From positions 62,001 through 126,000 of the forward strand of contig NZ_MPIN01000002.1 of the NCBI RefSeq assembly GCF_001887355.1: DNA of 64,000 nucleotides. Reading direction: 5' to 3'. The translations under genes were made by a program, and so were the position numbers. The notes beneath the pieces were generated by a model. It searched no databases. It was not told the origin of the DNA and saw only the letters and a list, made by a program, of their open reading frames with translations. Shown one piece after another: positions 1-64,000 of this stretch (the first letter of the stretch is position 1; every line of letters starts with the position of its first letter). The stretch is from Cystobacter ferrugineus. Lineage in GTDB: Bacteria; Myxococcota; Myxococcia; Myxococcales; Myxococcaceae.

Positions 1-600
1 GATGCAACCACCGCCGAGGGCACCCAGGCGGTGTTCGCCCGCGTGCCCGCGGTGGACATCCTCGTGAACAACCTGGGCATCTTCGAGCCCAAGCCCTTCT
101 TCGAGATTCCGGACGCCGACTGGATGCGCTTCTTCGAGGCCAACGTGCTCAGCGGCGTGCGCTTCTCGCGTCACTACGCGCCCGGCATGCGCGAGCGCGG
201 CTGGGGCCGCATCCTCTTCATCTCCAGTGAGTCCGCCCTCAACATCCCCACGGAGATGGTCCACTACGGCATGACGAAGACGGCCCAGTTGAGCATCTCG
301 CGCGGACTCGCCATGGAGCTGGCGGAGTCGGGCGTGACGGTGAACGCCGTGCTGCCCGGCCCCACGAAGACCGAGGGCGTGCAGGACTTCATGCAGAACC
401 TGGCGAAGTCCAAGGGACAGACGGTCGAACAGACCGAGGCGGACTTCTTCCGCACCGCGCGCCCCGGCTCGCTCCTGCGCCGCTTCGCCTCGCCCGACGA
501 GGTGGCCCACCTGGCCGTCTACCTGTGCAGCGCGCGGGCCTCGGCCACCACCGGCGCCGCGCTGCGCGTGGATGGCGGTCTCATCAACAACATCGGCTGA
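1..600 (+). CDS. SDR-family oxidoreductase (5' end outside window)
   Basis: Frame 1 is open from the first base, so the gene begins upstream of the window and only its last 199 codons are present. What remains is the second half of a classical short-chain dehydrogenase: the VNNLG segment after the Rossmann fold, the catalytic Ser in LFISSES, and the YGMTK active-site YxxxK, then VNAVLPGPT and a C-terminal VDGG. The TGxxxGIG cofactor loop must lie outside. Substrate cannot be inferred; NAD(P)-dependent oxidoreduction of an alcohol or ketone is the family function. It runs in the same direction as the DUF4442 gene that follows after 55 bases. Confidence 0.9.
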   Translation, partial: DATTAEGTQAVFARVPAVDILVNNLGIFEPKPFFEIPDADWMRFFEANVLSGVRFSRHYAPGMRERGWGRILFISSESALNIPTEMVHYGMTKTAQLSISRGLAMELAESGVTVNAVLPGPTKTEGVQDFMQNLAKSKGQTVEQTEADFFRTARPGSLLRRFASPDEVAHLAVYLCSARASATTGAALRVDGGLINNIG

Positions 601-655
601 AGCACGGCGGGGAGGCGGCCCCTCCAGGCCCCGGGGATGTTATGTCCCCGGGTCC

Positions 656-1165
656 ATGCGCCCCCTCTCCCATCTGACCCAGTCCCTGAGCCAGCTCGCC
701 TCCCCCGAAAACCTGCGCCCCCTGTGGAACGTGCTTCGCCACGCACCGGGAGGCGGGGTGCTGATGGGGCAGCTCATCGGCAACATGGCTCCGTACACGG
801 GCACCATCCGCCCGGAGGTGCTCTCCCTCGAGACCGGCTACGTCCGGGTGCGCATGAGGGACAGGCGCGCGGTGCGCAACCACCTGCGCTCGGTGCACGC
901 CATCGCGCTGATGAACCTGGGCGAAGTGGCCACCGGTCTGGCGGTGCTGTCCTCGCTGATCGGAGGCATGCGCGGCATCATCACCCACCTGGAGATGGAC
1001 TACCTGAAGAAGGCGCGTGGCCCCATCACCGCGGAGTGCCACGCGCCCGCGACCACGCCCGGCGAGCGCAAGGAGTACGACGTCCAGGCGGATCTCCTTG
1101 ACGAGGCCGGCGAGGTCGTGGCCCGGGCCCGCGCCCGCTGGCTCATCGGCCCCGCCATGCACTGA
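656..1165 (+). CDS. DUF4442 hotdog-fold thioesterase-like protein
   Basis: A 169-residue protein resembling the DUF4442 / PaaI-like hotdog thioesterase group. The MNLGEVATGLAVL segment corresponds to the central hotdog helix, followed by beta-strand segments ending in ARARWLIGP. An acyl-CoA or acyl-carrier thioesterase role is the family expectation; no substrate is evident. The ATG at 656 was chosen because the open frame further upstream overlaps the SDR gene in another frame and is not protein-like. No strong ribosome-binding site is visible. The stop codon is followed immediately by the left copy of the 22-bp direct repeat, so this gene marks the left edge of the accessory block. Confidence 0.75.
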   Translation: MRPLSHLTQSLSQLASPENLRPLWNVLRHAPGGGVLMGQLIGNMAPYTGTIRPEVLSLETGYVRVRMRDRRAVRNHLRSVHAIALMNLGEVATGLAVLSSLIGGMRGIITHLEMDYLKKARGPITAECHAPATTPGERKEYDVQADLLDEAGEVVARARARWLIGPAMH

Positions 1166-1187
1166 CTCAGTGGCCGGCGTCGGCGCC
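1166..1187. repeat. Left copy of 22-bp direct repeat (tail of zinc-ribbon gene)
   Basis: These 22 bases (starting CTCAGTGGCC) are identical to 10404-10425. On the minus strand they encode TGADAGH-stop, the last residues of the zinc-ribbon gene at 10405-10803; here the upstream residues diverge at once (ENAS instead of ADAG) and the rest of the gene is missing. The copy starts one base after the stop of the DUF4442 gene. It is best read as a left-behind or duplicated gene tail marking a recombination or insertion boundary. Confidence 0.85.
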
Positions 1188-1220
1188 GGTGCTGGCATTC
1201 TCAGTCCTTCGCGGCCCCGT

Positions 1221-2489
1221 TCAACCGAACATGCCTCGCTCGGCATGGATGGCGGTGACGAGCCGGTCCAGTTCCTCGGCCGTGTTGAACAGGGCCGGCG
1301 TCACGCGCACGACCGGCCCCGAGGCGAGTCCGCGTTTGGCGACGACGAGGATGCGGTGCTTGTCGATGAACACGCGCTGGACGCGTTGCGCATCCTCCCA
1401 GCTCTTCTGGCCCGGCAGGCGGAAGGCGCCGATCGCGGCGTAGCGGCCCGGCTCCTCCGGCTGGACGATCTCGACCCCGCGGATTTCGCGTGCCCCCTCG
1501 ACCCACCGGTTCCGGTGAGCGAGGAGACGCTGAAGCTTCCGGTCTGGACCGATCTCGCGATACTCCGCAATCGCATCGGGGATGGTGAGGCGCGCGGCGA
1601 AATCGACGGTGCCGGTCGGCATGCGTGCCCGGATGTCGGTGTCCGGATGGATGTGATTACCCAACCAGGGCGCGATATCCTGCTGCCGGCCCTGGCGGAT
1701 GTAGATGCCGCCGGTGCCGAGCGGAGCCGCCACCCATTTGTGGAGGCTGAACCCCATGAAGTCGACGCCGAGCGCATCGACATCGACGGGGATCTGGCCG
1801 ACTGCCTGCGCGCTGTCGAGGATGACGTCGACGCCCCGCGCCTTCGCCATGGCCGCGATCTCCCGCACCGGCAGGATCAGTCCGTTGCGGTTGGAGATGT
1901 GCGTCAGCAACAAGAGGCGCGCGCGCGGCGTGTCGCTCAGCGCCTTTTCATAGGCCGCGAGGATGTTGGCCGCGGTCGATGGCTCGGGAATGACGATGCG
2001 CACGAGCGTCGCGCCCCGGCTGGCCTCCAGATAGGCCATGGCGTGCTGCATCTCGTCATAGTCGATATCGGCCATGATGATCGCATCGCCGGGCTCGAGC
2101 GGGCGGTAGTTGACGATCAGCCCGTACAGCGCCTCGGTGCCGCCGCCGCACAGCGCCACCTCGCCCACCTCGGCGCCGATCAGCCCGGCCACGGCCTCGA
2201 CCGAGCGCTGGAGGCGCTCATCCCGCGTCGGGCCCGGCAGCGCGCTCCGCAGGAACAGCGCGTTGTTGCGGTTCACCCAGTCGCCATTCGCGCGATAGGC
2301 GGCCATGACTCCGCGAGTCATCGCGCCGTAATAGGCCGCATCGAAGTTGGTGATGCTCCGATCGACATCATAGCGGGAGACGAAGTCATCGGACCCGTCC
2401 AAGGCCTGCGCGGCGGCCGCGCAGCCGCCGAAGCTCCCCCCCAGCGCCATGCTGCCGATACTCCCCAGAATTGTCCTCCGACTGATCAA
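1221..2489 (-). CDS. Tat-exported PLP-dependent aminotransferase class V-fold enzyme
   Basis: A 422-residue protein of the class V aminotransferase / isopenicillin-N-epimerase-like group. It begins with a twin-arginine signal (SRRTILGSIG, then a short hydrophobic run and an Ala/Cys-rich cleavage region), so export to the periplasm is likely, which is unusual for PLP enzymes but known in this subgroup. The PLP lysine is in FSLHKWVAAPLGTGG, preceded by the cofactor Asp in VDVILDSAQAVGQ. The start is a TTG at 2489: AGGAGG lies four bases upstream, and that start puts the RR motif at the very N-terminus; a 40-residue upstream extension is open but not protein-like. The gene uses more GAT/ATC-type alphaproteobacterium-like codons than its neighbours and lies just inside the left repeat, suggesting acquisition. 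Confidence 0.85.
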   Translation of the reverse strand: MISRRTILGSIGSMALGGSFGGCAAAAQALDGSDDFVSRYDVDRSITNFDAAYYGAMTRGVMAAYRANGDWVNRNNALFLRSALPGPTRDERLQRSVEAVAGLIGAEVGEVALCGGGTEALYGLIVNYRPLEPGDAIIMADIDYDEMQHAMAYLEASRGATLVRIVIPEPSTAANILAAYEKALSDTPRARLLLLTHISNRNGLILPVREIAAMAKARGVDVILDSAQAVGQIPVDVDALGVDFMGFSLHKWVAAPLGTGGIYIRQGRQQDIAPWLGNHIHPDTDIRARMPTGTVDFAARLTIPDAIAEYREIGPDRKLQRLLAHRNRWVEGAREIRGVEIVQPEEPGRYAAIGAFRLPGQKSWEDAQRVQRVFIDKHRILVVAKRGLASGPVVRVTPALFNTAEELDRLVTAIHAERGMFG

Positions 2490-2743
2490 AGTGCCTCCTC
2501 TTTGCTTGACCTTGCGCCGCACGGCCGTCATCCGCGCCGGAGGCGATACAACATGACAACAACTTGGGAATGAACATCCGATGAATCGATGAGTGCGCGC
2601 GCGCGGCATGATGTCGCGGGTCGCCTCGAGCTTGTCGACGAGCGCTCTTCAGCGCGGGCAACACGCTGCTTCTCAACAGCAGCCATCAGCCCCCCTCACA
2701 GGGATGTTGCTCACGAGGAGAGGAACCTTTACCCAGGGGCCCC

Positions 2744-5503
2744 ATGCGAGCCACTCCTTTCGTCCTCTTCTGTTCCGCGTCGGTGCTGCTGCTGTCGGCC
2801 AGTGCGTGCCGTGACGAGCCCGAGCCGAGCCCGGAGCCGGTCTGCGCCGAAGCGCTGCTCCCGCTGCAGAACCCGCGCTCCCATACCCTGGGCGAGACCT
2901 TCTACCTGCCCCGGCTGAAGCAGGACGAGCGGTGCCCCTCCACCCTGGAGTGGCAGGTCGTCTCCGCGCCCGAGGGCAGCCGCAACACCGCCTACACGCG
3001 GGGCGCTCCCGAGCCGCGCTTCACGCCGGACATGCCCGGCGACTACGTCCTCCGGCTGGGCGAACTGCGCGACTCCGAGGTGCCGCTCCACGTCGTGGCC
3101 CGTTCTCCCGCCGAGCGCTTCCGCAACCACTACCTGACGCCCCTGTCCGGCGTGGTGCGTGTCGGGGAGGAGCTGTGGACCGCGAACGGTGCGTCCTACA
3201 CGGTGAGCCGTCTGGCGCGGGTGGACGGCACGCAGTGGAGCCAGCAGGGCGAGGTGCCCGTGGGCGCGTGGCCCTCGGCGCTGGCCTGGCGCGAGCCGCT
3301 GCCCTATGTGCTCGTCGCCCAGCGCGGCAGCGATACCGTGGGCTTCATCGACAGGGAGCGCGGCGTGCTCGTGGACTCCCTCTGGGTGGGGGACGAGCCC
3401 TCCGGTCTGGCTCTCTCGCCGGACGCACGGCGGTTGTACGTGTCGCTGGCCACGCAGCGCCGGGTGGCGGTGGTGGACCTCACGGTTCGCGAGGTCGTGG
3501 CGCAGGTGGAGGTGGGGTTCGATCCCCGGGCCCTGGCGCTCTCCCCGGACGGCCGGCGGCTCTTCGTGGCCTCGTACCGCTCCGGCAACCACGCCAAGGA
3601 CACACGCGGCAAGTACGGGCCGGAAGACGACCAGGACATCTCGGTCGTCGACACCGCGTCGCTGACGACGATCGCCACCGTGGACGGTGTCTCCGCCGAT
3701 CTCCGGGCCCTGGCGCTCTCCGAGGACGGGAGCGAACTGTATGTCGCCGCGACCGATGGAGACCCCGAGCCCTCGCAGGCGGACGCCACGGCGAAGCCCT
3801 TCGTGCACGAGGTGGTGGTGGTGGATGCGGACGCGGAGGTGCCGGGCGTGCTGCGGCGCGCCGATCTGACGCGCCAGGCCGGCTCCGGGGGCCCCGTGGT
3901 CAATCCCGCGGGGGTGCTCGCGGTGGGGGACACGCTGTGGGTCTCCTCCGAGTCCTCGGACGTGGTCGTGGCGCTCGACCGGAACACGCTCGCCGAGAAG
4001 GCCCGGGTCGCGGTGGGCCCGGGGGCCCGGCAGATGGTGGCGCTGGATGCCGCGGGCACGGTGGCCGTCCACTGCTTCCAGAGCTTCGAGCTGTGGGTGC
4101 TGCGCGCGGACGGGACGGTGCTCCAGAAGGTGAAGCTCGCGGAGGATCCGCGTCCCGCGAACGTGGCGCTCGGCGAGCGCGTCTTCACCCGGCCCGGTGG
4201 GGGCTTCGCGGCGAACCACTCCTGCTCGAGCTGTCATGTGGAGACGCAGAATGACGGCATGGTGTGGCGCTTCGGACCGTCCATCTGGCACAACGTCCGG
4301 CCGCTGCAGTTGCTGGACGCCACCACGCCGCTGGAGTGGGGCGCCTACGTCTCCAGCTCCGAGAACTTCGGCTACCAGGGGCCCGCGTCCATCGTGTCGC
4401 GTCCGGCCACGCCCGAGGAGGCGCTCGGACTCCAGGCCTTCCTGGGCTCGCTGCTCGGCGCTCCCAGGGCCACGGGCCACACCCGGCTGGATGGCAGCTA
4501 CACCGAGGCGGCCCTGCGCGGACAGGCGCTCTTCGAGGGCAAGGCCGCCTGCTCGGGTTGCCACACGCCGCCGCTGTACACGTCGCGCGGTTATGTCGCG
4601 CAGGGCAAGTCCGGTGAGCCGGCCGACATCCCCACGCTCCTGGGCACCTACCGCCACGGCATCTACTTCGTGGGCGCGAAGGCCCGGAGCCTGGAGGCCG
4701 CCCTGGAGGTGGCGATCGACTACGTGAAGGTGCCGCTCAGCGCCGAGGAGCGCGCGGATCTCCTGGCGTTCCTGCGCGAGCTGACGCCCAAGGGTGGGGC
4801 TCCCATGGGCATCTGGCCGGACATCGACAGCGACGAAGGTGTCTACCCGGACGTGCGCCCGTCCGTGGCCTTCGCGGACCCGGTGGAGGACACCCAGGGG
4901 AAGACGGCCGCCGAGGTGGCGGCGGAGTACGTGGTGCTGGAGGACGCCCTCGGCAACCGAGTGTCCGGCGCGGTGGAGGTCCAGGGCGGACGGCTCACGT
5001 TCGTGCCGGCGGCGCCGCTCGCGCCGGGGGCTCGCTACCGCTTCCGGGTGCTGCCGGGCCTGCCGTTCCTCTCCGGAGGCTCGCTCTGGGGCGAGTTCGG
5101 GAGCGAGTTCACCGTCGCGAAGCCGGCCGCGGGCACCTGGCCCCGAACGATGCGCATGACGGTCCAGGTTCCAGGGCGCGAGGGCACCGCGCCCGTGGAC
5201 TTCGTGCTCGAGACGACCGAGGCATCCCGTCCAGGTGGGCTCACCCTGACGATCCTTCCCCAGGGCTCGGGCAGCCAGCAGCGTCAGCAGGTCTGGTCGC
5301 GGCTGGATGGGGACCGGTGGCGGGTGCAACCCTTCGCGATGCCGCTCTTCAGGACCAGCGTGGCGGATGCCTCGGAGGTGATGGGCACGGTCACACAGGT
5401 GGATCCGTCCACCCAGGGCATCACCCGGGTGGAGGGCAAGCTGCGCATCCGCGGGCCCGGCATCGACATGCCGGACGTCGCGTTCTCCATCGTTCCGCAA
5501 TAG
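2744..5503 (+). CDS. Lipoprotein: YVTN beta-propeller fused to di-heme cytochrome c peroxidase-like domain
   Basis: A 919-residue exported protein. It opens with a signal peptide ending LLSASAC, compatible with a lipobox. Residues about 120-460 form a YVTN/YncE-type beta-propeller (repeated PSGLALSPDARRLYV and PRALALSPDGRRLFV blades). Residues about 480-700 hold two heme-c sites, CSSCH near 490 and CSGCH near 602, as in MauG / cytochrome c peroxidase-type di-heme proteins. A C-terminal beta-rich Ig-like region (about 710-919) follows. Inferred role: a surface or periplasmic redox protein carrying electrons or modifying a partner bound by the propeller. The start has GAGGAGAGG about 20 bases upstream, further than usual. 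It lies inside the repeat-bounded accessory block. Confidence 0.85.
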   Translation: MRATPFVLFCSASVLLLSASACRDEPEPSPEPVCAEALLPLQNPRSHTLGETFYLPRLKQDERCPSTLEWQVVSAPEGSRNTAYTRGAPEPRFTPDMPGDYVLRLGELRDSEVPLHVVARSPAERFRNHYLTPLSGVVRVGEELWTANGASYTVSRLARVDGTQWSQQGEVPVGAWPSALAWREPLPYVLVAQRGSDTVGFIDRERGVLVDSLWVGDEPSGLALSPDARRLYVSLATQRRVAVVDLTVREVVAQVEVGFDPRALALSPDGRRLFVASYRSGNHAKDTRGKYGPEDDQDISVVDTASLTTIATVDGVSADLRALALSEDGSELYVAATDGDPEPSQADATAKPFVHEVVVVDADAEVPGVLRRADLTRQAGSGGPVVNPAGVLAVGDTLWVSSESSDVVVALDRNTLAEKARVAVGPGARQMVALDAAGTVAVHCFQSFELWVLRADGTVLQKVKLAEDPRPANVALGERVFTRPGGGFAANHSCSSCHVETQNDGMVWRFGPSIWHNVRPLQLLDATTPLEWGAYVSSSENFGYQGPASIVSRPATPEEALGLQAFLGSLLGAPRATGHTRLDGSYTEAALRGQALFEGKAACSGCHTPPLYTSRGYVAQGKSGEPADIPTLLGTYRHGIYFVGAKARSLEAALEVAIDYVKVPLSAEERADLLAFLRELTPKGGAPMGIWPDIDSDEGVYPDVRPSVAFADPVEDTQGKTAAEVAAEYVVLEDALGNRVSGAVEVQGGRLTFVPAAPLAPGARYRFRVLPGLPFLSGGSLWGEFGSEFTVAKPAAGTWPRTMRMTVQVPGREGTAPVDFVLETTEASRPGGLTLTILPQGSGSQQRQQVWSRLDGDRWRVQPFAMPLFRTSVADASEVMGTVTQVDPSTQGITRVEGKLRIRGPGIDMPDVAFSIVPQ

Positions 5504-5505
5504 CG

Positions 5506-5560
5506 GCGCTGGAGCGGGGCCTCCTCACCGGTGCGCGGAAGAGGGGGCCTCGCATCAAAT
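5506..5560. terminator. Hairpin element, copy 1 (convergent-gene terminator-like)
   Basis: Directly after the stop at 5503. Arms 5518-5526 (GGCCTCCTC) and 5541-5549 (GAGGGGGCC) pair over 9 bp with one G-U wobble around a 14-base loop. The flanks GCGCTGGAGCGG and TCAAA recur in a second copy at 7727-7770, also between convergent genes. There is no U-tract; a bidirectional terminator or a small dispersed hairpin repeat are both possible. Confidence 0.6.
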
Positions 5561-5671
5561 CCCGGTACCGTCCTGCGAAGCTGGGAGGACCATGGAACGC
5601 TTCGTCGAGGTCGCCAAAAAACCAAGCGACCCCTCCTGGGGACGGCTCAATCCTAGTTTCTCAGCAGCCTG

Positions 5672-6460
5672 TTAGTGATTGAGTTCCTGTTCCCAGTACG
5701 GTGGAAGATGATCGTAACCGCTCTTGCGCTCGTCAAGCACAAAGACATTGCCCGCGTTGCGATTGCGCGCGCAGTCGATCGCGTTGTTCATGTCATCAAC
5801 GCTGCATGTGTTCCAGACCAGGTGCACGATCTGGTCCCTGTACTTCGAATTCTTCCACCAGCTCGGTATGCTGACGGGGGCATCCTCTTTGTTGATGGCG
5901 CAGTATTTATTCAGATAGACGTCATACTTCTCCTCCCACATCACCACATAGTCAGAGTGTTGCACCGTCCATTCCGACACCGTCTGTCCGGCAATCAGCA
6001 CCGAGGTGGCTCCCTGATGCTTCTCCTTGAGTTGCTTGATGAGCCCTCCGAAGAACGTCTCGGCGGAATTGTCATTGGGTTTTGTCGCGGACTCCTGGTC
6101 ATACCAATAGACGGCTTCGTCGAAGAAGATGCCGTCGAGACATCCGTCATATGCTTCGTACCAGTCGTCGATTTCTTTCAGGATGTCCGTTGCCGCGCGC
6201 CGCGCTGGCTTGTCGTCTCCGCTTTTTTCTCGCGTGTGCACGTAGCCGAGCACCTTCTGGCCCACGCCTCGGCACCTGCGGAATTGCTTTTGCGCGGACT
6301 TCAAACTGCTCGGCGCGAGCGTGGGAAAAGACTCGTCGGGGATGACGATGCTGACCTTATTCCTCGCCTCCTCGATGCTTCTCCAGCAGTCATGCGGCCT
6401 ACCATCCGAATCGGTCCATTTGTGCTCCAACCCGAAATAGGCCGGTACGACGATCTTCAT
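5672..6460 (-). CDS. Spherulation-specific family 4 (spherulin 4)-like protein
   Basis: A 262-residue protein matching the Spherulin4 family, a TIM-barrel group related to GH114-type endo-polygalactosaminidases. Visible family hallmarks: MKIVVPAYF at the N-terminus, the VLGYVHT strand, DILKEIDDWYEAYDGC, and LDGIFFDEAVYW with the acidic pair at a barrel strand end. No signal peptide is seen, so a cytosolic product or non-classical export is implied. Function is unproven; polysaccharide-related activity is a family-based inference. Base composition is clearly lower in GC and codon use is relaxed (AAA, GAT, TAT, ATA common) compared with all neighbours, a strong sign of transfer. A weak AGGGAT precedes the ATG. 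Confidence 0.8.
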   Translation of the reverse strand: MKIVVPAYFGLEHKWTDSDGRPHDCWRSIEEARNKVSIVIPDESFPTLAPSSLKSAQKQFRRCRGVGQKVLGYVHTREKSGDDKPARRAATDILKEIDDWYEAYDGCLDGIFFDEAVYWYDQESATKPNDNSAETFFGGLIKQLKEKHQGATSVLIAGQTVSEWTVQHSDYVVMWEEKYDVYLNKYCAINKEDAPVSIPSWWKNSKYRDQIVHLVWNTCSVDDMNNAIDCARNRNAGNVFVLDERKSGYDHLPPYWEQELNH

Positions 6461-6924
6461 ATTTGATCCCTGTGTGGAAGTCGCGAGGTCGGAGTCCGTC
6501 CTGTGCCTCTGTAACGATAAATCGTAGCGATTTCACAGACAAGCCAATAGACCTGATTGTGCAATGACAAGTCACGAAGACAACCATCGCCTCCTGGTGC
6601 GTCCGGTAGTGGGCCTGCCCCGGCTTTGTAGCTCTCCCGCACCTTGTGTGCTCGACGCGCTTGCCCGCCGTTGGCGTGGTTCGCGAGCGGGCAAGCAGGA
6701 GGAGGAACGGCAGTGAGCAGGAGTGCGGGTACAACCCGCGATGAACCAGTTGTACCCCCTTTGTGAAACGGCCCCCAAGTCAGGGGACCCCAGCACTCGC
6801 CGCCTGCCTCCGCACCTCACGCAGGCCAACACGTCCAGCGCGAACCTCCTGCGGTGGCGTGCGCGCCTTCTTCGACCTCCAGCCGTTCGCCGGGGTGGCG
6901 TTCCTGTACTGAAAGGCGCTCCGC
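6461..6924. other. 464-bp intergenic stretch with two inverted repeats
   Basis: No convincing gene. The part next to the spherulin-like gene is AT-richer and probably holds its promoter. Further on is a perfect 10-bp inverted repeat, GCTTGCCCGC at 6659-6668 and GCGGGCAAGC at 6687-6696 (18-base spacer). A perfect 9-bp repeat follows, GGGTACAAC at 6727-6735 and GTTGTACCC at 6749-6757 (13-base spacer). Either could be a terminator stem for the FHA gene read from the right, or a protein-binding site; neither has a U-tract. Confidence 0.6.
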
Positions 6925-7254
6925 TCAGTCCAGCACGACCCGGAACCAGTAGCGATTCGCGATCCGGAACTCCTCGCCCGAGGCGAGGAGAGTCACCTGG
7001 CGCTGCTCGCCGCCCGCGTGAATGCCATTCGTGCTCCCCAGGTCGACAACCAGGAGCCGGAGCTTGTCGGGCATCACGGCGAGCAGCGCGTGCAGCCGCG
7101 CCACCGTGCCATCGGGCATATGGATCTGAGCGTCCGTGCTCCGACCGAGGAACACCGTGACTCCCGCGGGCACCTGAGTCTTCGTGCCGAGCGGCATCGG
7201 CGTGTCGCCACCGAAGCCCGGCTCCGACCGGATGAACACCACGGAGAAACCCAT
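6925..7254 (-). CDS. FHA domain protein
   Basis: A 109-residue protein that is essentially a single forkhead-associated domain. It shows the FHA signature: FLGRS near residue 45, ARLHA (the usual SRxHA with Ala for Ser), then VDLGSTNGIHAGG. FHA domains bind phosphothreonine peptides and in myxobacteria often accompany Ser/Thr kinases, but no kinase is adjacent here. The ATG at 7254 was chosen because residues upstream in the same frame are antisense to the tyrS remnant and look artificial. It could be a fragment of a larger protein; the replaced Ser in the phosphopeptide-binding loop may weaken binding. Confidence 0.65.
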   Translation of the reverse strand: MGFSVVFIRSEPGFGGDTPMPLGTKTQVPAGVTVFLGRSTDAQIHMPDGTVARLHALLAVMPDKLRLLVVDLGSTNGIHAGGEQRQVTLLASGEEFRIANRYWFRVVLD

Positions 7255-7443
7255 GGGGCCATCCAAGCCCAACTCGGACCTCGCGCCAAGCCAGGCTCGG
7301 CGGGGCATGCGCATCGGGTTGTCCGCGCTCCTGCTGCTCGCGGTGTTCCGTCCGCCGCTTACGCGCGCGCAGTGGATCGCGGTCATCCCGAATGGGGTGG
7401 TGCTCGGCACCATGAACCTGAGCTTCTGATTGACCGGGCGTGA

Positions 7444-7710
7444 GACCCAGCCGGCGACGGCCTGCACAGCGTGGCGGTCGCGCGGGCGGACCTCGACGCC
7501 GGCCTGCGCCTCGTCGATCTCCTCGTGGAGGCGGACCTCGCCGAATCCAAGGGGGCCGCGAAGCGGCTGATCCGTGACGCCGGGGCGCGCGTGAACGGAA
7601 CCGTGGTCGCCGACGAGGCGGCCTTGGTCACCGCCGCCGACCTGGACAGCGAAGGCCGCATCCGGCTCTCCGCCGGGCGAAAGCGCCACGCCCTCATCCG
7701 ATGCCATTAA
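7444..7710 (+). pseudogene. tyrS: tyrS remnant: C-terminal S4 domain of tyrosyl-tRNA synthetase
   Basis: Eighty-eight codons from the TGA at 7441 to the TAA at 7708 read as the extreme C-terminus of a TyrS: VARADLDAGLRLVDLLVEA, then SKGAAKRLIRDAGARVNG, VVADEAALVTAADL and LSAGRKRHAL. This is the tRNA-binding S4 domain and tail. The catalytic Rossmann domain (HIGH and KMSKS motifs, about 320 residues) is absent and no start codon with a ribosome site is visible, so it is a truncated remnant. It shows that this segment was joined from a different genomic context. Confidence 0.8.
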
Positions 7711-7726
7711 CGGCAGGACGGCAGCA

Positions 7727-7770
7727 GCGCTGGAGCGGGGCCCTCTCAGGAGAGGGGGCCTCATCTCAAA
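7727..7770. terminator. Hairpin element, copy 2 (convergent-gene terminator-like)
   Basis: Arms 7739-7747 (GGCCCTCTC) and 7752-7760 (GAGGGGGCC) pair over 9 bp with one wobble and an AGGA tetraloop. The flanking GCGCTGGAGCGG and TCAAA match copy 1 at 5506-5560. It lies between the tyrS remnant and the convergent metalloprotease gene, whose stop is six bases away. Confidence 0.6.
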
Positions 7771-9307
7771 GCCTGGTGATGCGGAACCAGTTGAAGTTCC
7801 AGCCACCCGCCTGGGCGTAGATGCCGACGTTGTAGGTGCCCGCCGTCACGGTGACCGTGTGCGAAATGGTGGTCCAGGACTGCCAGTCACCCGTCGCCGG
7901 AATGTCCAGCGTCCCGAGGACCGTGGCGCCCGCGTTCAGGTCCAAGGACAGACGCCCACCAGACGGGCTGGCGACGCGGTACTCCACCCTGTACGTGCCG
8001 GAGGAGGGAAACTGGATGCCGTTATACGCCAGCCAGTCCGCCGTATCGATGTAGCCCACGTTCGAGCCCCCGCCCGAGTCGGAGGTGGCCTCGGTGCTGA
8101 CGCCACTCATCGAGCTGTAGGCCTCCGCCTGGATGAGGGTGCCGGGAGCCGGCGTCCCCTGGCTCACGACGAGCGAGGAAACCTTGTCGTTCCAGTCGTC
8201 ATCGACGAGCGACGCATCGTCCGCCGTCTTGGTGAGGCTGGCCCCACCGAAGTTGTCATCGGCGTACAGGGTGACCTGGTAGCCGCTGGCGACCTTCAGG
8301 GAGGTGATGTCGTCATTGCGCACGCCCCAGGCATTCAGGGCGGACAGGGTGTAGCGGCCCACGGGCAGGGCCGTCCCGTAGCCCCCGTGGTCGAGGTCCT
8401 GGAACACGGAGACGACCGAGGGGCCCGGGTGGGTGTAGGTGAAGGGAAAGTCGCGCTGCGCCTGGACGAACTGCGCCTCCCACTCCGCGGGCCATCCAAA
8501 GGCGGAGGTGGCCTGAACCTTGAGATTGACGCCCGCCGCGCCGCTCCAGAAGTGGACGAACTCACCCCAGTTCATTTCCCGCGCGTAGTCCTTTCCATTC
8601 CTCGGGAAGTACTGCGCGAGCAGGACGAAGAACCGGTTGAGCACCAACGCGCCGCCGTGGTTCTTGTAGATGGGGTAGAACCAGTCCCGGAACCAGTGCG
8701 TGTTGGCACGGGGGAAGCTGTCCACCTTGTTGATGACGTCGTTGTACACGCGGTTCGCATCACTGGTGCGGCCCAGCGCCAGATAGACGTCGTAGATGAA
8801 GATCTCCGCCCACTTGCTGTCGCCCCACCGGTTGAAGGCGGGTGAGCCCTGTACGCCCTTGCCCCCAAACTCCACGATGTGGGAAATCTCGTGGGTGACG
8901 ATGTCCAGATCCCAGCCGGCACCGCTCGTCCAGGCCGTGGTGGAGCCGCTCCCCACGTCGATCACATTGCGGTTGTCGTGGCTCGCATCGAAGTACGTGG
9001 CGGGATGCCCTCCGCCGTACTTGCCCGTGTGGAAGATGGCGTAGAGCTGCATGTCCGAGCCGAAGTGCCCGTAGGTCTTCTTGGTGTACTTCCACACGTC
9101 GCGAACGAAGCTGTTGGGCCAGGTGATGGACCGGTTCACGTCCGGGTCGAAATAGATGGCCACGTCATTGTCTTGATAGACGCGGGAGACGGTCTGGTTG
9201 TGTTCGAACCAGTGCTCCGTCCAGGTCGCGGGCGCGTTCTGTGCCAGGACAGGGGTGGCGGAGAGCAACGGCAACATGAAGCACAACGAAGCAGGTAGGA
9301 TTTTCAT
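7766..9307 (-). CDS. Secreted HExxH metalloprotease-like protein with crystallin and CBM6-like domains
   Basis: A 513-residue exported protein. A signal peptide (MKILPASLC to VLAQ) is followed by a zincin-like domain with HEISH at residues 139-143, the HExxH zinc motif. Residues about 300-385 form a beta/gamma-crystallin fold (VFQDLDHGGYGTALPVGRY, LYADDNFGG, DWNDKVSSLVV), a calcium-binding module. The C-terminal 120 residues resemble a CBM6 carbohydrate-binding domain (IQAEAYSSMSGV, YIDTADWLAYN, NFNWFRI). Inferred role: an extracellular peptidase or wall-targeting hydrolase anchored to glycans, fitting predation. The ATG at 9307 gives a clean signal peptide; an ATG nine codons upstream is possible. 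The upstream region is AT-rich and likely holds its promoter. Confidence 0.85.
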   Translation of the reverse strand: MKILPASLCFMLPLLSATPVLAQNAPATWTEHWFEHNQTVSRVYQDNDVAIYFDPDVNRSITWPNSFVRDVWKYTKKTYGHFGSDMQLYAIFHTGKYGGGHPATYFDASHDNRNVIDVGSGSTTAWTSGAGWDLDIVTHEISHIVEFGGKGVQGSPAFNRWGDSKWAEIFIYDVYLALGRTSDANRVYNDVINKVDSFPRANTHWFRDWFYPIYKNHGGALVLNRFFVLLAQYFPRNGKDYAREMNWGEFVHFWSGAAGVNLKVQATSAFGWPAEWEAQFVQAQRDFPFTYTHPGPSVVSVFQDLDHGGYGTALPVGRYTLSALNAWGVRNDDITSLKVASGYQVTLYADDNFGGASLTKTADDASLVDDDWNDKVSSLVVSQGTPAPGTLIQAEAYSSMSGVSTEATSDSGGGSNVGYIDTADWLAYNGIQFPSSGTYRVEYRVASPSGGRLSLDLNAGATVLGTLDIPATGDWQSWTTISHTVTVTAGTYNVGIYAQAGGWNFNWFRITRL

Positions 9308-9470
9308 GGGAGGCGTATACCCGAACATCAACAACGAGAAGGTAAATCATTTGTTATTGAGTCAAAGCCGCCCTGCTCGTCGCAAGAAAACCAGCGTTGG
9401 TGAATCAGGGGCCGGTGAGCGTTCGCTCCCCCTTTCGGGTGATTTCCACCGAGATCCAATGTCTTAGCAT

Positions 9471-10403
9471 GTGGAGACCGTGGCGCTCGCCCTGACCGTC
9501 GAGAACACCATGCAAGCCAGTGACTACAACCCCATGTTGCCCGCGGTGCAGGCCGATCCCTACCCGTATTACGCGACGCTCCGGGAGCACGCCCCCGTCT
9601 ACTTCAACGAGCAGCTCGGCTGGTACATCGTCAGCCGCTACGAGGACGTCATCGCCATCACCAAGAACCCGGCGGTCTTCTCCTCCGCGCGAGCCGTCGT
9701 GCGGCCGGAGCAGCTCGACGCGGCGGAGAAGGTGGCACCCACCGCCGTCCGCGCCTTCCGCCGGGGCATCCTCCTGAGCGAGGATCCGCCCATGCACACG
9801 AGGACCCGGAGCGTGGTGACCCGGGCCTTCACCCCCAAGCGCATCGCCGAGATGGAGCCGCGCATCCGGCAACTCGCCCGCGAGCTCATCTCCCAACTCC
9901 CCCGCTCGGGCGAGTTCGATCTCATCAAGGACCTGGCCGAGCCGCTGCCCGTCATCGTCATCGCGCAGATGATGGGTGAGGAGCCGAAGCTCCGGCACGA
10001 GTTCAAGCGCTGGTCCGATAACGCCGTCGCCACCTTCTACGCGCTGGCCCGTGGCGCGGAGCTGTCCGACATCGAGCGCACCTCTCAGGAGATGCACGAC
10101 TACATGTCGCGGGCCCTGGAGGCGCGCCGCCAGCAGCCCCGGGATGATCTCATGCAGGCACTGCTGGACAACGGCGTGCGCGAGGGCGTGCTCTCCGTGG
10201 ACGAGGCGATCGCCTTCTGCCGGCTGCTGCTCGTGGCGGGCAACGAGACCACCACCAACCTGCTCGGCAACGGCATGCACGCGCTGCTGAGCCACCCCGA
10301 TCAACTGGAGCGGCTCACGCGCGAGCCCGCGCTGATCCCCAACGCGGTGGAGGAGATGCTCCGCTACGACTCGGCCGCGAAGGAGACGCGCGTGACGCGC
10401 CGG
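9471..10403 (+). pseudogene. Cytochrome P450, 3'-truncated at the direct repeat
   Basis: About 311 codons of a bacterial P450. Present are the N-terminal YNPMLPAVQADPYPYYATLRE region, the EDPPMHTRTRSVV helix-C motif that contacts heme, the I-helix AGNETTTN oxygen-activation motif, and the K-helix ExxR (EEMLR). The P450 sequence ends abruptly at 10403, exactly where the right copy of the 22-bp repeat begins; the frame then runs on through antisense of the zinc-ribbon gene. The meander and the heme-thiolate loop (FGxGxHxCxG) are missing, so it cannot be an active monooxygenase. The start is GTG 9471 or ATG 9510; neither has a strong ribosome site. Confidence 0.85.
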
Positions 10404-10425
10404 CTCAGTGGCCGGCGTCGGCGCC
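10404..10425. repeat. Right copy of 22-bp direct repeat
   Basis: Identical to 1166-1187. On the minus strand it is the final seven codons plus stop of the zinc-ribbon gene (TGADAGH). It is joined directly to the broken P450 reading frame on its left, which makes it the right boundary of the 9.2-kb accessory block. Confidence 0.85.
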
Positions 10426-10803
10426 CGTGCCTGCATCCGCGGGCGAGGGGAAGACGTCCTCGCAAGGGGGAAGCTCTCCCCCGTCGGAGCCCGCCAGACC
10501 CCCGTCCGCGTCCGTCAGTCCTCCGTCCGTGGCGGGCGAGGCACAATGCGGCAGAGGGTCATAGTCGTAGCAGTGGTACGGGTCCGAGCCACCGTCCGGC
10601 GCGGGCTCGTCGCAAGGCGGCATGCCGTAGCAGGCCATCAGCGTGATGGCCGCCATTCCCGCGCTGGCCAGACCCATGAGGGCCGTCAGCCCGGTGCCGC
10701 CACGAGGCTCGGCCACCGTCAGGGCGGTGCCACAATGCACGCACGTGGCGCTGCCCGGGGGAACGAAACCACGACACTGCTGACAGGCTGAGAGAGAGGT
10801 CAT
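10405..10803 (-). CDS. Zinc-ribbon membrane protein with Asp/Gly/Cys-rich tail
   Basis: A 132-residue protein. The N-terminus carries two CxxC knuckles (CQQC and CVHC, residues 7-10 and 21-24) forming a zinc ribbon. A Gly/Ala-rich transmembrane helix (about residues 37-58, ending LMACYG) follows, then a low-complexity Asp/Gly/Pro/Cys tail with repeated TDGG and SDGG motifs ending ADAGTGADAGH. Small zinc-ribbon plus transmembrane proteins of this plan are common in myxobacteria, with no assigned function that I know. Its last codons are duplicated at 1166-1187. Confidence 0.75.
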   Translation of the reverse strand: MTSLSACQQCRGFVPPGSATCVHCGTALTVAEPRGGTGLTALMGLASAGMAAITLMACYGMPPCDEPAPDGGSDPYHCYDYDPLPHCASPATDGGLTDADGGLAGSDGGELPPCEDVFPSPADAGTGADAGH

Positions 10804-10971
10804 TGGCGTATCCTATGCGCGGGGCCATCTGCATGACGGCCGTCGCGCGGGGCCCTCAGCGAAGCCCATGCCGCGCGTAAAACGCTGGAATCATTTGGCC
10901 TCCCGCTTCCGACCCATGACAAGCGCGTCAGGGGGAGGCAGGCGTGCCCGGTTCTTGCTCCAGCCGAGAGG

Positions 10972-12252
10972 ATGTCCATGCTGCGCCGACTCGATGTCAC
11001 CCGTCCCGACCACCACCCGGCCTACGTGGTCTGGGAACTGACGCTGCGCTGTGATCAGCCCTGTACCCATTGTGGCTCGCGCGCGGGTACCCAGCGGCCC
11101 GACGAGCTGTCCACCGAGGAGGCCCTGGACGTGGTGCGTCAACTGCGCGAGATGCGCGCGCGCGAGGTGGTCCTCATCGGCGGCGAGGCCTATCTGCACC
11201 CGGGCTTCCTCGACATCATCCGCGCCTTGAAGGAGGCGGGCATCCGCCCGGGGCTGACCACGGGCGGACGAGGCATGACCGAGGCGCTCGCGCGGCAGGT
11301 GGCCGAGGCGGGCCTGTACGCGGCCTCGGTGAGCATCGATGGCCTGGAGCCCACACATGACCTGATGCGGGCCGCCCCGGGCAGCTTCGCCTCCGCCACG
11401 GCGGCGCTCGGCTTCCTGAGCGCCGCGGGCGTGCGCGTGGCGGTCAACACCAACTTCAACCGGCTCAACCAGGCGGACCTGGAGCCGCTCTACGAGCACC
11501 TCAAGGGCCTGGGCCCCCGCGCCTGGCAGCTTCAAATCACCGCGCCGCTCGGACGCGCGGCCGACCGCCCCGCCCTACTCCTACAGCCGTGGGATCTGCT
11601 GGATCTGCTGCCGCGCATCGCGGCGCTGAAGCAGCGCGCCTTCGCCGACGGCATCACCCTCATGCCCGGCAACAACCTGGGCTACTTCGGACCCGAGGAA
11701 GGCATCCTGCGCTCGCCAGGCCCCGATGCCTCGGACCACTGGCGCGGCTGCATGGCGGGCCGGTACGTCATGGGCATCGAGTCCAACGGGGCCGTGAAGG
11801 GCTGCCCCTCCCTGCAGACGGCGCACTACGTGGGCGGCAACCTGCGCGAGCGGCCCCTGCGCGACCTCTGGGACAACGCCCCCCCTCTCGCCTTCACGCG
11901 CACACGCACCGTGGAGGACCTCTGGGGCTTCTGCCGCACCTGCCCCTTCGCCTCCACGTGCATGGCGGGATGCAGCTTCACCGCGCACGCCCTCTTCGGC
12001 AGACCGGGCAACAACCCCTACTGCCACTACCGGGCCCGCACCCTCGCGAAGCAGGGCGTGCGCGAACGGCTCGTCCCCCAGGCCCCCGCCCCGGGCAGGC
12101 CCTTCGACCATGGGCTGTTCGACCTCGTCGTCGAGCCCCTGGATGCGCCGGATCCGCGTCCGCCGACCCCGCGCATGCTGGTGAAGCGCTTGAAATGGCC
12201 CGAGGCCCGAACCCCCCAGGCGGGGGGTCCTCGAACGGACCCCACCGGGTGA
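10972..12252 (+). CDS. Radical SAM / SPASM domain enzyme
   Basis: A 426-residue radical S-adenosylmethionine enzyme. The CxxxCxxC cluster motif is at C27, C31 and C34, followed by GGEAYLHP (the GGE motif that binds SAM) and SVSIDGLEPTHD. The C-terminal third has a SPASM region with clustered cysteines (GCMAGRY, KGCPSL, CRTCPFASTCMAGC and a final NPYCHY) expected to bind auxiliary iron-sulfur clusters. SPASM proteins typically modify ribosomal peptides or mature enzymes; no precursor peptide gene was recognised within several hundred bases. The start ATG at 10972 follows GAGAG; an in-frame ATG lies two codons on. The last 30 residues are Pro-rich and unlike the domain. Confidence 0.88.
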   Translation: MSMLRRLDVTRPDHHPAYVVWELTLRCDQPCTHCGSRAGTQRPDELSTEEALDVVRQLREMRAREVVLIGGEAYLHPGFLDIIRALKEAGIRPGLTTGGRGMTEALARQVAEAGLYAASVSIDGLEPTHDLMRAAPGSFASATAALGFLSAAGVRVAVNTNFNRLNQADLEPLYEHLKGLGPRAWQLQITAPLGRAADRPALLLQPWDLLDLLPRIAALKQRAFADGITLMPGNNLGYFGPEEGILRSPGPDASDHWRGCMAGRYVMGIESNGAVKGCPSLQTAHYVGGNLRERPLRDLWDNAPPLAFTRTRTVEDLWGFCRTCPFASTCMAGCSFTAHALFGRPGNNPYCHYRARTLAKQGVRERLVPQAPAPGRPFDHGLFDLVVEPLDAPDPRPPTPRMLVKRLKWPEARTPQAGGPRTDPTG

Positions 12253-12256
12253 ACGC

Positions 12257-12901
12257 TCAGGCCCAGGGCTCACTCGATTCGAACAGGCGGGCGTCGGTGT
12301 CCTTCTCGTACGGCATTCCCCTGGGCGTGTGGAGGACCTCCATCTGCATGCCCCACGGCGTCAGGAAGTACACCCAGCGGTCCCCGGCGATGGGGCCCTC
12401 GGTGATGGTCTGCGGCTCGCCGAGGACCTTCACGCCGGGCACCGACCGGAGGTAGTCCACCGCGGCATCCACGTCATCGACGCCGATCGCCAGGTGGTGG
12501 CCTCCCCAGTCGCTGTTGCGCGGCAGTTCCCGCCGCTGGTCCGGCGACGTGTACTCGAACAGCTCCAGGTTGCTCACGGGCCCGAAGCGGAGCATGGCGA
12601 TGTGGGTCGAGGCCCGCGGGTGCACGTTGAGGTAGCGCGTCATCCAGTCGCCCGTCTGGTCCTCGACGGGGCCAATCCGATACAGCAGCTCGGCCCCGAG
12701 GACGTTGACGAAGAAGTCGACCGCCTGGTCGAGGTTGGGAACGGTATAGGCGAGGTGGTGGACGCTGCGCGCGCCGGGAATGCCCTTGCAGGTACGGCTC
12801 ATGGTGGATTCCTCTCGAAAGTGCTCACAGACGGTCCGCGTACTCTTGGCCACCGTGTTCATCAGGCCGTCCGGCCAGGAACTCGGTTGAATCTCACTCA
12901 T
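12257..12901 (-). CDS. VOC-superfamily (glyoxalase-like) protein, candidate cyclitol epimerase
   Basis: A vicinal-oxygen-chelate protein of two beta-alpha-beta-beta-beta modules: VHHLAYTVPNLDQAVDFFVNVLGAELLY begins the first and HHLAIGVDDVDAAVDYL the second, with the metal-ligand His and Glu positions kept (MQMEVLHT). In cetoniacytone biosynthesis a VOC protein (CetB) epimerises 2-epi-5-epi-valiolone, so a similar role is plausible beside the cyclase here. The ATG at 12901 overlaps the upstream cupin stop as ATGA with AGGAGA eight bases before it. An internal ATG at 12802 with GAGAGGAA gives a 181-residue protein that matches the domain edge better, so translation may start at either. Confidence 0.85.
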   Translation of the reverse strand: MSEIQPSSWPDGLMNTVAKSTRTVCEHFREESTMSRTCKGIPGARSVHHLAYTVPNLDQAVDFFVNVLGAELLYRIGPVEDQTGDWMTRYLNVHPRASTHIAMLRFGPVSNLELFEYTSPDQRRELPRNSDWGGHHLAIGVDDVDAAVDYLRSVPGVKVLGEPQTITEGPIAGDRWVYFLTPWGMQMEVLHTPRGMPYEKDTDARLFESSEPWA

Positions 12902-13281
12902 GCCACGGGTCTCCTCATGGGAAGGGATTGGGTGATGGCGTGGGGCATCACGGCGAGCCAGAGCAACTCCAGCCCGGCGCTCCCACTGGTGATGCGGGCA
13001 TCCGCTCCCGCGGGCAGGAGCACCAGGTCTCCCGCCCCGATGGGACGCTCCGCGGGCTCCGAGTCCGGCGCCAGGAGCCGCCCCGCCCCGGCGATGACGA
13101 ACCAGGCGCTCTCGGTGCCCTCACGGCCTCGGAGCGCGAACTCGGTGCCCGGGGCCAGCCGCACGTAGTCCAAGGCCTCGCACTCCGAATGCAACATCCC
13201 GCGCCGGGCCAGACAGCGCCAATGGATCTCCTCGCCCCGCTCGCGCGTGCGGGAGGTCTTGTCGATGGTGGAGAGGATCAT
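12898..13281 (-). CDS. Small cupin-fold protein lacking metal ligands
   Basis: A 127-residue single cupin barrel: VRLAPGTEFALRGREGTESAWFVIAGAGRLLA, then IGAGDLVLLPAGADARITSG. The His-x-His and Glu ligands normally found in cupin motif 1 are absent (GTEFALRG), so it is probably not a metalloenzyme and may act as a binding or structural subunit. The start ATG overlaps the bicupin stop (ATGA, 4 bp) and its own stop overlaps the VOC start, placing it firmly in the cyclitol operon. Confidence 0.75.
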   Translation of the reverse strand: MILSTIDKTSRTRERGEEIHWRCLARRGMLHSECEALDYVRLAPGTEFALRGREGTESAWFVIAGAGRLLAPDSEPAERPIGAGDLVLLPAGADARITSGSAGLELLWLAVMPHAITQSLPMRRPVA

Positions 13282-14018
13282 CTCGCTCCACTCCCTGGCA
13301 CCTCGAGGGTCGCCTGGAAATACTCCAGCCCATCCGCCCCGGCGGTGACGGTCATCCCGGTGCCCAGGGGCAACGTGACCGAGACGCCATACTTCAAGGG
13401 GACGGCCGCCTCTCCCGAGGAGATCTCCCCGGAGCCCTGGAGCGCGAACAGGGTGTGCTCCGCGCCCTCCGCGAACAACTCCGCCCGCTGCCCGGGCTCC
13501 AGCTTCACCAGACGGATGCGGCGCAGCGGTCCCGTGAAGACGGGACGTGGATCGACTTCAGGGGTCTGTCTCAGATTGAGCACCACGGCGTTCGTCACGT
13601 CGCTTCCTCCAGAAGGGGTTGGGGTTGTGTGGTCCGAGCCGCGAAACACCGCCGCGGTGGCCGGGCTCAACAGCTCGACCACGAGCCAGCCCAGGCCCTC
13701 GTCTCCGACGTTGCGCAGGCCATGCTTCGTCCCGAGGCCCGTCAGGATGAGGTTGCCCGGGCCCACCGGGTACGGCTTGCCGTCGAGCGTCATCTCTCCA
13801 CGGCCCGAGAGGATGAAGTAGATCTCCTCGGTGCGCGTGTGCACGTGCTCCCCGCTGATTCCACCCGGGGGAATCCACGCCCACTCCACCGCCTCCCACG
13901 CGCCGAACAACCCGGCCCTCCGCGCCAGACACTTCCACTGGGAGAGCCCCGTGGTGCCGTGCACGCCGTACACCACGGAGGGCTCCTCCAGATCTCCGAT
14001 GATCAGCCCCTCACGCAT
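13278..14018 (-). CDS. Bicupin protein of the cyclitol operon
   Basis: A 246-residue protein with two cupin modules. The first has a canonical metal site (GEHVHTRTEEIYFILSGRGE, His-x-His-x5-Glu) and the matching second motif GTKHGLRNVG. The second module (about 150-240) has the barrel pattern EPGQRAELFAEGAEHTLFALQG but no His pair, and it resembles the small cupin encoded just downstream. It may be a metal-dependent isomerase, dioxygenase or epimerase on the cyclitol. The ATG at 14018 overlaps the cyclase stop by eight bases, indicating translational coupling. Confidence 0.78.
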   Translation of the reverse strand: MREGLIIGDLEEPSVVYGVHGTTGLSQWKCLARRAGLFGAWEAVEWAWIPPGGISGEHVHTRTEEIYFILSGRGEMTLDGKPYPVGPGNLILTGLGTKHGLRNVGDEGLGWLVVELLSPATAAVFRGSDHTTPTPSGGSDVTNAVVLNLRQTPEVDPRPVFTGPLRRIRLVKLEPGQRAELFAEGAEHTLFALQGSGEISSGEAAVPLKYGVSVTLPLGTGMTVTAGADGLEYFQATLEVPGSGAR

Positions 14019-15183
14019 GAGCGGCCTCCCGCAGGGACTCGGAGCCGCCATCCATCTCCTTCAGGGTGGCGAGCGCCGCGCGCAGCTCGGACGGCTGCAC
14101 GTCGTTGACGAAGCACGCCGAGCCGATTCCCATGGCCAGCGGCAGCCGCTGGAGGCCGTCACGGTGACGGACCGTGTCGGCCAGGGCCTCCTCCAGTACC
14201 GCTGGCTCGCAGAGCCGGTGATACACGGGCAGCTCCAGCTTGCGCATGAGCGCGAAGATGCGGTCGCGCTCCTCCACACTGATCAACCCACGCTGCACGG
14301 AGAGGAGCGTGGTCAGCGCCATGTCGATGTTCACCGCCTCGCCGTGCAGCAGCTCCGGCAGGGCCAACATCTCGACCGTGGGGCTGAACGTATGGCCGTA
14401 GTCGACCACCCGCTCCAGCTTGTGCTCCCACAGGTTGAACTCCAGCTCCTCGATCATCCCCGTGATGGCCCGCTCGATGACCTGCGTCGCGGCCTCGTCA
14501 CTCTCGGGAGTCGTCCCTTGCAGCCGCTCGTCGATGAGCGTGGTGCCGTGGCGCTCGAGCAGCTCGAACAGGGTGCGATCCTTGATCAGGGCGATCTTGA
14601 GGATCTCCGCGAGGCCGTTGACGAGGTGCCGGGTGTCCAGCGTGCGCAGGAAGCCGCGATCCAGCAGCGTGTCCTTCGCGGGGAAGTACGTCCCGAGCCG
14701 GTTCTTGTGCGCGGCATGGTTGACCCCCGTCTTCGCGCCCACCCCGGCATCCACGAGGCCGATGAGCGTGGTGGGCACGCGCACGTACGGCGTGCTGCGG
14801 CGGTAGAGACTCGCGGCGAGCCCGACGATGTCCATGAGCACCCCGCCTCCGATGGCGATGATGGGCTCGTGGCGACGCGAGAGGCCGAACGCGTTGATGG
14901 CCTCCACCACGGTGAAGACGGCGTCCATCGTCTTGAGCGTCTCGGAGATGGGCAGCGCGAGGATCTGGTACTTCACCCCATGGTGCTGGAGGTAGTGGCG
15001 AAGTTGCACGCCATAGAGGCGGTCCACGGCGGCATCGATCACGATGAGCCTGCGGATGGTATCGGACCGCCGGGTCGCGCCCGCTTCCAGCAGCGCCCGG
15101 TTGTCCGGGTCGAGCAGGCCATCCACCATCCGCACCTGATAGTGGACAGGCAGGGCCGTGCTGACGATCCAGTTGCGTGACAT
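14011..15183 (-). CDS. Sedoheptulose-7-phosphate cyclase (2-epi-5-epi-valiolone synthase-like)
   Basis: A 390-residue dehydroquinate-synthase-superfamily enzyme of the sugar-phosphate-cyclase branch that closes sedoheptulose 7-phosphate into a C7 cyclitol. Seen: the NAD region AIGGGVLMDIVGLAASLYRR, VPTTLIGLVDAGVGAKTGVNH, the KNRLGTYFPAKDTLLDRGFL stretch typical of C7 cyclases, and the metal ligands in GLAEILKIAL, VVDYGHTFSP and LLHGEAVNIDM. Length and these motifs fit EEVS/DDGS-type enzymes rather than AroB. Which product is made (2-epi-5-epi-valiolone, 2-epi-valiolone or desmethyl-4-deoxygadusol) cannot be settled by eye. ATG 15183 was taken over an in-frame TTG four codons upstream. It heads the coupled set cyclase, bicupin, cupin, VOC. 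Confidence 0.9.
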   Translation of the reverse strand: MSRNWIVSTALPVHYQVRMVDGLLDPDNRALLEAGATRRSDTIRRLIVIDAAVDRLYGVQLRHYLQHHGVKYQILALPISETLKTMDAVFTVVEAINAFGLSRRHEPIIAIGGGVLMDIVGLAASLYRRSTPYVRVPTTLIGLVDAGVGAKTGVNHAAHKNRLGTYFPAKDTLLDRGFLRTLDTRHLVNGLAEILKIALIKDRTLFELLERHGTTLIDERLQGTTPESDEAATQVIERAITGMIEELEFNLWEHKLERVVDYGHTFSPTVEMLALPELLHGEAVNIDMALTTLLSVQRGLISVEERDRIFALMRKLELPVYHRLCEPAVLEEALADTVRHRDGLQRLPLAMGIGSACFVNDVQPSELRAALATLKEMDGGSESLREAAHA

Positions 15184-15191
15184 GTCTCGAT

Positions 15192-15375
15192 TCAAGATTC
15201 GGCTCCCATTGCTGTGTTTTTGTTTTCCTGATGGAGGGCGCGGGCCGCGGATGTGATGTCAGCCGTTGCGCGCCGAGAGGATGAAGCGCGAGGCCTGCTC
15301 CCCCATCATGATGGTGAGGGCATTGGTGGGGCCGGAGGTGATCTCCGGCATGATCGACGCGTCCGCCACGCGGAG
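15192..15375. repeat. 184-bp direct repeat, copy 1
   Basis: Aligns without gaps to 16303-16486 (offset 1111), with about 12 mismatches, roughly 93% identity. It comprises a 3'-end fragment of the GMC oxidoreductase gene plus its downstream spacer with a T-rich run (TGTTTTTGTTTTCCTGA on the plus strand). Mismatches concentrate in the spacer; the coding part is nearly identical. This copy lies between the isomerase gene and the cyclase start. Confidence 0.95.
15259..15375 (-). pseudogene. Duplicated C-terminal fragment of the GMC oxidoreductase gene
   Basis: Thirty-eight codons plus stop, equivalent to the last codons of the GMC gene at 16370-18073: LRVADASIMPEITSGPTNA, then TIMMGEQ and FILSARNG with Pro-to-Leu and Ile-to-Met changes. 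There is no start or catalytic His; it is a duplication scar, not a gene. Confidence 0.9.
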
Positions 15376-15397
15376 ACGTGGTGGACGGGAGCCGTCG

Positions 15398-16276
15398 TCA
15401 GGCGACACCGGCATCGGCGAGTGTCCGCTGGAGCGATTCGCGGGAGAGCCGCGCGATCTCCGCGGGCGACCGACCGTCGTTCGTCGGCGAGAAGACCTCC
15501 GGGTTGACCTGCCTCAGCGCGTCCTTCTCGGCAAGGATCCGCAAGATCTCGACCAGCGGGAACTCGCCCTCGCCCGGCCAGTCGCGCTCGAAGCAGTTGG
15601 TCTCCAACGTCACGCCGGGCGGCAGTGACAGCGGGCCGTCGTTGAGCTGGACGACGTGGATGCGCTCACCGGGAACCTCGCGAAGCATCTCGGGCGTCGA
15701 TCCGCCGCGGACATAGTGAAGCGTGTCGAAGACGATGCCCGCGTCGGCATCCCCGGAGTCGGCGACGATCGACCAGGCGTCACGGACCGTTCGCACACCC
15801 CACAGGGGTATATTCTCCAGATCGAGGATGACACCGCTCTCCGCACCACGTCGGGCCACGGCGGCGAAGTGCTCGACCACCTCGTCGTGGGTATACACGC
15901 CCGCGGCGAAGGTGGCGTTCACGCTCGCATAACGGATCCGCAGCGCCTCGCAGATCTCGAAGAACTGCGAGGCCGAGATGTCGAAGTCCCGCACGTACTG
16001 CGCGTCCATGTTCGTGGGCAGCCACAGCGGGTTCCAGTTGCTGAGCGGGTCGAGCCGGGTGATCTCGACGCCGGCGTCGGCGGCCATCCTGAGCATCTCC
16101 TCCGCCGTCCGGCGCTCGAGCTCGGCTCGAGCCTGGTGGGGGTGCATCGACAGCTGGCCGAAGTCGGCAAGACGAGTGGCCTCCAGCTGCTCGGCGTACG
16201 ACAGGTGTCGCACGTTGGCGAAAGGCATCATCAGGGCACCATGGATCCGGGGACCCCGCGAAGTCGTCTCAGCCAT
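15398..16276 (-). CDS. Sugar-phosphate isomerase/epimerase-like TIM-barrel protein
   Basis: A 292-residue AP-endonuclease-2-type TIM barrel, the family of xylose isomerase-like sugar epimerases and inosose dehydratases. Typical metal-site segments are visible: GVILDLENIPLWG (Glu), AGIVFDTLHYVRGG (Asp and His), HVVQLNDGP and a C-terminal GEGEFPLVEIL. A role in isomerising a cyclitol or its keto form would suit the cluster. The ATG at 16276 follows GGAGGAACAGG, an excellent ribosome site, so the open frame upstream is ignored. The gene is bracketed by two 184-bp direct repeats carrying the GMC 3' end, implying it arrived by a duplication-forming insertion between the GMC and cyclase genes. Confidence 0.85.
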   Translation of the reverse strand: MAETTSRGPRIHGALMMPFANVRHLSYAEQLEATRLADFGQLSMHPHQARAELERRTAEEMLRMAADAGVEITRLDPLSNWNPLWLPTNMDAQYVRDFDISASQFFEICEALRIRYASVNATFAAGVYTHDEVVEHFAAVARRGAESGVILDLENIPLWGVRTVRDAWSIVADSGDADAGIVFDTLHYVRGGSTPEMLREVPGERIHVVQLNDGPLSLPPGVTLETNCFERDWPGEGEFPLVEILRILAEKDALRQVNPEVFSPTNDGRSPAEIARLSRESLQRTLADAGVA

Positions 16277-16302
16277 TCCTGTTCCTCCCGGCATCGGTCC
16301 GA

Positions 16303-16486
16303 TCAAGATGCGGCTCCTGTTGCCGTGTTTTTGTTTTCCTGAGGGAGAGCGAAGGCAGCGGATGTGATGTCAGCCGTTGCGCGCCGAGAGGATGAAGCGC
16401 GAGGCCTGCTCCCCAATCATGATGGTGGGGGCATTGGTGGGGCCGGAGGTGATCTCCGGCATGATCGACGCGTCCGCCACGCGCAG
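16303..16486. repeat. 184-bp direct repeat, copy 2
   Basis: The partner of 15192-15375. Here the coding part is the genuine 3' end of the GMC gene (stop at 16370-16372) and the remainder is its downstream spacer, ending 27 bases before the isomerase start. Confidence 0.95.
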
Positions 16487-18073
16487 CCCCTCGAGTCCAT
16501 GGACGCGCAACCGCGGGCCCACCACCGAGCGCTCGTCCACGCCCATGCGACAGGTGCTGGTGGGGTGGAAGAAGCAGGTGGTCGCCTTGCGGATCCACTC
16601 CACCATCGCGGCGCGGCCGAGCGGTCCGGGCATGAGCTCACGCTTGCGGAAGCGGTCGAAGGCGCGCGAAGCACCCAGCTCCCGGGACAGCTCGACGGCG
16701 ACCCGCAGCGCCTCGACGTCCGCCTCGTGGCCCAGGTAGTTCATGTCGAGGACTGGCGGAGCGGAGGGGTCCGCGGAAGCCAGCCGCATGCGGCCCCGGG
16801 AAGCGGGACGGACCAGGCCGGGGACGATGGAGTAGCCGTTGTCGGGCAGGGGGCCCAGTTCGTCGGTGACGACGGGGAACTGGTGGAGGATGGGTTGGAT
16901 GTCGGGGCGGGAGAGCCTCTGCTGGGACCTCCACCACAAGGTCGCCTCGGCGCCATTGCCCCGAGGCGGTGGCAAGGGAATGCGGCTCTCGTAGTTGATG
17001 CCCGCCACCAGGATGTGATCCTGCAGCTCCTGGCCCACGCCCGGCAGATCGTGCACCACGGGGATGCCCAGGGCGCGGAGCTCGTCCGCCGGCCCCACCC
17101 CGGACTGCATCAGCATCTTCGGGGAGTTGATGGCACCGGCCGACAGCACCACCTCGCGCAGGGCCCGCACCCGGCGCACCTGGCCGCCATGACGGAACTC
17201 CACGCCCGTACACCGGCGGCCCTCGAAGATCAGCCGCGTCACCTCGGCGTGGGTGAGCACTGTCAGGTTGGGCCGGCGCATGGCCGGAAAGAGCAGGGCC
17301 CGGGCCACGCTGAAGCGCTCGCCGTCGGCGACACTCAGGTCGAAGAAACCCGCGCCCTCCATCCGCTCGCCGTTGTAGTCGCGCGTCGTCGGGAGGCCCG
17401 CCTGCTGGGCGGCTTCCATGAAGGCCCGGGCGAGCGGATGCGGATCGACCGCGCGGGAGATGCGCAGCGGGCCGCCCACGCCCCGGTACTCGTCCTCGCC
17501 ACCGGAGTAGTCTTCCAGGTCCTTGAAGACGCGGCGGACCGTCTCGTCATCCCAGCCGGGATTGCCCTGGGCGGCCCAGCCGTCGAAGTCCAGGCGGTGA
17601 CCCCGCGCCCAGACACTGGCGTTGTTGCTGGCGCAGCCTCCCAGCATCTTGCCTCGAGGACAGGGGACGACCCGGCCCGCGGCGTGTTTCTGGGGCATCG
17701 TCTGGTAGCGCCAATCCAGCTCGGTGCCGAGCAGGTGCCGCCACCGCGACGGGATGAACACGTCCGGATGGGTGCCGGGGCCGCCGGCCTCGAGCACCAG
17801 CACCTGATTCGCCGGGTCCTCGGAGAGCCGGGCGGCCAGCACACAGCCAGCCGAGCCCGCGCCAATCACGATGAAATCATGGGCCTCGCGGGGCTGCTCG
17901 CGCAGCCGACGCTGGTTCTCACAGGCGGCCAGGGCTTCGTCGGCCAGACCCGCCGCCCGCTCCTCGGTGACGCCTGCCTCCTTGGCGGCGCGCAGAAAGC
18001 CCTCCCGATCGAGTTCGCCGCTGCGCACCTGATGAACGAGCAGCCCGAGGCCACCCTTGCCGTCTTGATCCAT
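16370..18073 (-). CDS. GMC-family FAD-dependent oxidoreductase with N-terminal extension
   Basis: A 567-residue glucose-methanol-choline oxidoreductase. The FAD dinucleotide motif VIGAGSAGCVLAARL lies at about 69-83, then the flavin-contacting GGCASNNASVWARGH, the second GMC signature VLSAGAINSPKMLMQSGVG, the catalytic His in TTCFFHPTSTCRMG, and Asn in GPTNAPTIMIGE. Residues 1-65 precede the flavin fold and form a charged helical segment not usual for choline-dehydrogenase relatives. Expected reaction: oxidation of a primary or secondary alcohol, plausibly of the cyclitol. ATG 18073 follows GGGAGAGACC. The gene faces the divergent G6PDH across 142 bases, a likely shared regulatory region. Confidence 0.9.
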   Translation of the reverse strand: MDQDGKGGLGLLVHQVRSGELDREGFLRAAKEAGVTEERAAGLADEALAACENQRRLREQPREAHDFIVIGAGSAGCVLAARLSEDPANQVLVLEAGGPGTHPDVFIPSRWRHLLGTELDWRYQTMPQKHAAGRVVPCPRGKMLGGCASNNASVWARGHRLDFDGWAAQGNPGWDDETVRRVFKDLEDYSGGEDEYRGVGGPLRISRAVDPHPLARAFMEAAQQAGLPTTRDYNGERMEGAGFFDLSVADGERFSVARALLFPAMRRPNLTVLTHAEVTRLIFEGRRCTGVEFRHGGQVRRVRALREVVLSAGAINSPKMLMQSGVGPADELRALGIPVVHDLPGVGQELQDHILVAGINYESRIPLPPPRGNGAEATLWWRSQQRLSRPDIQPILHQFPVVTDELGPLPDNGYSIVPGLVRPASRGRMRLASADPSAPPVLDMNYLGHEADVEALRVAVELSRELGASRAFDRFRKRELMPGPLGRAAMVEWIRKATTCFFHPTSTCRMGVDERSVVGPRLRVHGLEGLRVADASIMPEITSGPTNAPTIMIGEQASRFILSARNG

Positions 18074-18215
18074 GGTCTCTCCCGTGAGGAATGGGTCCCT
18101 CAGAGGAGGAGTGCGCGCCTGGCCGTTGTGAAGGTGAACCACACGAGGCATCACATGCGTCACGGATCCGCTCAACCGTCTGTTGAAAACGAGGAATCAA
18201 GTCAGGAGCGGACGG

Positions 18216-19754
18216 ATGCAATCAGCGATGGAAGCATGGAATGAGATCGCGGCGGGCGGCGAGCAGGCCTTGGACATCCCCGAGCCGTGCACGGTGATCC
18301 TCTTCGGCGCATCCGGAGATCTGGCGGGACGCAAGCTCATTCCCTCGCTCTTCCGGCTCTTCCAGGAGGGACACCTGCCCGCGGAGTTCACCGTCGTCGG
18401 CGTCTCGCTCACCCCGATGGGGAACGAGGAGTTCCGCGCGCGGATGCGGATCGCGGCCACGCAGGCGCTCGGGGCCAACCGGGTGGACGAAGCCGCGTGG
18501 AACGTGTTCGCCCGGGGGCTGTACTACATGACGTTGGATGTCTCCTCCGCCCAGGACTACGCACGGCTGGGTGGGCTGCTCGGACAGGTGGAAGCGGAGC
18601 GGCGGACACGGAGCAACCGCCTCTTCTACCTCGCGGTGTCGCCCACCCTCTTCGGTGAGGTGGTGGAGCGGCTGGGAACGTCAGGCCTGTCCAGGCCCCA
18701 CGCGAGCGGCTGGTCCCGCATCGTCGTCGAGAAGCCCTTCGGCACGGATCTCTCCAGCGCGCGGCGGCTCAACACCCGGCTGCGCCGGTACTTCGACGAG
18801 GGGCACATCTACCGGATGGATCACTACCTCGGAAAGGAGATGGTGCAGAACCTGCTGGTGCTCCGCTTCGCCAACCGCATCTTCGAGCCTCTCTGGAGCC
18901 GTCAATACATCGACCACGTCCAGGTGACGTGCGCCGAGCCGTTGGGCGTCGAGGGGCGGGGCGGGTACTACGAGCACGCGGGGGTGGTGCGGGACATGAT
19001 CCAGAACCATGTCTTCCAGGTGCTCTCGCTCATCGCCATGGAGCCGCCCACGAGCCTCGAGCCCGAAGCGGTGCGCGACGCGAAGGTCCGCGTGCTGGAG
19101 ACGGCGCGGCCCTTCACCCCCGAGCGCATCCAGGCCGAGTGCGTGCGCGGGCAATACGGACCGGGCCTCATCGCCGGCACTCGCGTGTGTGGATACCGCC
19201 AGGAACCAGGCGTCTCCCCCACCTCCGGCGTGGAGACCTACGCGATGCTCACCATGCGCTTCGACAACCCGCGTTGGGCCGGTGTGCCCTTCTACGTGCG
19301 CTCCGGCAAACGGCTGAAGGAGCGCGCCACCGAGGTCGTGGTGCAATTCAAGGAGGGCCGCGGCCTCTTCGGCTCGGAGCAGCGCGAGCGGCTGTCCGCC
19401 AATCAGTTGCTCATCCGGATCCAACCGCACGAGAGCGTCACCCTGCGCGTGGCGATGAAGGCTCCCGGGCGAGCGGTGCGCGTGCGCGACATGGACATGA
19501 GCTACGTCTACTCCTCCACCCAGGAGGGGCCGCCGCCCGAGGCCTATGAGCGGTTGCTGTTGGACAGCATGCTGGGGGTCTCCACGCTCTACACGCGGGA
19601 GGACATGGTCGAGCGGGCCTGGGAGCTGGTCATGCCCGTGCTGGACGCCTGGTCCAAGGAGGGTGCCGAGCCAAACTACGCCGCTGGGAGTTGGGGCCCG
19701 GAGGAGGCCAGCCGCCTGCTCGACAGCCATGGGCACACCTGGCACGGGCGGTGA
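18216..19754 (+). CDS. zwf: Glucose-6-phosphate 1-dehydrogenase
   Basis: A 512-residue G6PDH. The NADP motif FGASGDLAGRK is at about 30-40 and the family signature RMDHYLGKE at about 200, containing the catalytic His. VRSGKRLKE and the C-terminal LLLDSMLG are also typical. It commits glucose 6-phosphate to the oxidative pentose-phosphate path, making NADPH and, through later steps, the sedoheptulose 7-phosphate used by the adjacent cyclase. Its divergent position next to the cyclitol genes suggests a dedicated, possibly second, copy. ATG 18216 follows AGGAGCGGACGG; an in-frame TTG 11 codons upstream lacks such a site. Confidence 0.93.
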   Translation: MQSAMEAWNEIAAGGEQALDIPEPCTVILFGASGDLAGRKLIPSLFRLFQEGHLPAEFTVVGVSLTPMGNEEFRARMRIAATQALGANRVDEAAWNVFARGLYYMTLDVSSAQDYARLGGLLGQVEAERRTRSNRLFYLAVSPTLFGEVVERLGTSGLSRPHASGWSRIVVEKPFGTDLSSARRLNTRLRRYFDEGHIYRMDHYLGKEMVQNLLVLRFANRIFEPLWSRQYIDHVQVTCAEPLGVEGRGGYYEHAGVVRDMIQNHVFQVLSLIAMEPPTSLEPEAVRDAKVRVLETARPFTPERIQAECVRGQYGPGLIAGTRVCGYRQEPGVSPTSGVETYAMLTMRFDNPRWAGVPFYVRSGKRLKERATEVVVQFKEGRGLFGSEQRERLSANQLLIRIQPHESVTLRVAMKAPGRAVRVRDMDMSYVYSSTQEGPPPEAYERLLLDSMLGVSTLYTREDMVERAWELVMPVLDAWSKEGAEPNYAAGSWGPEEASRLLDSHGHTWHGR

Positions 19755-19830
19755 GACTGCCCCGAGGGGGGGAGTTGAATCACATCAGCCACTTTCGCAC
19801 TCAGCCCATCCAACCCTGGAGGTGCGCAAC

Positions 19831-21312
19831 ATGAAAAAGAGTTGGACTGGACTGGCAATCGCCTGTGCCCTGGCCTTGGCCATCAGTGGAGTGCTCGCGG
19901 AGGCAAAAGAAGGCAGACACGGCGGACATGGGCACGCGCAGCTCCTGAAGAGCTTCCCGGCCATGAACAACCCCAGCATCCGCGGCATCACGGAGCTGGT
20001 GGAGTACCGAGGGACGACCTTCTTCGGCCGAAGCCCCGACAACGGGGGAGCCTCCCTCTGGAAGAGCAATGGCACCGCCAAGGGCACCGTCCTGGTCAAG
20101 CAGTTCCCCGCGGTGGCCGGCGCCAGCATCCGCGAGTTGACCGTCGCGGGTGGCCGTCTCTTCTTCGTGGCGAATGACGGAGAGCACGGCGCCGAGCCCT
20201 GGCTCAGTGATGGCACTCCCCAGGGCACCCGCATGCTCGCGGATCTCACCCCGGGACCCGACTCCTCATCCCTGGAAGAGCTGGTCGCCGTCCAGAACAC
20301 CCTGTTCTTCTTGCGGACATATCCAGGGACCACGGTCCATGAGGAGTTGTGGAAGAGCGATGGCTCCCGGGCCGGGACCGTGCGCGTCAAGGATCTGGGC
20401 ACGGTGCCCAGCGGGGGGATCGCCATCGGGCTGACCGCCTCCGGCGACGTGCTCTATTTCAGCGGGTTGGATCCGGAACACGGCCGCGAGCCCTGGAAGA
20501 GCGATGGCACCGAGGCCGGGACCACGATCATCAAGGACATCAACCCGGGCCCCGCCAGCTCGTTCCCCAACTTCCCCGTCTTCATCGAGGAAGGAGTGAA
20601 CTACTTCGCCGCCACCGATCCCGTCTACGGACGCGAGCTGTGGAGGTCGGATTCGACGGAGAGCGGCACGGTGCTCGTGGAGGACATCGTCCCCGGTCCC
20701 GAGAGCTCCCGGCCGCGACCCTTCACCGTCTTCAAGGGGCGGCTCTACTTCACCTCGAGCGAATCGCCCGATGGGGCCGTGAGGCTGCGCAAGTTCGAGC
20801 CGGGCCGTCCCCAATCGGAGCACATCACCGACATCCCCAACCCCTTCGGTCCCGGAGCGCCCCCGCCGCAGGAGCCCCTCGTCGTCAACGCCGCGGAGGC
20901 AGCCGGCCAGCTCTTCATGACCGTCTACTTCCCAGGCCTCACCAGCCCCACCCCTCGGGACGTCCAGCTCTGGCGCACCAACGGCACCTCGGGAGGGACG
21001 CGGCTGCTCCACAAGCCGCTGTTCATCTCGGACCGCTACCGGCCACCCAACCTCATCCCCATGGGCGACCGCGTCCTCTTCACCGGCTCCAGTCCGGAGG
21101 CGGGCGATGAGTTGTGGGTGACCGATGGCTCCGTGCGCGGCACGCGTGTGCTGCAGGATCTGCTGCCCGGGGCCACCAGCTCAGCGCCCCTGTTCCTGAC
21201 TCGCTCGACCGGAGAGTTGTTCTTCGTGGCCCAGGGCGCCGACCGCGGCGAACAGCTCTGGAAGCTCCCGCGCCACAAGCATCAGAACCAGGCCCGCCGG
21301 GGCACGCGCTGA
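19831..21312 (+). CDS. Secreted ELWxxDGT-repeat protein
   Basis: A 493-residue exported protein: a signal peptide (MKKSWTGLAIACALALAISG to VLAEA) followed by about eight beta-propeller-like repeats of the type SLWKSNGTAKGT, PWLSDGTPQGT, ELWKSDGSRAGT, PWKSDGTEAGT, ELWRSDSTESGT and ELWVTDGSVRGT, each alternating with LxFxA-type strands. This is the ELWxxDGT repeat family, abundant in myxobacteria and thought to form extracellular propellers; function unknown. A strong TGGAGGTG precedes ATG 19831. A long upstream open frame overlapping the G6PDH gene is spurious. Confidence 0.88.
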   Translation: MKKSWTGLAIACALALAISGVLAEAKEGRHGGHGHAQLLKSFPAMNNPSIRGITELVEYRGTTFFGRSPDNGGASLWKSNGTAKGTVLVKQFPAVAGASIRELTVAGGRLFFVANDGEHGAEPWLSDGTPQGTRMLADLTPGPDSSSLEELVAVQNTLFFLRTYPGTTVHEELWKSDGSRAGTVRVKDLGTVPSGGIAIGLTASGDVLYFSGLDPEHGREPWKSDGTEAGTTIIKDINPGPASSFPNFPVFIEEGVNYFAATDPVYGRELWRSDSTESGTVLVEDIVPGPESSRPRPFTVFKGRLYFTSSESPDGAVRLRKFEPGRPQSEHITDIPNPFGPGAPPPQEPLVVNAAEAAGQLFMTVYFPGLTSPTPRDVQLWRTNGTSGGTRLLHKPLFISDRYRPPNLIPMGDRVLFTGSSPEAGDELWVTDGSVRGTRVLQDLLPGATSSAPLFLTRSTGELFFVAQGADRGEQLWKLPRHKHQNQARRGTR

Positions 21313-21391
21313 ACCCCTCGCGCCCTGCTCCCCCGGGTCGGAGACGAACACGAGCGAGGCGAGCCGCAAGGCCCGCCAGGAGGTACGGCAC

Positions 21392-22147
21392 ATGATGGAG
21401 CAGGAGTATCGAACCGCGCTCATCGCGGGAGCGCCGAGCCAGCTCGCACGCGAACTGGCGCTCTGGCTCGGCGAGAAGGGCCTGCGCGTCTACGTCTCGG
21501 CGCGCGACCCGGAGGAGCTGGAGCCCTACCTCGCGCGGGCCCGGGACTCCGGCGCCCAGCTCATCCCGGTGGAGCTGGACACCACCCGGGTGGAGTCCGC
21601 GCGGGAGCGCATCCTCGCCCTCGACGAGGAGTGTGGCGGGCTGGATCTGGTGGTCGCCGCGGGCATGTACGAGGAGACGAGCGCCCGGAACTTCCCCTGG
21701 GAGCGAGCGCACCACCTCCTCCAGATCAATGTCACGGGCACGGTGGCGATCCTGTCGGCGGTGCTGCCACGCATGTTGAAGCGTGGCCGGGGGCACCTGG
21801 TGGGCATCTCCAGCCTCGCCGCGTACCGGGGCCTGGCGAGGCGCTCGGCCTACTCGGGCTCCAAGGCGTTCATCTCCAACTTCATGGAGAGCCTTCGCGC
21901 GGAGCTGTGGAACACCCCTCTGCGCATCACCTGCGTCTACCCCGGCCACCTGCGCAACCACCACGCGGTAAGAGCCCATCCCGAGCCCTTCGCCCTGGAG
22001 GAGAAGGACGCGGCGGCGCGCATGGGACGCGCCATCCTCCAGGGCAAGTCCCGGTGCGCCCTGCCCTGGCAGCCCGCCCTCTTCATGCGCTTGATGCAAT
22101 TGCTTCCCGGAGCCCTCTTCGACAGGATCGCCCGCCGCATGCGTTGA
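21392..22147 (+). CDS. SDR-family protein with altered nucleotide-binding loop
   Basis: A 251-residue short-chain dehydrogenase-type protein. The fold is clear: ALIAGAPSQLARELALWL at the first strand, YVSARDPEEL, NVTGTVAILSAVLPRML, VGISSLAAYRGL (Ser), YSGSK (YxxxK) and ITCVYPGHL. The glycine-rich TGxxxGIG loop is replaced by AGAPSQLA, so cofactor binding may differ. AGGAGG nine bases before ATG 21392 is a good ribosome site. It runs with the small gene and the type III PKS downstream and may tailor its product. Confidence 0.8.
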   Translation: MMEQEYRTALIAGAPSQLARELALWLGEKGLRVYVSARDPEELEPYLARARDSGAQLIPVELDTTRVESARERILALDEECGGLDLVVAAGMYEETSARNFPWERAHHLLQINVTGTVAILSAVLPRMLKRGRGHLVGISSLAAYRGLARRSAYSGSKAFISNFMESLRAELWNTPLRITCVYPGHLRNHHAVRAHPEPFALEEKDAAARMGRAILQGKSRCALPWQPALFMRLMQLLPGALFDRIARRMR

Positions 22148-22194
22148 CACGAAGCACCGTCACACCTGGGCGCTGCCTCGTCTGTCTGTTCATC

Positions 22195-22401
22195 ATGAAC
22201 ACAGACACCCAGGGTCCCCGCATCACCGCGCGCTCGTTCTTCCGGGAGCTGCGCACGTACGGCTACACCCCCAACCAGATCATCCGGATCATCAACGAGT
22301 TGCTCGATCTGCTCACCCACTGCGTCCAGGAGGGGCAGCGCCCCAACACCCTCGTGGATGCCGCGATGGAGGAGCGGCTCTTCCCTCGAAACGCACGCTG
22401 A
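22195..22401 (+). CDS. Small conserved-looking protein (68 aa), unknown function
   Basis: A 68-residue, mostly helical protein with a distinct core: RSFFRELRTYGYTPNQIIRI then INELLDLLTHCVQEGQ. I do not recognise a named family. Amphipathic heptad-like spacing and the position between an SDR and a type III PKS suggest a small accessory or regulatory protein. Codon-position GC bias looks coding. No clear ribosome-binding site precedes ATG 22195, which lies 47 bases after the SDR stop. Confidence 0.55.
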   Translation: MNTDTQGPRITARSFFRELRTYGYTPNQIIRIINELLDLLTHCVQEGQRPNTLVDAAMEERLFPRNAR

Positions 22402-22525
22402 AAACAGCTCATTCCCCCAGCGTCATCACAACTGAAAACCACGGCACTCCATCCGCATGTCACCGCCAAGGCGTGGACAGGGACTTCGCCTCGAAACTCC
22501 TTCTCGACCCAGAAACGAACGACCC

Positions 22526-23593
22526 ATGAAAAACAACACGTCCGTCCGCGATCTCCATCCCACGTTCCTCGGCCTGAGTTCGGCGTTCCCGAAGAACGCC
22601 TATCTCCAGAAGGATCTCTACGAAACGTTCGGCAAGCAGATGTACGGGGACATCGCCGCGCTCGAGCGCATCATCCGCCGCGTCCGCGTGAAGCGCCGCT
22701 ACCTGGCGCTGGACCCGAACGAGGTGCTGGGGCGCAAGGTCGGGCTCGGTGAGCGCATGGCCATCTTCGAGCGGGAAGTGCTGGAGGTGGGAGGCCGCTC
22801 GCTGGAGGCGGTGCTGCGCAAGGTGGATCGCGAGACCATTGGCAGCTTCGTCATGGCCAGCAGCACCGGCTACATCGCGCCCACGCCGGACCTGCTCCTG
22901 GCGAGGCAGCACCACCTGCCCTCCCGGCTGCGCCGCACCTTCGTGGGCAACATGGCCTGCAACGGAGGGATGAACGCGCTCAACGTCGCCCTGGACAGCC
23001 TCCTGGCGCGCCCGGACGAGCGCGTGCTCCTCAACTGCACCGAGTTCAGCTCGCTCCACGTCCGCCCCGAGGAGTCGAGCCGCGAGCAGGTCGTCGTCCA
23101 CGCGCTCTTCGCCGATGCCAGTGCCTCCACCGTGATGAGCATGGAGCCGCCGGGTGTGGGGCCCCAGGTGCTGGACTTCACCTCCACGCACCTCTACGAC
23201 GCGGTCGACTTGATGACGTGGCGCCTGGTGGACGAGGGCTTCCGGATGACGCTCTCACCCGAAGTGCCCGGCCTCATCGGTGAGCACATCGACTCGCTCA
23301 TCGGGACACTCACCGCGAGGGCCGGGCTGAGCACCAGTGACATCAAGCACTGGGCCATCCACCCGGGTGGGCCGAAGATCGTGGAAGTCATTGGCCAGAA
23401 GTACGGGCTGACCGACACCCAGCTCCGCTCCACCTGGCACATCCTCGAGGAGTACGGCAACTGCTCCTCGGCCACCGTCTTCCTCGTCCTGGAGGACATG
23501 ATCGCCCAGGACAAGCCTCTGCCGGGTGAGTACGGCGTGATGCTCGCCTTCGGCCCCGGGTTGACGATGGAAGGGGCGCTGCTGCGCTTCTGA
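22526..23593 (+). CDS. Type III polyketide synthase (chalcone/stilbene synthase family)
   Basis: A 355-residue type III PKS. The catalytic triad is recognisable: Cys in FVGNMACNGGMNAL (about residue 154), His in HWAIHPGGPKIVE (about 291), and Asn in EYGNCSSATVFLVLED (about 324). The C-terminal GYG-like loop appears as GPGLTMEGALL. These enzymes extend a CoA starter with malonyl-CoA to pyrones, resorcinols or flaviolin-type products; the product cannot be predicted here. ATG 22526 was chosen; residues upstream look non-coding. The 3' end abuts the truncated kinase gene, which runs antisense across the last 400 bases. Confidence 0.9.
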   Translation: MKNNTSVRDLHPTFLGLSSAFPKNAYLQKDLYETFGKQMYGDIAALERIIRRVRVKRRYLALDPNEVLGRKVGLGERMAIFEREVLEVGGRSLEAVLRKVDRETIGSFVMASSTGYIAPTPDLLLARQHHLPSRLRRTFVGNMACNGGMNALNVALDSLLARPDERVLLNCTEFSSLHVRPEESSREQVVVHALFADASASTVMSMEPPGVGPQVLDFTSTHLYDAVDLMTWRLVDEGFRMTLSPEVPGLIGEHIDSLIGTLTARAGLSTSDIKHWAIHPGGPKIVEVIGQKYGLTDTQLRSTWHILEEYGNCSSATVFLVLEDMIAQDKPLPGEYGVMLAFGPGLTMEGALLRF

Positions 23594-25893
23594 GCGCCCC
23601 CGCGGCGAGGCGTCATGGCCATGTCGAGCGTCTCGCGCCACGAGCCCACCTCCCGTGCATCCAGGGCCCGCTGGAAGTAGCCCACGGCGGCCTCGTCGTC
23701 AGCGGTCTTCTGCGCGAGGACTCCCAGGTTGTGCAACGCGTTGGCCGTCTCCATGTGGTGCGGCCCCAGCGTCTTCGCATAAAGCGCCTGCGCGTGTGAC
23801 AGCGCCTCGCGCGCCTCCAGGAGCCGTCCGGCCTTGGTGAGCGCCGCCCCGAGGTTGTTGTAGGCCGCCGCCACCTCCGGGTGTTCGGTGGAGTAGACCT
23901 TCTGGCGCAGCGCCACCACCTGGCGGAAGTCATCCAGCGCCTCGGCCGTCTTGTCCTCGCGCATGGAGATAGCACCCAGGGCGTTGATGATCATGGCCTC
24001 GACACGCGCGTTCCCGCCCATGCGCTCCAGCACGGCGCGGGTGTGCTCCGCCCACTCGCGGCCCTGCTCGTAATGAGACTGGAGCATCGCCAAGCGCACC
24101 AGCCGGGCCCAGGCAGAGGCGAGCACCTCGTCGTGGCGGCCTGCCTCCGCGGCCCATACCGCCCGATGGAGCGAAGACTCCGAGGCCTTCAGGTCCCCGA
24201 CCTTCTCCTCCAGGGCGCCGCGCAGCTCGAGCACCTCGGCCTGCAAGGGGCGATAGCGCAGGGCCAGAGCCTCGTCGGCTACCTCACGCGTGCGCGCCAG
24301 GGCCGGCTCGAACTGGCCGCTGTCGAAGAGGGCCCGAGCCTCCGCGAGCCGTGCCCGGAGCCGCTCCACCTCGTGCTGGGTGGCCGCGTCCTCCGGCGGC
24401 CGGACGGTAGCGCGCAACACCTGCACATTGGCGCAACCCCCGAGGGGCGGCAGTGCATGGGCAGCCTTGGCCGCCTCATCCACCAAGGAGGCATCCGCAT
24501 GGGCATAGAGGTCGGTGAGAGCGCGCAGCGATTGCAGCCGCCGATCCAGACACTCCATACGAAGGGAGAGCACCTCATCGGACTGCTCCCCGCGCACGCG
24601 CGTGGCCTCGCACGCCTCGACATGCATGGCCACCCAGTCGCGCGCATAGGTGTCCAATACACCCGCGGTACGGGCCCAGGACTCCTCCGCGCTGGGATTG
24701 CCAGTGGCCAGGAAGGACCGACCGAGAGCCTTCTTGCGAACGCCATCCCACAGCCCCACCAAGCGCCGGGCACCACCACGACACAGAGGCTCGGTGGGCA
24801 GAGGGCGAAGCAGGGACGGCATCACGACCAGCAAGACCAGCATCGCCACCATGGCCCCCGTACGCAGCCATACCCAATGTTTCTGGGGAGAGTCCTCCAG
24901 CGCCGCGATCAACTCCGACATGGAGGCCGGGCGTTGCTGGGGATCGGCCTTCAACCCCCACAATACCGTGCGAGTCACCCACTCCGGCACGTTGGATTGA
25001 GCAGGAGGCGCTCTGATCTGGCCATCGAGCTGGGCGCGGGTGAGTTCGGCGATGTTGGTGGCGCTGAAGGGCAACTGCCCATAAAGAGACTGGTAGAGAG
25101 CCACGCAGAAGGAAAACAGATCACTCCGAGAGTCGGCGGCCTTGCCCAACAACTGTTCGGGAGCCATGTACGCGGGCGTGCCGATGAGCGTGCCCGGCAC
25201 GGTGAGCCCACTGGCCCAGACATCCACCGAGGTGGGGGCCGGAGCCGCGTGCTCCTGGTCGAGTGAAGACCCCGCTCGTGCCAGCCCGAAATCCGTCACC
25301 CGCACCCTCCCATCCTTTCCCACCAGGACGTTGTGCGGCTTGAAGTCGCGGTGGACGATCCCCGACGCGTGCGCCGCGGCAAGCCCCCGGCCGGCGGCCA
25401 GATAGGCCATCAGGATCTCGCGCCACGTGCGAGGCTGCTGTTCACACCATTGCAGCAGCGTCTGCCCCTCCACCATCTCCATGGCGATGAAGAGCGAGCC
25501 TTCCGGAAGGTTGACCGCGTCGTAGATGGCCACCACGTTGGGGTGATTGAGCCGAGCCATGGCCTGGGCCTCACGCACCATGCGGGCCTCGAGCTGGGGC
25601 ACGCTGGGCACCGACCCGTGACGCAACAACTTGAGGGCCACGCGCCGCTCCAACCGCGAGTCATAAGCGGCGAGCACCACCCCCATCCCGCCTTGTCCGA
25701 GCAGCTCCAATACGGTGTAGCGGCCCGCCAGCGGAGGACCGCCCGGCGACAATGAAAGACCAGGGGGCACGGCCTCCTCCATACCGGGTCGAGGCACACC
25801 GGGTTGTCCGCACGTAAGGGTCCTCTCCGAGAGCCTGGCGTCGTCGGGGGAACCCTTCTGCTCCACCTCATCCATGTGCGCGCGTCCAGTCAC
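23194..25893 (-). CDS. Ser/Thr protein kinase with TPRs, C-terminus truncated and run on
   Basis: Open for 899 codons. Residues 58-320 form a eukaryotic-like kinase: glycine loop GQGGMG at 66-71, Lys88 in VALKLL, HRDFKPHN from 181, DFGLA at 201, APE in MAPEQLL. A transmembrane helix (about 341-356) links it to a helical and TPR sensor region (AYNNLGAALTKAGRLLEAREA, ANALHNLGVLAQK). TPR similarity stops near 23610, and the frame then continues antisense through the type III PKS gene to 23194; those roughly 135 residues look artificial. So the natural C-terminus is probably lost by a rearrangement at the PKS end. The start is GTG 25893, with AGGAGG five bases upstream. Confidence 0.8.
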   Translation of the reverse strand: MTGRAHMDEVEQKGSPDDARLSERTLTCGQPGVPRPGMEEAVPPGLSLSPGGPPLAGRYTVLELLGQGGMGVVLAAYDSRLERRVALKLLRHGSVPSVPQLEARMVREAQAMARLNHPNVVAIYDAVNLPEGSLFIAMEMVEGQTLLQWCEQQPRTWREILMAYLAAGRGLAAAHASGIVHRDFKPHNVLVGKDGRVRVTDFGLARAGSSLDQEHAAPAPTSVDVWASGLTVPGTLIGTPAYMAPEQLLGKAADSRSDLFSFCVALYQSLYGQLPFSATNIAELTRAQLDGQIRAPPAQSNVPEWVTRTVLWGLKADPQQRPASMSELIAALEDSPQKHWVWLRTGAMVAMLVLLVVMPSLLRPLPTEPLCRGGARRLVGLWDGVRKKALGRSFLATGNPSAEESWARTAGVLDTYARDWVAMHVEACEATRVRGEQSDEVLSLRMECLDRRLQSLRALTDLYAHADASLVDEAAKAAHALPPLGGCANVQVLRATVRPPEDAATQHEVERLRARLAEARALFDSGQFEPALARTREVADEALALRYRPLQAEVLELRGALEEKVGDLKASESSLHRAVWAAEAGRHDEVLASAWARLVRLAMLQSHYEQGREWAEHTRAVLERMGGNARVEAMIINALGAISMREDKTAEALDDFRQVVALRQKVYSTEHPEVAAAYNNLGAALTKAGRLLEAREALSHAQALYAKTLGPHHMETANALHNLGVLAQKTADDEAAVGYFQRALDAREVGSWRETLDMAMTPRRGGAQKRSSAPSIVNPGPKASITPYSPGRGLSWAIMSSRTRKTVAEEQLPYSSRMCQVERSWVSVSPYFWPMTSTIFGPPGWMAQCLMSLVLSPALAVSVPMSESMCSPMRPGTSGESVIRKPSSTRRHVIKSTAS

Positions 25894-26130
25894 GACGACC
25901 TCCTGGGAGGGCAGCCTTTCACGACAGGAACGCCCGGTGCTTTTCCACCAGGACTGTTCTTTTCTTGAAAGACTATTCGTCCTCCTGCCGACAGGAAGTG
26001 ATCCCTTTCACGACGGACATGTGAGGCAGATCACTCCCGTGCCCAGGCGATGGGAGGCGCGCCCAGCACGAGACATACCGTCGGGTGGCCGCCCTCCGTC
26101 CGGGCGTCGGCTGGATGCGGAGACCGGACG

Positions 26131-27702
26131 TCAGGCCGCCTCGCGCGTCCTCGCCGCGAGCTGGGGCTGCCCGGCCGTGGCGGGCTTCGTCGCGCGAAAG
26201 AACTCCATCGTGCCATCTTCGATCCTGCCGAAGCGCAGCGTGAGCAGATCGAGCGCGTAGTTCTGATAGAGCCGCCACGGCCGCTTCGAGCCCTGCTTCG
26301 GCATCAGCCCGAGCGCCCGCTGGACGTAGCCCGACGAGAAGTCCATGAAGGGCTGCTCCTCGACCGAGGCGTCGCGGCGCGGCGTGCAGTGCGTGTAGCC
26401 ATGCCGCTGCATGTGATTGAGCAGCCGGCAGACATACTCGAAGGTGAGGTCCACCTTCAGCGTCCACGACGCATTGGTGTAGCCGAACGCGAGGGCGAGG
26501 TTCGGCACGTCGCTGAGCATCATGCCCTTGTAGGTGAGGCACTTCGACAGGTCGGGCCGCTCGCCGTCGATGCTGAGCTCGATGTCGCCGAGCAGTTGCA
26601 GCTTGAGACCCGTGGCGGTCACGATGACATCCGCCTCGAGCTGCTGGCCGGAGCGCAGTGAGATGCCCTTCTCGGTGAACGTCTCGATGTGATCGGTGAC
26701 GACCGAGGCACGGCCCTGATTGAGTGCGTTGAACAGGTCCGCGTCCGGGACGAGACAGATGCGTTGATCCCACGGATTGTAGCTGGGCGTGAAGTGGGTC
26801 GAGACATCGTAGCCGGGGCCCAGTTGCTCACGCACCAGGTCGATGAGGCGCCGGCTGGCCCACTGGGGCCACTTGCGCACCAACTTGTAGGAGACGATGC
26901 CGCCGAGCACGTTCCTCCAGCGCGTGAGCGCGTAGGCGAGCTTCGCCGGCAGAAGGCGGCGAAACACGTTGGCGAGGCGATCCTCGGCCGGGCGCGAGAC
27001 GACATACGTCGGCGAGCGCTGCAGCATGGTGACGTGCGCGGCCTTCTTCGCCATCTCGGGCACGAGGGTGACCGCCGTCGCGCCACTGCCAATCACCACG
27101 ACGCGCTTGTTCTCGTAGTCCAACGACTCCGGCCAGAACTGCGGATGGACGATGCGGCCCTGGAAGCGCTCCTCCCCGGGAAACTCGGGCCGGTGGCCCT
27201 CGGCATAGTTGTAGTAGCCGCTGCACATGAGCAGGAAGTCGCAGGTGTAACGCACGAGCTCCTTGCCGGGCCCACGCTCGGCCTCCACCGTCCAGCGCGC
27301 CTCCTTCGAGGACCACGAGGCCCTCTTGACGTGGTGCTGGAAGCGGATGTGCCGCTCAATCCCATTCTCGCGTGCCGTCTCCCGCACGTAGCGCAGGATG
27401 GACGGTCCGTCGGCGATCGCCTTCGCCTCGACCCACGGCCGGAACGCATAGCCCAGCGTGTGCATGTCCGAGTCCGAGCGGATGCCCGGGTAGCGGAACA
27501 AATCCCACGTCCCGCCAATCGCCTCGCGCCCCTCGAGGATCACATAGCTCTTGCCCGGACACCTGGACTGCAGGTGATAGGCCGCGCCGATACCCGACAG
27601 CCCGGCGCCCACGATGAGCACGTCATGGTGCTCCACCCAGGCCTCCGTCCTCGCGGCCAGGCCGCCCGACGTGTGTTCGCTCAGGTCCGCGCGGCCAGTC
27701 AT
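26131..27702 (-). CDS. Flavin-containing / Baeyer-Villiger-type monooxygenase
   Basis: A 523-residue class B flavoprotein monooxygenase. The FAD motif VLIVGAGLSGIGAAYHL is near residue 30, GGTWDLFRYPGIRSDSDMHT follows, the BVMO fingerprint FQGRIVHPQFW is near 180, and the NADPH motif VVIGSGATAVTLV near 200. Such enzymes insert oxygen into ketones or oxygenate heteroatoms. ATG 27702 follows GGGAGATCCTC. It is divergent from a TetR regulator, with two palindromic operators in the 82-bp gap, so induction by its substrate is likely. Confidence 0.9.
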   Translation of the reverse strand: MTGRADLSEHTSGGLAARTEAWVEHHDVLIVGAGLSGIGAAYHLQSRCPGKSYVILEGREAIGGTWDLFRYPGIRSDSDMHTLGYAFRPWVEAKAIADGPSILRYVRETARENGIERHIRFQHHVKRASWSSKEARWTVEAERGPGKELVRYTCDFLLMCSGYYNYAEGHRPEFPGEERFQGRIVHPQFWPESLDYENKRVVVIGSGATAVTLVPEMAKKAAHVTMLQRSPTYVVSRPAEDRLANVFRRLLPAKLAYALTRWRNVLGGIVSYKLVRKWPQWASRRLIDLVREQLGPGYDVSTHFTPSYNPWDQRICLVPDADLFNALNQGRASVVTDHIETFTEKGISLRSGQQLEADVIVTATGLKLQLLGDIELSIDGERPDLSKCLTYKGMMLSDVPNLALAFGYTNASWTLKVDLTFEYVCRLLNHMQRHGYTHCTPRRDASVEEQPFMDFSSGYVQRALGLMPKQGSKRPWRLYQNYALDLLTLRFGRIEDGTMEFFRATKPATAGQPQLAARTREAA

Positions 27703-27727
27703 GAGGATCTCCCGTGCTCGAAAAAAG

Positions 27728-27745
27728 TGACACCGCTCATTGTCA
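27728..27745. promoter_or_regulatory. TetR operator candidate, site A (TGACA-N8-TGTCA)
   Basis: A perfect inverted repeat with 5-bp arms TGACA (27728-27732) and TGTCA (27741-27745). It lies between the divergent monooxygenase and TetR genes. A second site of identical arms and spacing is centred 27 bp away, which makes chance unlikely. Confidence 0.65.
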
Positions 27746-27754
27746 ATTTGTATC

Positions 27755-27772
27755 TGACAACGAGTCATGTCA
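27755..27772. promoter_or_regulatory. TetR operator candidate, site B (TGACA-N8-TGTCA)
   Basis: Same architecture as site A: TGACA at 27755-27759 and TGTCA at 27768-27772. It sits just upstream of the TetR start (27785), so occupancy should repress the regulator itself. Confidence 0.65.
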
Positions 27773-27784
27773 ATAGGTGGTCTC

Positions 27785-28432
27785 ATGTCCTCCATGGTCG
27801 ACCGACGACTCTATCGCGGCTCCTCCGCCGAGGAGCGCCGGGCGCAGCGGCGCGAACAGTTCCTCGAAGCAGCCATCCGTGTCTATGGCGAGCAGGGGTA
27901 TCGCCATGCGACGGTGAAGGCCGTCTGTGAGGCGGCCGGGCTGACCGAGCGCTACTTCTACGAGTCATTCTCCAATAGCGAGGAGTTGCTCGTCGCCTCG
28001 TTCCAGGCCGTGACGGACTTCCTCCTGGAAGAATTGGAGAAGGCCAGTGCCAGCGCCTCGGGAGACGCCATCGAGCGCACCCGCACGATGCTCCAGGCCT
28101 ACTACGAGGCGCTCAAGGACAGTCCCCAATCGGCGCGGGTCTTCCTCGTGGAGATCTCGGGAGTGAGCCCCGAGGTGGACCGAGCCTTCGTCGCCGCCCT
28201 CGAGGCCTTTGGCGCGCTGCTCGCCCGGACGATCTCACCGCACGAGGGGGGCGGCACGACGGACGACCCCCTGCTGCGCGCGGGTGTGGTCGGCGGCGTG
28301 CTCCATATCGCCTTGAATTGGATCCTGGGTGGCTACACGCGGCCCATTCGTGAGGTGGTCAACGCCGCCCTGCGCCTGTGTCTCGTGCTCGCGCCTGGAG
28401 GCAGGAACCCAACGCGTGGGAGAAGCGTTTGA
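27785..28432 (+). CDS. TetR/AcrR-family transcriptional regulator
   Basis: A 215-residue TetR protein. The N-terminal helix-turn-helix is clear: RREQFLEAAIRVYGEQGYRHATVKAVCEAAGLTERYFYESFSN in order, with the YFYESF motif closing the DNA-binding domain; the rest is the ligand-binding helical domain. It is divergent from the monooxygenase and probably controls it and itself through the paired palindromes at 27728-27772. ATG 27785 follows AGGTGG; an upstream ATG at 27767 would lie inside operator site B. Confidence 0.88.
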   Translation: MSSMVDRRLYRGSSAEERRAQRREQFLEAAIRVYGEQGYRHATVKAVCEAAGLTERYFYESFSNSEELLVASFQAVTDFLLEELEKASASASGDAIERTRTMLQAYYEALKDSPQSARVFLVEISGVSPEVDRAFVAALEAFGALLARTISPHEGGGTTDDPLLRAGVVGGVLHIALNWILGGYTRPIREVVNAALRLCLVLAPGGRNPTRGRSV

Positions 28433-28506
28433 ACTACCATGGGGCCGAAAGGACCCGAGACCGACGAGGTCCCAGGTCACTTCCCCGTCTGGCCCCGGAG
28501 GTTCCC

Positions 28507-30240
28507 ATGGCTTCCCCCGTGTTTGGCTTCGCCGATCTGCACTGCCACGTGATGGCGCATCTCGGATTCGGCGGGCACCTGCTCGCGGGCTTTCCGGATG
28601 GAGACATCGAGCGGGCACTGTCCCGGTGTGATCTCCACCTGCACGGGGCCTGGGGACTGGGGCAGTTCGGCCGGGACTGGCCCCTGGTGCAGGCGTTCAT
28701 CGAGGGGGGCTTCGGCCACGGCCCTTGTGGCCATGGCACCTACGCGGACTGGCCCTCCTTCAGCACCATGGCGCACCAGCAGGTCTTCGTGGACTGGCTC
28801 AAGCGCGCCCATGACGGAGGGCTGCGGCTGCTGTGCAGCGTGGCCGTGCACAACGAGCTGCTCGGCGCGCAGATGCAACGGCGAGGGCAGCCCCTGGACT
28901 CGGACGAGCGCTCCATCGAGAAGCAGATGAGGGAGCTGCGCCGCTTCGTCGCGCGGCACGCGAGCTGGATGGGCCTGGCCCTGAGCGCCGCCGAGGCCCG
29001 GCGGCTCATCTCCGAGGGCAAGCTCGCCGTGGTGGCCGGCGTGGAGGTGGACTCGCTGGACAGCCTGCGCGGAGACCGGGCGGCGCTCAACAAGCACCCC
29101 CTCACCCCCCAGCACCTGCCGCGCATCTTCGAGTGGCTGCGCGACCAGGGCATCCGGATGATGACGCCGCTGCACCTGGCCAACAACAGCCTCGGGGGCA
29201 CCGCCGTCTACGACGACAAGTTCAACCTGCTCAACCACTACCTGCGCGGCCGCTACATCGACGTGGAGGGCAGCAACCAGGTGAGCTTCCGCATGGGGCA
29301 TGACCTGGGCTTCGAGACGCGCGCGGCCATCACCGTCTACGAGGTGATGCATGGGGCGCGCTACCCCGGAGGCTACGCCCTCAACGCGCCGGGGCTGGGT
29401 CACATCAACCGCATGGGGCTCACCCCCGTGGGCGAGGCCTTCCTGCGCGAGGCCATGCGCCAGGGGTTCATCCTCGACGTGGACCACATGTCCACGCACT
29501 GCACCAACGCGGCCCTCGCCCTGGCCGAGGGCAGCGGCTACCCCGTCGTCGCCTCGCACTGCGCCTTCCGCGACCAGGCGCTGGAGCCGCACGAGACGAG
29601 CATCAAGGGCAAGCGCGCCCACGAGGGCATGAAGACGCGCGAGCAGGCGCGGCGCATCCTGGAACTCGGGGGGATGCTCGCGCCCATCACCAACCAGCAC
29701 GAGCTGAAGGACTTCCCGGGCAGCAGCGTGGCCAATGACTGCGCGCGCTCGTCCAAGACGTGGGCGCAGTCCTACCAGTACGCCGTGTCCCTGCTGCGCG
29801 AGGTGGGCCGGGGCGGCGTGGCCATGGGCACCGACTTCAACGGCCTCAACCAGCAGCCCGGGCCCCGCTACGGGCCCCATGCCGCCCATGGGCTCGTGGA
29901 CGACACGCTGCGCGTCAAGCGCCGGCGCCAGCAGCAGATCAATCAGTTGAACGCACCGCCCCTGCCCTACTCGGGCACCATGTACCGCACGGACGTGCCC
30001 TTCGTGCGCTCGCGAGCCGGCTCGCGCGAGTTCGACTTCAACACCGACGGTCTGGCCCACATCGGGCTCTTGCCGGACTTCATCCGGGACCTCGTCCACG
30101 TGGGCATGAAGGACGAGCAGATGGATCCGCTCTTCTCCTCGGCCGAGGCCTTCCTGCGCATGTGGGAGTCCTGCGAGGCGCGGGGCGCGGCGCTCGTGGC
30201 CGGGGAGCTGCTGGACGCCTCCATCCCCCGGCTCTCCTAG
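28507..30240 (+). CDS. Membrane dipeptidase (peptidase M19)-like amidohydrolase
   Basis: A 577-residue metal-dependent amidohydrolase resembling renal dipeptidase relatives. Metal-site motifs include ADLHCHVM at the N-terminus, AGVEVDSLDSL, the MMTPLHLANNSLGG strand, ILDVDHMSTHC, VASHCAF, and a late GTDFNGL. It is longer than a typical M19 dipeptidase (about 350-400 residues) because of insertions, including the early segment at about 30-110. No signal peptide is seen. Expected activity is hydrolysis of dipeptides or a related amide. GGAGG precedes ATG 28507. A possible link with the DUF2383 gene downstream rests only on orientation. Confidence 0.8.
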   Translation: MASPVFGFADLHCHVMAHLGFGGHLLAGFPDGDIERALSRCDLHLHGAWGLGQFGRDWPLVQAFIEGGFGHGPCGHGTYADWPSFSTMAHQQVFVDWLKRAHDGGLRLLCSVAVHNELLGAQMQRRGQPLDSDERSIEKQMRELRRFVARHASWMGLALSAAEARRLISEGKLAVVAGVEVDSLDSLRGDRAALNKHPLTPQHLPRIFEWLRDQGIRMMTPLHLANNSLGGTAVYDDKFNLLNHYLRGRYIDVEGSNQVSFRMGHDLGFETRAAITVYEVMHGARYPGGYALNAPGLGHINRMGLTPVGEAFLREAMRQGFILDVDHMSTHCTNAALALAEGSGYPVVASHCAFRDQALEPHETSIKGKRAHEGMKTREQARRILELGGMLAPITNQHELKDFPGSSVANDCARSSKTWAQSYQYAVSLLREVGRGGVAMGTDFNGLNQQPGPRYGPHAAHGLVDDTLRVKRRRQQQINQLNAPPLPYSGTMYRTDVPFVRSRAGSREFDFNTDGLAHIGLLPDFIRDLVHVGMKDEQMDPLFSSAEAFLRMWESCEARGAALVAGELLDASIPRLS

Positions 30241-30336
30241 TACGCGAGTAGCGGGCGAGGAGGGAGGCGCATGTTGCCGCCGCGATCCGAGGCCTCACCT
30301 TTGGTGTCGGACCACGCATGAAGCGGAGGCAAGCGC

Positions 30337-30774
30337 ATGTCGCACGCGAACACGGATGTGGAGACGCTCAATTCATTCCTGCGCGGGGAATTGTCCGCGG
30401 TGGAGACCTACCGGCAAGCCATCGGTCACGTGTCGACGGACCGGCTGCGCGATCAGTTGCAGGACTGCATGCGAGACCATGAGCAACGGGTCGCCGCCAT
30501 CCGCGAGCGCATCAGCAAGCTGGGTGGCACGCCCTCCGAGGGCTCGGGCGTGTGGGGAGCATTCGCGAAGATCGTCCAGGCGGGCGCGGACGTCCTGGGA
30601 GAGCAGTCGGCCATCCAGGCGCTCGAGCAGGGAGAGGACCACGGCCTCGCCGACTACCAGCGCGACATGGACAAGACCCATGGAGAAGCGCGCCGCTTCG
30701 TGCGCATGGAACTGCTGCCCGCGCAGAAGCGCACGCATGATCAGATGAGCAAGCTCAAGAAGACGCTGCACTGA
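30337..30774 (+). CDS. DUF2383 / PA2169-type ferritin-like four-helix protein
   Basis: A 145-residue helical protein of the PA2169 (DUF2383) family. The ferritin-like pattern is visible: VETLNSFLRGELSAVETYRQAI with the ExxxY element, a second helix CMRDHEQRVAAIRERI, then EDHGLADYQRDM. It may bind a di-iron centre, but function in bacteria is not established; a stress-related role is often suggested. GGAGG with eight-base spacing precedes ATG 30337. A strong hairpin lies five bases after the stop. Confidence 0.85.
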   Translation: MSHANTDVETLNSFLRGELSAVETYRQAIGHVSTDRLRDQLQDCMRDHEQRVAAIRERISKLGGTPSEGSGVWGAFAKIVQAGADVLGEQSAIQALEQGEDHGLADYQRDMDKTHGEARRFVRMELLPAQKRTHDQMSKLKKTLH

Positions 30775-30779
30775 ACGCG

Positions 30780-30813
30780 TCCGGGGGAGCCGGGAAGCCC
30801 CCCCTCCCCCGGA
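30780..30813 (+). terminator. Hairpin terminator after the DUF2383 gene
   Basis: A perfect 10-bp inverted repeat, TCCGGGGGAG at 30780-30789 and CTCCCCCGGA at 30804-30813, with a 14-base loop, beginning five bases after the stop. It lacks a U-tract, as is common in myxobacterial DNA. Confidence 0.6.
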
Positions 30814-30832
30814 GCCTGTACAATGGGCGGGA

Positions 30833-31813
30833 ATGGAGAGCCCGCCCCGCCCTACCTGTCCCCGTTGTGGAGAGCCCCGAATCCTCGCACCCGAGTGCCC
30901 GCGATGCGGCGTGCTCTACGCCAAGGCCCGGGCCCGGACGGCTCCCACGCCGCTCCCCGACGCCTCCGTCCAGGTGCTCCCCGCCGCCCTCGCCCCCACG
31001 GTTGACGGACAGGGTGTGCCCGGAGACCGTCCGGCACTCACCTGGCACGGCGACCTCGAGGACGCGCGGGACGAGCTGCGGCTGCGTCTGTTCGCCCTCC
31101 CCGTCGCGCTGCTCGGCATGTGGCTGATCGCGAGCAGCCAGACGGGCCACTTCCTGCTGCGTACCTTCCTCTCCATGTGGCTCCACGAGCTGGGTCACGC
31201 GATGACGGCCTGGTTCTGTGGCTTCCCGGCCATCCCCGGACCGTGGAAGACCGCCGTCTGGGAGACGCGCACTCCCCTCGTCTTCGCGGGGCTGGCCTTC
31301 CTGCTCATGGGACTCGTCTTCCGGGGCATCCTCCTGCGCAGCCGGCTCTGGGTGGCCGCGGGTGCCCTCGGGCTCCTCCTCCAGTTCGCGGGCACCGTGC
31401 TGGGCAGCCCCACCACGTCCCGGATGCTCATCACCTTCGCGGGCGACGGCGGCAACCTCGTGCTCGGCACGCTCCTCATGATGACGCTCTACCTGCCCCG
31501 GGAGTCCGCGCTGCGCCGGGGCTGGCTGCACTGGGGCTATCTCATCATCGGCGCCGCGTCCTTCGTGGACGCCTTCCACCAGTGGTGGGGCGCCCGGACG
31601 GACTTCGCGATGATTCCCTTCGGCATCCAGGAGGGCAGCTTCAGCGACCCGACCGTGCTCGTGGACCAGTACGGCTGGGACGAGCTGATGCTCATCCAGC
31701 GCTACACCCGGCTGGGGCTGGCCTGTCTGGCGGTGCTCGCCCTCGGCTACGCCGTGGGGCTGTGGCGGGCCCGCGCCGCGCTACGGGCCCTGGAGCACCC
31801 CCCCGGCGCCTAG
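30833..31813 (+). CDS. Zinc-ribbon multi-pass membrane protein with HELGH motif (M50-like)
   Basis: A 326-residue protein. The N-terminus has a double CxxC zinc ribbon (CPRC and CPRC, residues 9-12 and 22-25). After a soluble linker come six or seven transmembrane segments; one contains MWLHELGHAMTAWFCG, the HExxH signature of intramembrane site-2 protease-like (M50) proteins, near residue 122. A second metal ligand (an NPDG-like motif) is not evident, so proteolysis is uncertain. ATG 30833 was chosen; another ATG ten bases upstream is out of frame. Its stop overlaps the stop of the convergent Usp remnant. Confidence 0.75.
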   Translation: MESPPRPTCPRCGEPRILAPECPRCGVLYAKARARTAPTPLPDASVQVLPAALAPTVDGQGVPGDRPALTWHGDLEDARDELRLRLFALPVALLGMWLIASSQTGHFLLRTFLSMWLHELGHAMTAWFCGFPAIPGPWKTAVWETRTPLVFAGLAFLLMGLVFRGILLRSRLWVAAGALGLLLQFAGTVLGSPTTSRMLITFAGDGGNLVLGTLLMMTLYLPRESALRRGWLHWGYLIIGAASFVDAFHQWWGARTDFAMIPFGIQEGSFSDPTVLVDQYGWDELMLIQRYTRLGLACLAVLALGYAVGLWRARAALRALEHPPGA

Positions 31814-31935
31814 AGCGCCCGCGCCAGCACACACGAGGAGTGGGGGGAGAAATCCGTGGCCACCAGGACACGGCTCAACCCCATAGGCCTTCCTGGACCG
31901 AGGCCCGCGGACGCCATCGGCTCATGCGTCACCAT
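31810..31935 (-). pseudogene. Universal stress protein remnant (N-terminal fragment)
   Basis: A 41-codon frame one base after the antiporter stop. Its second half, MGLSRVLVATDFSPHSSCVL then ARAL-stop, is the first strand and ATP-loop of a UspA-like domain (VLVATDFSPxS). The remaining roughly 110 residues are absent. It was probably a usp gene cotranscribed with the antiporter, later cut. Confidence 0.65.
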
Positions 31936-31936
31936 G

Positions 31937-33250
31937 TCAGTACCCTCCCTCGCGTGCGGGAATGTTCCTGGGGGGCTGGGGTGTCTGGCTCCGAGGTGGA
32001 CGAGACTCCCGGAGGGTGGACACGGAAGTGGCCTCGGGGCGAGCGCCCGCCAGCAGCCGCTTCACGCCCAGAATGAAGAAGCCCGTGAGGAACAGGTTGA
32101 GGGCCAGGGACAGCAGGGCCACGGTCGTCGCCGTGCCGCTGATGCCATATCCCAGTGCCACGACGAGCACGCCGGCGCCGACTTCTCCTCGTGGAAAGAG
32201 GCCAATGGCGAGGGCGAGCCGTTCGCGCGGGCTCGCCGCCCGGCGGTAGCACAGCGCCGGGAACATCTTTCCCAGGTTGGACAGGAGGGTCACCGCCAGC
32301 ACATGGAGGGCGATGAGGCCCCAGCCCGGGCTGCCCCCCGCAGCGGCGCTGATGCTCTGCTCCGCTTGCCTTGCCGCCCCTGCTCCGCCCAGGGCGGGCA
32401 TCGACAGTCCCACCAGGACCATGAAGCCGCCGGAGATGAGGGTGGCGACGCGCTGCTCGTTGCGCGCATCGAGCCCGGGGAGCTGGCCCTCCAGCGCGTC
32501 CTGCTCGTGCAGTCCGTGCTCGGGATTGGCGCTCATGCAGCCCAGGATGAAGGCGGGCAGGAGGACCTCGAAGTGCACCGCCGCGTCGGAGTCTGCGTAC
32601 CCCGTCGCGAGGTAGATGAGCTCGGAGGCGAGCGCGAGCAGCACCGAATAGCCGAGAACCCAGGGCCAGCGGTACGGGATATGCCAGCGGTGCAGGTACT
32701 TCCACCCCGCCCAGAGGAGCAGGACGATGAGGGCGATGACGCCCCCGAGCTGCCAGCGGAAGCCGACGAGGAGCACCGTGAGCGGCACCATGAGGAGGAT
32801 GGTGTCCAGGTCGTCGAAGATGGCGAGGATGCGCGCCTTGCGGAACATCCACGTCGCGCCCAGGCCCGCGGCGGCGAGCATGGAGAAGAGCACCCCGGCG
32901 CTCGTCGGCGCGGCGAACCGCCCCTGGAGCAGCGCCTCCTTCCACAAGGCGAACTGTCCCCAGAACTCCGGGGGGGCCAGCACGAAGACGAAGTAGAGCG
33001 TGACGAAAATCCAGGGGAAGGTGGCCGCGGTGGCCGCCACCACGTAGTCCCAGCCGTACTGGCGCATGTTCGACTTGTCCAGGTCGAACTCCTGCCCGAC
33101 GTGAATCATGATGAAGGCCAGCCCCACCATGGTGAGCAGCCGGATGACGTGCGTCAGCGGTTCGTAGACGCCTGGTCCGAGCGCCGGAAGCGCCTGCGAA
33201 GCCGCGAGTCCTCCGAGAAGAAGGACGGAGTAGATGAGGACTTTGCGCAT
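31937..33250 (-). CDS. CPA2-type cation:proton antiporter
   Basis: A 437-residue membrane protein with 11-13 hydrophobic segments. Family features are the early LAFIMIHVGQEFDLD helix, AAPTSAGVLFSMLAAAGLG (the conserved discontinuous helix), AIFDDLDTILLMV (the acidic ion-binding pair), and a late FPRGEVGAGVLV helix. It should exchange Na+ or K+ for protons across the inner membrane. The C-terminal 40 residues are a Pro/Arg-rich cytoplasmic tail without a TrkA domain. The Usp fragment directly downstream suggests an original antiporter-Usp pair. Confidence 0.85.
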   Translation of the reverse strand: MRKVLIYSVLLLGGLAASQALPALGPGVYEPLTHVIRLLTMVGLAFIMIHVGQEFDLDKSNMRQYGWDYVVAATAATFPWIFVTLYFVFVLAPPEFWGQFALWKEALLQGRFAAPTSAGVLFSMLAAAGLGATWMFRKARILAIFDDLDTILLMVPLTVLLVGFRWQLGGVIALIVLLLWAGWKYLHRWHIPYRWPWVLGYSVLLALASELIYLATGYADSDAAVHFEVLLPAFILGCMSANPEHGLHEQDALEGQLPGLDARNEQRVATLISGGFMVLVGLSMPALGGAGAARQAEQSISAAAGGSPGWGLIALHVLAVTLLSNLGKMFPALCYRRAASPRERLALAIGLFPRGEVGAGVLVVALGYGISGTATTVALLSLALNLFLTGFFILGVKRLLAGARPEATSVSTLRESRPPRSQTPQPPRNIPAREGGY

Positions 33251-33440
33251 TGCCGACCCCGATGGATGCCTTTTGACTGAAGGTAGGGGACGAGTCGGCC
33301 CGTATCAGTGCTGCTGCTCCTTCCCTCGCCAGTCAGCGAGGCTGGGAAATCTTCATCTGGGGGCTGCGTCCCCCGTCCACTCGAGCAGCGGGCGGGCTGG
33401 GGCCCCCCTGGCGGATGCGGTGGATTCGACTCGTGACCCG

Positions 33441-33469
33441 TTGACTGAAAATACAATTCTGGTCATATT
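33441..33469 (+). promoter_or_regulatory. Sigma-70-type promoter for the TetR-ABC operon
   Basis: TTGACT at 33441-33446, a 17-base spacer, and CATATT at 33464-33469, in a notably AT-rich patch. The ATG at 33476 follows six bases after the -10 box, so transcription from this promoter would give a leaderless or near-leaderless message. Confidence 0.55.
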
Positions 33470-33475
33470 GGCCTC

Positions 33476-34162
33476 ATGGCAGCGTCTTCCCCCCCATCGG
33501 CCACGCCTGTCGGCCGCTCATCCACCGAGGTGCGGCGCCAGCGCATCCTCCAGGTGGCCAAGGGCCACTTCGAGCGCTTCGGCTTCCGCCGCACCCGCAT
33601 CGAGGACATCGCCCGCGAGGCGGGTATCGCCAAGGGGGCCGTCTACCTGGAGTTCGAGAGCAAGGAGGTCCTGCTCCACGCGGTCATCGGCACCCTGTTC
33701 GAGGAGATAGGGCGCCGGTACGCCGCGGAGGTGATGGTGTTGGGGTCGCCCCGCGAGCGGCTGCGCGCCACGCTGCGCTTCTCCTACCGCGAGCTCGCCC
33801 GCGATACCTTGTTCGAGCGGCTCGTCCGCGAGGATCCCGAGGTGGCGGTGCTCCGCTCCCTGGCGGAGTCCGGAGACAACCCGCGCAAGGCGGATGCCCA
33901 GCTGGAGATGATTCGCGGCTGGGTGCGCGAGGGGATCGAGCGGGGCGAGTTTCGCGCCGATCTGGACATCGAAGCGGTGCCCTTCGTCCTGGGGCTGATG
34001 CGCTTCCTGCACTATCACACCGGGCTCGTCACCACCGGAGACCGCATCTCCCGCGAGCGCCTGCTCGACGCCGTCATCGACATCTTCATCGCGGGGCTCT
34101 CCGCGCCCACTCCCCCTGCTCCGCCCCCGCGCAAGCGCCCGGGCGGGGATTCCAAGAGGTAA
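33476..34162 (+). CDS. TetR/AcrR-family regulator of the ABC operon
   Basis: A 228-residue TetR protein with the HTH at about 18-62 (RRQRILQVAKGHFERFGFRR, then IEDIAREAGIAKGAVYLEF). The stop lies four bases before the ABC ATPase start, so it probably autoregulates the exporter operon. The C-terminal 20 residues are Pro/Arg-rich. No ribosome-binding site lies upstream of the ATG, consistent with the leaderless arrangement suggested by the promoter. Confidence 0.88.
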   Translation: MAASSPPSATPVGRSSTEVRRQRILQVAKGHFERFGFRRTRIEDIAREAGIAKGAVYLEFESKEVLLHAVIGTLFEEIGRRYAAEVMVLGSPRERLRATLRFSYRELARDTLFERLVREDPEVAVLRSLAESGDNPRKADAQLEMIRGWVREGIERGEFRADLDIEAVPFVLGLMRFLHYHTGLVTTGDRISRERLLDAVIDIFIAGLSAPTPPAPPPRKRPGGDSKR

Positions 34163-34166
34163 GGCC

Positions 34167-34898
34167 ATGCATGCCATCGAGATCGAGCAACTCACCCGCG
34201 TCTACGGCTCCGTCCGGGCCGTGGACGGGGTGAGCTTCCATGTAGAGCCCGGAGAGATTTTCGGCTTCATGGGTCACAACGGCGCGGGGAAGACGACCAC
34301 CCTGCGAATGCTGCTCGGGTTGACGCGTCCCACCTCGGGCGGGGCCCGGGTGCTCGGCCACGACGTGGTGCACGAGAGCCTCGCGGTGCGCCGTCAATGT
34401 GGCTTCCTTCCCGCCAGCTACGCGCTCCCGGCCCACATGACGGCGCGCCAGTTCCTCCACTACGTCGCCGCGATGTTCGACCTCGACGCCGGCGTGGCCG
34501 AGACGCGCATCCAGTCGCTGCTCCAACTCTTCGGGCTCGAGGCCGCGGCGGACCGGAAGCTCGGTGGCTTCTCCACCGGCATGACGCAGAAGGTGGGGCT
34601 TGCCCAGGCCCTCGTCAACGAGCCTCGCCTCCTGCTGCTGGACGAGCCCACCTCGGGGTTGGATCCGCTCGGCCGCCACGAGCTGCTCGAGCACCTGCGC
34701 CGCCTGTCCTCCGAGCACGGCGTCACCGTGCTCTTCTCCAGCCACATCCTGTCGGACATCGAGACGCTCTGCCGACGTGTCGCGGCGCTGCACCAGGGCA
34801 GGCTCGTCGCCTTCGGCCCCGTCGAGGCGCTCAAGAGCGAGCACCGCTCGGCGAACATGGACGAGCTCTACCTGTCGCTCGCGAGGAGGGCCGCGTGA
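34167..34898 (+). CDS. ABC transporter ATP-binding protein
   Basis: A 243-residue ABC ATPase: Walker A GHNGAGKTTT at about 36-45, Q-loop CGFLPASYAL, the signature helix at FSTGMTQKVGLAQAL (degenerate LSGGQ), Walker B LLLLDEPTSGLDP, and the H-loop in LFSSHILSD. It resembles the NosF/CcmA-like exporter ATPases paired with ABC-2 permeases. AGAGG precedes ATG 34167; its stop overlaps the first permease start by four bases. Confidence 0.92.
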   Translation: MHAIEIEQLTRVYGSVRAVDGVSFHVEPGEIFGFMGHNGAGKTTTLRMLLGLTRPTSGGARVLGHDVVHESLAVRRQCGFLPASYALPAHMTARQFLHYVAAMFDLDAGVAETRIQSLLQLFGLEAAADRKLGGFSTGMTQKVGLAQALVNEPRLLLLDEPTSGLDPLGRHELLEHLRRLSSEHGVTVLFSSHILSDIETLCRRVAALHQGRLVAFGPVEALKSEHRSANMDELYLSLARRAA

Positions 34899-35665
34899 AG
34901 GCGCGCTTTCTCTGGCTCGACATGCGGGCCACGCTCGGCGAGCGCAAGACCTGGCTGGCCGCGGGCATGATGCTCTACGCGGCCATCTCCATGCCCTTCA
35001 TCGCGGCGAAACCGCCCAAGCACGTGCTCTCGGCGCTCGAGGGGTGGTTCTCCACGTCGGATCCCTTCATCCTCTTCCTGTTCGTCTGGACGGACCTGGC
35101 GATGAACAAGTGCATCCTCATCCTCGGGGTGGTGCTCGCGGGCAGTCTGCTCATCCGCGAGCGGGAGACGGGGCAGCTCGCGGTGTTGCTGTCCAAGCCC
35201 ATCTCGCCCGCCGCGTACTTCCTGACGCGGACGTTGTCGGCCTGTGCCGTCATGGCGGTGCTCTACATTGGCACGCACCTGGCCGCCGCGCCGCTCATCG
35301 CCCGGAGCGTGCCGGGGTTCCGCGCGGGGCTCTTCTTCGCCTCCATGGCGGTGCACCTCTTCGCCGCGCTCTTCACCGTCTGCTTCAGCGCCCTCATGTC
35401 CGTGCTCATCCAGCGGCGGGCCATGGCGGGACTCGTCAGCCTGCTGGTGCTCAGCCTGCTCGTGGGCATGGCCTTCATGGGCTTCTACAACCCCGCCTGG
35501 AGTGGCATCTCCGCCTTCAACCCCCTCACCCAGGGCATCTCCGTGCTCGGCCATGTGGATGAGCTGCACCCCGGGCACGTGCTGACGCCCATCGCCATCC
35601 TGCTGGGGATGAACGCGGCCGTACTCGCCCTCGGCGCCCTCCGGGTGCGCCAGTTGGAGGTGTGA
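34895..35665 (+). CDS. ABC-2-type permease, first subunit
   Basis: A 256-residue membrane protein with six transmembrane helices. RERETGQLAVLLSKPISPAAYF is the cytosolic coupling segment typical of NosY/ABC-2 permeases. The start is GTG 34895, overlapping the ATPase stop as GTGA with GAGGAGGG upstream. A much longer frame beginning inside the ATPase gene is spurious. It probably pairs with the ATPase and the second permease as a heteromeric exporter or membrane-remodelling transporter. Confidence 0.85.
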   Translation: MKARFLWLDMRATLGERKTWLAAGMMLYAAISMPFIAAKPPKHVLSALEGWFSTSDPFILFLFVWTDLAMNKCILILGVVLAGSLLIRERETGQLAVLLSKPISPAAYFLTRTLSACAVMAVLYIGTHLAAAPLIARSVPGFRAGLFFASMAVHLFAALFTVCFSALMSVLIQRRAMAGLVSLLVLSLLVGMAFMGFYNPAWSGISAFNPLTQGISVLGHVDELHPGHVLTPIAILLGMNAAVLALGALRVRQLEV

Positions 35666-35669
35666 CGCC

Positions 35670-36458
35670 ATGCGGGCCACTCTTCGCCGCTACCGTCTCA
35701 TCGAGGCCCGCCATGCCCTTGGATGGCTGCCCCTCGTGTCCCTGCTCGTGGGCATCGCCATGGTCGTCTTCACGGCCGTGCTCATGCCGCTGTTTCCCCC
35801 TCCCGTCATCACCTTCATGGAGCGCGCGTTCCTCATCCGCGGAATGGGCGCCGTCATCCTGCTCAACGAGTATGTCGGCATCTACCTCATGGTCTTCTTC
35901 GGCGGTGCCACGGGGCTGATACGGGCCCTCGTCGAGCCACGGGAGAACCGGGCCCTCGACATGCTGCTCAGCAAGCCCATTTCCCGCCGCGCCTTCCTGA
36001 TGGCCCGGGTGGGCCCCGTCCTGCTCGCCTCCATGGCCGTGGGCGTGGTGATGTCCCTGGTCCTGGGGCTCGTCGTGCGGCCCTTCACCGGCGAGGGCGC
36101 CAACGTGAGCGTCGCGGGAGCGGTGGGCGCCGGGCTCATCTTCACGGCCCTGGCGGTGGTGCTGCTCTGCGTGCTCGTCGTCCCGCTCCTCCTGGTGCAT
36201 GACGCGCTCCAGGGACTCCTCATCGCGTTCGCGATGTGGATTCTGCCGATGATCCCCACCGCGGTGCTGCTCTACCGCCCCGACCTCTACGAGGGGCGCG
36301 ACAGGCTGAGAGACCTGCTCGTCCTGGGACCGAACCTCCTCTGGTACGACGCGGCGGTGCCACGGCTCACGGCCATCACGCTGGCCGTGGCCTCGTTGGG
36401 CGCCTGGGGGGCACTCGTGCTCGGCACCCGGATGTTCGAACGCGCGGAGCTGCGTTGA
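35670..36458 (+). CDS. ABC-2-type permease, second subunit
   Basis: A 262-residue, six-helix membrane protein. Its cytosolic segment EPRENRALDMLLSKPISRRAFL parallels that of the first permease (LLSKPIS shared), showing they arose by duplication. GGAGG lies before ATG 35670, which begins four bases after the upstream stop. It ends convergently ten bases from the response-regulator gene. Confidence 0.85.
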   Translation: MRATLRRYRLIEARHALGWLPLVSLLVGIAMVVFTAVLMPLFPPPVITFMERAFLIRGMGAVILLNEYVGIYLMVFFGGATGLIRALVEPRENRALDMLLSKPISRRAFLMARVGPVLLASMAVGVVMSLVLGLVVRPFTGEGANVSVAGAVGAGLIFTALAVVLLCVLVVPLLLVHDALQGLLIAFAMWILPMIPTAVLLYRPDLYEGRDRLRDLLVLGPNLLWYDAAVPRLTAITLAVASLGAWGALVLGTRMFERAELR

Positions 36459-36468
36459 GCGCGCGGCG

Positions 36469-37719
36469 CTAGGGGCTCCGGGTCTTGCGCACGTCCACCG
36501 CGGCGGTGCCCGAGGGCCCGCCCTGCGTGAGCAGTTGGATGGAGTGGACGCGCCGCTCCACTTCCTGGGCATCGAGGAAGATGGACAGCATGTCGCGGAT
36601 GGTGGGCAGCACCCGGGCGAGCGACACGGGGGTGAGGAGCTGAGGATCCACCCCGGCCTTGCGGCACGCGCGCGTCATCGTCGAGGGCGCGATGACGGGA
36701 GACAGGCCACAGCGCGCCACCACCGCGTCGAAGAGCGAGCCCGTATGCCCCGCGGGAGGATGCGCGGCGGCGGTGGGCGCATGCGTCGCGGGCAGGTGAT
36801 GCGCCGAGGGCGACACGGCGGCGGGCGTCACCGGATGAGGATGAGCGTGCGTGGACGGGTGCGCGTGCGCATGCACGGGAGCATGCGCGGCGGAGGAGAC
36901 GGCGGGGAAGGAGCCGGAGGGAGTGGTGAGCCCCTCGGACTCCGCGCGGCGCCGCAGCTCGGTGCGCACCTGGGCACGCAGCACCTCGATGTCCTCCGTC
37001 TTCGAGCAGAAGGCATCCACCTTCACCGCGAGCGCCTCGGAGATGAGCTTCGCGTCGAAGCCGGACGTCAGGCCCACCACGGCCACATGGGCCGTGCCAT
37101 CCAGGCTGCGCACCGAGCGCACCCACTCCGGCCCATCCAACCCCGGCATCTCCAGGTCCAACAGGATGCAGTCCACCGGCTGGGCTTCCAACAGCCGCAT
37201 GGCGTCCGTGCCGGACTCGGCGATGATGACGTCATGGCCGTCCTTGCGCAGGGCGTCCGCGGCGCGATGGCGGAAGTCGATGCGGCCATCCACCACCATC
37301 ACCCGGCGGCGCCGGCCGGCGGAAACCAGCCGGGGCGTGCCGTCCGCCTCGGGCACCTGCGTGAGCTCGTGCGCCTTGCGCACCACGTAGGCCGGGTCGT
37401 AGGGCTTGCCCACGTAGTCATTGGCGCCATGGGACAGGCCCTTGAGCCGCTGCACCACCGCCGCCTCGGTGGACAGCATCAGCACGGGCAGGTTCGCGGT
37501 GCGCGTGTCGCGCCGCAGCTCCTCCAGCAGCTCCACGCCGTCCCCGTCCGGCAGCAACATGTCCAGGATGAGCAGCTCGAAGTCCTGCTCGCGCAGGGCC
37601 TTGCGCGCCGAGGCGAGGCTGTCGCACAGGGTGGTACCAAACCCCGCGGCGCTCAACACCCCGCGCATGTCCGCGCGCACCGTCGCGCTGTCGTCCACGA
37701 TGAGCACACGTGCCTTCAT
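36469..37719 (-). CDS. Double-receiver response regulator with His-rich linker
   Basis: A 416-residue protein at the end of the chemosensory operon. Two CheY-like receiver domains are present: residues 1-120 (VLIVDDSATVRADM, phosphoacceptor Asp in LLILDMLLPDGDG, Lys in YVGKPYDP) and about 135-255 (MVVDGRIDFRHRA, ILLDLEMPGLDG, later AFCSKTED). A low-complexity His/Ala/Pro linker (repeats of HAHP, about 280-325) leads to a C-terminal helical region of unknown type, rich in SLARVLPTIRDML. In the second receiver one of the acidic-pocket residues is Gly-Arg (VVDGR), so it may be phosphorylated poorly. ATG 37719 overlaps the cheB stop. Confidence 0.85.
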   Translation of the reverse strand: MKARVLIVDDSATVRADMRGVLSAAGFGTTLCDSLASARKALREQDFELLILDMLLPDGDGVELLEELRRDTRTANLPVLMLSTEAAVVQRLKGLSHGANDYVGKPYDPAYVVRKAHELTQVPEADGTPRLVSAGRRRRVMVVDGRIDFRHRAADALRKDGHDVIIAESGTDAMRLLEAQPVDCILLDLEMPGLDGPEWVRSVRSLDGTAHVAVVGLTSGFDAKLISEALAVKVDAFCSKTEDIEVLRAQVRTELRRRAESEGLTTPSGSFPAVSSAAHAPVHAHAHPSTHAHPHPVTPAAVSPSAHHLPATHAPTAAAHPPAGHTGSLFDAVVARCGLSPVIAPSTMTRACRKAGVDPQLLTPVSLARVLPTIRDMLSIFLDAQEVERRVHSIQLLTQGGPSGTAAVDVRKTRSP

Positions 37720-38792
37720 GCCGTTCCTTCCCTCGCGTCCGCCCGTGCGAGCGCCGTCAGCAACATGGGCAGCGCCGTCAGCCCCACCACATGCTGCGCC
37801 GCGCCCAGCCGGATGGCCTCGCGGGGCATGCCGAATACCACGCACGTCGATTCATCCTCTACCACCGTGGTGGCCCCCGCGCGCCGCATCGCCCCCAGCC
37901 CCTCCGCTCCGTCTCGTCCCATGCCCGTCAGTAAACACCCGATGGCCGCCCCGCCCAGTTCCCGCGCCACCGATTCGAATAACGTGTCCACCGACGGTCG
38001 GCAGGAGTGACGCTCGGGTCCGTCTTCGAGCCACAACCTCCCACCCCGGACCACCATGTGCCGATTGCCCGGTGCCATGCGCACGCACAGCCGGCCCGGC
38101 AGCGGCAGGGCCTCGCCGTCCACGGCCTTGCGCACCTGCAGGCCGCTGCGCGCCTCCAACCACTCCACCATGGCGGTGTCGAACTGCTCGGTGGTGTGAA
38201 GCACCAGCAGCATGGGCAGGGGGAAGCCCGGCGGCAGCGCACCGAGCAGGAAGCTCACGGCGGCGGGCCCCCCGGTGGAGGCCCCCACGACGAGCAGCCG
38301 GGGAGCCTGGGCGAGCGTGGGGACCGCCGGCACCACGGGCGGGGGGCGGACCGGCTCGCGCTCGCGCTGGAAGCGAGCCCTCACGTGGGTGATGACGCGC
38401 ACGCGCGCCGCCAGCCGCACCCGCTCCAGGAACGTGCGCGACCACTTCGCGTCCGGCGGACCCGAGGGCTTGTCCACGGCGTCCACCGCCCCCGCGGCCA
38501 GCGCGTCCATGGTGCGTTGGCCCTCGGTACGGCTCTCCGCCGCCGAGAGCACGACGATGGGGGTGGGGCAATGGGCCATGATGAGCTCGGTGGAGCGCAG
38601 CCCATCCAGCTTGGGCATCATCAGGTCCATCGTCACCACGTCCGGCCGCACCCGGTGGCAGTGCTCGAAGGCCTGCTGGCCGTCGATCGCCTCACCCACC
38701 ACCTCGAACGTGCCATCCGCCGTGAAGAGCTCCGCGAGCCGGCGGCGCATCGTCAGGGAATCGTCGACGATGAGGACGCGCAGGCGCTTCAT
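37716..38792 (-). CDS. cheB: CheB protein-glutamate methylesterase
   Basis: A 358-residue CheB: receiver (VLIVDDSLTMRRRL, Asp in VVTMDLMMPKLDG, Lys in AVDKPSG), linker, then the methylesterase with its Ser-His-Asp triad in GASTGG, LVLHTTEQF and LTGMGRDGAEGL. The usual QHMP around the catalytic His is LHTT. It removes methyl groups from receptor glutamates, opposing CheR. Both ends overlap neighbours by four bases (ATGA), so synthesis is coupled to CheA and the double receiver. Confidence 0.92.
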   Translation of the reverse strand: MKRLRVLIVDDSLTMRRRLAELFTADGTFEVVGEAIDGQQAFEHCHRVRPDVVTMDLMMPKLDGLRSTELIMAHCPTPIVVLSAAESRTEGQRTMDALAAGAVDAVDKPSGPPDAKWSRTFLERVRLAARVRVITHVRARFQREREPVRPPPVVPAVPTLAQAPRLLVVGASTGGPAAVSFLLGALPPGFPLPMLLVLHTTEQFDTAMVEWLEARSGLQVRKAVDGEALPLPGRLCVRMAPGNRHMVVRGGRLWLEDGPERHSCRPSVDTLFESVARELGGAAIGCLLTGMGRDGAEGLGAMRRAGATTVVEDESTCVVFGMPREAIRLGAAQHVVGLTALPMLLTALARADAREGTA

Positions 38793-40921
38793 GAGGCGGA
38801 CCTCCGTCCCTGGGCGGCACCCTGGGCCGCCAGCCGCGCCACCGTCTCCAGGAAGCGGTGCTGGTGGAACTCGCCCTTGACGATGTAGGCGGACACGCCC
38901 GCTTCCCGGCTGCGCCGCAGATCCTCTTCCGTGGCGAGTGAGGACACCATGAGGATGGGCAGGGACTGGAACTCGGGGGTGGCGCGCAGGTGGCGCGTGA
39001 CGTCCAGGCCGGACATGCCCGGCATCTCCACGTCGACGATGAGCAGCGAGTGGCCGCCGCGCTTGATCTTCTCCAGGCCCTCCTCGCCGGAAGCGGCCAG
39101 CTCCACCTGGTAGCCCGCGGCCTCGAGGATGCTCTTCTCCAGCATGCGCGTGGTGACGGAGTCATCCACCACGAGGACGCGGTGGCGCGTGAGGGGACGC
39201 ACCTGGGGCACCCCCCCCGTGGTCCCGGACTGGATGCGGCGCACCAGCCCGGCGGCATCCAGGAGCAACAGGGGCACGCCCTGCTCGTCGAAGCTGGCAC
39301 CAGCCACCAGCGGCAGGGAGGGCACGGTGGCGGGCAGGGGCCGGCTCACCCGGCGGGAGATGCCAAGCAGCTTGTCCACGCCCACCGCGGCCCGGCCACC
39401 GGTGCCCGCGTCGAGCACCAGCACGGACCAGGCCCGGGGCCGCTGCGCGCTCGCCCCCGCGCTGTCGAGCACCTCCACCAGGGGCTGGAAGGACAGCACC
39501 TCGCCTTCGTGGGAGATGCTGCCCCGGCCCCCCGTCCAGGTCACGGCGTCGCCCTGCAGGTGGAGCGCGCCACCGAGCGACTCCAGGGGAAGCAGCAGGC
39601 GCTGGCCACCCGCCAACACCCCCAGCACCTCCAACGAGGCCAGGGTGAGGGGCACCTCCAACTGGATGCTCGTGCCCAGACCCGGCCGGGAGGAGATGGA
39701 CACCTCGCCCTTGAGCCGGCGCACGGTGTCGCGCACCACGTCCAGGCCCACGCCGCGGCCAGACAGGTCCGTGACAGCGCGGGCCGTGCTGAAGCCCGGC
39801 CGGAAGAGCAGCTCCAGCAGCCCCGCTTCGTCCAGGGTCTCCACCTCGTCGAGCGTGGTCACGCCGCGCTCCAGCGCCACCTGTCGCACCCGCCCCAGGT
39901 CCACGCCCCGCCCATCGTCCTCGCACAGGAAGGACACGCGCCCTCCCCGCCTCCGCACCTCGAGCTTGAAGATACCCATAGGGGACTTGCCCAGGGCCCG
40001 GCGCTCGTCGGGGTTCTCCAACCCATGGTCCACGGCGTTGCGCACCACGTGCAGCAGCGCCTGGCGCACCGCCGACAGCACGTGTCCGTCGATCTGGATG
40101 TCACCGCCCTCGGCGCGCACCTCCACCTGGCGGCCGAGCGAAGAGGCCACGTCGCGCGCGGCCAGTTCCAGGGGGCCGAAGAGCGTCTGCGCGGGGACGA
40201 GCCGCAGGGCATGGGCCCCATCGCGCAGGCGTCCCAGCTCCGACTCCACCTGCCCCAACCCACCGCCCAGTTGCCGCCCCGCCTTGCCCAGCGACGAGCG
40301 GATGCCCTCGGCCACCGCCAACACCCGCGACAGCCACCGGGCACGCTCGGCCGCCGTGCCACTGGAGGCCACCGGCGAGGTGAGCTGCTCGATGAGGCCG
40401 TTGGCCCCCTGCTGCGCCTGGGCGAGTGACTCCACCACGCCGCGCAGGCCCCCGAGCTGCACCACCGCCTCGCTCAAGCCCTCCAGGAGCGTGTCCAGCC
40501 GCTCCAGCTCCACGCGCACCACCTCGGACGAGGACGAGGGGGCCTCGGCGAGGCGGATGGCGGACTCTTCCTGCGTGGGAGTCTGCTCGGGCGCCGGTGG
40601 CGGCGCGTCCAGGGCATCCAGGGCGACGGCCATCTGGCCCACCAGCCGCAGGAACTCGTGCACGCTGTCGGCGGGCAGGACGTTGCCGCTGTCGCGGTAG
40701 GACGAGAGCGCGTCCTCCACCGCGTGCGCCATCTCCGCCAGGCGCACCTGCCCCACCACGCGCGCCGCCCCCTTGAGGGTGTGCGCGTAGCGGAAGAGTT
40801 CGGGCACGGCCTCCGCACCTCCCTCGCCGTCGTCCAGCGCGAGCAGGCCCTGCGTGAGCTGCTCCAGCAGCTCCCGGGCCTCGATGCGGAAGTAGAGCAG
40901 GGGATCACTGTCCAGGCTCAT
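38789..40921 (-). CDS. cheA: CheA histidine kinase with C-terminal receiver (hybrid)
   Basis: A 710-residue hybrid kinase. The Hpt domain has the phosphoacceptor in YAHTLKGAARVVG (His47); a variable region and a dimerisation/linker helix follow. The HATPase domain is at about 260-430 (HVVRNAVDHGLENPDER, DDGRGVDLG, DLSGRGVGLDVVRDTV), then a CheW-like domain to about 560 and a receiver at about 585-700 (VLVVDDSVTTRMLE, Asp in LLIVDVEMPGMSG). The short P1-P3 linker leaves no obvious CheY/CheB-binding P2 domain, and the fused receiver may substitute. This CheA-CheY architecture resembles FrzE of Myxococcus. Confidence 0.93.
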   Translation of the reverse strand: MSLDSDPLLYFRIEARELLEQLTQGLLALDDGEGGAEAVPELFRYAHTLKGAARVVGQVRLAEMAHAVEDALSSYRDSGNVLPADSVHEFLRLVGQMAVALDALDAPPPAPEQTPTQEESAIRLAEAPSSSSEVVRVELERLDTLLEGLSEAVVQLGGLRGVVESLAQAQQGANGLIEQLTSPVASSGTAAERARWLSRVLAVAEGIRSSLGKAGRQLGGGLGQVESELGRLRDGAHALRLVPAQTLFGPLELAARDVASSLGRQVEVRAEGGDIQIDGHVLSAVRQALLHVVRNAVDHGLENPDERRALGKSPMGIFKLEVRRRGGRVSFLCEDDGRGVDLGRVRQVALERGVTTLDEVETLDEAGLLELLFRPGFSTARAVTDLSGRGVGLDVVRDTVRRLKGEVSISSRPGLGTSIQLEVPLTLASLEVLGVLAGGQRLLLPLESLGGALHLQGDAVTWTGGRGSISHEGEVLSFQPLVEVLDSAGASAQRPRAWSVLVLDAGTGGRAAVGVDKLLGISRRVSRPLPATVPSLPLVAGASFDEQGVPLLLLDAAGLVRRIQSGTTGGVPQVRPLTRHRVLVVDDSVTTRMLEKSILEAAGYQVELAASGEEGLEKIKRGGHSLLIVDVEMPGMSGLDVTRHLRATPEFQSLPILMVSSLATEEDLRRSREAGVSAYIVKGEFHQHRFLETVARLAAQGAAQGRRSAS

Positions 40922-41445
40922 GGGGAGCGCGAGGCCTCCTCCAACAGTTGGCGCACCAGGGCGTCCGCGTCCAGCACGGGCAACAGCCTACCGTCAGGCA
41001 GTGACACGCGGGTGGCGAGCAGGGGATGGGGCGAGGACGCGGCGTCGTGGTGGTGCTGCTCGGCGGAAGCACGCAGCTGGCCCTCGAAGCCCGTCGCCGC
41101 GAGACCCACGCGGCGCGAGCCTCCGGCGATCAGCAGCCAGCCCGGAGCTTCCCCCGATGCGAGCCCCAGCAACGCCGAGAGATCATGCACCGCGAGCAGT
41201 TGACCCCGAAGGCCGACGAGCCCCAGCAACGAGGCCGGCGACCCGGGCAGACGCACCAGGCGGGGCATGAGGTGCAGACCCGAGAGGTCCGCGAGCCTCA
41301 CGGCCAGGGACGTGCGGCCCACGCGCAGCCGCAGCAGGGCCTCGCCGGGCTCGCGCTGGGCCGGAGGCGGCCGGGAGAAGGACGAATCGAAGCTGTCGCG
41401 CAGCTCCTCCAGCCGCAGGGTCCCCCGATGGGATGACGCACTCAT
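40918..41445 (-). CDS. cheW: CheW-like coupling protein (between CheR and CheA)
   Basis: A 175-residue CheW-domain protein: LLRLRVGRTSLAVRLADLSGLHLMPRLVRLPG begins the SH3-like fold, LGLVGLRGQLLAVHDLSALLG gives the Arg that contacts receptors, and a diverged second half follows. It docks CheA to a receptor. ATG 41445 follows GGAGGTGCC and overlaps the cheR stop by four bases. Confidence 0.85.
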   Translation of the reverse strand: MSASSHRGTLRLEELRDSFDSSFSRPPPAQREPGEALLRLRVGRTSLAVRLADLSGLHLMPRLVRLPGSPASLLGLVGLRGQLLAVHDLSALLGLASGEAPGWLLIAGGSRRVGLAATGFEGQLRASAEQHHHDAASSPHPLLATRVSLPDGRLLPVLDADALVRQLLEEASRSP

Positions 41446-42839
41446 GGCACCTCCGTACACGCCTGCAGTTCACGCAAGCCCACCTGCATCAATCCATGCC
41501 GGCCAAAGCCCCCGCCGAAGAGCGTCAGGCGCAAGGGCTTCTCCTGGGGAAGCAGCGAGAGCGCCATGCGCAGCGCCACCCGGGCCTCCGCCACGTTGCC
41601 CGCCCGCCGCGCCAGTGTCCCCGCGCGCAGGTGGCTCAAGGCGAAGGTGGGATCCGCGCGCGCGGCCGCCGCGTAGCGGTTGCGCGCCCCGGCCTCGTCC
41701 CCGGAGTGCTCCAGACACACCCCGAGCAGGAAATGGGCCGAGGCCTCCGTATCCCTCACCGACAGGAGCTGCTGCCCCGCGAGCGCGGCCTCGGCGAAGC
41801 GGCCCGCGTTCAGGTGCAGCACGGCACGCAACAACTGCCCCTGGGGTTGTGCCGCCTGGGGCAGCGCCTCCAGCCGGGTCCAGGCCTCCGCGTAGCGCTC
41901 CGCGTCGAGCAGCGGCAGCAGCGAGTCCAGCCCCTCCAGCGCCGGCAGCGGCAGCGGGCCAGGCGTCTTCTTCGCCGAGGTCTCGGGCACGGGCGTGCGC
42001 GCGGGCTCGGCGGCGGTGGCCGGAGCGGGAGCCTTGCGGCGGTAGTAGAAGGCGTCCGCGCTGCGCAAGAGCTCGAAGTCCTCGGAGATACCGCGCAGCG
42101 TCTCGCTGGGCCCCAGGAAGAGATAGCCCCCGGGGACGAGCGCCTGCGACATGCGGGCGATGATCTTCCGCGTCACCTCGGGGGGAAAGTAGAGCATGAC
42201 GTTGCGGCAGAGGATGACGTGGAAGGAGGCCGGGGCCCAGAAGGCGGGGGCCTCCTCCAGCAGGTTGCGCTCCTCGAAGAGCACCTGATCGCGCAGCGCG
42301 GGCCGCAGGAAGAAGCCCTCGGAGGAGCGCTGGAACCAGCGCTCGCGCAGGGCCACCGGCACGGAGCGCAGCGACCAGGTCGAGTAGCGCGCGTTGCGGG
42401 CGTGGGCGATGGCGCGCGGGTTGACGTCGATGCCCAGCACGCGCAACTGCGAGGGGTCCACCTTGCCCTGCTCGCGGCACAGGAGCGCGATGGAGTAGGG
42501 CTCTTCCCCCGTGGAGCACCCGGCGCACAGCACGCGGAGGGACGCCCCCGGCTGCGCCAACGAGGGCAGTACCTTGGACACCAGCACCTCGAGCTGGGCG
42601 GGGTGGCGCAGGAAGTACGTCTCCCCCACCGTGAGCCGCTCCGCGAGTGCCCGCCACTCGGCCTCGGAGCCCGAGGAGCTCAACAGCGACAGGTACCCCT
42701 CCACGCCGCGGCTGGCCGAGCGCTCGAACAGCAAGGGGGCCAGCTCGTCCCACTGCTCCGGTTCGTAATGCAGGCCCAACCGGCGCTCGACCAGGGCGGT
42801 GAAGCGGGCGAGGGGTGAGCGCGACAGAGCCTCGGTCAA
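41442..42839 (-). CDS. cheR: CheR methyltransferase with C-terminal TPR region
   Basis: A 465-residue protein: a CheR N-terminal helical domain, then the SAM-binding domain (LRVLCAGCSTGEEPYSIA, ILCRNVMLYFPPEV, GGYLFLGPSETL), a Pro/Ala linker, and about 160 residues of TPR-like repeats (AHFLLGVCLEHSGDEAGARNRYAAAARADP). It methylates receptor glutamates; TPR-fused CheR proteins may localise to a signalling cluster. The start is TTG 42839, overlapping the upstream CheW stop as TTGA with AAGGA six bases before; a longer frame is open but lacks that coupling. Confidence 0.9.
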   Translation of the reverse strand: MTEALSRSPLARFTALVERRLGLHYEPEQWDELAPLLFERSASRGVEGYLSLLSSSGSEAEWRALAERLTVGETYFLRHPAQLEVLVSKVLPSLAQPGASLRVLCAGCSTGEEPYSIALLCREQGKVDPSQLRVLGIDVNPRAIAHARNARYSTWSLRSVPVALRERWFQRSSEGFFLRPALRDQVLFEERNLLEEAPAFWAPASFHVILCRNVMLYFPPEVTRKIIARMSQALVPGGYLFLGPSETLRGISEDFELLRSADAFYYRRKAPAPATAAEPARTPVPETSAKKTPGPLPLPALEGLDSLLPLLDAERYAEAWTRLEALPQAAQPQGQLLRAVLHLNAGRFAEAALAGQQLLSVRDTEASAHFLLGVCLEHSGDEAGARNRYAAAARADPTFALSHLRAGTLARRAGNVAEARVALRMALSLLPQEKPLRLTLFGGGFGRHGLMQVGLRELQACTEVP

Positions 42840-43312
42840 GACAGTTCCTTCCCCTCGGGCCGCGCCAGGCGGTCCCACACTTCCCGGGGCAACAGGTGGG
42901 ACGAGCCCAACACGGCCAGCAGGTGGCCGTCGAGCGTCCCCAACCGCTGCACATGGCCCTGGGCCGTCTCGCGCAGCAGGGAGGGGACGGCCTCCAGGGT
43001 GTCCGCCTCCAACGAGGACAGGCCCCGCACCTCATCCACCTCGATCACCAGGCGGCCCTCGGGCACGCGCAGCGAGACGAAGCGCCCGCCCTTGCAGGGC
43101 TCGGCGGCCCCGCCACTCAGCAGCGCCCCCAGGCTCACCACCGGGGCCGACGTGCCGCGCACCAGGCTGACTCCACGCACGAAGACGGGCGCCGACGCCA
43201 CCGGCGTGACCGGCAGCGGCCTCATGGTCTCCTCGACTTCCTCGAGGGGCAGCGCGCACATCCACGACCGCGCCCTCACCAAGAGGAAGCGGCGTGACCC
43301 CGTCCCGGACAT
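42836..43312 (-). CDS. cheW: CheW-like protein (first gene of chemosensory operon)
   Basis: A 158-residue CheW-fold protein: RRFLLVRARSWMCALPLEEVEETMRP, VRGVSLVRGTSAPVVSLGALL, and VEVDEV-like RLVIEVDEVRGL. It is more diverged than the second CheW and could connect a different receptor. ATG 43312 follows AAGGAG. It begins the operon cheW-cheR-cheW-cheA-cheB-RR; no receptor (MCP) gene is present. Confidence 0.82.
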   Translation of the reverse strand: MSGTGSRRFLLVRARSWMCALPLEEVEETMRPLPVTPVASAPVFVRGVSLVRGTSAPVVSLGALLSGGAAEPCKGGRFVSLRVPEGRLVIEVDEVRGLSSLEADTLEAVPSLLRETAQGHVQRLGTLDGHLLAVLGSSHLLPREVWDRLARPEGKELS

Positions 43313-43485
43313 GACTGGCTCCTTCGGGTTCGTCGTCCAGGCCACAGCATGCACCGTTCGAGGGTGTCAAGGCGAGAGCGGGCGGCGAGCGCGCCCAACG
43401 CCTGCCTGGTGCCGAAAGGCTCCGCGCCGGGAAGTGGACGGGGAGGTTGAACCCCACACGCCCGGCGGATAGGGAAGCCGGTCCC

Positions 43486-45378
43486 ATGCCGCCCCCACGC
43501 CCTCCCCTGACCAAGAGGCTCCTCGTCGCGTGTCTTCTCCCCGTGCTGCTCGCCGGGGGGGCCGTGGCCGGGCGGGCCTGGCTCGAGGGGGACGAGGTGC
43601 GCGCCCGGGTGATGGCCCGGGTGAAACCCACCCTGGAGTCACGGCTGGGCCCGGTGCGCCTGGGCGACGAGTTCCACGTGGGCTGGATGGGCACGGTGAC
43701 GCTGGGGCCGCTGGAGGTGCCGGCCACCCGTCCCGAGGGTCCTCCGGTGGTGCGCATCGAGCACATCACCGTGCACCCCCGGTGGCGAGCGCTGCTGGTG
43801 GGCCGGATCGAGGCGAGCCGGGTGGTGCTCTCGGAGGTGATGATCGAGGCGGGCCCGTCCGGGCGGGAGCTGCGGGCCCTGGTCCAGCGGATGCGCGCGC
43901 CGCGTCCCTCGCCGGCCACCGCCTCGCCCTCGGGGAGCGGGGGCGCGTGGCCGGAGGTGCGGGTGGAGGACCTGCACCTGGCCTTCGAGCGGCGCGGCCG
44001 GGTGGAATGGGGCCCGCTCTCCGCCCGGGTGCGGCGCGCGGACGTGGACGGCGCGCCCGGACTGGAGGCGACGGCCGGACTGCCCGGCGGAGGACGCGCG
44101 GAGCTGTCCCTCCGGAAAGCGGAGTCCGGCGTCACCGGGACGCTCCAGGTCCGCGAGGTTCCGGCGGGCCCTCTGCTGTCGCTCGCGGAGCCGCCCTGGG
44201 CCATGGAGGGAGGAATCCTGGAGGCGGAGGCGCGGGTGGAGGGCTCGGAGGCCACGTTCTCGCTGGCGGTGAAGGGCCTCTCACTGAGAGATGCCCGGCT
44301 CGCGCCCGAGCCAGTGGGACCGCTGGCCTTCTCGGCGGAGGGTCGCGCGCGCTGGGAGCTGGAGCGCCGGCACGCGAAGCTCGAGTCCCTCCGGGTGACG
44401 GTGGGCGAGCGCCGCGAGGCGGGCGTCGAGGTGACGGGTGAGGCGGACTGGAAGCAGGCCCCGCGCTTCTCGCTGCGCGCCGAGCTGCGGCCGCTCACCT
44501 TCGAGCAGGCCCTGGCGGCGCTGCCTCCGTCCCTGGTGCCGGACCAGGAGCTGGCGAAGCTGGAGGGCCACTTCCAGGGGACGCTCACGGTGTCCGGCCT
44601 CGTGGCGCGCCGGGAGGACTGGGAGGTCAAGGCGAAGCTCGACGTGTCCAAACGCAAGGCGTCGGATCCGCCGGGGCCGCTGGCGTGGCTGCGCGCGCCC
44701 TTCGACTACCGGCCGCTGACGGCGGAAGGCCGCGGGAGGGAGCTGCACATCGGCCCGAGCAACCCCCGCTACGTGCCCTACGCCGAGCTGCCCCGGGTGC
44801 TGGTGCGCGCGGTGCTGCGCAGCGAGGACGCGGCCTTCTGGGTGCACCGGGGCTTCGACTTCGACTCGTTGAGCACGCTGCTGCTCAAGCCTCCGGACGA
44901 CAAGGTGCGGGGGGGATCCACCCTCACCCAGCAGCTCGCCAAGAACCTCTTCCTGTCCCGGGAGAAGACATACGCGCGCAAGGTGAAGGAGGCCTACCTC
45001 ACGCTGGGCCTGGAGAGCTCCCTCTCCAAGGAGCGGCTGCTGGAGGTGTACTTCAACATCATCGAGTGGGGCCCCGGCATCTACGGCATCGGCGAGGCGG
45101 CGCGGCACTACTTCGGCAAGGACGCGCGCGAGCTGAGCATCCGCGAGTCCGCCTTCCTCGCCACCATCATCCCCAACCCGGTGCGCTACCACGTGTACTG
45201 CACCCGCGGAGAGCTGTCCGAGGTGTGGAAGAAGAACGTGGACAGGCTGCTGGGGATCCTCCACGAAGGCGGGGACATCACCTTCACCGAGTATCAGGAC
45301 GCCCTCGACGCGCCCCTCCCCTTCGCCTGCGGAGACGGCGAGGCACAGGCGACGGAGGAACAGACCTCCGTCGAATGA
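43486..45378 (+). CDS. GT51 peptidoglycan transglycosylase with AsmA-like N-terminal region
   Basis: A 630-residue membrane-anchored protein. A single N-terminal transmembrane helix (residues 10-30) is followed by about 380 residues of beta-rich sequence resembling AsmA/DUF748 repeats. The glycosyltransferase-51 domain then shows the catalytic Glu in RSEDAAFWVHRGFDFDSL, GGSTLTQQLAKNLFLSREK, the second Glu region VKEAYLTLGLE, and the EVYFNIIEWGPGIYGI motif. No transpeptidase domain is present, so it is monofunctional like MtgA but with a large periplasmic front end. ATG 43486 is chosen over a TTG 13 codons earlier. It polymerises lipid II into glycan strands. Confidence 0.9.
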   Translation: MPPPRPPLTKRLLVACLLPVLLAGGAVAGRAWLEGDEVRARVMARVKPTLESRLGPVRLGDEFHVGWMGTVTLGPLEVPATRPEGPPVVRIEHITVHPRWRALLVGRIEASRVVLSEVMIEAGPSGRELRALVQRMRAPRPSPATASPSGSGGAWPEVRVEDLHLAFERRGRVEWGPLSARVRRADVDGAPGLEATAGLPGGGRAELSLRKAESGVTGTLQVREVPAGPLLSLAEPPWAMEGGILEAEARVEGSEATFSLAVKGLSLRDARLAPEPVGPLAFSAEGRARWELERRHAKLESLRVTVGERREAGVEVTGEADWKQAPRFSLRAELRPLTFEQALAALPPSLVPDQELAKLEGHFQGTLTVSGLVARREDWEVKAKLDVSKRKASDPPGPLAWLRAPFDYRPLTAEGRGRELHIGPSNPRYVPYAELPRVLVRAVLRSEDAAFWVHRGFDFDSLSTLLLKPPDDKVRGGSTLTQQLAKNLFLSREKTYARKVKEAYLTLGLESSLSKERLLEVYFNIIEWGPGIYGIGEAARHYFGKDARELSIRESAFLATIIPNPVRYHVYCTRGELSEVWKKNVDRLLGILHEGGDITFTEYQDALDAPLPFACGDGEAQATEEQTSVE

Positions 45379-45391
45379 ACCCAGGCCAGGC

Positions 45392-46621
<1,230 letters not shown>

Positions 46622-46681
46622 GGAAACTGTTCTTAGCCGGTATCAGGCGCCTCGTGGCAGGCGCCTGTGCGACCAACACCC

Positions 46682-47887
46682 TCAGCCCTCCGCGCGCAGC
46701 GTGAGGAGCGTCACCTCGGCGGGAACCCCGAGCCGGAAGGGCAGCCAGTGGCCCGTGCCGCCCGACACGTAGAGCTGGCCGTCCCCCTTGCGGTAGCGGC
46801 CGAGCATGTAGTCGAAGGCGAACCAGAACACCGGCAGACCCCAGATGGCCACCTGGCCCCCGTGGGTGTGTCCCGCGAGCGTGAGCCGCGCCCCCTTCTC
46901 CAGCGCCAGGGGGAAGAAGGAGGGATGGTGCGTGAGGCAGATGACCACCTCGTCCGCGGAAGCCTCCGCGAAGGCCACCTCCGCCGAGCGCCGCATGCGG
47001 TCCGCCTGCACCCTCATGCTGCGCCCGCGCATCGGGTAGTCCACGCCCACCACGCGCACCTTCTGCCCCGCATGCTCGAGCACATGGGCCTCGTCCACCA
47101 GCAGCCGCACCGGACCGCCCCGGCTCGCGCTGCGCGCATAGCCCTCGAGCACCTCCTCGAGCCCCCGCCAGTGCTCGTGGTTGCCGAGGATGGCGAGCAT
47201 CCCGTGTGGCGCCTCGCACGTCTCCAGCGCCGCCATCGTCTCGTCGAGCTGCGAGAGATCGTCGATCAAATCCCCCGTCATCACCTGCAGGTCCACGCGC
47301 GCCGCGTTCATCGCCGCCACCGCCGCGCGCACGTAGGTGGTGTCGATGAACGTGCCCACGTGCACGTCGGTGATCTGCCCGATGCGAAAGCCGTCGAGTG
47401 CCCGGGGCAGGCCGCGCAGCCGCACCTCCACCTCGCGGATCACGAAGCCCGAGGCGCCTTCCACGAGCCCCACCGTGCTCGTCCCCACCGCCACGAAGGG
47501 CAGCGCGCGCCCCACCCCCGAGAGCAGCCCCCGCCGCTCCAGGTCGACCCCGGCCGGCGCGGGGGCCACGGAGGGCTCGGCGGCGCGCTTCTGGCGGGCG
47601 AGCTCCCGCCGGGAAAGCACGATCGCCAGGGGCCAGCCCAAGAACAACACGATGAGCGCGGAGATGATCCACGCCGAGCCGAAGAGCCTCAGCGGCGCGT
47701 CCACCCACGGCACGCCGCCGTGCGCTCCGTGCCCGAGCAACCACGGCAGCACGAGCGCCACCCCCGAAAACACGGCCAGGCAGAGGAGCACGTTCCGGCG
47801 CCACCCCGCGCGGACCTCGGGCCACAGGCGGCGCAGGACGAGCCAGGCCCCCAGATTGATGAGAACGAAGAAGATGAATCGGCTCAT
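46682..47887 (-). CDS. Membrane-anchored metallophosphoesterase
   Basis: A 401-residue protein. Two to three N-terminal transmembrane helices (residues 1-105) precede a calcineurin-like phosphoesterase domain with all ligand motifs: ITDVHVG, TGDLIDD, GNHEHW, LTHHP and GHTHGGQ. The layout matches the YkuE/UDP-2,3-diacylglucosamine-hydrolase-like group of bacterial membrane phosphoesterases. The physiological substrate is unknown; a phospholipid or nucleotide phosphate ester is likely. ATG 47887 was chosen at the first hydrophobic segment. Confidence 0.88.
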   Translation of the reverse strand: MSRFIFFVLINLGAWLVLRRLWPEVRAGWRRNVLLCLAVFSGVALVLPWLLGHGAHGGVPWVDAPLRLFGSAWIISALIVLFLGWPLAIVLSRRELARQKRAAEPSVAPAPAGVDLERRGLLSGVGRALPFVAVGTSTVGLVEGASGFVIREVEVRLRGLPRALDGFRIGQITDVHVGTFIDTTYVRAAVAAMNAARVDLQVMTGDLIDDLSQLDETMAALETCEAPHGMLAILGNHEHWRGLEEVLEGYARSASRGGPVRLLVDEAHVLEHAGQKVRVVGVDYPMRGRSMRVQADRMRRSAEVAFAEASADEVVICLTHHPSFFPLALEKGARLTLAGHTHGGQVAIWGLPVFWFAFDYMLGRYRKGDGQLYVSGGTGHWLPFRLGVPAEVTLLTLRAEG

Positions 47888-47969
47888 GTGCGCCCGTGCA
47901 TAACAAAGCGGACGCCCCATTGCTGTCCGAAGCTCCCTTCCCTGCCCCGCCCGGCGCTATGGTCGGCGC

Positions 47970-48287
47970 ATGTCCCACAGCCTGCTGGTCGTCCACGTCC
48001 AGATCCGCGTCAAACCCGAATCCATCGACGCCTTCCGCGAAGCCACCCTGGCCAACGCGCGGCAGAGCGTGAAGGAGCCCGGCGTCGCCCGCTTCGACGT
48101 CATCCAGGACTCCGAGGATCCCACGCGCTTCGTGCTCGTCGAGGTGTACCGCACCCCCGAGGCCCCCGCCGCCCACAAGGAGACGGCGCACTACCTGACC
48201 TGGCGCGACACCGTGGCCTCCATGATGGCCGAGCCGCGCACCTCCCGGAAGTTCACCAACCTCTTCCCCGCGGACGAGGGCTGGTGA
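47970..48287 (+). CDS. Antibiotic biosynthesis monooxygenase (ABM)-domain protein
   Basis: A 105-residue dimeric alpha-beta barrel protein: [35 protein letters not shown] is the ABM pattern, continuing with [21 protein letters not shown] and an [11 protein letters not shown] helix. It resembles LsrG/YgiN-like quinol monooxygenases or isomerases. The next gene begins one base after its stop, indicating an operon with the alcohol dehydrogenase. Confidence 0.85.
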
Positions 48288-48288
48288 C

Positions 48289-49455
48289 ATGGCGGTGACA
48301 GGCTTCGAGTTCGCCACCGCCACCCGCATCCTCTATGGGGCGGGCCGTCTGGCCGACGCCCCCGAGGCGATACGGGCCCTGGGCGGCCACCGGGTGCTGC
48401 TGGTCACCGGCCGTGACACCACGCGCGCCGCCCCCTTGCGCGAGGGCCTGGAGCGGCTTGGACTGTCCTGCGTGCCCTTCACTGTGGAGGGCGAGCCCAC
48501 GGTGGAACGCGTCCGGGAAGGCACCACCCTCGCCCTCCACGAGCGGTGTGACGCGGTGGCCGCCCTCGGCGGCGGCAGTGCCCTGGACGCGGGCAAGGCC
48601 ATCGCCGCGCTGGCCACTCACGGGGGAGATCCACTCGACTACCTGGAGGTGGTGGGCCGGGGACAGGCGCTCACGAAGCCCTCGCTGCCCCTCGTCGCCA
48701 TTCCCACCACCGCCGGCACCGGCTCCGAGGTGACCCGCAACGCCGTGCTCGGCGTCAAGGACGCCCAGGTGAAGGCGAGCCTGCGCGGCCCCACCCTCCT
48801 GCCTCGCCTGGCCCTCGTGGACCCGGATCTCTTGAAGGGCGCGCCCCCGGGCGTGCTCTCCTCCAGCGGCCTGGACGCGCTCTCCCAGCTCATCGAGCCC
48901 CTGGTGTCGGCCCGCGCCAACCCGCTCACCGACGCGCTCGCCCGCGAGGGCATCCGGCGCTCGGCGCGCTCGCTGCGGCGCGCGGTGCTCGAAACTCCAG
49001 ACGCGTCCGCACGAGAGGATCTGGCGCTCGCGAGCCTCCTGGGCGGCCTGTGTCTGGCCAACTCGGGGTTGGGCGCGGTGCACGGCTTCGCGGCCCCGGT
49101 GGGCGGCATGTACGAGGCTCCTCACGGCGCGGTCTGCGCGGCGCTGCTGCCCGCCACCCTGGAGGTGAACCTGCGCGCGCTGCGTGCCCGGGCGCCCGAG
49201 CACCCCTCGCTCGCGCGGTTCCAGGAGGTGGCGGCGCTGCTCACCGGACGCGCGGAGGCGCGGGCCGAGGAGGGCATCGCCTGGGTGCGCGAGCTGTGTG
49301 AGGCGTTGCGCGTGCCGGGACTCGGGGCCTACGGCCTGACGGAAGCGGAGGTGCCTCGGCTGGTGACTCGGGCCCGCGCGGCCAGCAGCATGAAGGCCAA
49401 TCCCCTGACCCTCACCGACGAGGAACTCACGGAGATCGCCCTCCGCTCGCGCTGA
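48289..49455 (+). CDS. Iron-containing alcohol dehydrogenase
   Basis: A 388-residue group III alcohol dehydrogenase. The NAD region is GGGSALDAGKAIA, with the conserved PTTAGTGSEVTRNAVL and metal ligands expected in SSGLDALSQLIEP (Asp) and in GAVHGFAAPVGGMYEAPHGAVCAALLP (His residues), all present. It oxidises or reduces small alcohols or aldehydes, possibly maleylacetate-like compounds. It is translated directly after the ABM gene, so both may act on one quinone or aromatic metabolite. Confidence 0.9.
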   Translation: MAVTGFEFATATRILYGAGRLADAPEAIRALGGHRVLLVTGRDTTRAAPLREGLERLGLSCVPFTVEGEPTVERVREGTTLALHERCDAVAALGGGSALDAGKAIAALATHGGDPLDYLEVVGRGQALTKPSLPLVAIPTTAGTGSEVTRNAVLGVKDAQVKASLRGPTLLPRLALVDPDLLKGAPPGVLSSSGLDALSQLIEPLVSARANPLTDALAREGIRRSARSLRRAVLETPDASAREDLALASLLGGLCLANSGLGAVHGFAAPVGGMYEAPHGAVCAALLPATLEVNLRALRARAPEHPSLARFQEVAALLTGRAEARAEEGIAWVRELCEALRVPGLGAYGLTEAEVPRLVTRARAASSMKANPLTLTDEELTEIALRSR

Positions 49456-49583
49456 TCTCGCGTCAAGTCCCCCTCCGGGGAGAATCTTCCGCCCACGGTG
49501 CGAATCCCCTCGTCCCGAGGCCCTCGGACCGCTTGTTGCATCGTCAACAGACCGAGGGCGTCCGCGCTATAACCGGCGCTCCT

Positions 49584-50426
49584 ATGGCGCGTCGTTTCCC
49601 CGTGCGTTTGTCGATGGTGTTGGTGGTGCTCGTCGCGAGTGCTTGCGCGTGGACGCCCCCCGAGGAGCCCGAGGCCCCCGCGCCCCTGCCGCCCTCCGCG
49701 CCGGCCACCGTCGCCGCCGAGCCCACCGCGTGCGTGACGGCGCCCATCGTGACGAACGGCTCGCGCCTGCGGAAGCGGATCGCCCTCACGTTCGACGCCT
49801 GCACCACGCGCAAGAACGAGTACGACGAGCGCGTCATCCGCACCCTGCTGGAAACCAACACGCCGGCCACGCTCTTCATCGGAGGGGGCTGGGCGCTGGC
49901 CAATCCACGGCGCCTCCAGGAGCTCGCGCAGTACCCGGGCTTCGAGCTCGGCAACCACACCTTCTCCCACGCGAACATGCCCAAGGTGAGGGATGACCGG
50001 CAGGTGCTCGAGGAGCTGCAGCGCGCCCAGCGCGTCGTGTACGACCTGACGGGCCAGATTCCCCGCTACTTCCGTCCGCCCTTCGGCGAGGTGGATGGGC
50101 GCGTGGCGTGGCTCGCCTCCCAGGCGGCGCTCACCACCATCAACTTCGATCTCCCCTCGGGAGACCCCGACGCGACCGTCACCCCCAAGCGCATGGTGGA
50201 CTGGGTGCTCAAACAAGCGAGCCCCGGGGCCATCGTGGTGATGCACATGAACCACAAGCGCTTTCCCACCGCCGAGGCGCTCCCCGCCATCATCAAGGGG
50301 CTGCGCAAGCGCGGCTTCGAGCTCGTCACCGTGGGCACGTTGCTGGATGACACCGCCTGGCCCACGTGCCAGCCCGTGCCCGCGCCCGCCCTCGAGCCCG
50401 CCCTGGTCGCCGGCGTCATTCCCTGA
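49584..50426 (+). CDS. Lipoprotein polysaccharide deacetylase (NodB domain)
   Basis: A 280-residue protein with a lipoprotein signal (VLVVLVASAC, Cys21), a Pro/Ala linker and a carbohydrate esterase 4 domain. Motif 1 is TFDAC rather than TFDDG, so the usual second metal-ligand Asp is Ala. Motif 2 is GNHTFSHANM (intact His pair), motif 3 RYFRPPFGEVDG, motif 5 IVVMHMNH. TFDAC-type motifs occur in an esterase subgroup, so activity is not excluded. Likely substrate: peptidoglycan or surface polysaccharide N-acetyl groups. ATG 49584; the gene overlaps the convergent GNAT gene by 11 bases. Confidence 0.87.
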   Translation: MARRFPVRLSMVLVVLVASACAWTPPEEPEAPAPLPPSAPATVAAEPTACVTAPIVTNGSRLRKRIALTFDACTTRKNEYDERVIRTLLETNTPATLFIGGGWALANPRRLQELAQYPGFELGNHTFSHANMPKVRDDRQVLEELQRAQRVVYDLTGQIPRYFRPPFGEVDGRVAWLASQAALTTINFDLPSGDPDATVTPKRMVDWVLKQASPGAIVVMHMNHKRFPTAEALPAIIKGLRKRGFELVTVGTLLDDTAWPTCQPVPAPALEPALVAGVIP

Positions 50427-50886
50427 CGCGCGGCTTCCAGAAGATGAGCTCGGAGACTCCCGGCGCGGCGAAGTCCGGCAACTGGCCCACCTGACGGTAG
50501 CCATGCCGTTGGTAGAAGCGTTGGGCCCCGATATTGAAGTCCGAGGTAAGCAGGAAGTAGCCCCCGGTGGGCGAGCCGCACCCGGCCTCGTAGGCCTCGA
50601 GCAGCCGCGCGCCCAGGCCCGTGCCCTGGTGCGACTCGCTCACCGCGAGCGTGCGCAGGTAGGCGCCCGTGCCGAAGGTGCCCCGGGTGAGGAACCAGCA
50701 GACCCCCACGGGACCGCGGTCCCCGGTGGCCAGCAGCAGTCCCTCGCCGCGATCGAGCGCGCCGTGGAAGCGCGCCGTCAGGGCGCTCGCGTCCAGCTTG
50801 TACGCCTGGAAGAGCGGCAGCGGCGCCAGGGCGGTGGCCAGCGCGGAAAGGTCCTCCCGCGTCGCGGGGCGGATGACGGTGGACAT
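50416..50886 (-). CDS. GNAT-family N-acetyltransferase
   Basis: A 156-residue acetyltransferase: VIRPATREDLSALATALAPL at the start, YLRTLAVSESHQGTGLGARLL (the Q/R-x-x-G-x-G/A acetyl-CoA loop), and FYQRHGYRQVGQL near the end. The acceptor is unknown. ATG 50886 excludes a low-complexity Arg-rich upstream frame. It lies 32 bases downstream of the sirtuin gene in the same direction, an acetylation/deacetylation pairing seen elsewhere. Confidence 0.87.
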   Translation of the reverse strand: MSTVIRPATREDLSALATALAPLPLFQAYKLDASALTARFHGALDRGEGLLLATGDRGPVGVCWFLTRGTFGTGAYLRTLAVSESHQGTGLGARLLEAYEAGCGSPTGGYFLLTSDFNIGAQRFYQRHGYRQVGQLPDFAAPGVSELIFWKPRVRE

Positions 50887-50918
50887 CGAAGAAGGCCTCC
50901 TGGGGTGCGCCCGGGAGC

Positions 50919-51782
50919 CTATCCGGCGCCGAGCACGCTCGCGAGCCGGGGCAGCACCTCGCCGGCGCGCGCCTCCACGCGCACCTCCATCCATTCATGC
51001 CCCCGGCACTCGCCGAGGTTGATGAGCCCCACGGGCATGCGGCGATCCACGGCGCGCTGCAGGAAGCGGTAGCCCGAGTAGATGGCCAGCGACGAGCCCA
51101 CCACCAGGAACGCATCCCCCTCCTCGAGCAGCGCGAACGCCTCCTGCACCGTGGGCGCGGGCACGTTGTCGCCGAAGAACACCACGTCCGGCTTGAGCGT
51201 GCCCTCGCACTCGAGACACGCGGCGACCTGGAAGGCGCGCACCGCGTCGTCGTGCAGCTCGGCGTCGCCGTCGGGCCGCGACTCGGCGCTCGCGGCGGAG
51301 AAGCCGGGGTTGAGCTCCAAGAGCCGCCGCTGCAACTGCTCGCGCGGCTCGAGGGCGCCACACGCGAGGCAGCGCACCCGGGCGAGTGCGCCGTGCAGCT
51401 CGATGACGCGCCGGCTGCCCGCGGCGTGGTGCAACCGGTCCACGTTCTGGGTGATGAGCCCGAGCACGTGGCCCGCGTCCTCCAGGGCGGCGAGCGCCCG
51501 GTGCGCCGCGTTGGGCCGGGCCGCGCAGAAGCGGGGCCAGCCGATGAGGCTGCGCGCCCAGTAGCGCGCGCGCACCTCGGGCCGGGCGAGGAACTCGCGG
51601 TGCTGGATGGGGTTGCGGGCGCGCGCGCGCGTGCCAGGGCCGCGGTAGTCGGGGATGCCCGACTCGGTGCTGCACCCGGCGCCCGTGAGCACCACGACCC
51701 GGCGGCCGCGCAGCAGCGCCGCCAGGGCGTCCACGTCCCCGGGCCCGGTGGGCTCGGACGATGTTTCCAGGGAAGTCGTCAT
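50919..51782 (-). CDS. Sir2-family NAD-dependent protein deacylase
   Basis: A 287-residue sirtuin. Motifs: GAGCSTESGIPDYRGPGT (NAD loop), TQNVDRLHHAAG, the catalytic His in ELHGALARVRC, zinc knuckles CLACG and CLECEG, and GSSLAIYSGY. The insertion after the first knuckle and the PDYRG motif fit the SIRT4-like class II bacterial enzymes. ATG 51782 follows GAGGAGTGCCGC; the long frame further upstream is antisense to the DUF2378 gene. Its neighbour GNAT could supply the opposing acetylation. Confidence 0.9.
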   Translation of the reverse strand: MTTSLETSSEPTGPGDVDALAALLRGRRVVVLTGAGCSTESGIPDYRGPGTRARARNPIQHREFLARPEVRARYWARSLIGWPRFCAARPNAAHRALAALEDAGHVLGLITQNVDRLHHAAGSRRVIELHGALARVRCLACGALEPREQLQRRLLELNPGFSAASAESRPDGDAELHDDAVRAFQVAACLECEGTLKPDVVFFGDNVPAPTVQEAFALLEEGDAFLVVGSSLAIYSGYRFLQRAVDRRMPVGLINLGECRGHEWMEVRVEARAGEVLPRLASVLGAG

Positions 51783-51897
51783 GCGGCACTCCTCATAACC
51801 GCCCCCCGCCCCTGGCGCCCGGCTCCCCCGGGGGAGGCCCTCCCCGAGGAAGCCCTCGTGCGCCTGGCCGTTCCAGGTGTGACATAGTTGACGGCCC

Positions 51898-52488
51898 ATG
51901 TCCGGCACCCCTGCCATCCGAAGCTTCGTCTGCAAGACCATCCTGGACGCGGCCCGGAGTCTGCCCGAGGACAAACAGCGCCGGATCTTCATGGACATCC
52001 CCCCCGCGACGCTCGCCCTGCTCGAGTCCACGCCGCGGCTGGGCTGGGTCCCCATGCCCGAGAGCATGTGGCTGACGGATGCCCTCCATCTCACCCTGGG
52101 CAATCCGGGCTTCCGCCACTTCTTCTCCCTGCTGGCCGAGCACCTGGTGTCCGCGCCCATGCTCCAGTCGCTCTTCGATGGCGCGGTGCGTCTGCTCGGC
52201 CTGACGCCCCAGGCGATGCTCAAGTGGTCCACCTACGCCTGGGAGCAGGCGTTCCGCGACTGCGGACGGCTCACCTACCGGCCCATCCGCGACACGCCCA
52301 GCCAGGGCCGGGTGGAGATGATTCTCGAGGACTTCCCTCCCCTGCTGCACCGGGGCGGCACCTTCGCCGAGGCGCTCGCGGCCACCTTCGAGATGTTCCT
52401 GCGCCGTGTCTCCAAGACGGGCCGCGTCGAGCTGCGCCCGATGCAACCCCACACGAACCGCCTCGTGTGTGACGTGTCCTGGGATTGA
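51898..52488 (+). CDS. DUF2378 (TIGR02265) family protein
   Basis: A 196-residue protein with the features of the Myxococcales-restricted TIGR02265/DUF2378 family: a helical N-terminal half (AARSLPEDKQRRIFMDIPP), the WVPMPESMWLTDAL segment, GAVRLLGLTPQAMLKWSTYAWEQAFRDCG, and a final beta region (RVEMILEDFPPL). Function is not known; members are numerous in each myxobacterial genome. No upstream ribosome site is obvious. It is a lineage marker for this window. Confidence 0.8.
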   Translation: MSGTPAIRSFVCKTILDAARSLPEDKQRRIFMDIPPATLALLESTPRLGWVPMPESMWLTDALHLTLGNPGFRHFFSLLAEHLVSAPMLQSLFDGAVRLLGLTPQAMLKWSTYAWEQAFRDCGRLTYRPIRDTPSQGRVEMILEDFPPLLHRGGTFAEALAATFEMFLRRVSKTGRVELRPMQPHTNRLVCDVSWD

Positions 52489-52665
52489 CACTTCGCAATC
52501 GCTGGCGCACGGCGTCATGCGCGGCCGCGCCTGCACGCAATGCGTTACACCCGCATCACATCAGCAAAGATTATTACAAACTGGGATTTTGTGTTATGCG
52601 GGCGCAATCGACGAGACCGTCGATCCCCGCCTTACCCCCAAACCCAGTTACAGCAGGAGCCTCTC

Positions 52666-53760
52666 ATGTTTTCTCGTTTCGACGGGCAGAGGGTTTCCCT
52701 TGCCTGCGCGCTCACCGCTTCCCTCGTGATGGGTGGCGATGCGCTCGCGAGCACCATCAACCAGAACAGCTCGTGGACCATCAACCGCGGCGCCTCCACG
52801 ACGTATCGCGTCGTGGCCTATGGTGACTCCATCTTCGCGGGCTACAAGGGCTCGCTCAGCAGCGTGGCCAAGCGCTCGGGTCCCCAGGTGCAGGGGGAGT
52901 ATCTGGCGCGCGAGTTCAACTCCAACATGGAAGTCATCCGGCGCACCAAGTCGGGCGCCAAGGCCAACGACATCTACAACAACAAGATCGTCGCCGAGCG
53001 CTCGTACATGCAGGCGAGCAACACCCGCGTGGTGATGTTCGAGATGTGCGGCAACGACTATCTCCAGGCGCGCTCTGCGTTCGAGGATCAGAGCGGGACG
53101 TGTAGCTACAGCGGCCTGGACACGGCCCTGGCCAACTGCACCACGTACACGGAGAAGGCCATGCAGGCCATCAACCAGTACGCCACCACGGCCAAGGCGA
53201 AGATCGTGATGAACATCTACTACCCGGGGTTCAACACGGACAACAAGCTCACGAGCTGCTCGGACCCGGCGACGGGCAAGGCCATCAACCAGCGGCAGAA
53301 GTTCCTGCCCTACCTGGCCAAGAGCAACTGGCGCACGTGCAGCCTGGCGGAGAAGTACGGCTTCAAGTGCGCGGACGCCTTCGCCGAGTACATGGGCGCC
53401 GACTACGACTCCAACGGCGACGGGCAGATCGACCGCGAGGCGCTGCGCTACAAGTCGGGCGAGACCGAGACCGACTACGTCACCCGCATCACCAGCACGC
53501 TCGTGGCCACCCTGCGTGACTCCAACACGCACTTCGTCAACGCGAGCACCAGCTACGACTACATGCAGTCGGACGACACGCACCCCACGTTCTACGGCGC
53601 CTCGCTCTCCGTGGGCACCTTCGGCGGCACGGCCACGGGCTCCGGCGCTCCGGACTTCGCCGACTCGGCGGTGACCAACGGCCAGAACACCCAGTGGAAC
53701 AAGTCCGGCCACGAGCGCATGGGCTGGCTCTTCTCCACGATGGATCCCACCGCGCCGTAA
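52666..53760 (+). CDS. Secreted SGNH/GDSL-type hydrolase
   Basis: A 364-residue exported esterase. A signal peptide ends at about DALAS, followed by block I VAYGDSIFAGYKG (nucleophile Ser), block III MCGNDYLQ, and the late catalytic pair in SDDTHPTFYG. A DSNGDGQID stretch (about residue 248) looks like an EF-hand-type calcium loop. Six or more cysteines suggest disulfides. It likely hydrolyses ester groups on polysaccharides or lipids outside the cell. ATG 52666 follows AGGAGCCTCTC. The 100 bases before it are unusually AT-rich for this genome and probably hold the promoter. Confidence 0.87.
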   Translation: MFSRFDGQRVSLACALTASLVMGGDALASTINQNSSWTINRGASTTYRVVAYGDSIFAGYKGSLSSVAKRSGPQVQGEYLAREFNSNMEVIRRTKSGAKANDIYNNKIVAERSYMQASNTRVVMFEMCGNDYLQARSAFEDQSGTCSYSGLDTALANCTTYTEKAMQAINQYATTAKAKIVMNIYYPGFNTDNKLTSCSDPATGKAINQRQKFLPYLAKSNWRTCSLAEKYGFKCADAFAEYMGADYDSNGDGQIDREALRYKSGETETDYVTRITSTLVATLRDSNTHFVNASTSYDYMQSDDTHPTFYGASLSVGTFGGTATGSGAPDFADSAVTNGQNTQWNKSGHERMGWLFSTMDPTAP

Positions 53761-53781
53761 GCCCCCCCTGTCCGGGGAGGC
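53761..53781 (+). terminator. Hairpin after the SGNH hydrolase gene
   Basis: GCCCCCCC-TGTCC-GGGGAGGC immediately after the stop forms a 7-bp stem with one mismatch and a five-base loop. Terminator-like but without a U-tract. Confidence 0.4.
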
Positions 53782-53835
53782 GCCGCGCTCAATCCGCCCA
53801 ACATCCCGGAGGGGAAGGCGGTTAGGGTGCGGCGC

Positions 53836-54657
53836 ATGAATCGGACGATCGATCTGCGGTCCCGGTGGACACTCGTCACCGGGGCCTCTTCGGGGCTGGG
53901 ACTGGAAATGGCCCGCGCCATCGCCCGGGACCATGGGGGCAACGTGGTCCTGGTGGCGCGGCGCAAGGAGCGCCTGGAAGCCCTGTGCGAGGAGCTGCGC
54001 ACGCGCCACGGAGTCCAGGCCGCCTCCATCGTGGCGGACCTGTCGCGTCCCGAGGACGTGGAGCGGGTCTTCGCCGAGGCCACCCGGGAGCGCGTGCTCC
54101 ACGGCGCCATCCTCAACGCGGGCGTCACCTACTGGGGTGAGGCCATGAAGCTGGACTGGGACGCGTTCCAGGCCCTGCTCAACACCAACGTCACCAGCAT
54201 GGTGCGCCTGTCGAGCCTGCTGCTGCCCCACCTCATCGAGCAGGCAGGAGGAGCGCGCGGCGGCGCGGCCGGGCTGATGCTCATCTCCAGCGTGGCGGCG
54301 TTCATCCCCGTGCCGTACCAGGCGGCCTACAGCGGCACCAAGGCCTTCATCCTGAGCTATGGGCAGGCGCTGGCGCAGGAGCTGCGGCACACGGGCGTGT
54401 CCGTCACCGTCTTCGCCCCGGGTGGCATCACCACCGAGCTGCTGGAGAACTCCGGGCTGTCGCGGCGCTTCAAGGCGGGAGACCTGGGGATGATGACCGC
54501 CGCGCAGTGCGCCACGCACGCCGTGCGCGCCTTCGTCCAGCGCAAGGAGCTGTCCGTCCCCGGACTGCTCAACCAGACGCTGGCGCTGGCCTCGAGGCTC
54601 CTGCCGCGCGGCCTGCTCGCCCAACGCACCGCCGCCATGTACCGGCCCGGGCACTGA
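53836..54657 (+). CDS. SDR-family oxidoreductase
   Basis: A 273-residue classical SDR: WTLVTGASSGLGLEMARAIA (NAD(P) loop), AILNAGVTYWG, SSVAAFIPVPYQAAYSGTKAF (Ser and YxxxK) and VTVFAPGGITTELL. It resembles the DltE/YqjQ-like dehydrogenase group with a C-terminal extension (LALASRLLPRGLLAQ). Substrate unknown. ATG 53836 was taken over a GTG nine bases upstream. It is convergent with the pilin gene. Confidence 0.88.
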   Translation: MNRTIDLRSRWTLVTGASSGLGLEMARAIARDHGGNVVLVARRKERLEALCEELRTRHGVQAASIVADLSRPEDVERVFAEATRERVLHGAILNAGVTYWGEAMKLDWDAFQALLNTNVTSMVRLSSLLLPHLIEQAGGARGGAAGLMLISSVAAFIPVPYQAAYSGTKAFILSYGQALAQELRHTGVSVTVFAPGGITTELLENSGLSRRFKAGDLGMMTAAQCATHAVRAFVQRKELSVPGLLNQTLALASRLLPRGLLAQRTAAMYRPGH

Positions 54658-54690
54658 GCCGCCCGGGGCCGGGCACGCGGTGCGGCCGGG

Positions 54691-55329
54691 CTACTTGTCG
54701 CACTCCACGTCGTTGAAGGTGTTGAGCGGCACCCCCGCGATGACGATCATCTCCTCGTTGCCACACGGGGACGTGCTCAGCTTCGCGTCCTTGGTGGCGA
54801 TGTGCCAGGTGTCCACGCCCCCGGTATCACCGTCGATGTCACCCGCCGCGAACGCGTCGATGTTGCACCCCGGGCAGATGCCCGAGAGGCCCGGCGACTT
54901 GGGATTCTCCCCGTTCCCCTCGTTCCAGGAGAAGGAGATGGGCACGAAGGACGGCTGGGCGCTCGCCACCTTGAACTTCGCCTCGTCCACGGTGATGCAG
55001 TTGGCTTCCTTGGGAAGGGTCACCCCCGAGGCCTCGCGCTGCTCGCACGTCCGCGTCTGCGCGAAGTAGTAGGCGTAGCGGTTGCCGCGCTCCGGCGAGA
55101 AGCCGATCGTCGTCGAGAACTCCGAGTAGGCGCCCTTCTCCTGCTGGTAGGCACGCTGGCCGACGAACCAGGTCCTCAGATTGGACTTGGCTTCCGCCTG
55201 CTTGGCGCGAGCCTGGAACTTGATGAAGTTCGGAATGGCGACCGCGGCGAGGATGCCGATGATGGCCACGACGATCATCAGTTCAATGAGCGTGAAGCCG
55301 CGATTCGAAGGGGCAGCGGACTGGCGCAT
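54691..55329 (-). CDS. Type IV major-pilin-like protein (PilA family)
   Basis: A 212-residue type IVa pilin-like protein. A short leader ending SNRG is followed by the prepilin peptidase site and conserved helix FTLIELMIVVAIIGILAAVA, with Glu5 for assembly. IPNFIKFQARAKQAEAKSNL and GFSPERGNRYAYYFAQTRTC follow Myxococcus PilA closely; a C-terminal disulfide region (CPGC, SPCGNEE, DVECDK) completes it. It could be a PilA paralogue, since no other pil genes are nearby. It should polymerise into pili used for S-motility or adhesion. Confidence 0.88.
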   Translation of the reverse strand: MRQSAAPSNRGFTLIELMIVVAIIGILAAVAIPNFIKFQARAKQAEAKSNLRTWFVGQRAYQQEKGAYSEFSTTIGFSPERGNRYAYYFAQTRTCEQREASGVTLPKEANCITVDEAKFKVASAQPSFVPISFSWNEGNGENPKSPGLSGICPGCNIDAFAAGDIDGDTGGVDTWHIATKDAKLSTSPCGNEEMIVIAGVPLNTFNDVECDK

Positions 55330-55478
55330 GGATGAAACTCGAGGACGGCGGGGACGACGAGCCCAGTCGGGATGAGGACCCGTGTCCCTGTAAAGCTATC
55401 ACCAGGATGTGCCTTCCTGGAAACGAGGCCCCGGCACACCTACCTGGTTGGAGGTTCGACCACCTCGCCCGACCGCGG

Positions 55479-56543
55479 TCAGCGCAGGGGTTGGAGACGC
55501 TCGGCCAGCCTGCCGGTGGCCATCAACTCCCGCAGCTCGTCGCCCATGCGCTCGCCTTCGCTCAGCACCTGGCGCCAGGCGCGCATCCGCTCCGCGTCGG
55601 ACAAGCGGTAGAAGTCATCCAGGTCGGGAATCTTCCCGAAGGGCAGGCGCGCGACGAACTCCGGCGACGGGGAGAGCAGCAGGGCCCGGCGGAAGTTGGC
55701 GGGCCCGGCGCGGCGCCACAGGAGCGCGTTGTCGAAGTAGCCGGGCACGACGTAGGGGTAGAAGTGGGGGTAGAGCACCAGGCCCTCGCCCACGCCGAAG
55801 TCCAGGTCCGGGTGGTAGTCGAGAATCCCACCGTCCCGATGGACTCCGGGCCCGGCGCCGTCGATGCGCACCCCGCTCATGGCCAGGGGAATGGAGCCCG
55901 AGGCCAGCAGGGCGGAGCGCAGGTTGTCGCGCGTCAGGGGCAGGTGCACGGAGGGCAGATCGTTGAGGCCCCGGAAGGGGCTGGTGTCTCCGGCGCTGTG
56001 GAAGATGACGCGCTCGATCTGAAGTCCCAGGGTGCGGCGGCTCAGCAGATTGCCCAGGGCAGTCAGGGTGAGCCCCAGCGTCTGCAGGTGACGCTGCTCG
56101 CTGGCGGACAGGCCCCTGCACCGGTTGGTCAGCACATGCAGTCGCGCCCACGGGTGGCCGAGGATCTGCGCCTCGCCGTCGCCGGAGCCCAGGATGGCGT
56201 CCACGACCCCCCGGCTGGTGGTGCTCACCAGCTCGGCGGAGGGATTGGGTGGATAGCGCTGGGAGATGTACGCCTCGGCGAAGCGCTCCAGGGCCGCGAC
56301 GGGCTCGTTCAGGGCGAGACAGCACAGGCGCCAGCTCCCGATGGACGAGCCAATCAGATGGAGCGGACGGGTGCGCGCGCGGAAGAAGTCGCCGAAGAGC
56401 ATGCGATCCAGCCCGGCCAGCACCAGCCAGCGCGGTCCGCCCGAGGCACCCGGCACCACGTCGACGTCATCCGCGCGCAATCCCCGTTCACGAATCAGGC
56501 GCACGGCGTCCGGACCGGCGCGCAGGGTGAGGCTCGAACTCAT
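55479..56543 (-). CDS. Patatin-like phospholipase
   Basis: A 354-residue patatin-fold acyl hydrolase. The oxyanion segment is GASGGPRWLVLAGLD (about 32-46), the nucleophile Ser is in GSSIGSW (Ser67), and the catalytic Asp is in HRDGGILDY. No signal peptide is seen. It would cleave acyl chains from phospholipids or other lipids. GGTGG precedes ATG 56543. It is divergent from the sphingolipid-type desaturase, so both could act in lipid metabolism. Confidence 0.85.
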   Translation of the reverse strand: MSSSLTLRAGPDAVRLIRERGLRADDVDVVPGASGGPRWLVLAGLDRMLFGDFFRARTRPLHLIGSSIGSWRLCCLALNEPVAALERFAEAYISQRYPPNPSAELVSTTSRGVVDAILGSGDGEAQILGHPWARLHVLTNRCRGLSASEQRHLQTLGLTLTALGNLLSRRTLGLQIERVIFHSAGDTSPFRGLNDLPSVHLPLTRDNLRSALLASGSIPLAMSGVRIDGAGPGVHRDGGILDYHPDLDFGVGEGLVLYPHFYPYVVPGYFDNALLWRRAGPANFRRALLLSPSPEFVARLPFGKIPDLDDFYRLSDAERMRAWRQVLSEGERMGDELRELMATGRLAERLQPLR

Positions 56544-56698
56544 GGAGCCACCAAGAAAAACTGGGGAGGAGTTGGAGGTTGAAACATGGTCGTCAAAGGG
56601 GCAAGGAGGCGAGGCATCCCATGAATTGCCGCATGGCGTCGAGCGGGAGCGGTGTGCGAAGCTGCGCGCCCATCTTCGCCCGAGCGAAAGGAACCCCT

Positions 56699-57697
56699 TT
56701 GAGTCAGCCGCGCCCCCTGGAGTTTTTCCGTAGCACGGAGAAGGAGCCCCACCTGGAGCGGGCTCGCAGCATCCTGCGTGCCCACCCCGAACTCAAGGAC
56801 CTGTGCGGCCCGACCCCCATCACCGCCGCCTTCGTGCTGCTGCTGGTGGCGGGCCAGGTGGGCCTCGCCTGGGCCCTGCGCGACTCGCCCTGGTGGGCGC
56901 TGCTCGCCGCCGCGTGGTTCGTCGGCGCCTTCCTGGACCATGGCCTGTGGGTGCTCATCCACGAGTGCACCCACAACCTCGTCTTCAAGGCCCCCCGCGC
57001 CAACGCCCTCCTGCAGATCTTCGCCAACCTGCCCATCCTCTTCCCGGCGGCCATCTCCTTCCGCAAGTACCACCTCATCCATCACCGCTTCCAAGGAGAC
57101 CTGGAGCTGGACGCGGACCTGGCCTCGCCCTTCGAGGCGAAGGTGATCGGCAACACCTTCTTCGGCAAGGCGTTCTGGATGCTCAACTTCTGGGCCTTCC
57201 AGGCGCTGCGCGTGCAGCGGCTCAAGCGCGTGCCGTTCTTCGACGGGTGGTACATCGCCAACCTCGCCGTGCAGCTCGCCTTCATCGGCGGCAGCTTCGC
57301 GCTCCTGGGGCCGCGCGCGCTCGTCTACATGTTCCTCTCCTCCATCTTCGCCATCGGCCTGCATCCGCTGGGCGCGCGGTGGATCCAGGAGCACTACCTC
57401 GTCAAGCCGCCGCAGGAGACGTACTCGTACTACGGCCCGCTCAACTGGGTGGCGTTCAACGTGGGCTACCACAACGAGCACCACGACGTGATGCGAGTGC
57501 CCTGGACGCGCCTGCCCCAGGTGAAGAAGATCGCCCCCGAGTACTACGACACGCTGCACTCCCACCGCTCGTGGACGGCGCTGTGGCTCAAGTTCCTCTT
57601 CGATCCGTCCCTGTCGCTCTACAGCCGCATGACGCGCTCGGGCGACTCGGGCCAGGGCACGCTGAAGCTCCCCGACGAGCCCGCCAAGGCGGCATGA
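56699..57697 (+). CDS. Fatty acid / sphingolipid delta-4-type desaturase
   Basis: A 332-residue membrane desaturase with all three His boxes: HECTHN, HLIHHRFQG and NVGYHNEHHDVMRVPW. The third box and the following VKKIAPEYYDTLHSHRSW closely resemble dihydroceramide delta-4 desaturases (DES/DEGS), rather than acyl-CoA desaturases. Myxobacteria make sphingolipids, so ceramide-type substrates are plausible. The start is TTG 56699 with AAAGGAA six bases upstream; a 40-residue extension in the same frame has no lipid-enzyme character. Four to six transmembrane helices are visible. Confidence 0.85.
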   Translation: MSQPRPLEFFRSTEKEPHLERARSILRAHPELKDLCGPTPITAAFVLLLVAGQVGLAWALRDSPWWALLAAAWFVGAFLDHGLWVLIHECTHNLVFKAPRANALLQIFANLPILFPAAISFRKYHLIHHRFQGDLELDADLASPFEAKVIGNTFFGKAFWMLNFWAFQALRVQRLKRVPFFDGWYIANLAVQLAFIGGSFALLGPRALVYMFLSSIFAIGLHPLGARWIQEHYLVKPPQETYSYYGPLNWVAFNVGYHNEHHDVMRVPWTRLPQVKKIAPEYYDTLHSHRSWTALWLKFLFDPSLSLYSRMTRSGDSGQGTLKLPDEPAKAA

Positions 57698-57719
57698 GCC
57701 GTCCCCCGCCCGCCCCACC

Positions 57720-57741
57720 CGGAGCCCCCCTCAGGGCTCCG
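57720..57741. terminator. Bidirectional hairpin between desaturase and HAD genes
   Basis: Perfect 8-bp arms CGGAGCCC (57720-57727) and GGGCTCCG (57734-57741) with a six-base loop. The stem covers the stop codon of the HAD gene and lies 23 bases after the desaturase stop. Confidence 0.55.
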
Positions 57742-58402
57742 TGGCCAGGGGCGACTCGGCGTAGCGCGCGAGCAGATCCTGCGGAGAGCCGAAGACGGCC
57801 AAGGCCCCGGCGCCCCGCAGGTCCTCCTCCGAGAAGCCCCCACACACCAGCCCCAGGCAGCGCAGGCCCAGGCGCACGGCGCCCTCGATGTCATGGGGCA
57901 GCGCGGCCACCGCCAGCGCGTCGTCGGTGCCATCGAGCCCCAACAGCCGGATGGCCTCCGCGGGAATCTCCTCGTTCAACCGGTGGCCCTCCACCTCCGC
58001 GTCCGTGGTGCGCGCGTCGATGAGGTCCGCCACCCCGAGCAGCTCGATGTAGTGCTCCAGCTCGTCGGGCTCCGCGCTGGAGGCCAGGGCGATGCGCCAC
58101 CCCTCGTCCCGCAGGCGCTGGAGCAGCTCGGTGACGCCCAGGAAGGGCCGCACGCGCGAGAGGTACTCCTCGTGGAAGAGCGCCCGGTGGTAGCTCGTCA
58201 GCTCATCCGCGTGGCGCAGGTAGTCCTCCTCCGAGAGCAGGGCGGACAGGAACCGGTCCCCCTCGCGGCCGAGCTGCGCGAGCACCCGCGGCAGCCGCAC
58301 CTGGACACCATAACGCGCCAGCGACTCCTGCCAGGCCCGCGCGCGCAGCACGTTGGAGTCCACCAGCGTCCCATCCACCTCGAAGATGATTGCCTTGGGC
58401 AC
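57731..58402 (-). CDS. HAD-family hydrolase-like protein with degenerate catalytic motifs
   Basis: A 223-residue beta-phosphoglucomutase/phosphatase-like HAD protein. Fold landmarks: motif I IFEVDGTLVDSN, a helical cap (YLRHADELTSYHRALFHEEY), motif II IALASSAEPDELEHYI, motif IV region VAALPHDIEGAVRLGL. The motif I nucleophile, Asp in FDxDGT, is Glu here, and the first acidic residue of motif IV (usually GDTPYD) is lost. It may be a non-catalytic or altered HAD protein. The start is GTG 58402, with GGAGGAGG before it; a longer frame upstream is not protein-like. Confidence 0.83.
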   Translation of the reverse strand: MPKAIIFEVDGTLVDSNVLRARAWQESLARYGVQVRLPRVLAQLGREGDRFLSALLSEEDYLRHADELTSYHRALFHEEYLSRVRPFLGVTELLQRLRDEGWRIALASSAEPDELEHYIELLGVADLIDARTTDAEVEGHRLNEEIPAEAIRLLGLDGTDDALAVAALPHDIEGAVRLGLRCLGLVCGGFSEEDLRGAGALAVFGSPQDLLARYAESPLATEP

Positions 58403-58577
58403 GAGCCTCCTCCGCCCCACAACCTGCACACGCCCCCCTGCCCTCGCCAGACACCTCGGGCACGTGTCCCGCCTCCCTCCACGGGAGCGCCCCGGAGCTC
58501 CCTCCACGCCGGATGGAAGGCCCCTGTCCGCCCCTCCCGGCAGCAGGCGGGCGAGCGACGTGGCCCTTGCCGGGGGT

Positions 58578-60347
58578 TCACGCGCGCAGCGGCAACTCCA
58601 CCACGAAGGTCGCGCCCCGACCGAGCGCGCTGTGCACGTGCACCCGGCCCCCCTCGGCCTCCACGATGGCCCGGGTGATGTAGAGCCCCAGGCCCAGCCC
58701 CCCGTAGTGGCGCTCGGACACCGCGCGGGCATAGCGCTCGAAGATGCGGCGGGACTGCTCCGGCGCGATGCCAATGCCCTTGTCCCGCACCGACAGGCGC
58801 GCGAAGCCGTTCTCCACCGACACGCGGACGACCACGGGCGAGCCCGCCCCATACTTCAGCGCGTTGTCCAGCAGGTTGGTCACCACCTGCTCCAACCGGG
58901 AGCGATCCCACTGGCCAACCACCGGGGCGTCGGCCTCGATGACCAGGGGAGACTGGAACTTGCCGGCACGAGGCGTGAGCCGGGCGACCACCTCGCGCAC
59001 CACGCAGCGCAGATCCACCTCCTCACGCCGCAGCTCGAGGCAGCCCGAGACGATGAGCGAGACATCCAACAAACCGTTCATCAACGTGGTGAGCTTGCGC
59101 AACTGCTGCCGCCCCGCTTGAACGGTGGAACGCACCAGGGGGGCCAGGGACGAGTCGGGGTGGGCCTCGGCGGCGCGCTCGAGCGACTGCAGCTTGAGGC
59201 TCAGGGGCGTCAGGGGCGTCTTGAGCTCGTGACTGGCGATGGAGAGGAACTCGTCGCGCAGGCGGATGGCCTCCCGGGCCTCGCGGTAGAGCCGGGCATT
59301 GTCCACCGAGAGCGCCGCGCGGTGGGCGAGCTCCTGGGCGAAGCGCAGGTCCTCCTCGGCATAGCGGCGGTCCGAGGTGGACGCGGCGAGGGTGAGCGAC
59401 CCGAGGATGTGCCCATGGGCGAGCAGGGGGACGGTGAGCAACGAGCGGATGCCCACGCGGCGCATGACCGAGAGGTGCCACGCGTTCTGCGCCGCCTGCC
59501 GCATCAGCTCATCCGTCACGTCCCGCACCAGCGAGGCACGGCCCTCCACGAGCGCCACGGTGGGAGGATAGGAGGACTTCGCATGGGGCAGCGGGGAGAG
59601 TCCGCGCACCTCCTGCACCAGGGCCTCCAGGGACGGGTCCGCCGCCACCACCTGGGCGCGGATGAACTGTCCGTTCGGGCCCAGCACGTCCAGGATGCAC
59701 CAGTCGGCGAGCGCTGGCACCGGAAGCCGCGCGAGCGCGGCGAGCGTGGCGTCGTAGTCCAACGAGGCGGAGAGCAACTCACCTGCCCGGGCGAGGAAGG
59801 AGGCACGTTCCTCCGCCAGACGGAACGCATGGATGTTGGTGCTGGTCCCCACCCACTCACGCACGGTGCCGTCCGCGTCGAGCAGGGGAACGGCCCGCCC
59901 CATCATCCAGATGTACTGGCCGTCCGAGCGGCGCAGCCGGAAGGACACGGAGAAGGCGACCCGCTCGTCGAAAGCTCGCGCCAGGGCCTGCTCGACGTGG
60001 GGCCGATCTTCCGAGTGGACGAAGTCCAGCCACTTCCTGCCCCGCAGCGCCTCGGCGGGCTGTCCGGTGAAGTCCATCCAGCCAGGCAGACCGCCCACCG
60101 ACTTCTCGATGCCCGCGCTCGTCCAGAAGATCTGGGAGGACACGTCCGCCAGGGCGAGCAGGCGTTCATGCTCCTCCTCCAGGGGCACGACCTCTCGCGA
60201 GCGGGAGTCCGTGGGCGTGGAGGCGGAGGTGGAGCGAGACGGAAACTCCCCCGAGGGAATGGAGCGAGGTGGCTTCATGGACAGGGAAGCGACAGGCGAG
60301 GAAGCGTCATGTCCGGGCTCGGCTGAGAGCGAAAGCGTATCAAGCAT
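58578..60347 (-). CDS. PAS-GAF sensor histidine kinase
   Basis: A 589-residue soluble kinase. A disordered Ser/Pro N-terminus (1-55) precedes a PAS/PAC domain (about 60-185: WMDFTGQPAEAL, FRLRRSDGQYIWMMGRAVPL), a GAF domain (about 190-345: LLTVPLLAHGHILGSLTLA), and a HisKA/HATPase core with phosphoacceptor in SHELKTPL, N box NLLDNALKYG, G1 DKGIGIA and G2 GLGLGLYI. No transmembrane helix and no receiver are seen; the partner regulator is not adjacent. It senses a cytosolic signal or small ligand. Confidence 0.9.
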   Translation of the reverse strand: MLDTLSLSAEPGHDASSPVASLSMKPPRSIPSGEFPSRSTSASTPTDSRSREVVPLEEEHERLLALADVSSQIFWTSAGIEKSVGGLPGWMDFTGQPAEALRGRKWLDFVHSEDRPHVEQALARAFDERVAFSVSFRLRRSDGQYIWMMGRAVPLLDADGTVREWVGTSTNIHAFRLAEERASFLARAGELLSASLDYDATLAALARLPVPALADWCILDVLGPNGQFIRAQVVAADPSLEALVQEVRGLSPLPHAKSSYPPTVALVEGRASLVRDVTDELMRQAAQNAWHLSVMRRVGIRSLLTVPLLAHGHILGSLTLAASTSDRRYAEEDLRFAQELAHRAALSVDNARLYREAREAIRLRDEFLSIASHELKTPLTPLSLKLQSLERAAEAHPDSSLAPLVRSTVQAGRQQLRKLTTLMNGLLDVSLIVSGCLELRREEVDLRCVVREVVARLTPRAGKFQSPLVIEADAPVVGQWDRSRLEQVVTNLLDNALKYGAGSPVVVRVSVENGFARLSVRDKGIGIAPEQSRRIFERYARAVSERHYGGLGLGLYITRAIVEAEGGRVHVHSALGRGATFVVELPLRA

Positions 60348-60696
60348 GGCATACCTCGCGCGAACCGCGCGGCATCCGGCATCCGTCCTCCATTCTTCTA
60401 CTCAACGCCCAGACGCCCCCCTTCATCCTCGTACCCGAGGACAACCTTCCCCACGAAGCCGCACCCAAGGTCACGGCCGAGCGGACGCAGGAAGGGTGAG
60501 TCCCTCTTCCCCTCGCATCAATCACTCGCACGTCCCGCGATAAACAGACACGACCCTCCGTACCGGAGCGGAAGACCTGGAGCCAACGGGGCCACCAGGT
60601 GGCGCGCGCTCCCTCTTCCGGCGCCGCGCACGGGAGAAAGGAGGGGGCCGGGGATTGACGCGGCCCCCTTCTCCTTCGCAGCATGGGTATCCGCCC
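60348..60696 (+). other. 349-bp intergenic region with strong leader hairpin
   Basis: No convincing gene. It separates the divergent histidine kinase and thioesterase genes. Near its right end is a stable hairpin: AGGAGGGGGCC at 60639-60649 and GGCCCCCTTCT at 60662-60672, 11 bp with one wobble and a 12-base loop. Nothing on the plus strand lies upstream for it to terminate; it would sit in the thioesterase leader, 24 bases before the start, where it could attenuate expression. Confidence 0.55.
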
Positions 60697-61458
60697 ATGT
60701 CCGTCCCTCCCGTCTACCGCCGCTGGGTGACCTGCCCCGAGCCGCGTCCCCAGGCGAGCCTGCGTCTGTTCTGCTTCCACTTCGCGGGAGGAGACGCCTC
60801 GATCTACCGGCTGTGGACCACCCAATTGCCCGCCGCCATCGAGGTGTGCCCCATCGAGCTGCCGGGCCGGGCCACGCGCCGCGCCGAGCCTCCCATCACC
60901 GACTTCGGCACGCTCATCGACACGCTGGCGCGCCGCGTCCTGCCCTTCCTCAAGGAGCGGCCCTTCGCCTTCTTCGGCCACAGCTTCGGGGGCGTCATCG
61001 CCTTCGAGCTGACGCGGACGCTGCGCCGGCTGGGAGCCCCCATGCCCGTGCGCCTCTTCCTGTCCGCCTGCCCGGCGCTGCATCGGCGGCCCCGGGCCGC
61101 GCCCCCCATCAGCCACCTGCCGGACACGGAGTTCCTGGAGCAGATCGCCCTGCGCTTCGGCACGCCCCGGGAGGTGCTCACCAGCCAGGACGTGCGCGAG
61201 ACGGTGCTGCCCGCGCTGCGCGCGGATCTCTTCCTCGCCGAGAGCTACCGGTACGTGCCAGAGCCGCCCCTGGGCGTGCCCCTGTCGTCCTTTGGCGCCA
61301 CCGAGGACGCGACGGTCGGCCCCCAGGAAGTGCGCGAGTGGGGAGAGCAGACCACCGCGGACTTCCGCCCGAGGATGTTCCCGGGCAACCACTTCTACCT
61401 CGCCACCGAGCGCCCCCGGCTCTACCAGGCCCTGCTGGAAGATCTGCAATTTCCGTGA
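60697..61458 (+). CDS. Type II thioesterase (alpha/beta hydrolase)
   Basis: A 253-residue external thioesterase of the NRPS/PKS editing type: LRLFCFHFAGGDASIYRLW at the start, the nucleophile elbow FGHSFGGVIAFEL (Ser near 93), LPGRATRR, and the catalytic His in FPGNHFYL near the end. Such enzymes clear misprimed carrier proteins. No NRPS or modular PKS gene is present in the window, so it either serves clusters elsewhere or lies at the edge of one. ATG 60697 lacks a strong ribosome site. Confidence 0.88.
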   Translation: MSVPPVYRRWVTCPEPRPQASLRLFCFHFAGGDASIYRLWTTQLPAAIEVCPIELPGRATRRAEPPITDFGTLIDTLARRVLPFLKERPFAFFGHSFGGVIAFELTRTLRRLGAPMPVRLFLSACPALHRRPRAAPPISHLPDTEFLEQIALRFGTPREVLTSQDVRETVLPALRADLFLAESYRYVPEPPLGVPLSSFGATEDATVGPQEVREWGEQTTADFRPRMFPGNHFYLATERPRLYQALLEDLQFP

Positions 61459-61542
61459 CGGAGTCGGTGTTTCCGGTCATCTACCGCCCGCCCCCTCGCC
61501 TCACGAGGCCTCTCCCGAGGGCGGGCCGCGAGGAAGGCGCAC

Positions 61543-62511
61543 GTGCTCATCCGGTACTCCGATTGGAAGAAGCCCACCGACGCGGCCTACGCCTTCCGGC
61601 TGCGGCCAGTGGCGGACGACGCGCGCGAGCCAGGTGGCGTGCGCGTGGCGGTCCCCGGCCCGGGCCACCGCTCGGACATCCGCGAGGTCATCCGCGAGGT
61701 GCTCCAGGAAGGCGAGGCGGAGCGGTTCGAGCAACGGGTGCACCGGTGGACGGGTCCGGAGGACGTGGTCGGGCCCGCGGGAGCGCAGCCCTACGTCCAC
61801 CAGCAGCTCCTCTTCGAGGAGGCCCCGTGGCGTGACGCGCTCGGCGCGGCGGAGCTGGACGAGGTGCTCCGGGGCACCGTCCGGGTGATGCGGGACGCGC
61901 GGGGACACACGGACTACGTGCTGCGCGACCACCACATGCTCGACGTGGCGCTGTACCACTACCGCACCACGGGTGAGCTGCCGCGCGCGCTCTTCCACGC
62001 GGACCGCCACTCAGACTGGTGCAAGGACAGCTACCTGGAGTCGCGTACGCCCCAGCAGGCGGCCACCTGGTGGCGGCTGTTCGAGGGCCTCAAGCGTCCC
62101 GGAGACGCCACGCCCGTGCTCACCGAGGAAGACATCTTCTTCACCACGGCCAAGGCCGAGCCCTCCTCCCGGATGAGCGGCCGGGACGTGGGCTTCTCCA
62201 CCCTGGTGCCCTGGTTCGTGGACACCACGGCGCTGCACTGGCGGCAGGTGCTCGAGCGGCCCGGCGTGACGGAGGCGGACTGGCTGTCCCTGGATCTCGA
62301 CTGCTTCCAGCCCTCGCCCCAGCTCCGCGTGTGCGGAGGGTTGCTGCGCGAGCCCCGCTTCCACGCGATGATGGAGAAGGCGCGCGTGCGGGTGTTCGTG
62401 CTCTCGCCCCAGTTCACCAATGGCGGGGACAAGATCGATCCGTGGACAATCCAGGGCAGCCGCTCCTCCTCGCTCCGGCTGCTGAACCTGTTGAGGCGGC
62501 GTCCTTCATGA
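61543..62511 (+). CDS. UPF0489-family protein (arginase-like metal site)
   Basis: A 322-residue protein of the UPF0489 family. An arginase/ureohydrolase-type manganese site is visible: FHADRHSDW (His152, Asp154, His156, Asp158) and later LSLDLDCFQP (Asp251, Asp253). Members associated with proteusin peptides have been shown to be peptide arginases that turn Arg into Orn; the rest of the family is uncharacterised. The start is GTG 61543, preceded by AGGAAGGCGC. Its stop overlaps the ATPase start (ATGA), so the two proteins are made together, suggesting a functional pair. Confidence 0.8.
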   Translation: MLIRYSDWKKPTDAAYAFRLRPVADDAREPGGVRVAVPGPGHRSDIREVIREVLQEGEAERFEQRVHRWTGPEDVVGPAGAQPYVHQQLLFEEAPWRDALGAAELDEVLRGTVRVMRDARGHTDYVLRDHHMLDVALYHYRTTGELPRALFHADRHSDWCKDSYLESRTPQQAATWWRLFEGLKRPGDATPVLTEEDIFFTTAKAEPSSRMSGRDVGFSTLVPWFVDTTALHWRQVLERPGVTEADWLSLDLDCFQPSPQLRVCGGLLREPRFHAMMEKARVRVFVLSPQFTNGGDKIDPWTIQGSRSSSLRLLNLLRRRPS

Positions 62512-63797
62512 AGCTCACAGAGCTGCGCATCCACCAGTACCGGGACGTCGCACCGGGCGCCCACCTCGTCTTCGGCCCCTCGCTCAACCTGGTGCTCGGC
62601 GAGAACGGCACCGGCCGCACGACGCTCCTGGATCTCCTCTCGCGCGTGCTCGCCTCGGACTTCTCCGGGCTCATCCGCGAGGAGTTCTCCCTGGAGTACG
62701 CCTTCACCTTTCCCGGGATGACGCTCCAGGTGCGCGTGCGCAACACGCGCCCGGACTTCTCGCGGCCCAAGGACGCCGGACCCGAGCCCCAGGCGCTCGT
62801 GCCGCGGCGCGAGCCCGTGGACGAGCCCACGCTCCAGCCCTTCATGGAGGTGACGCTCGAGCTCGACGCACCCGCCGCGCGGCTGGTGCTGCGAGCGGAT
62901 GCCCAGGGCATGGCCTGGGAGGTGGACGGACGGTCCACCTACTCGCAGACCATGCACTGGTCGCTGTTGGATCGCACCGTCTGGGTGGTGCTCTTCCTGG
63001 GAGCCCAGCGGCTGGAGCCCGAATTCAAGGAGCGGCTCAAGGAGCTGTTGCGCCGCACCTTCCTGCTCGCCCCGGCGCGCTTCGACGAGGGGCTGGGGAC
63101 ATACGAGCGGATCGCCCAGGCGCACTACGGAATGGAGATGCGGGGCGAGGAGGTGTTCCCGCTCGGGCTGATGTCGCTGCCCACGTGGCTGCCCGGGGTG
63201 CTGCGCGAGCGCGCGGAACAGGCGCTGGCCACGGGCTTCATCGACATCCGCCATGACGAGCACGAGCGCAACTTCCTCGGCCGCTTCGTCACCCTGGCGG
63301 GCCTGGACGCGGGGCGCTTCCGCGTGGAGCTGCTGGACAAGCACAGCTACGAGGGCGGGGGACGGCTGGAGTTCGGCCACTTCGGCTTCGGCTTCACCCG
63401 GCGCGACGGCGCGGTGCTGTCCCGCGAGCACCTGGGCTACGGCCAGAAGCGGCTCCTGTCGCTCCTGTACTACCTGGACGTCAACGAGGACTTCCTCATC
63501 GCCGACGAGCTGGTCCATGCGCTGCATCCGCGCTGGGTCGAGGCCATCGTGCGCGAGCTGGGCGGCCGGCAGTCCTTCGTGACCAGCCAGAATCCGCTGC
63601 TCTTCGAGTACGTCCGCTTCGCGTCCGCGGACGAGGTGCGCGCCTCGCTCATCCACTGTGGCCTGGAGGTACACGAGGAGCGCGAGCGCAAGGTCTGGTC
63701 CAACCCCAGCGTGGACACCGCCGAGCGGCTCTTCGGCGACTACCGGCGGGGCGGCTCGCCGCTGGCGACCCTCTTGCGCATCCACGGGCTGTGGTGA
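62508..63797 (+). CDS. AAA ATPase (AAA_21/RecF-like), coupled to UPF0489
   Basis: A 429-residue SMC/ABC-type ATPase: the N-terminal MKLTELRIHQYRDVAPGAHLVFGPSLNLVLG typical of RecF/AAA_21 proteins, Walker A GENGTGRTT (31-39) in which the conserved Lys is Arg, a coiled middle, the signature-like LGYGQKRLLSLLYYLD, Walker B FLIADELVHALHP, and a switch-type TSQNPLLFEY. Similar ATPases drive defence and repair systems, usually coupled to an effector enzyme. Here the partner is the UPF0489 protein. ATG 62508 overlaps its stop by four bases. The Lys-to-Arg change may lower ATP hydrolysis. Confidence 0.8.
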   Translation: MKLTELRIHQYRDVAPGAHLVFGPSLNLVLGENGTGRTTLLDLLSRVLASDFSGLIREEFSLEYAFTFPGMTLQVRVRNTRPDFSRPKDAGPEPQALVPRREPVDEPTLQPFMEVTLELDAPAARLVLRADAQGMAWEVDGRSTYSQTMHWSLLDRTVWVVLFLGAQRLEPEFKERLKELLRRTFLLAPARFDEGLGTYERIAQAHYGMEMRGEEVFPLGLMSLPTWLPGVLRERAEQALATGFIDIRHDEHERNFLGRFVTLAGLDAGRFRVELLDKHSYEGGGRLEFGHFGFGFTRRDGAVLSREHLGYGQKRLLSLLYYLDVNEDFLIADELVHALHPRWVEAIVRELGGRQSFVTSQNPLLFEYVRFASADEVRASLIHCGLEVHEERERKVWSNPSVDTAERLFGDYRRGGSPLATLLRIHGLW

Positions 63798-63804
63798 GCC
63801 CGCG

Positions 63805-63990
63805 TCACGTCCGCGCGTCGCGCTCGCGCTCCAGCTCCGCGCGGAAGAAGGCGCTGTGGCGCGCGAGCGTCTCCATGTAGGGCCGCACGTCCTCGCGCGC
63901 CTCGGGAGAGAGCTGGGCGAAGGGCGTCACGTGCACGTCCGGCACGTAGCGGAAGGTGAGGTTGATGCGCCGGGTCTTGAAGTCCGGCAT
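63805..63990 (-). CDS. Short uncharacterised protein, possibly partial at window edge
   Basis: At least 61 residues: MPDFKTRRINLTFRYVPDVH, then TPFAQLSPEAREDVRPYMET and a charged helical end (FFRAELERERDART). I do not recognise the family. The frame stays open to the window edge without a stop, so the ATG at 63990 may be internal and this may be the C-terminus of a longer protein. The stop is seven bases from the convergent ATPase stop. Confidence 0.45.
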   Translation of the reverse strand: MPDFKTRRINLTFRYVPDVHVTPFAQLSPEAREDVRPYMETLARHSAFFRAELERERDART

Positions 63991-64000
63991 CTCGGGGGGC

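Follow-up and report, generated by a model that had tools for sequence, protein, structure and literature searches.

Two copies of one palindrome, TGACA-N8-TGTCA, lie in the 82-bp gap (27703-27784) between the divergent genes for a flavin monooxygenase and a TetR-family regulator in the 64,000-nucleotide stretch of Cystobacter ferrugineus DNA analyzed here (hereafter, the window), and the question raised by this locus is which protein the two palindromes serve and what they do between these genes. The first-pass annotation described two exact palindromes with the same arms and spacing placed 27 bp apart, and letter-for-letter matches are present at 27728-27745 (site A, the monooxygenase-proximal putative operator, TGACACCGCTCATTGTCA) and at 27755-27772 (site B, the TetR-proximal putative operator, TGACAACGAGTCATGTCA); the designation of both as putative operators draws on these letter matches together with their conservation upstream of TetR relatives. 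All arms of the two sites are identical, the internal spacer is 8 bases in both, and the distance is 27 bp both start to start and center to center. Sites A and B are separated by 9 bp (27746-27754; 7 to 33 bp among the two-site loci compared), the whole A+B element takes up 45 of the 82 intergenic bases, and 12 bp separate site B from the TetR start. The term "tandem", which had also been applied to the pair, needs qualifying: sites A and B match slightly better in reverse complement (14 of 18 positions) than directly (12 of 18). The 45-bp element is loosely dyad-symmetric (at 30 of its 45 positions), and the inner flank across 62 two-site rows (a count that includes one duplicate row and admits weaker pairs) reads TTGTCA at site A (T in 84%) and TGACAA at site B (A in 90%). 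The two sites are placed as a loose mirror rather than as a plain tandem.

No sigma-70-like promoter was recognized by a sigma-70 scan, and the overlap of the sites with the divergent promoters is therefore argued from space alone. Promoter assignment by consensus was accordingly dropped. AT-rich, -10-like letters adjoin the outer arms of the sites; as promoter elements these are only suggestive.

The proposed owner of the sites is the TetR-family regulator, a 215-aa protein encoded on the forward strand (27785-28432) and classified by both Pfam TetR_N (PF00440; 38.6 bits, cut-off 24) and fold. Its AlphaFold2 model (mean pLDDT 85.8) contains nine helices in an all-helical, standard TetR fold, and the fold matches listed for this model are all TetR-family entries. 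The top Foldseek matches were FadR and FasR, several of them solved with acyl-CoA, at 19-22% identity, and a second aligner placed FadR, EthR2/Rv0078, FasR, MtrR and EthR in a near tie at Z scores of about 16-19 (EthR at Z about 16-17 with 16-17% identity). A phmmer search against the PDB returned 53 sequences at E ≤ 0.001, including 5icj (EthR2) and none named EthR; the best sequence match was Mce3R (E = 1.1e-13), with two matched stretches. Among NCBIfam models, FasR (NF053731) was the best match by E-value at 55.9 bits, as compared to an equivalog cut-off of 330 bits, and Bacillus FadR (NF053878) scored 51.7 bits against a cut-off of 200. A shared fold by itself shows no ligand; our best guess from the structural model is a ligand that would be long and hydrophobic or acyl-CoA-like. 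A palindromic candidate operator beside the regulator's own gene, which is a trait of the TetR family, is apparent here from sequence and conservation.

The putative divergent target is a flavin monooxygenase of 523 aa encoded on the reverse strand (26131-27702; Pfam FMO-like, 64.8 bits, cut-off 22). Type I Baeyer-Villiger monooxygenases are characterized by the motif FXGXXXHXXXW(P/D) (PMC10604202). The protein contains this motif as FQGRIVHPQFWP (residues 180-191; 27130-27165, reverse strand) as well as two Rossmann motifs of the form GxGxx[GA] (GAGLSG at residue 32 and GSGATA at residue 205), the combination that defines type I Baeyer-Villiger enzymes by sequence. Of 57 relatives with 50% identity or more, 28 show the strict motif; in several of the 57 the histidine is replaced by Q, L, V or Y, in others the last position is T, and these variants may carry out different chemistries.

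The first-pass annotation had treated the absence of the palindromes upstream of orthologous gene pairs as evidence that would count against it, and conservation was assessed in two samples. The first combined 96 genomes of the window's family, 10 of which contained a TetR match at E ≤ 1e-25 (own genome included), with a collection scan that supplied the best 80 of 560 relatives, retrieved by peptide patterns that included ERYFYESF; one Archangium duplicate (L009 = L015, same contig) was dropped, and 89 distinct loci, including the window, were compared. Of these 89 loci, 80 carried one or more exact sites in the interval from -160 to +10 relative to the TetR start, and 50 carried two or more, figures that include the best 80 of 560 relatives; the other nine loci had no exact site. 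The same 89 loci contained 130 exact sites in the 15.1 kb upstream of TetR as compared to 2 in the remaining 807 kb. An internal spacer of 8 accounts for all 130 sites; the next most frequent spacer, 15, occurred 10 times, and no other spacer between 0 and 20 was seen more than twice. The second sample came from a whole-protein search of two proteobacterial families, with matches at E ≤ 1e-15 in 6 of 149 and 15 of 145 genomes; it was not drawn by peptide pattern, and some of its loci were already in the first sample. Here, an exact site was found in 19 of 21 loci (all but L151 and L152) and two sites in 9 of 21. In 58 of the 89 loci of the first sample, the divergent gene encodes a monooxygenase with 50% identity or more, and all 58 showed a site at ≤ 1 mismatch (two sites in 45). 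Overall, these comparisons lend strong support to the earlier proposal that the sites are operators of the adjacent TetR, common to both divergent genes, and the palindromes are very probably docking sites of this regulator.

The distribution of the sites among loci with other enzymes and with other regulators separates the two candidate partners. Five more of the 89 loci have a divergent monooxygenase of less than 50% identity, all with an exact site, and in one locus the monooxygenase lies elsewhere in the locus. No monooxygenase was found in the remaining 25 loci (one of which, L070, covers only 173 bp upstream, so that its partner is unseen); an exact site was nevertheless present in 17 of these and a site at ≤ 1 mismatch in 21. 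The monooxygenase was therefore ruled out as owner of the site. Other divergent open reading frames, named by eye, include short-chain dehydrogenases (e.g., L077, L081 and L088) and GMC-like oxidoreductases (L091 and L094), and the annotated partners are a P450 at L105 and a short-chain dehydrogenase at L104.

On the regulator side, the recognition-helix stretch LTERYFYESF (residues 53-62; 27941-27970, forward strand) shows no variation across the 24 sequences of alignment A1. As the patterns used for the collection scan included ERYFYESF, helix invariance in that scan is inflated and partly built in; in the second sample, LTERYFYESF was found in 19 of 21 proteins, with one MTERYFYESF and one LTERYFYESY. 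Among distant relatives, [LM]TERYFYESF occurs together with an exact site in Acinetobacter L104 (33%), Rhodococcus L105 (35%), L159 (31%) and L160 (34%). Conversely, three loci with a changed helix (L103, L106 and L107) showed no site at ≤ 1 mismatch; for Burkholderia L103, which has a monooxygenase of 59% identity in the locus, and Rhodococcus L106, where the monooxygenase is 27% identical, this applies to the whole stretch examined. Distant Myxococcota relatives with other helices (24 weaker than E = 1e-25, 20 of them with a locus) likewise had no site at ≤ 1 mismatch within 250 bp; full upstream DNA was available for 18 of these 20, with none for L126 and only 68 bp for L130. Four loci (L035, L043, L044 and L045) combine an unchanged recognition helix with no site even at 1 mismatch. 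On these comparisons of sequence, it is the recognition helix of the regulator, and not the enzyme, that the site accompanies.

Three Massilia loci among these four retain one TGTCAAAAT half beside the start, and the start of L045 may be misplaced.

The same association was examined in the converse direction by searching whole genomes for the exact double site (gap of 4-30) in 92 genomes of the window's family and 145 plus 149 proteobacterial genomes (386 in total). An exact double site was found in 18 of the 386 genomes and lay beside a TetR relative in 16 of the 18: all 8 cases in the 92 genomes of the window's family were at TetR, and in the two proteobacterial families, with 5 cases in 145 and 5 in 149 genomes, 4 and 4 were ≤ 100 bp from a TetR match. 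The reversed control pattern was found in 0, 2 and 0 genomes of the three groups (2 of 386). The two genomes without this neighborhood were G259, in which no TetR match reached E ≤ 1e-15, and G426 (double site at G426:C58:103768-103823), whose TetR relative (31% identity) is carried by a different contig and has one exact site of its own; the double site in G426 is a possible second target in distant members. In 19 proteobacterial genomes, hand-picked through the 80 collection-scan loci with L077 left out, 11 had one double site, of which 10 were at TetR and 1 (the L074 genome) was about 5.5 kb away. Exact single sites in these 19 genomes numbered 1-7 per genome as compared to 0-16 for the reversed control, i.e., no excess.

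The exact double site away from the TetR promoter in the L074 genome (L112, G096:C188:3555-3599; also L074) has 27-bp spacing, and an amidohydrolase-like open reading frame, named by eye, lies about 640 bp from it; this is possibly a second target in a Sphingorhabdus MAG.

Under the base composition of the window, about 2.4 exact sites would be expected by chance in the 12.05-Mb genome, and the expected number of second exact sites within 60 bp of any other is about 3e-5. Four exact sites were observed in the own genome, 2 of them in the gap, as compared to 1 for the pattern read backwards. Copies with ≤ 2 mismatches showed no excess in the window (8 observed, 14.4 expected). The genome search for further TGACA-N8-TGTCA sites, which had been proposed as a check, thus returned 2 more exact sites, but neither points to a second target. 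One is inside a long open reading frame. The other (L004 1501-1518, C9:283510; TTGACAAAAAAAGTTGTCAA) lies immediately before an ArsR-like HTH gene, and of the 12 genomes that have the ArsR-like gene (own genome included), 5 keep this palindrome, its inner letters being the same or similar. As 3 of those 5 genomes (G003, G039 and G041) have no match to TetR, the L004 palindrome looks like a site belonging to the ArsR-like gene itself, which on this pattern of conservation it probably is. A larger regulon in the own genome was rejected on the strength of these two locations, and no second target is evident there when exact arms are required.

The same loci also bear on the start of the TetR gene. 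An ATG at 27767-27769, inside site B, is in frame with TetR, and the first-pass annotation had favored a start at 27785 over it. Among the 85 loci with a site at ≤ 1 mismatch, an ATG falls within the TetR-proximal site in 44, but only 6 of these ATGs are both in frame and open, those of the window and its two closest relatives among them; the internal ATG was thus judged an unlikely start. In 44 of the 85 loci, the commonest arrangement, the first in-frame start lies 9-12 bp past the site. The sequence AGGTGG (27775-27780, forward strand) is a likely ribosome-binding site for the start at 27785, and AGGAG occurs at the corresponding place in 4 of the 8 nearest relatives (L006, L008, L011 and L012). 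These observations agree with the start at 27785.

We consider it highly probable, from the sequence comparisons, that both sites serve as operators for the neighboring TetR, whose dimers would repress both divergent genes until released by a hydrophobic ligand. One TetR dimer would occupy each of the two sites; dimers on A and B would most likely block both divergent promoters, and TetR would thus repress the monooxygenase as well as itself. Release would be by a small hydrophobic ligand, plausibly the monooxygenase substrate or a fatty acyl-CoA-like metabolite. We infer binding, repression, autoregulation and the ligand class. Repression, in particular, is inferred because the gap is tight and because all five divergent TetRs with gaps < 200 bp that were tested in PMC3511530 repressed the neighboring gene.

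The palindromes could instead be sites of another regulator acting at the same promoter, with the adjacent TetR a bystander, and the four same-helix loci without a site and the three exact double sites that do not lie beside TetR (in G426, G259 and the L074 genome) fit such an arrangement. However, 16 of the 18 double sites in 386 genomes stand beside TetR, and the presence of the site varies with the recognition helix of TetR whichever enzyme is the partner, which makes a bystander role very unlikely. That the regulator is an activator, or activates as well as represses in the manner of its close structural neighbor FasR, instead of being a pure repressor, also appears unlikely: FasR is among the top fold matches, and the best NCBIfam match by E-value is named for FasR as a "transcriptional activator", with a score far below its cut-off, but the placement of the sites in the middle of the 82-bp gap, with so little room between site B and the TetR start, is typical of steric repression, and the five tested short-gap TetRs were all repressors.

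A variant of the preferred explanation, in which the two sites are the operators of the adjacent TetR but act independently (A on the enzyme gene, B on the regulator gene) without interaction between dimers, is a serious contender, at somewhat less than an even chance. Of the 58 loci with two sites, 34 have them 27 bp apart, and the remaining spacings are 25 (2 loci), 28 (1), 29 (2), 30 (3), 31 (2), 32 (9), 34 (2), 39 (2) and 51 bp (1). With 10.5 bp per DNA helical turn, these spacings span very different faces, and opposite-face geometry is thus not a rule. The suggestion that two dimers bind near-opposite faces at 27 bp fits the window and the commonest spacing but is not conserved across the relatives, in which spacing varies; a fixed helical face as a rule was rejected. 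The range of 25 to 51 bp without a single helical phase favors independent sites, as does the retention of a single exact site in many loci, at the A position in many Massilia and at the B position in L050 and L142. On the other hand, a spacing of 27 bp clearly predominates and is found from Myxococcota to Gammaproteobacteria, which could reflect either cooperation between dimers or a shared promoter geometry.

With the adjacent TetR as the preferred owner of both sites, the layout can be compared to known systems. The monooxygenase is presumably similar to EthA. In the tetR-tetA system, two palindromic operators lie in the 81-bp gap between divergent genes and the dimer represses both (PMC3511530). 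The locus described here resembles TetR/tetO in being a divergent pair with two palindromes in a short gap, but differs in that the target is a monooxygenase rather than an efflux pump and in that the operators are 18-bp sites of another sequence. The EthR-EthA pair of mycobacteria consists of a divergent TetR and a type I Baeyer-Villiger monooxygenase separated by a 75-bp gap (PMC3511530, PMC5403819 and PMC10604202), and binding of EthR to its operator is cooperative and involves an octamer (PMC5403819). The likeness to EthR-EthA lies in the divergent pairing of a TetR with a Baeyer-Villiger-type monooxygenase; unlike EthR, the regulator here faces two discrete perfect palindromes. The acyl-CoA-binding TetR regulators FadR of Bacillus and FasR of M. 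tuberculosis are similar in fold, whereas the NCBIfam scores fall far below the respective equivalog cut-offs, and the operators of FadR and FasR differ from TGACA-N8-TGTCA. Mce3R of M. tuberculosis is a 406-residue chain with two TetR-like stretches, as compared to the single 215-aa protein encoded here. No description of a TGACA-N8-TGTCA operator was found among the matches listed in the open-access literature, and one may exist elsewhere. The layout is thus of a known kind (TetR/tetO and, functionally, EthR/EthA) and the mechanism is ordinary, while the operator is unusually clear and widely conserved.

Conservation of this kind provides a predicted operator, regulator and target for a widespread TetR group and is strong enough to predict targets in the genomes that carry it. 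Identifying the ligand would give a lead on what many related Baeyer-Villiger-type monooxygenases act on in nature, and the paired sites form a compact candidate promoter part for a biosensor. We tentatively suggest, as a reading that may well prove too broad, that one undescribed TetR group with a single recognition code ([LM]TERYFYESF / TGACA-N8-TGTCA) spans Myxococcota, Alpha-, Beta- and Gammaproteobacteria and an actinobacterial plasmid, that its ligands belong to a single class of lipid-like metabolites, and that it has successively become linked to Baeyer-Villiger monooxygenases, short-chain dehydrogenases, other flavin oxidoreductases and a P450. If so, the sensor and not the enzyme would be the conserved part.

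Elsewhere in the window, a kinase/TPR-like open reading frame on the reverse strand (23194-25893) overlaps a type III polyketide synthase-like open reading frame on the forward strand (22457-23593) by about 400 bp in antisense, both named by eye; the end of the kinase/TPR-like frame may be frameshifted or changed.
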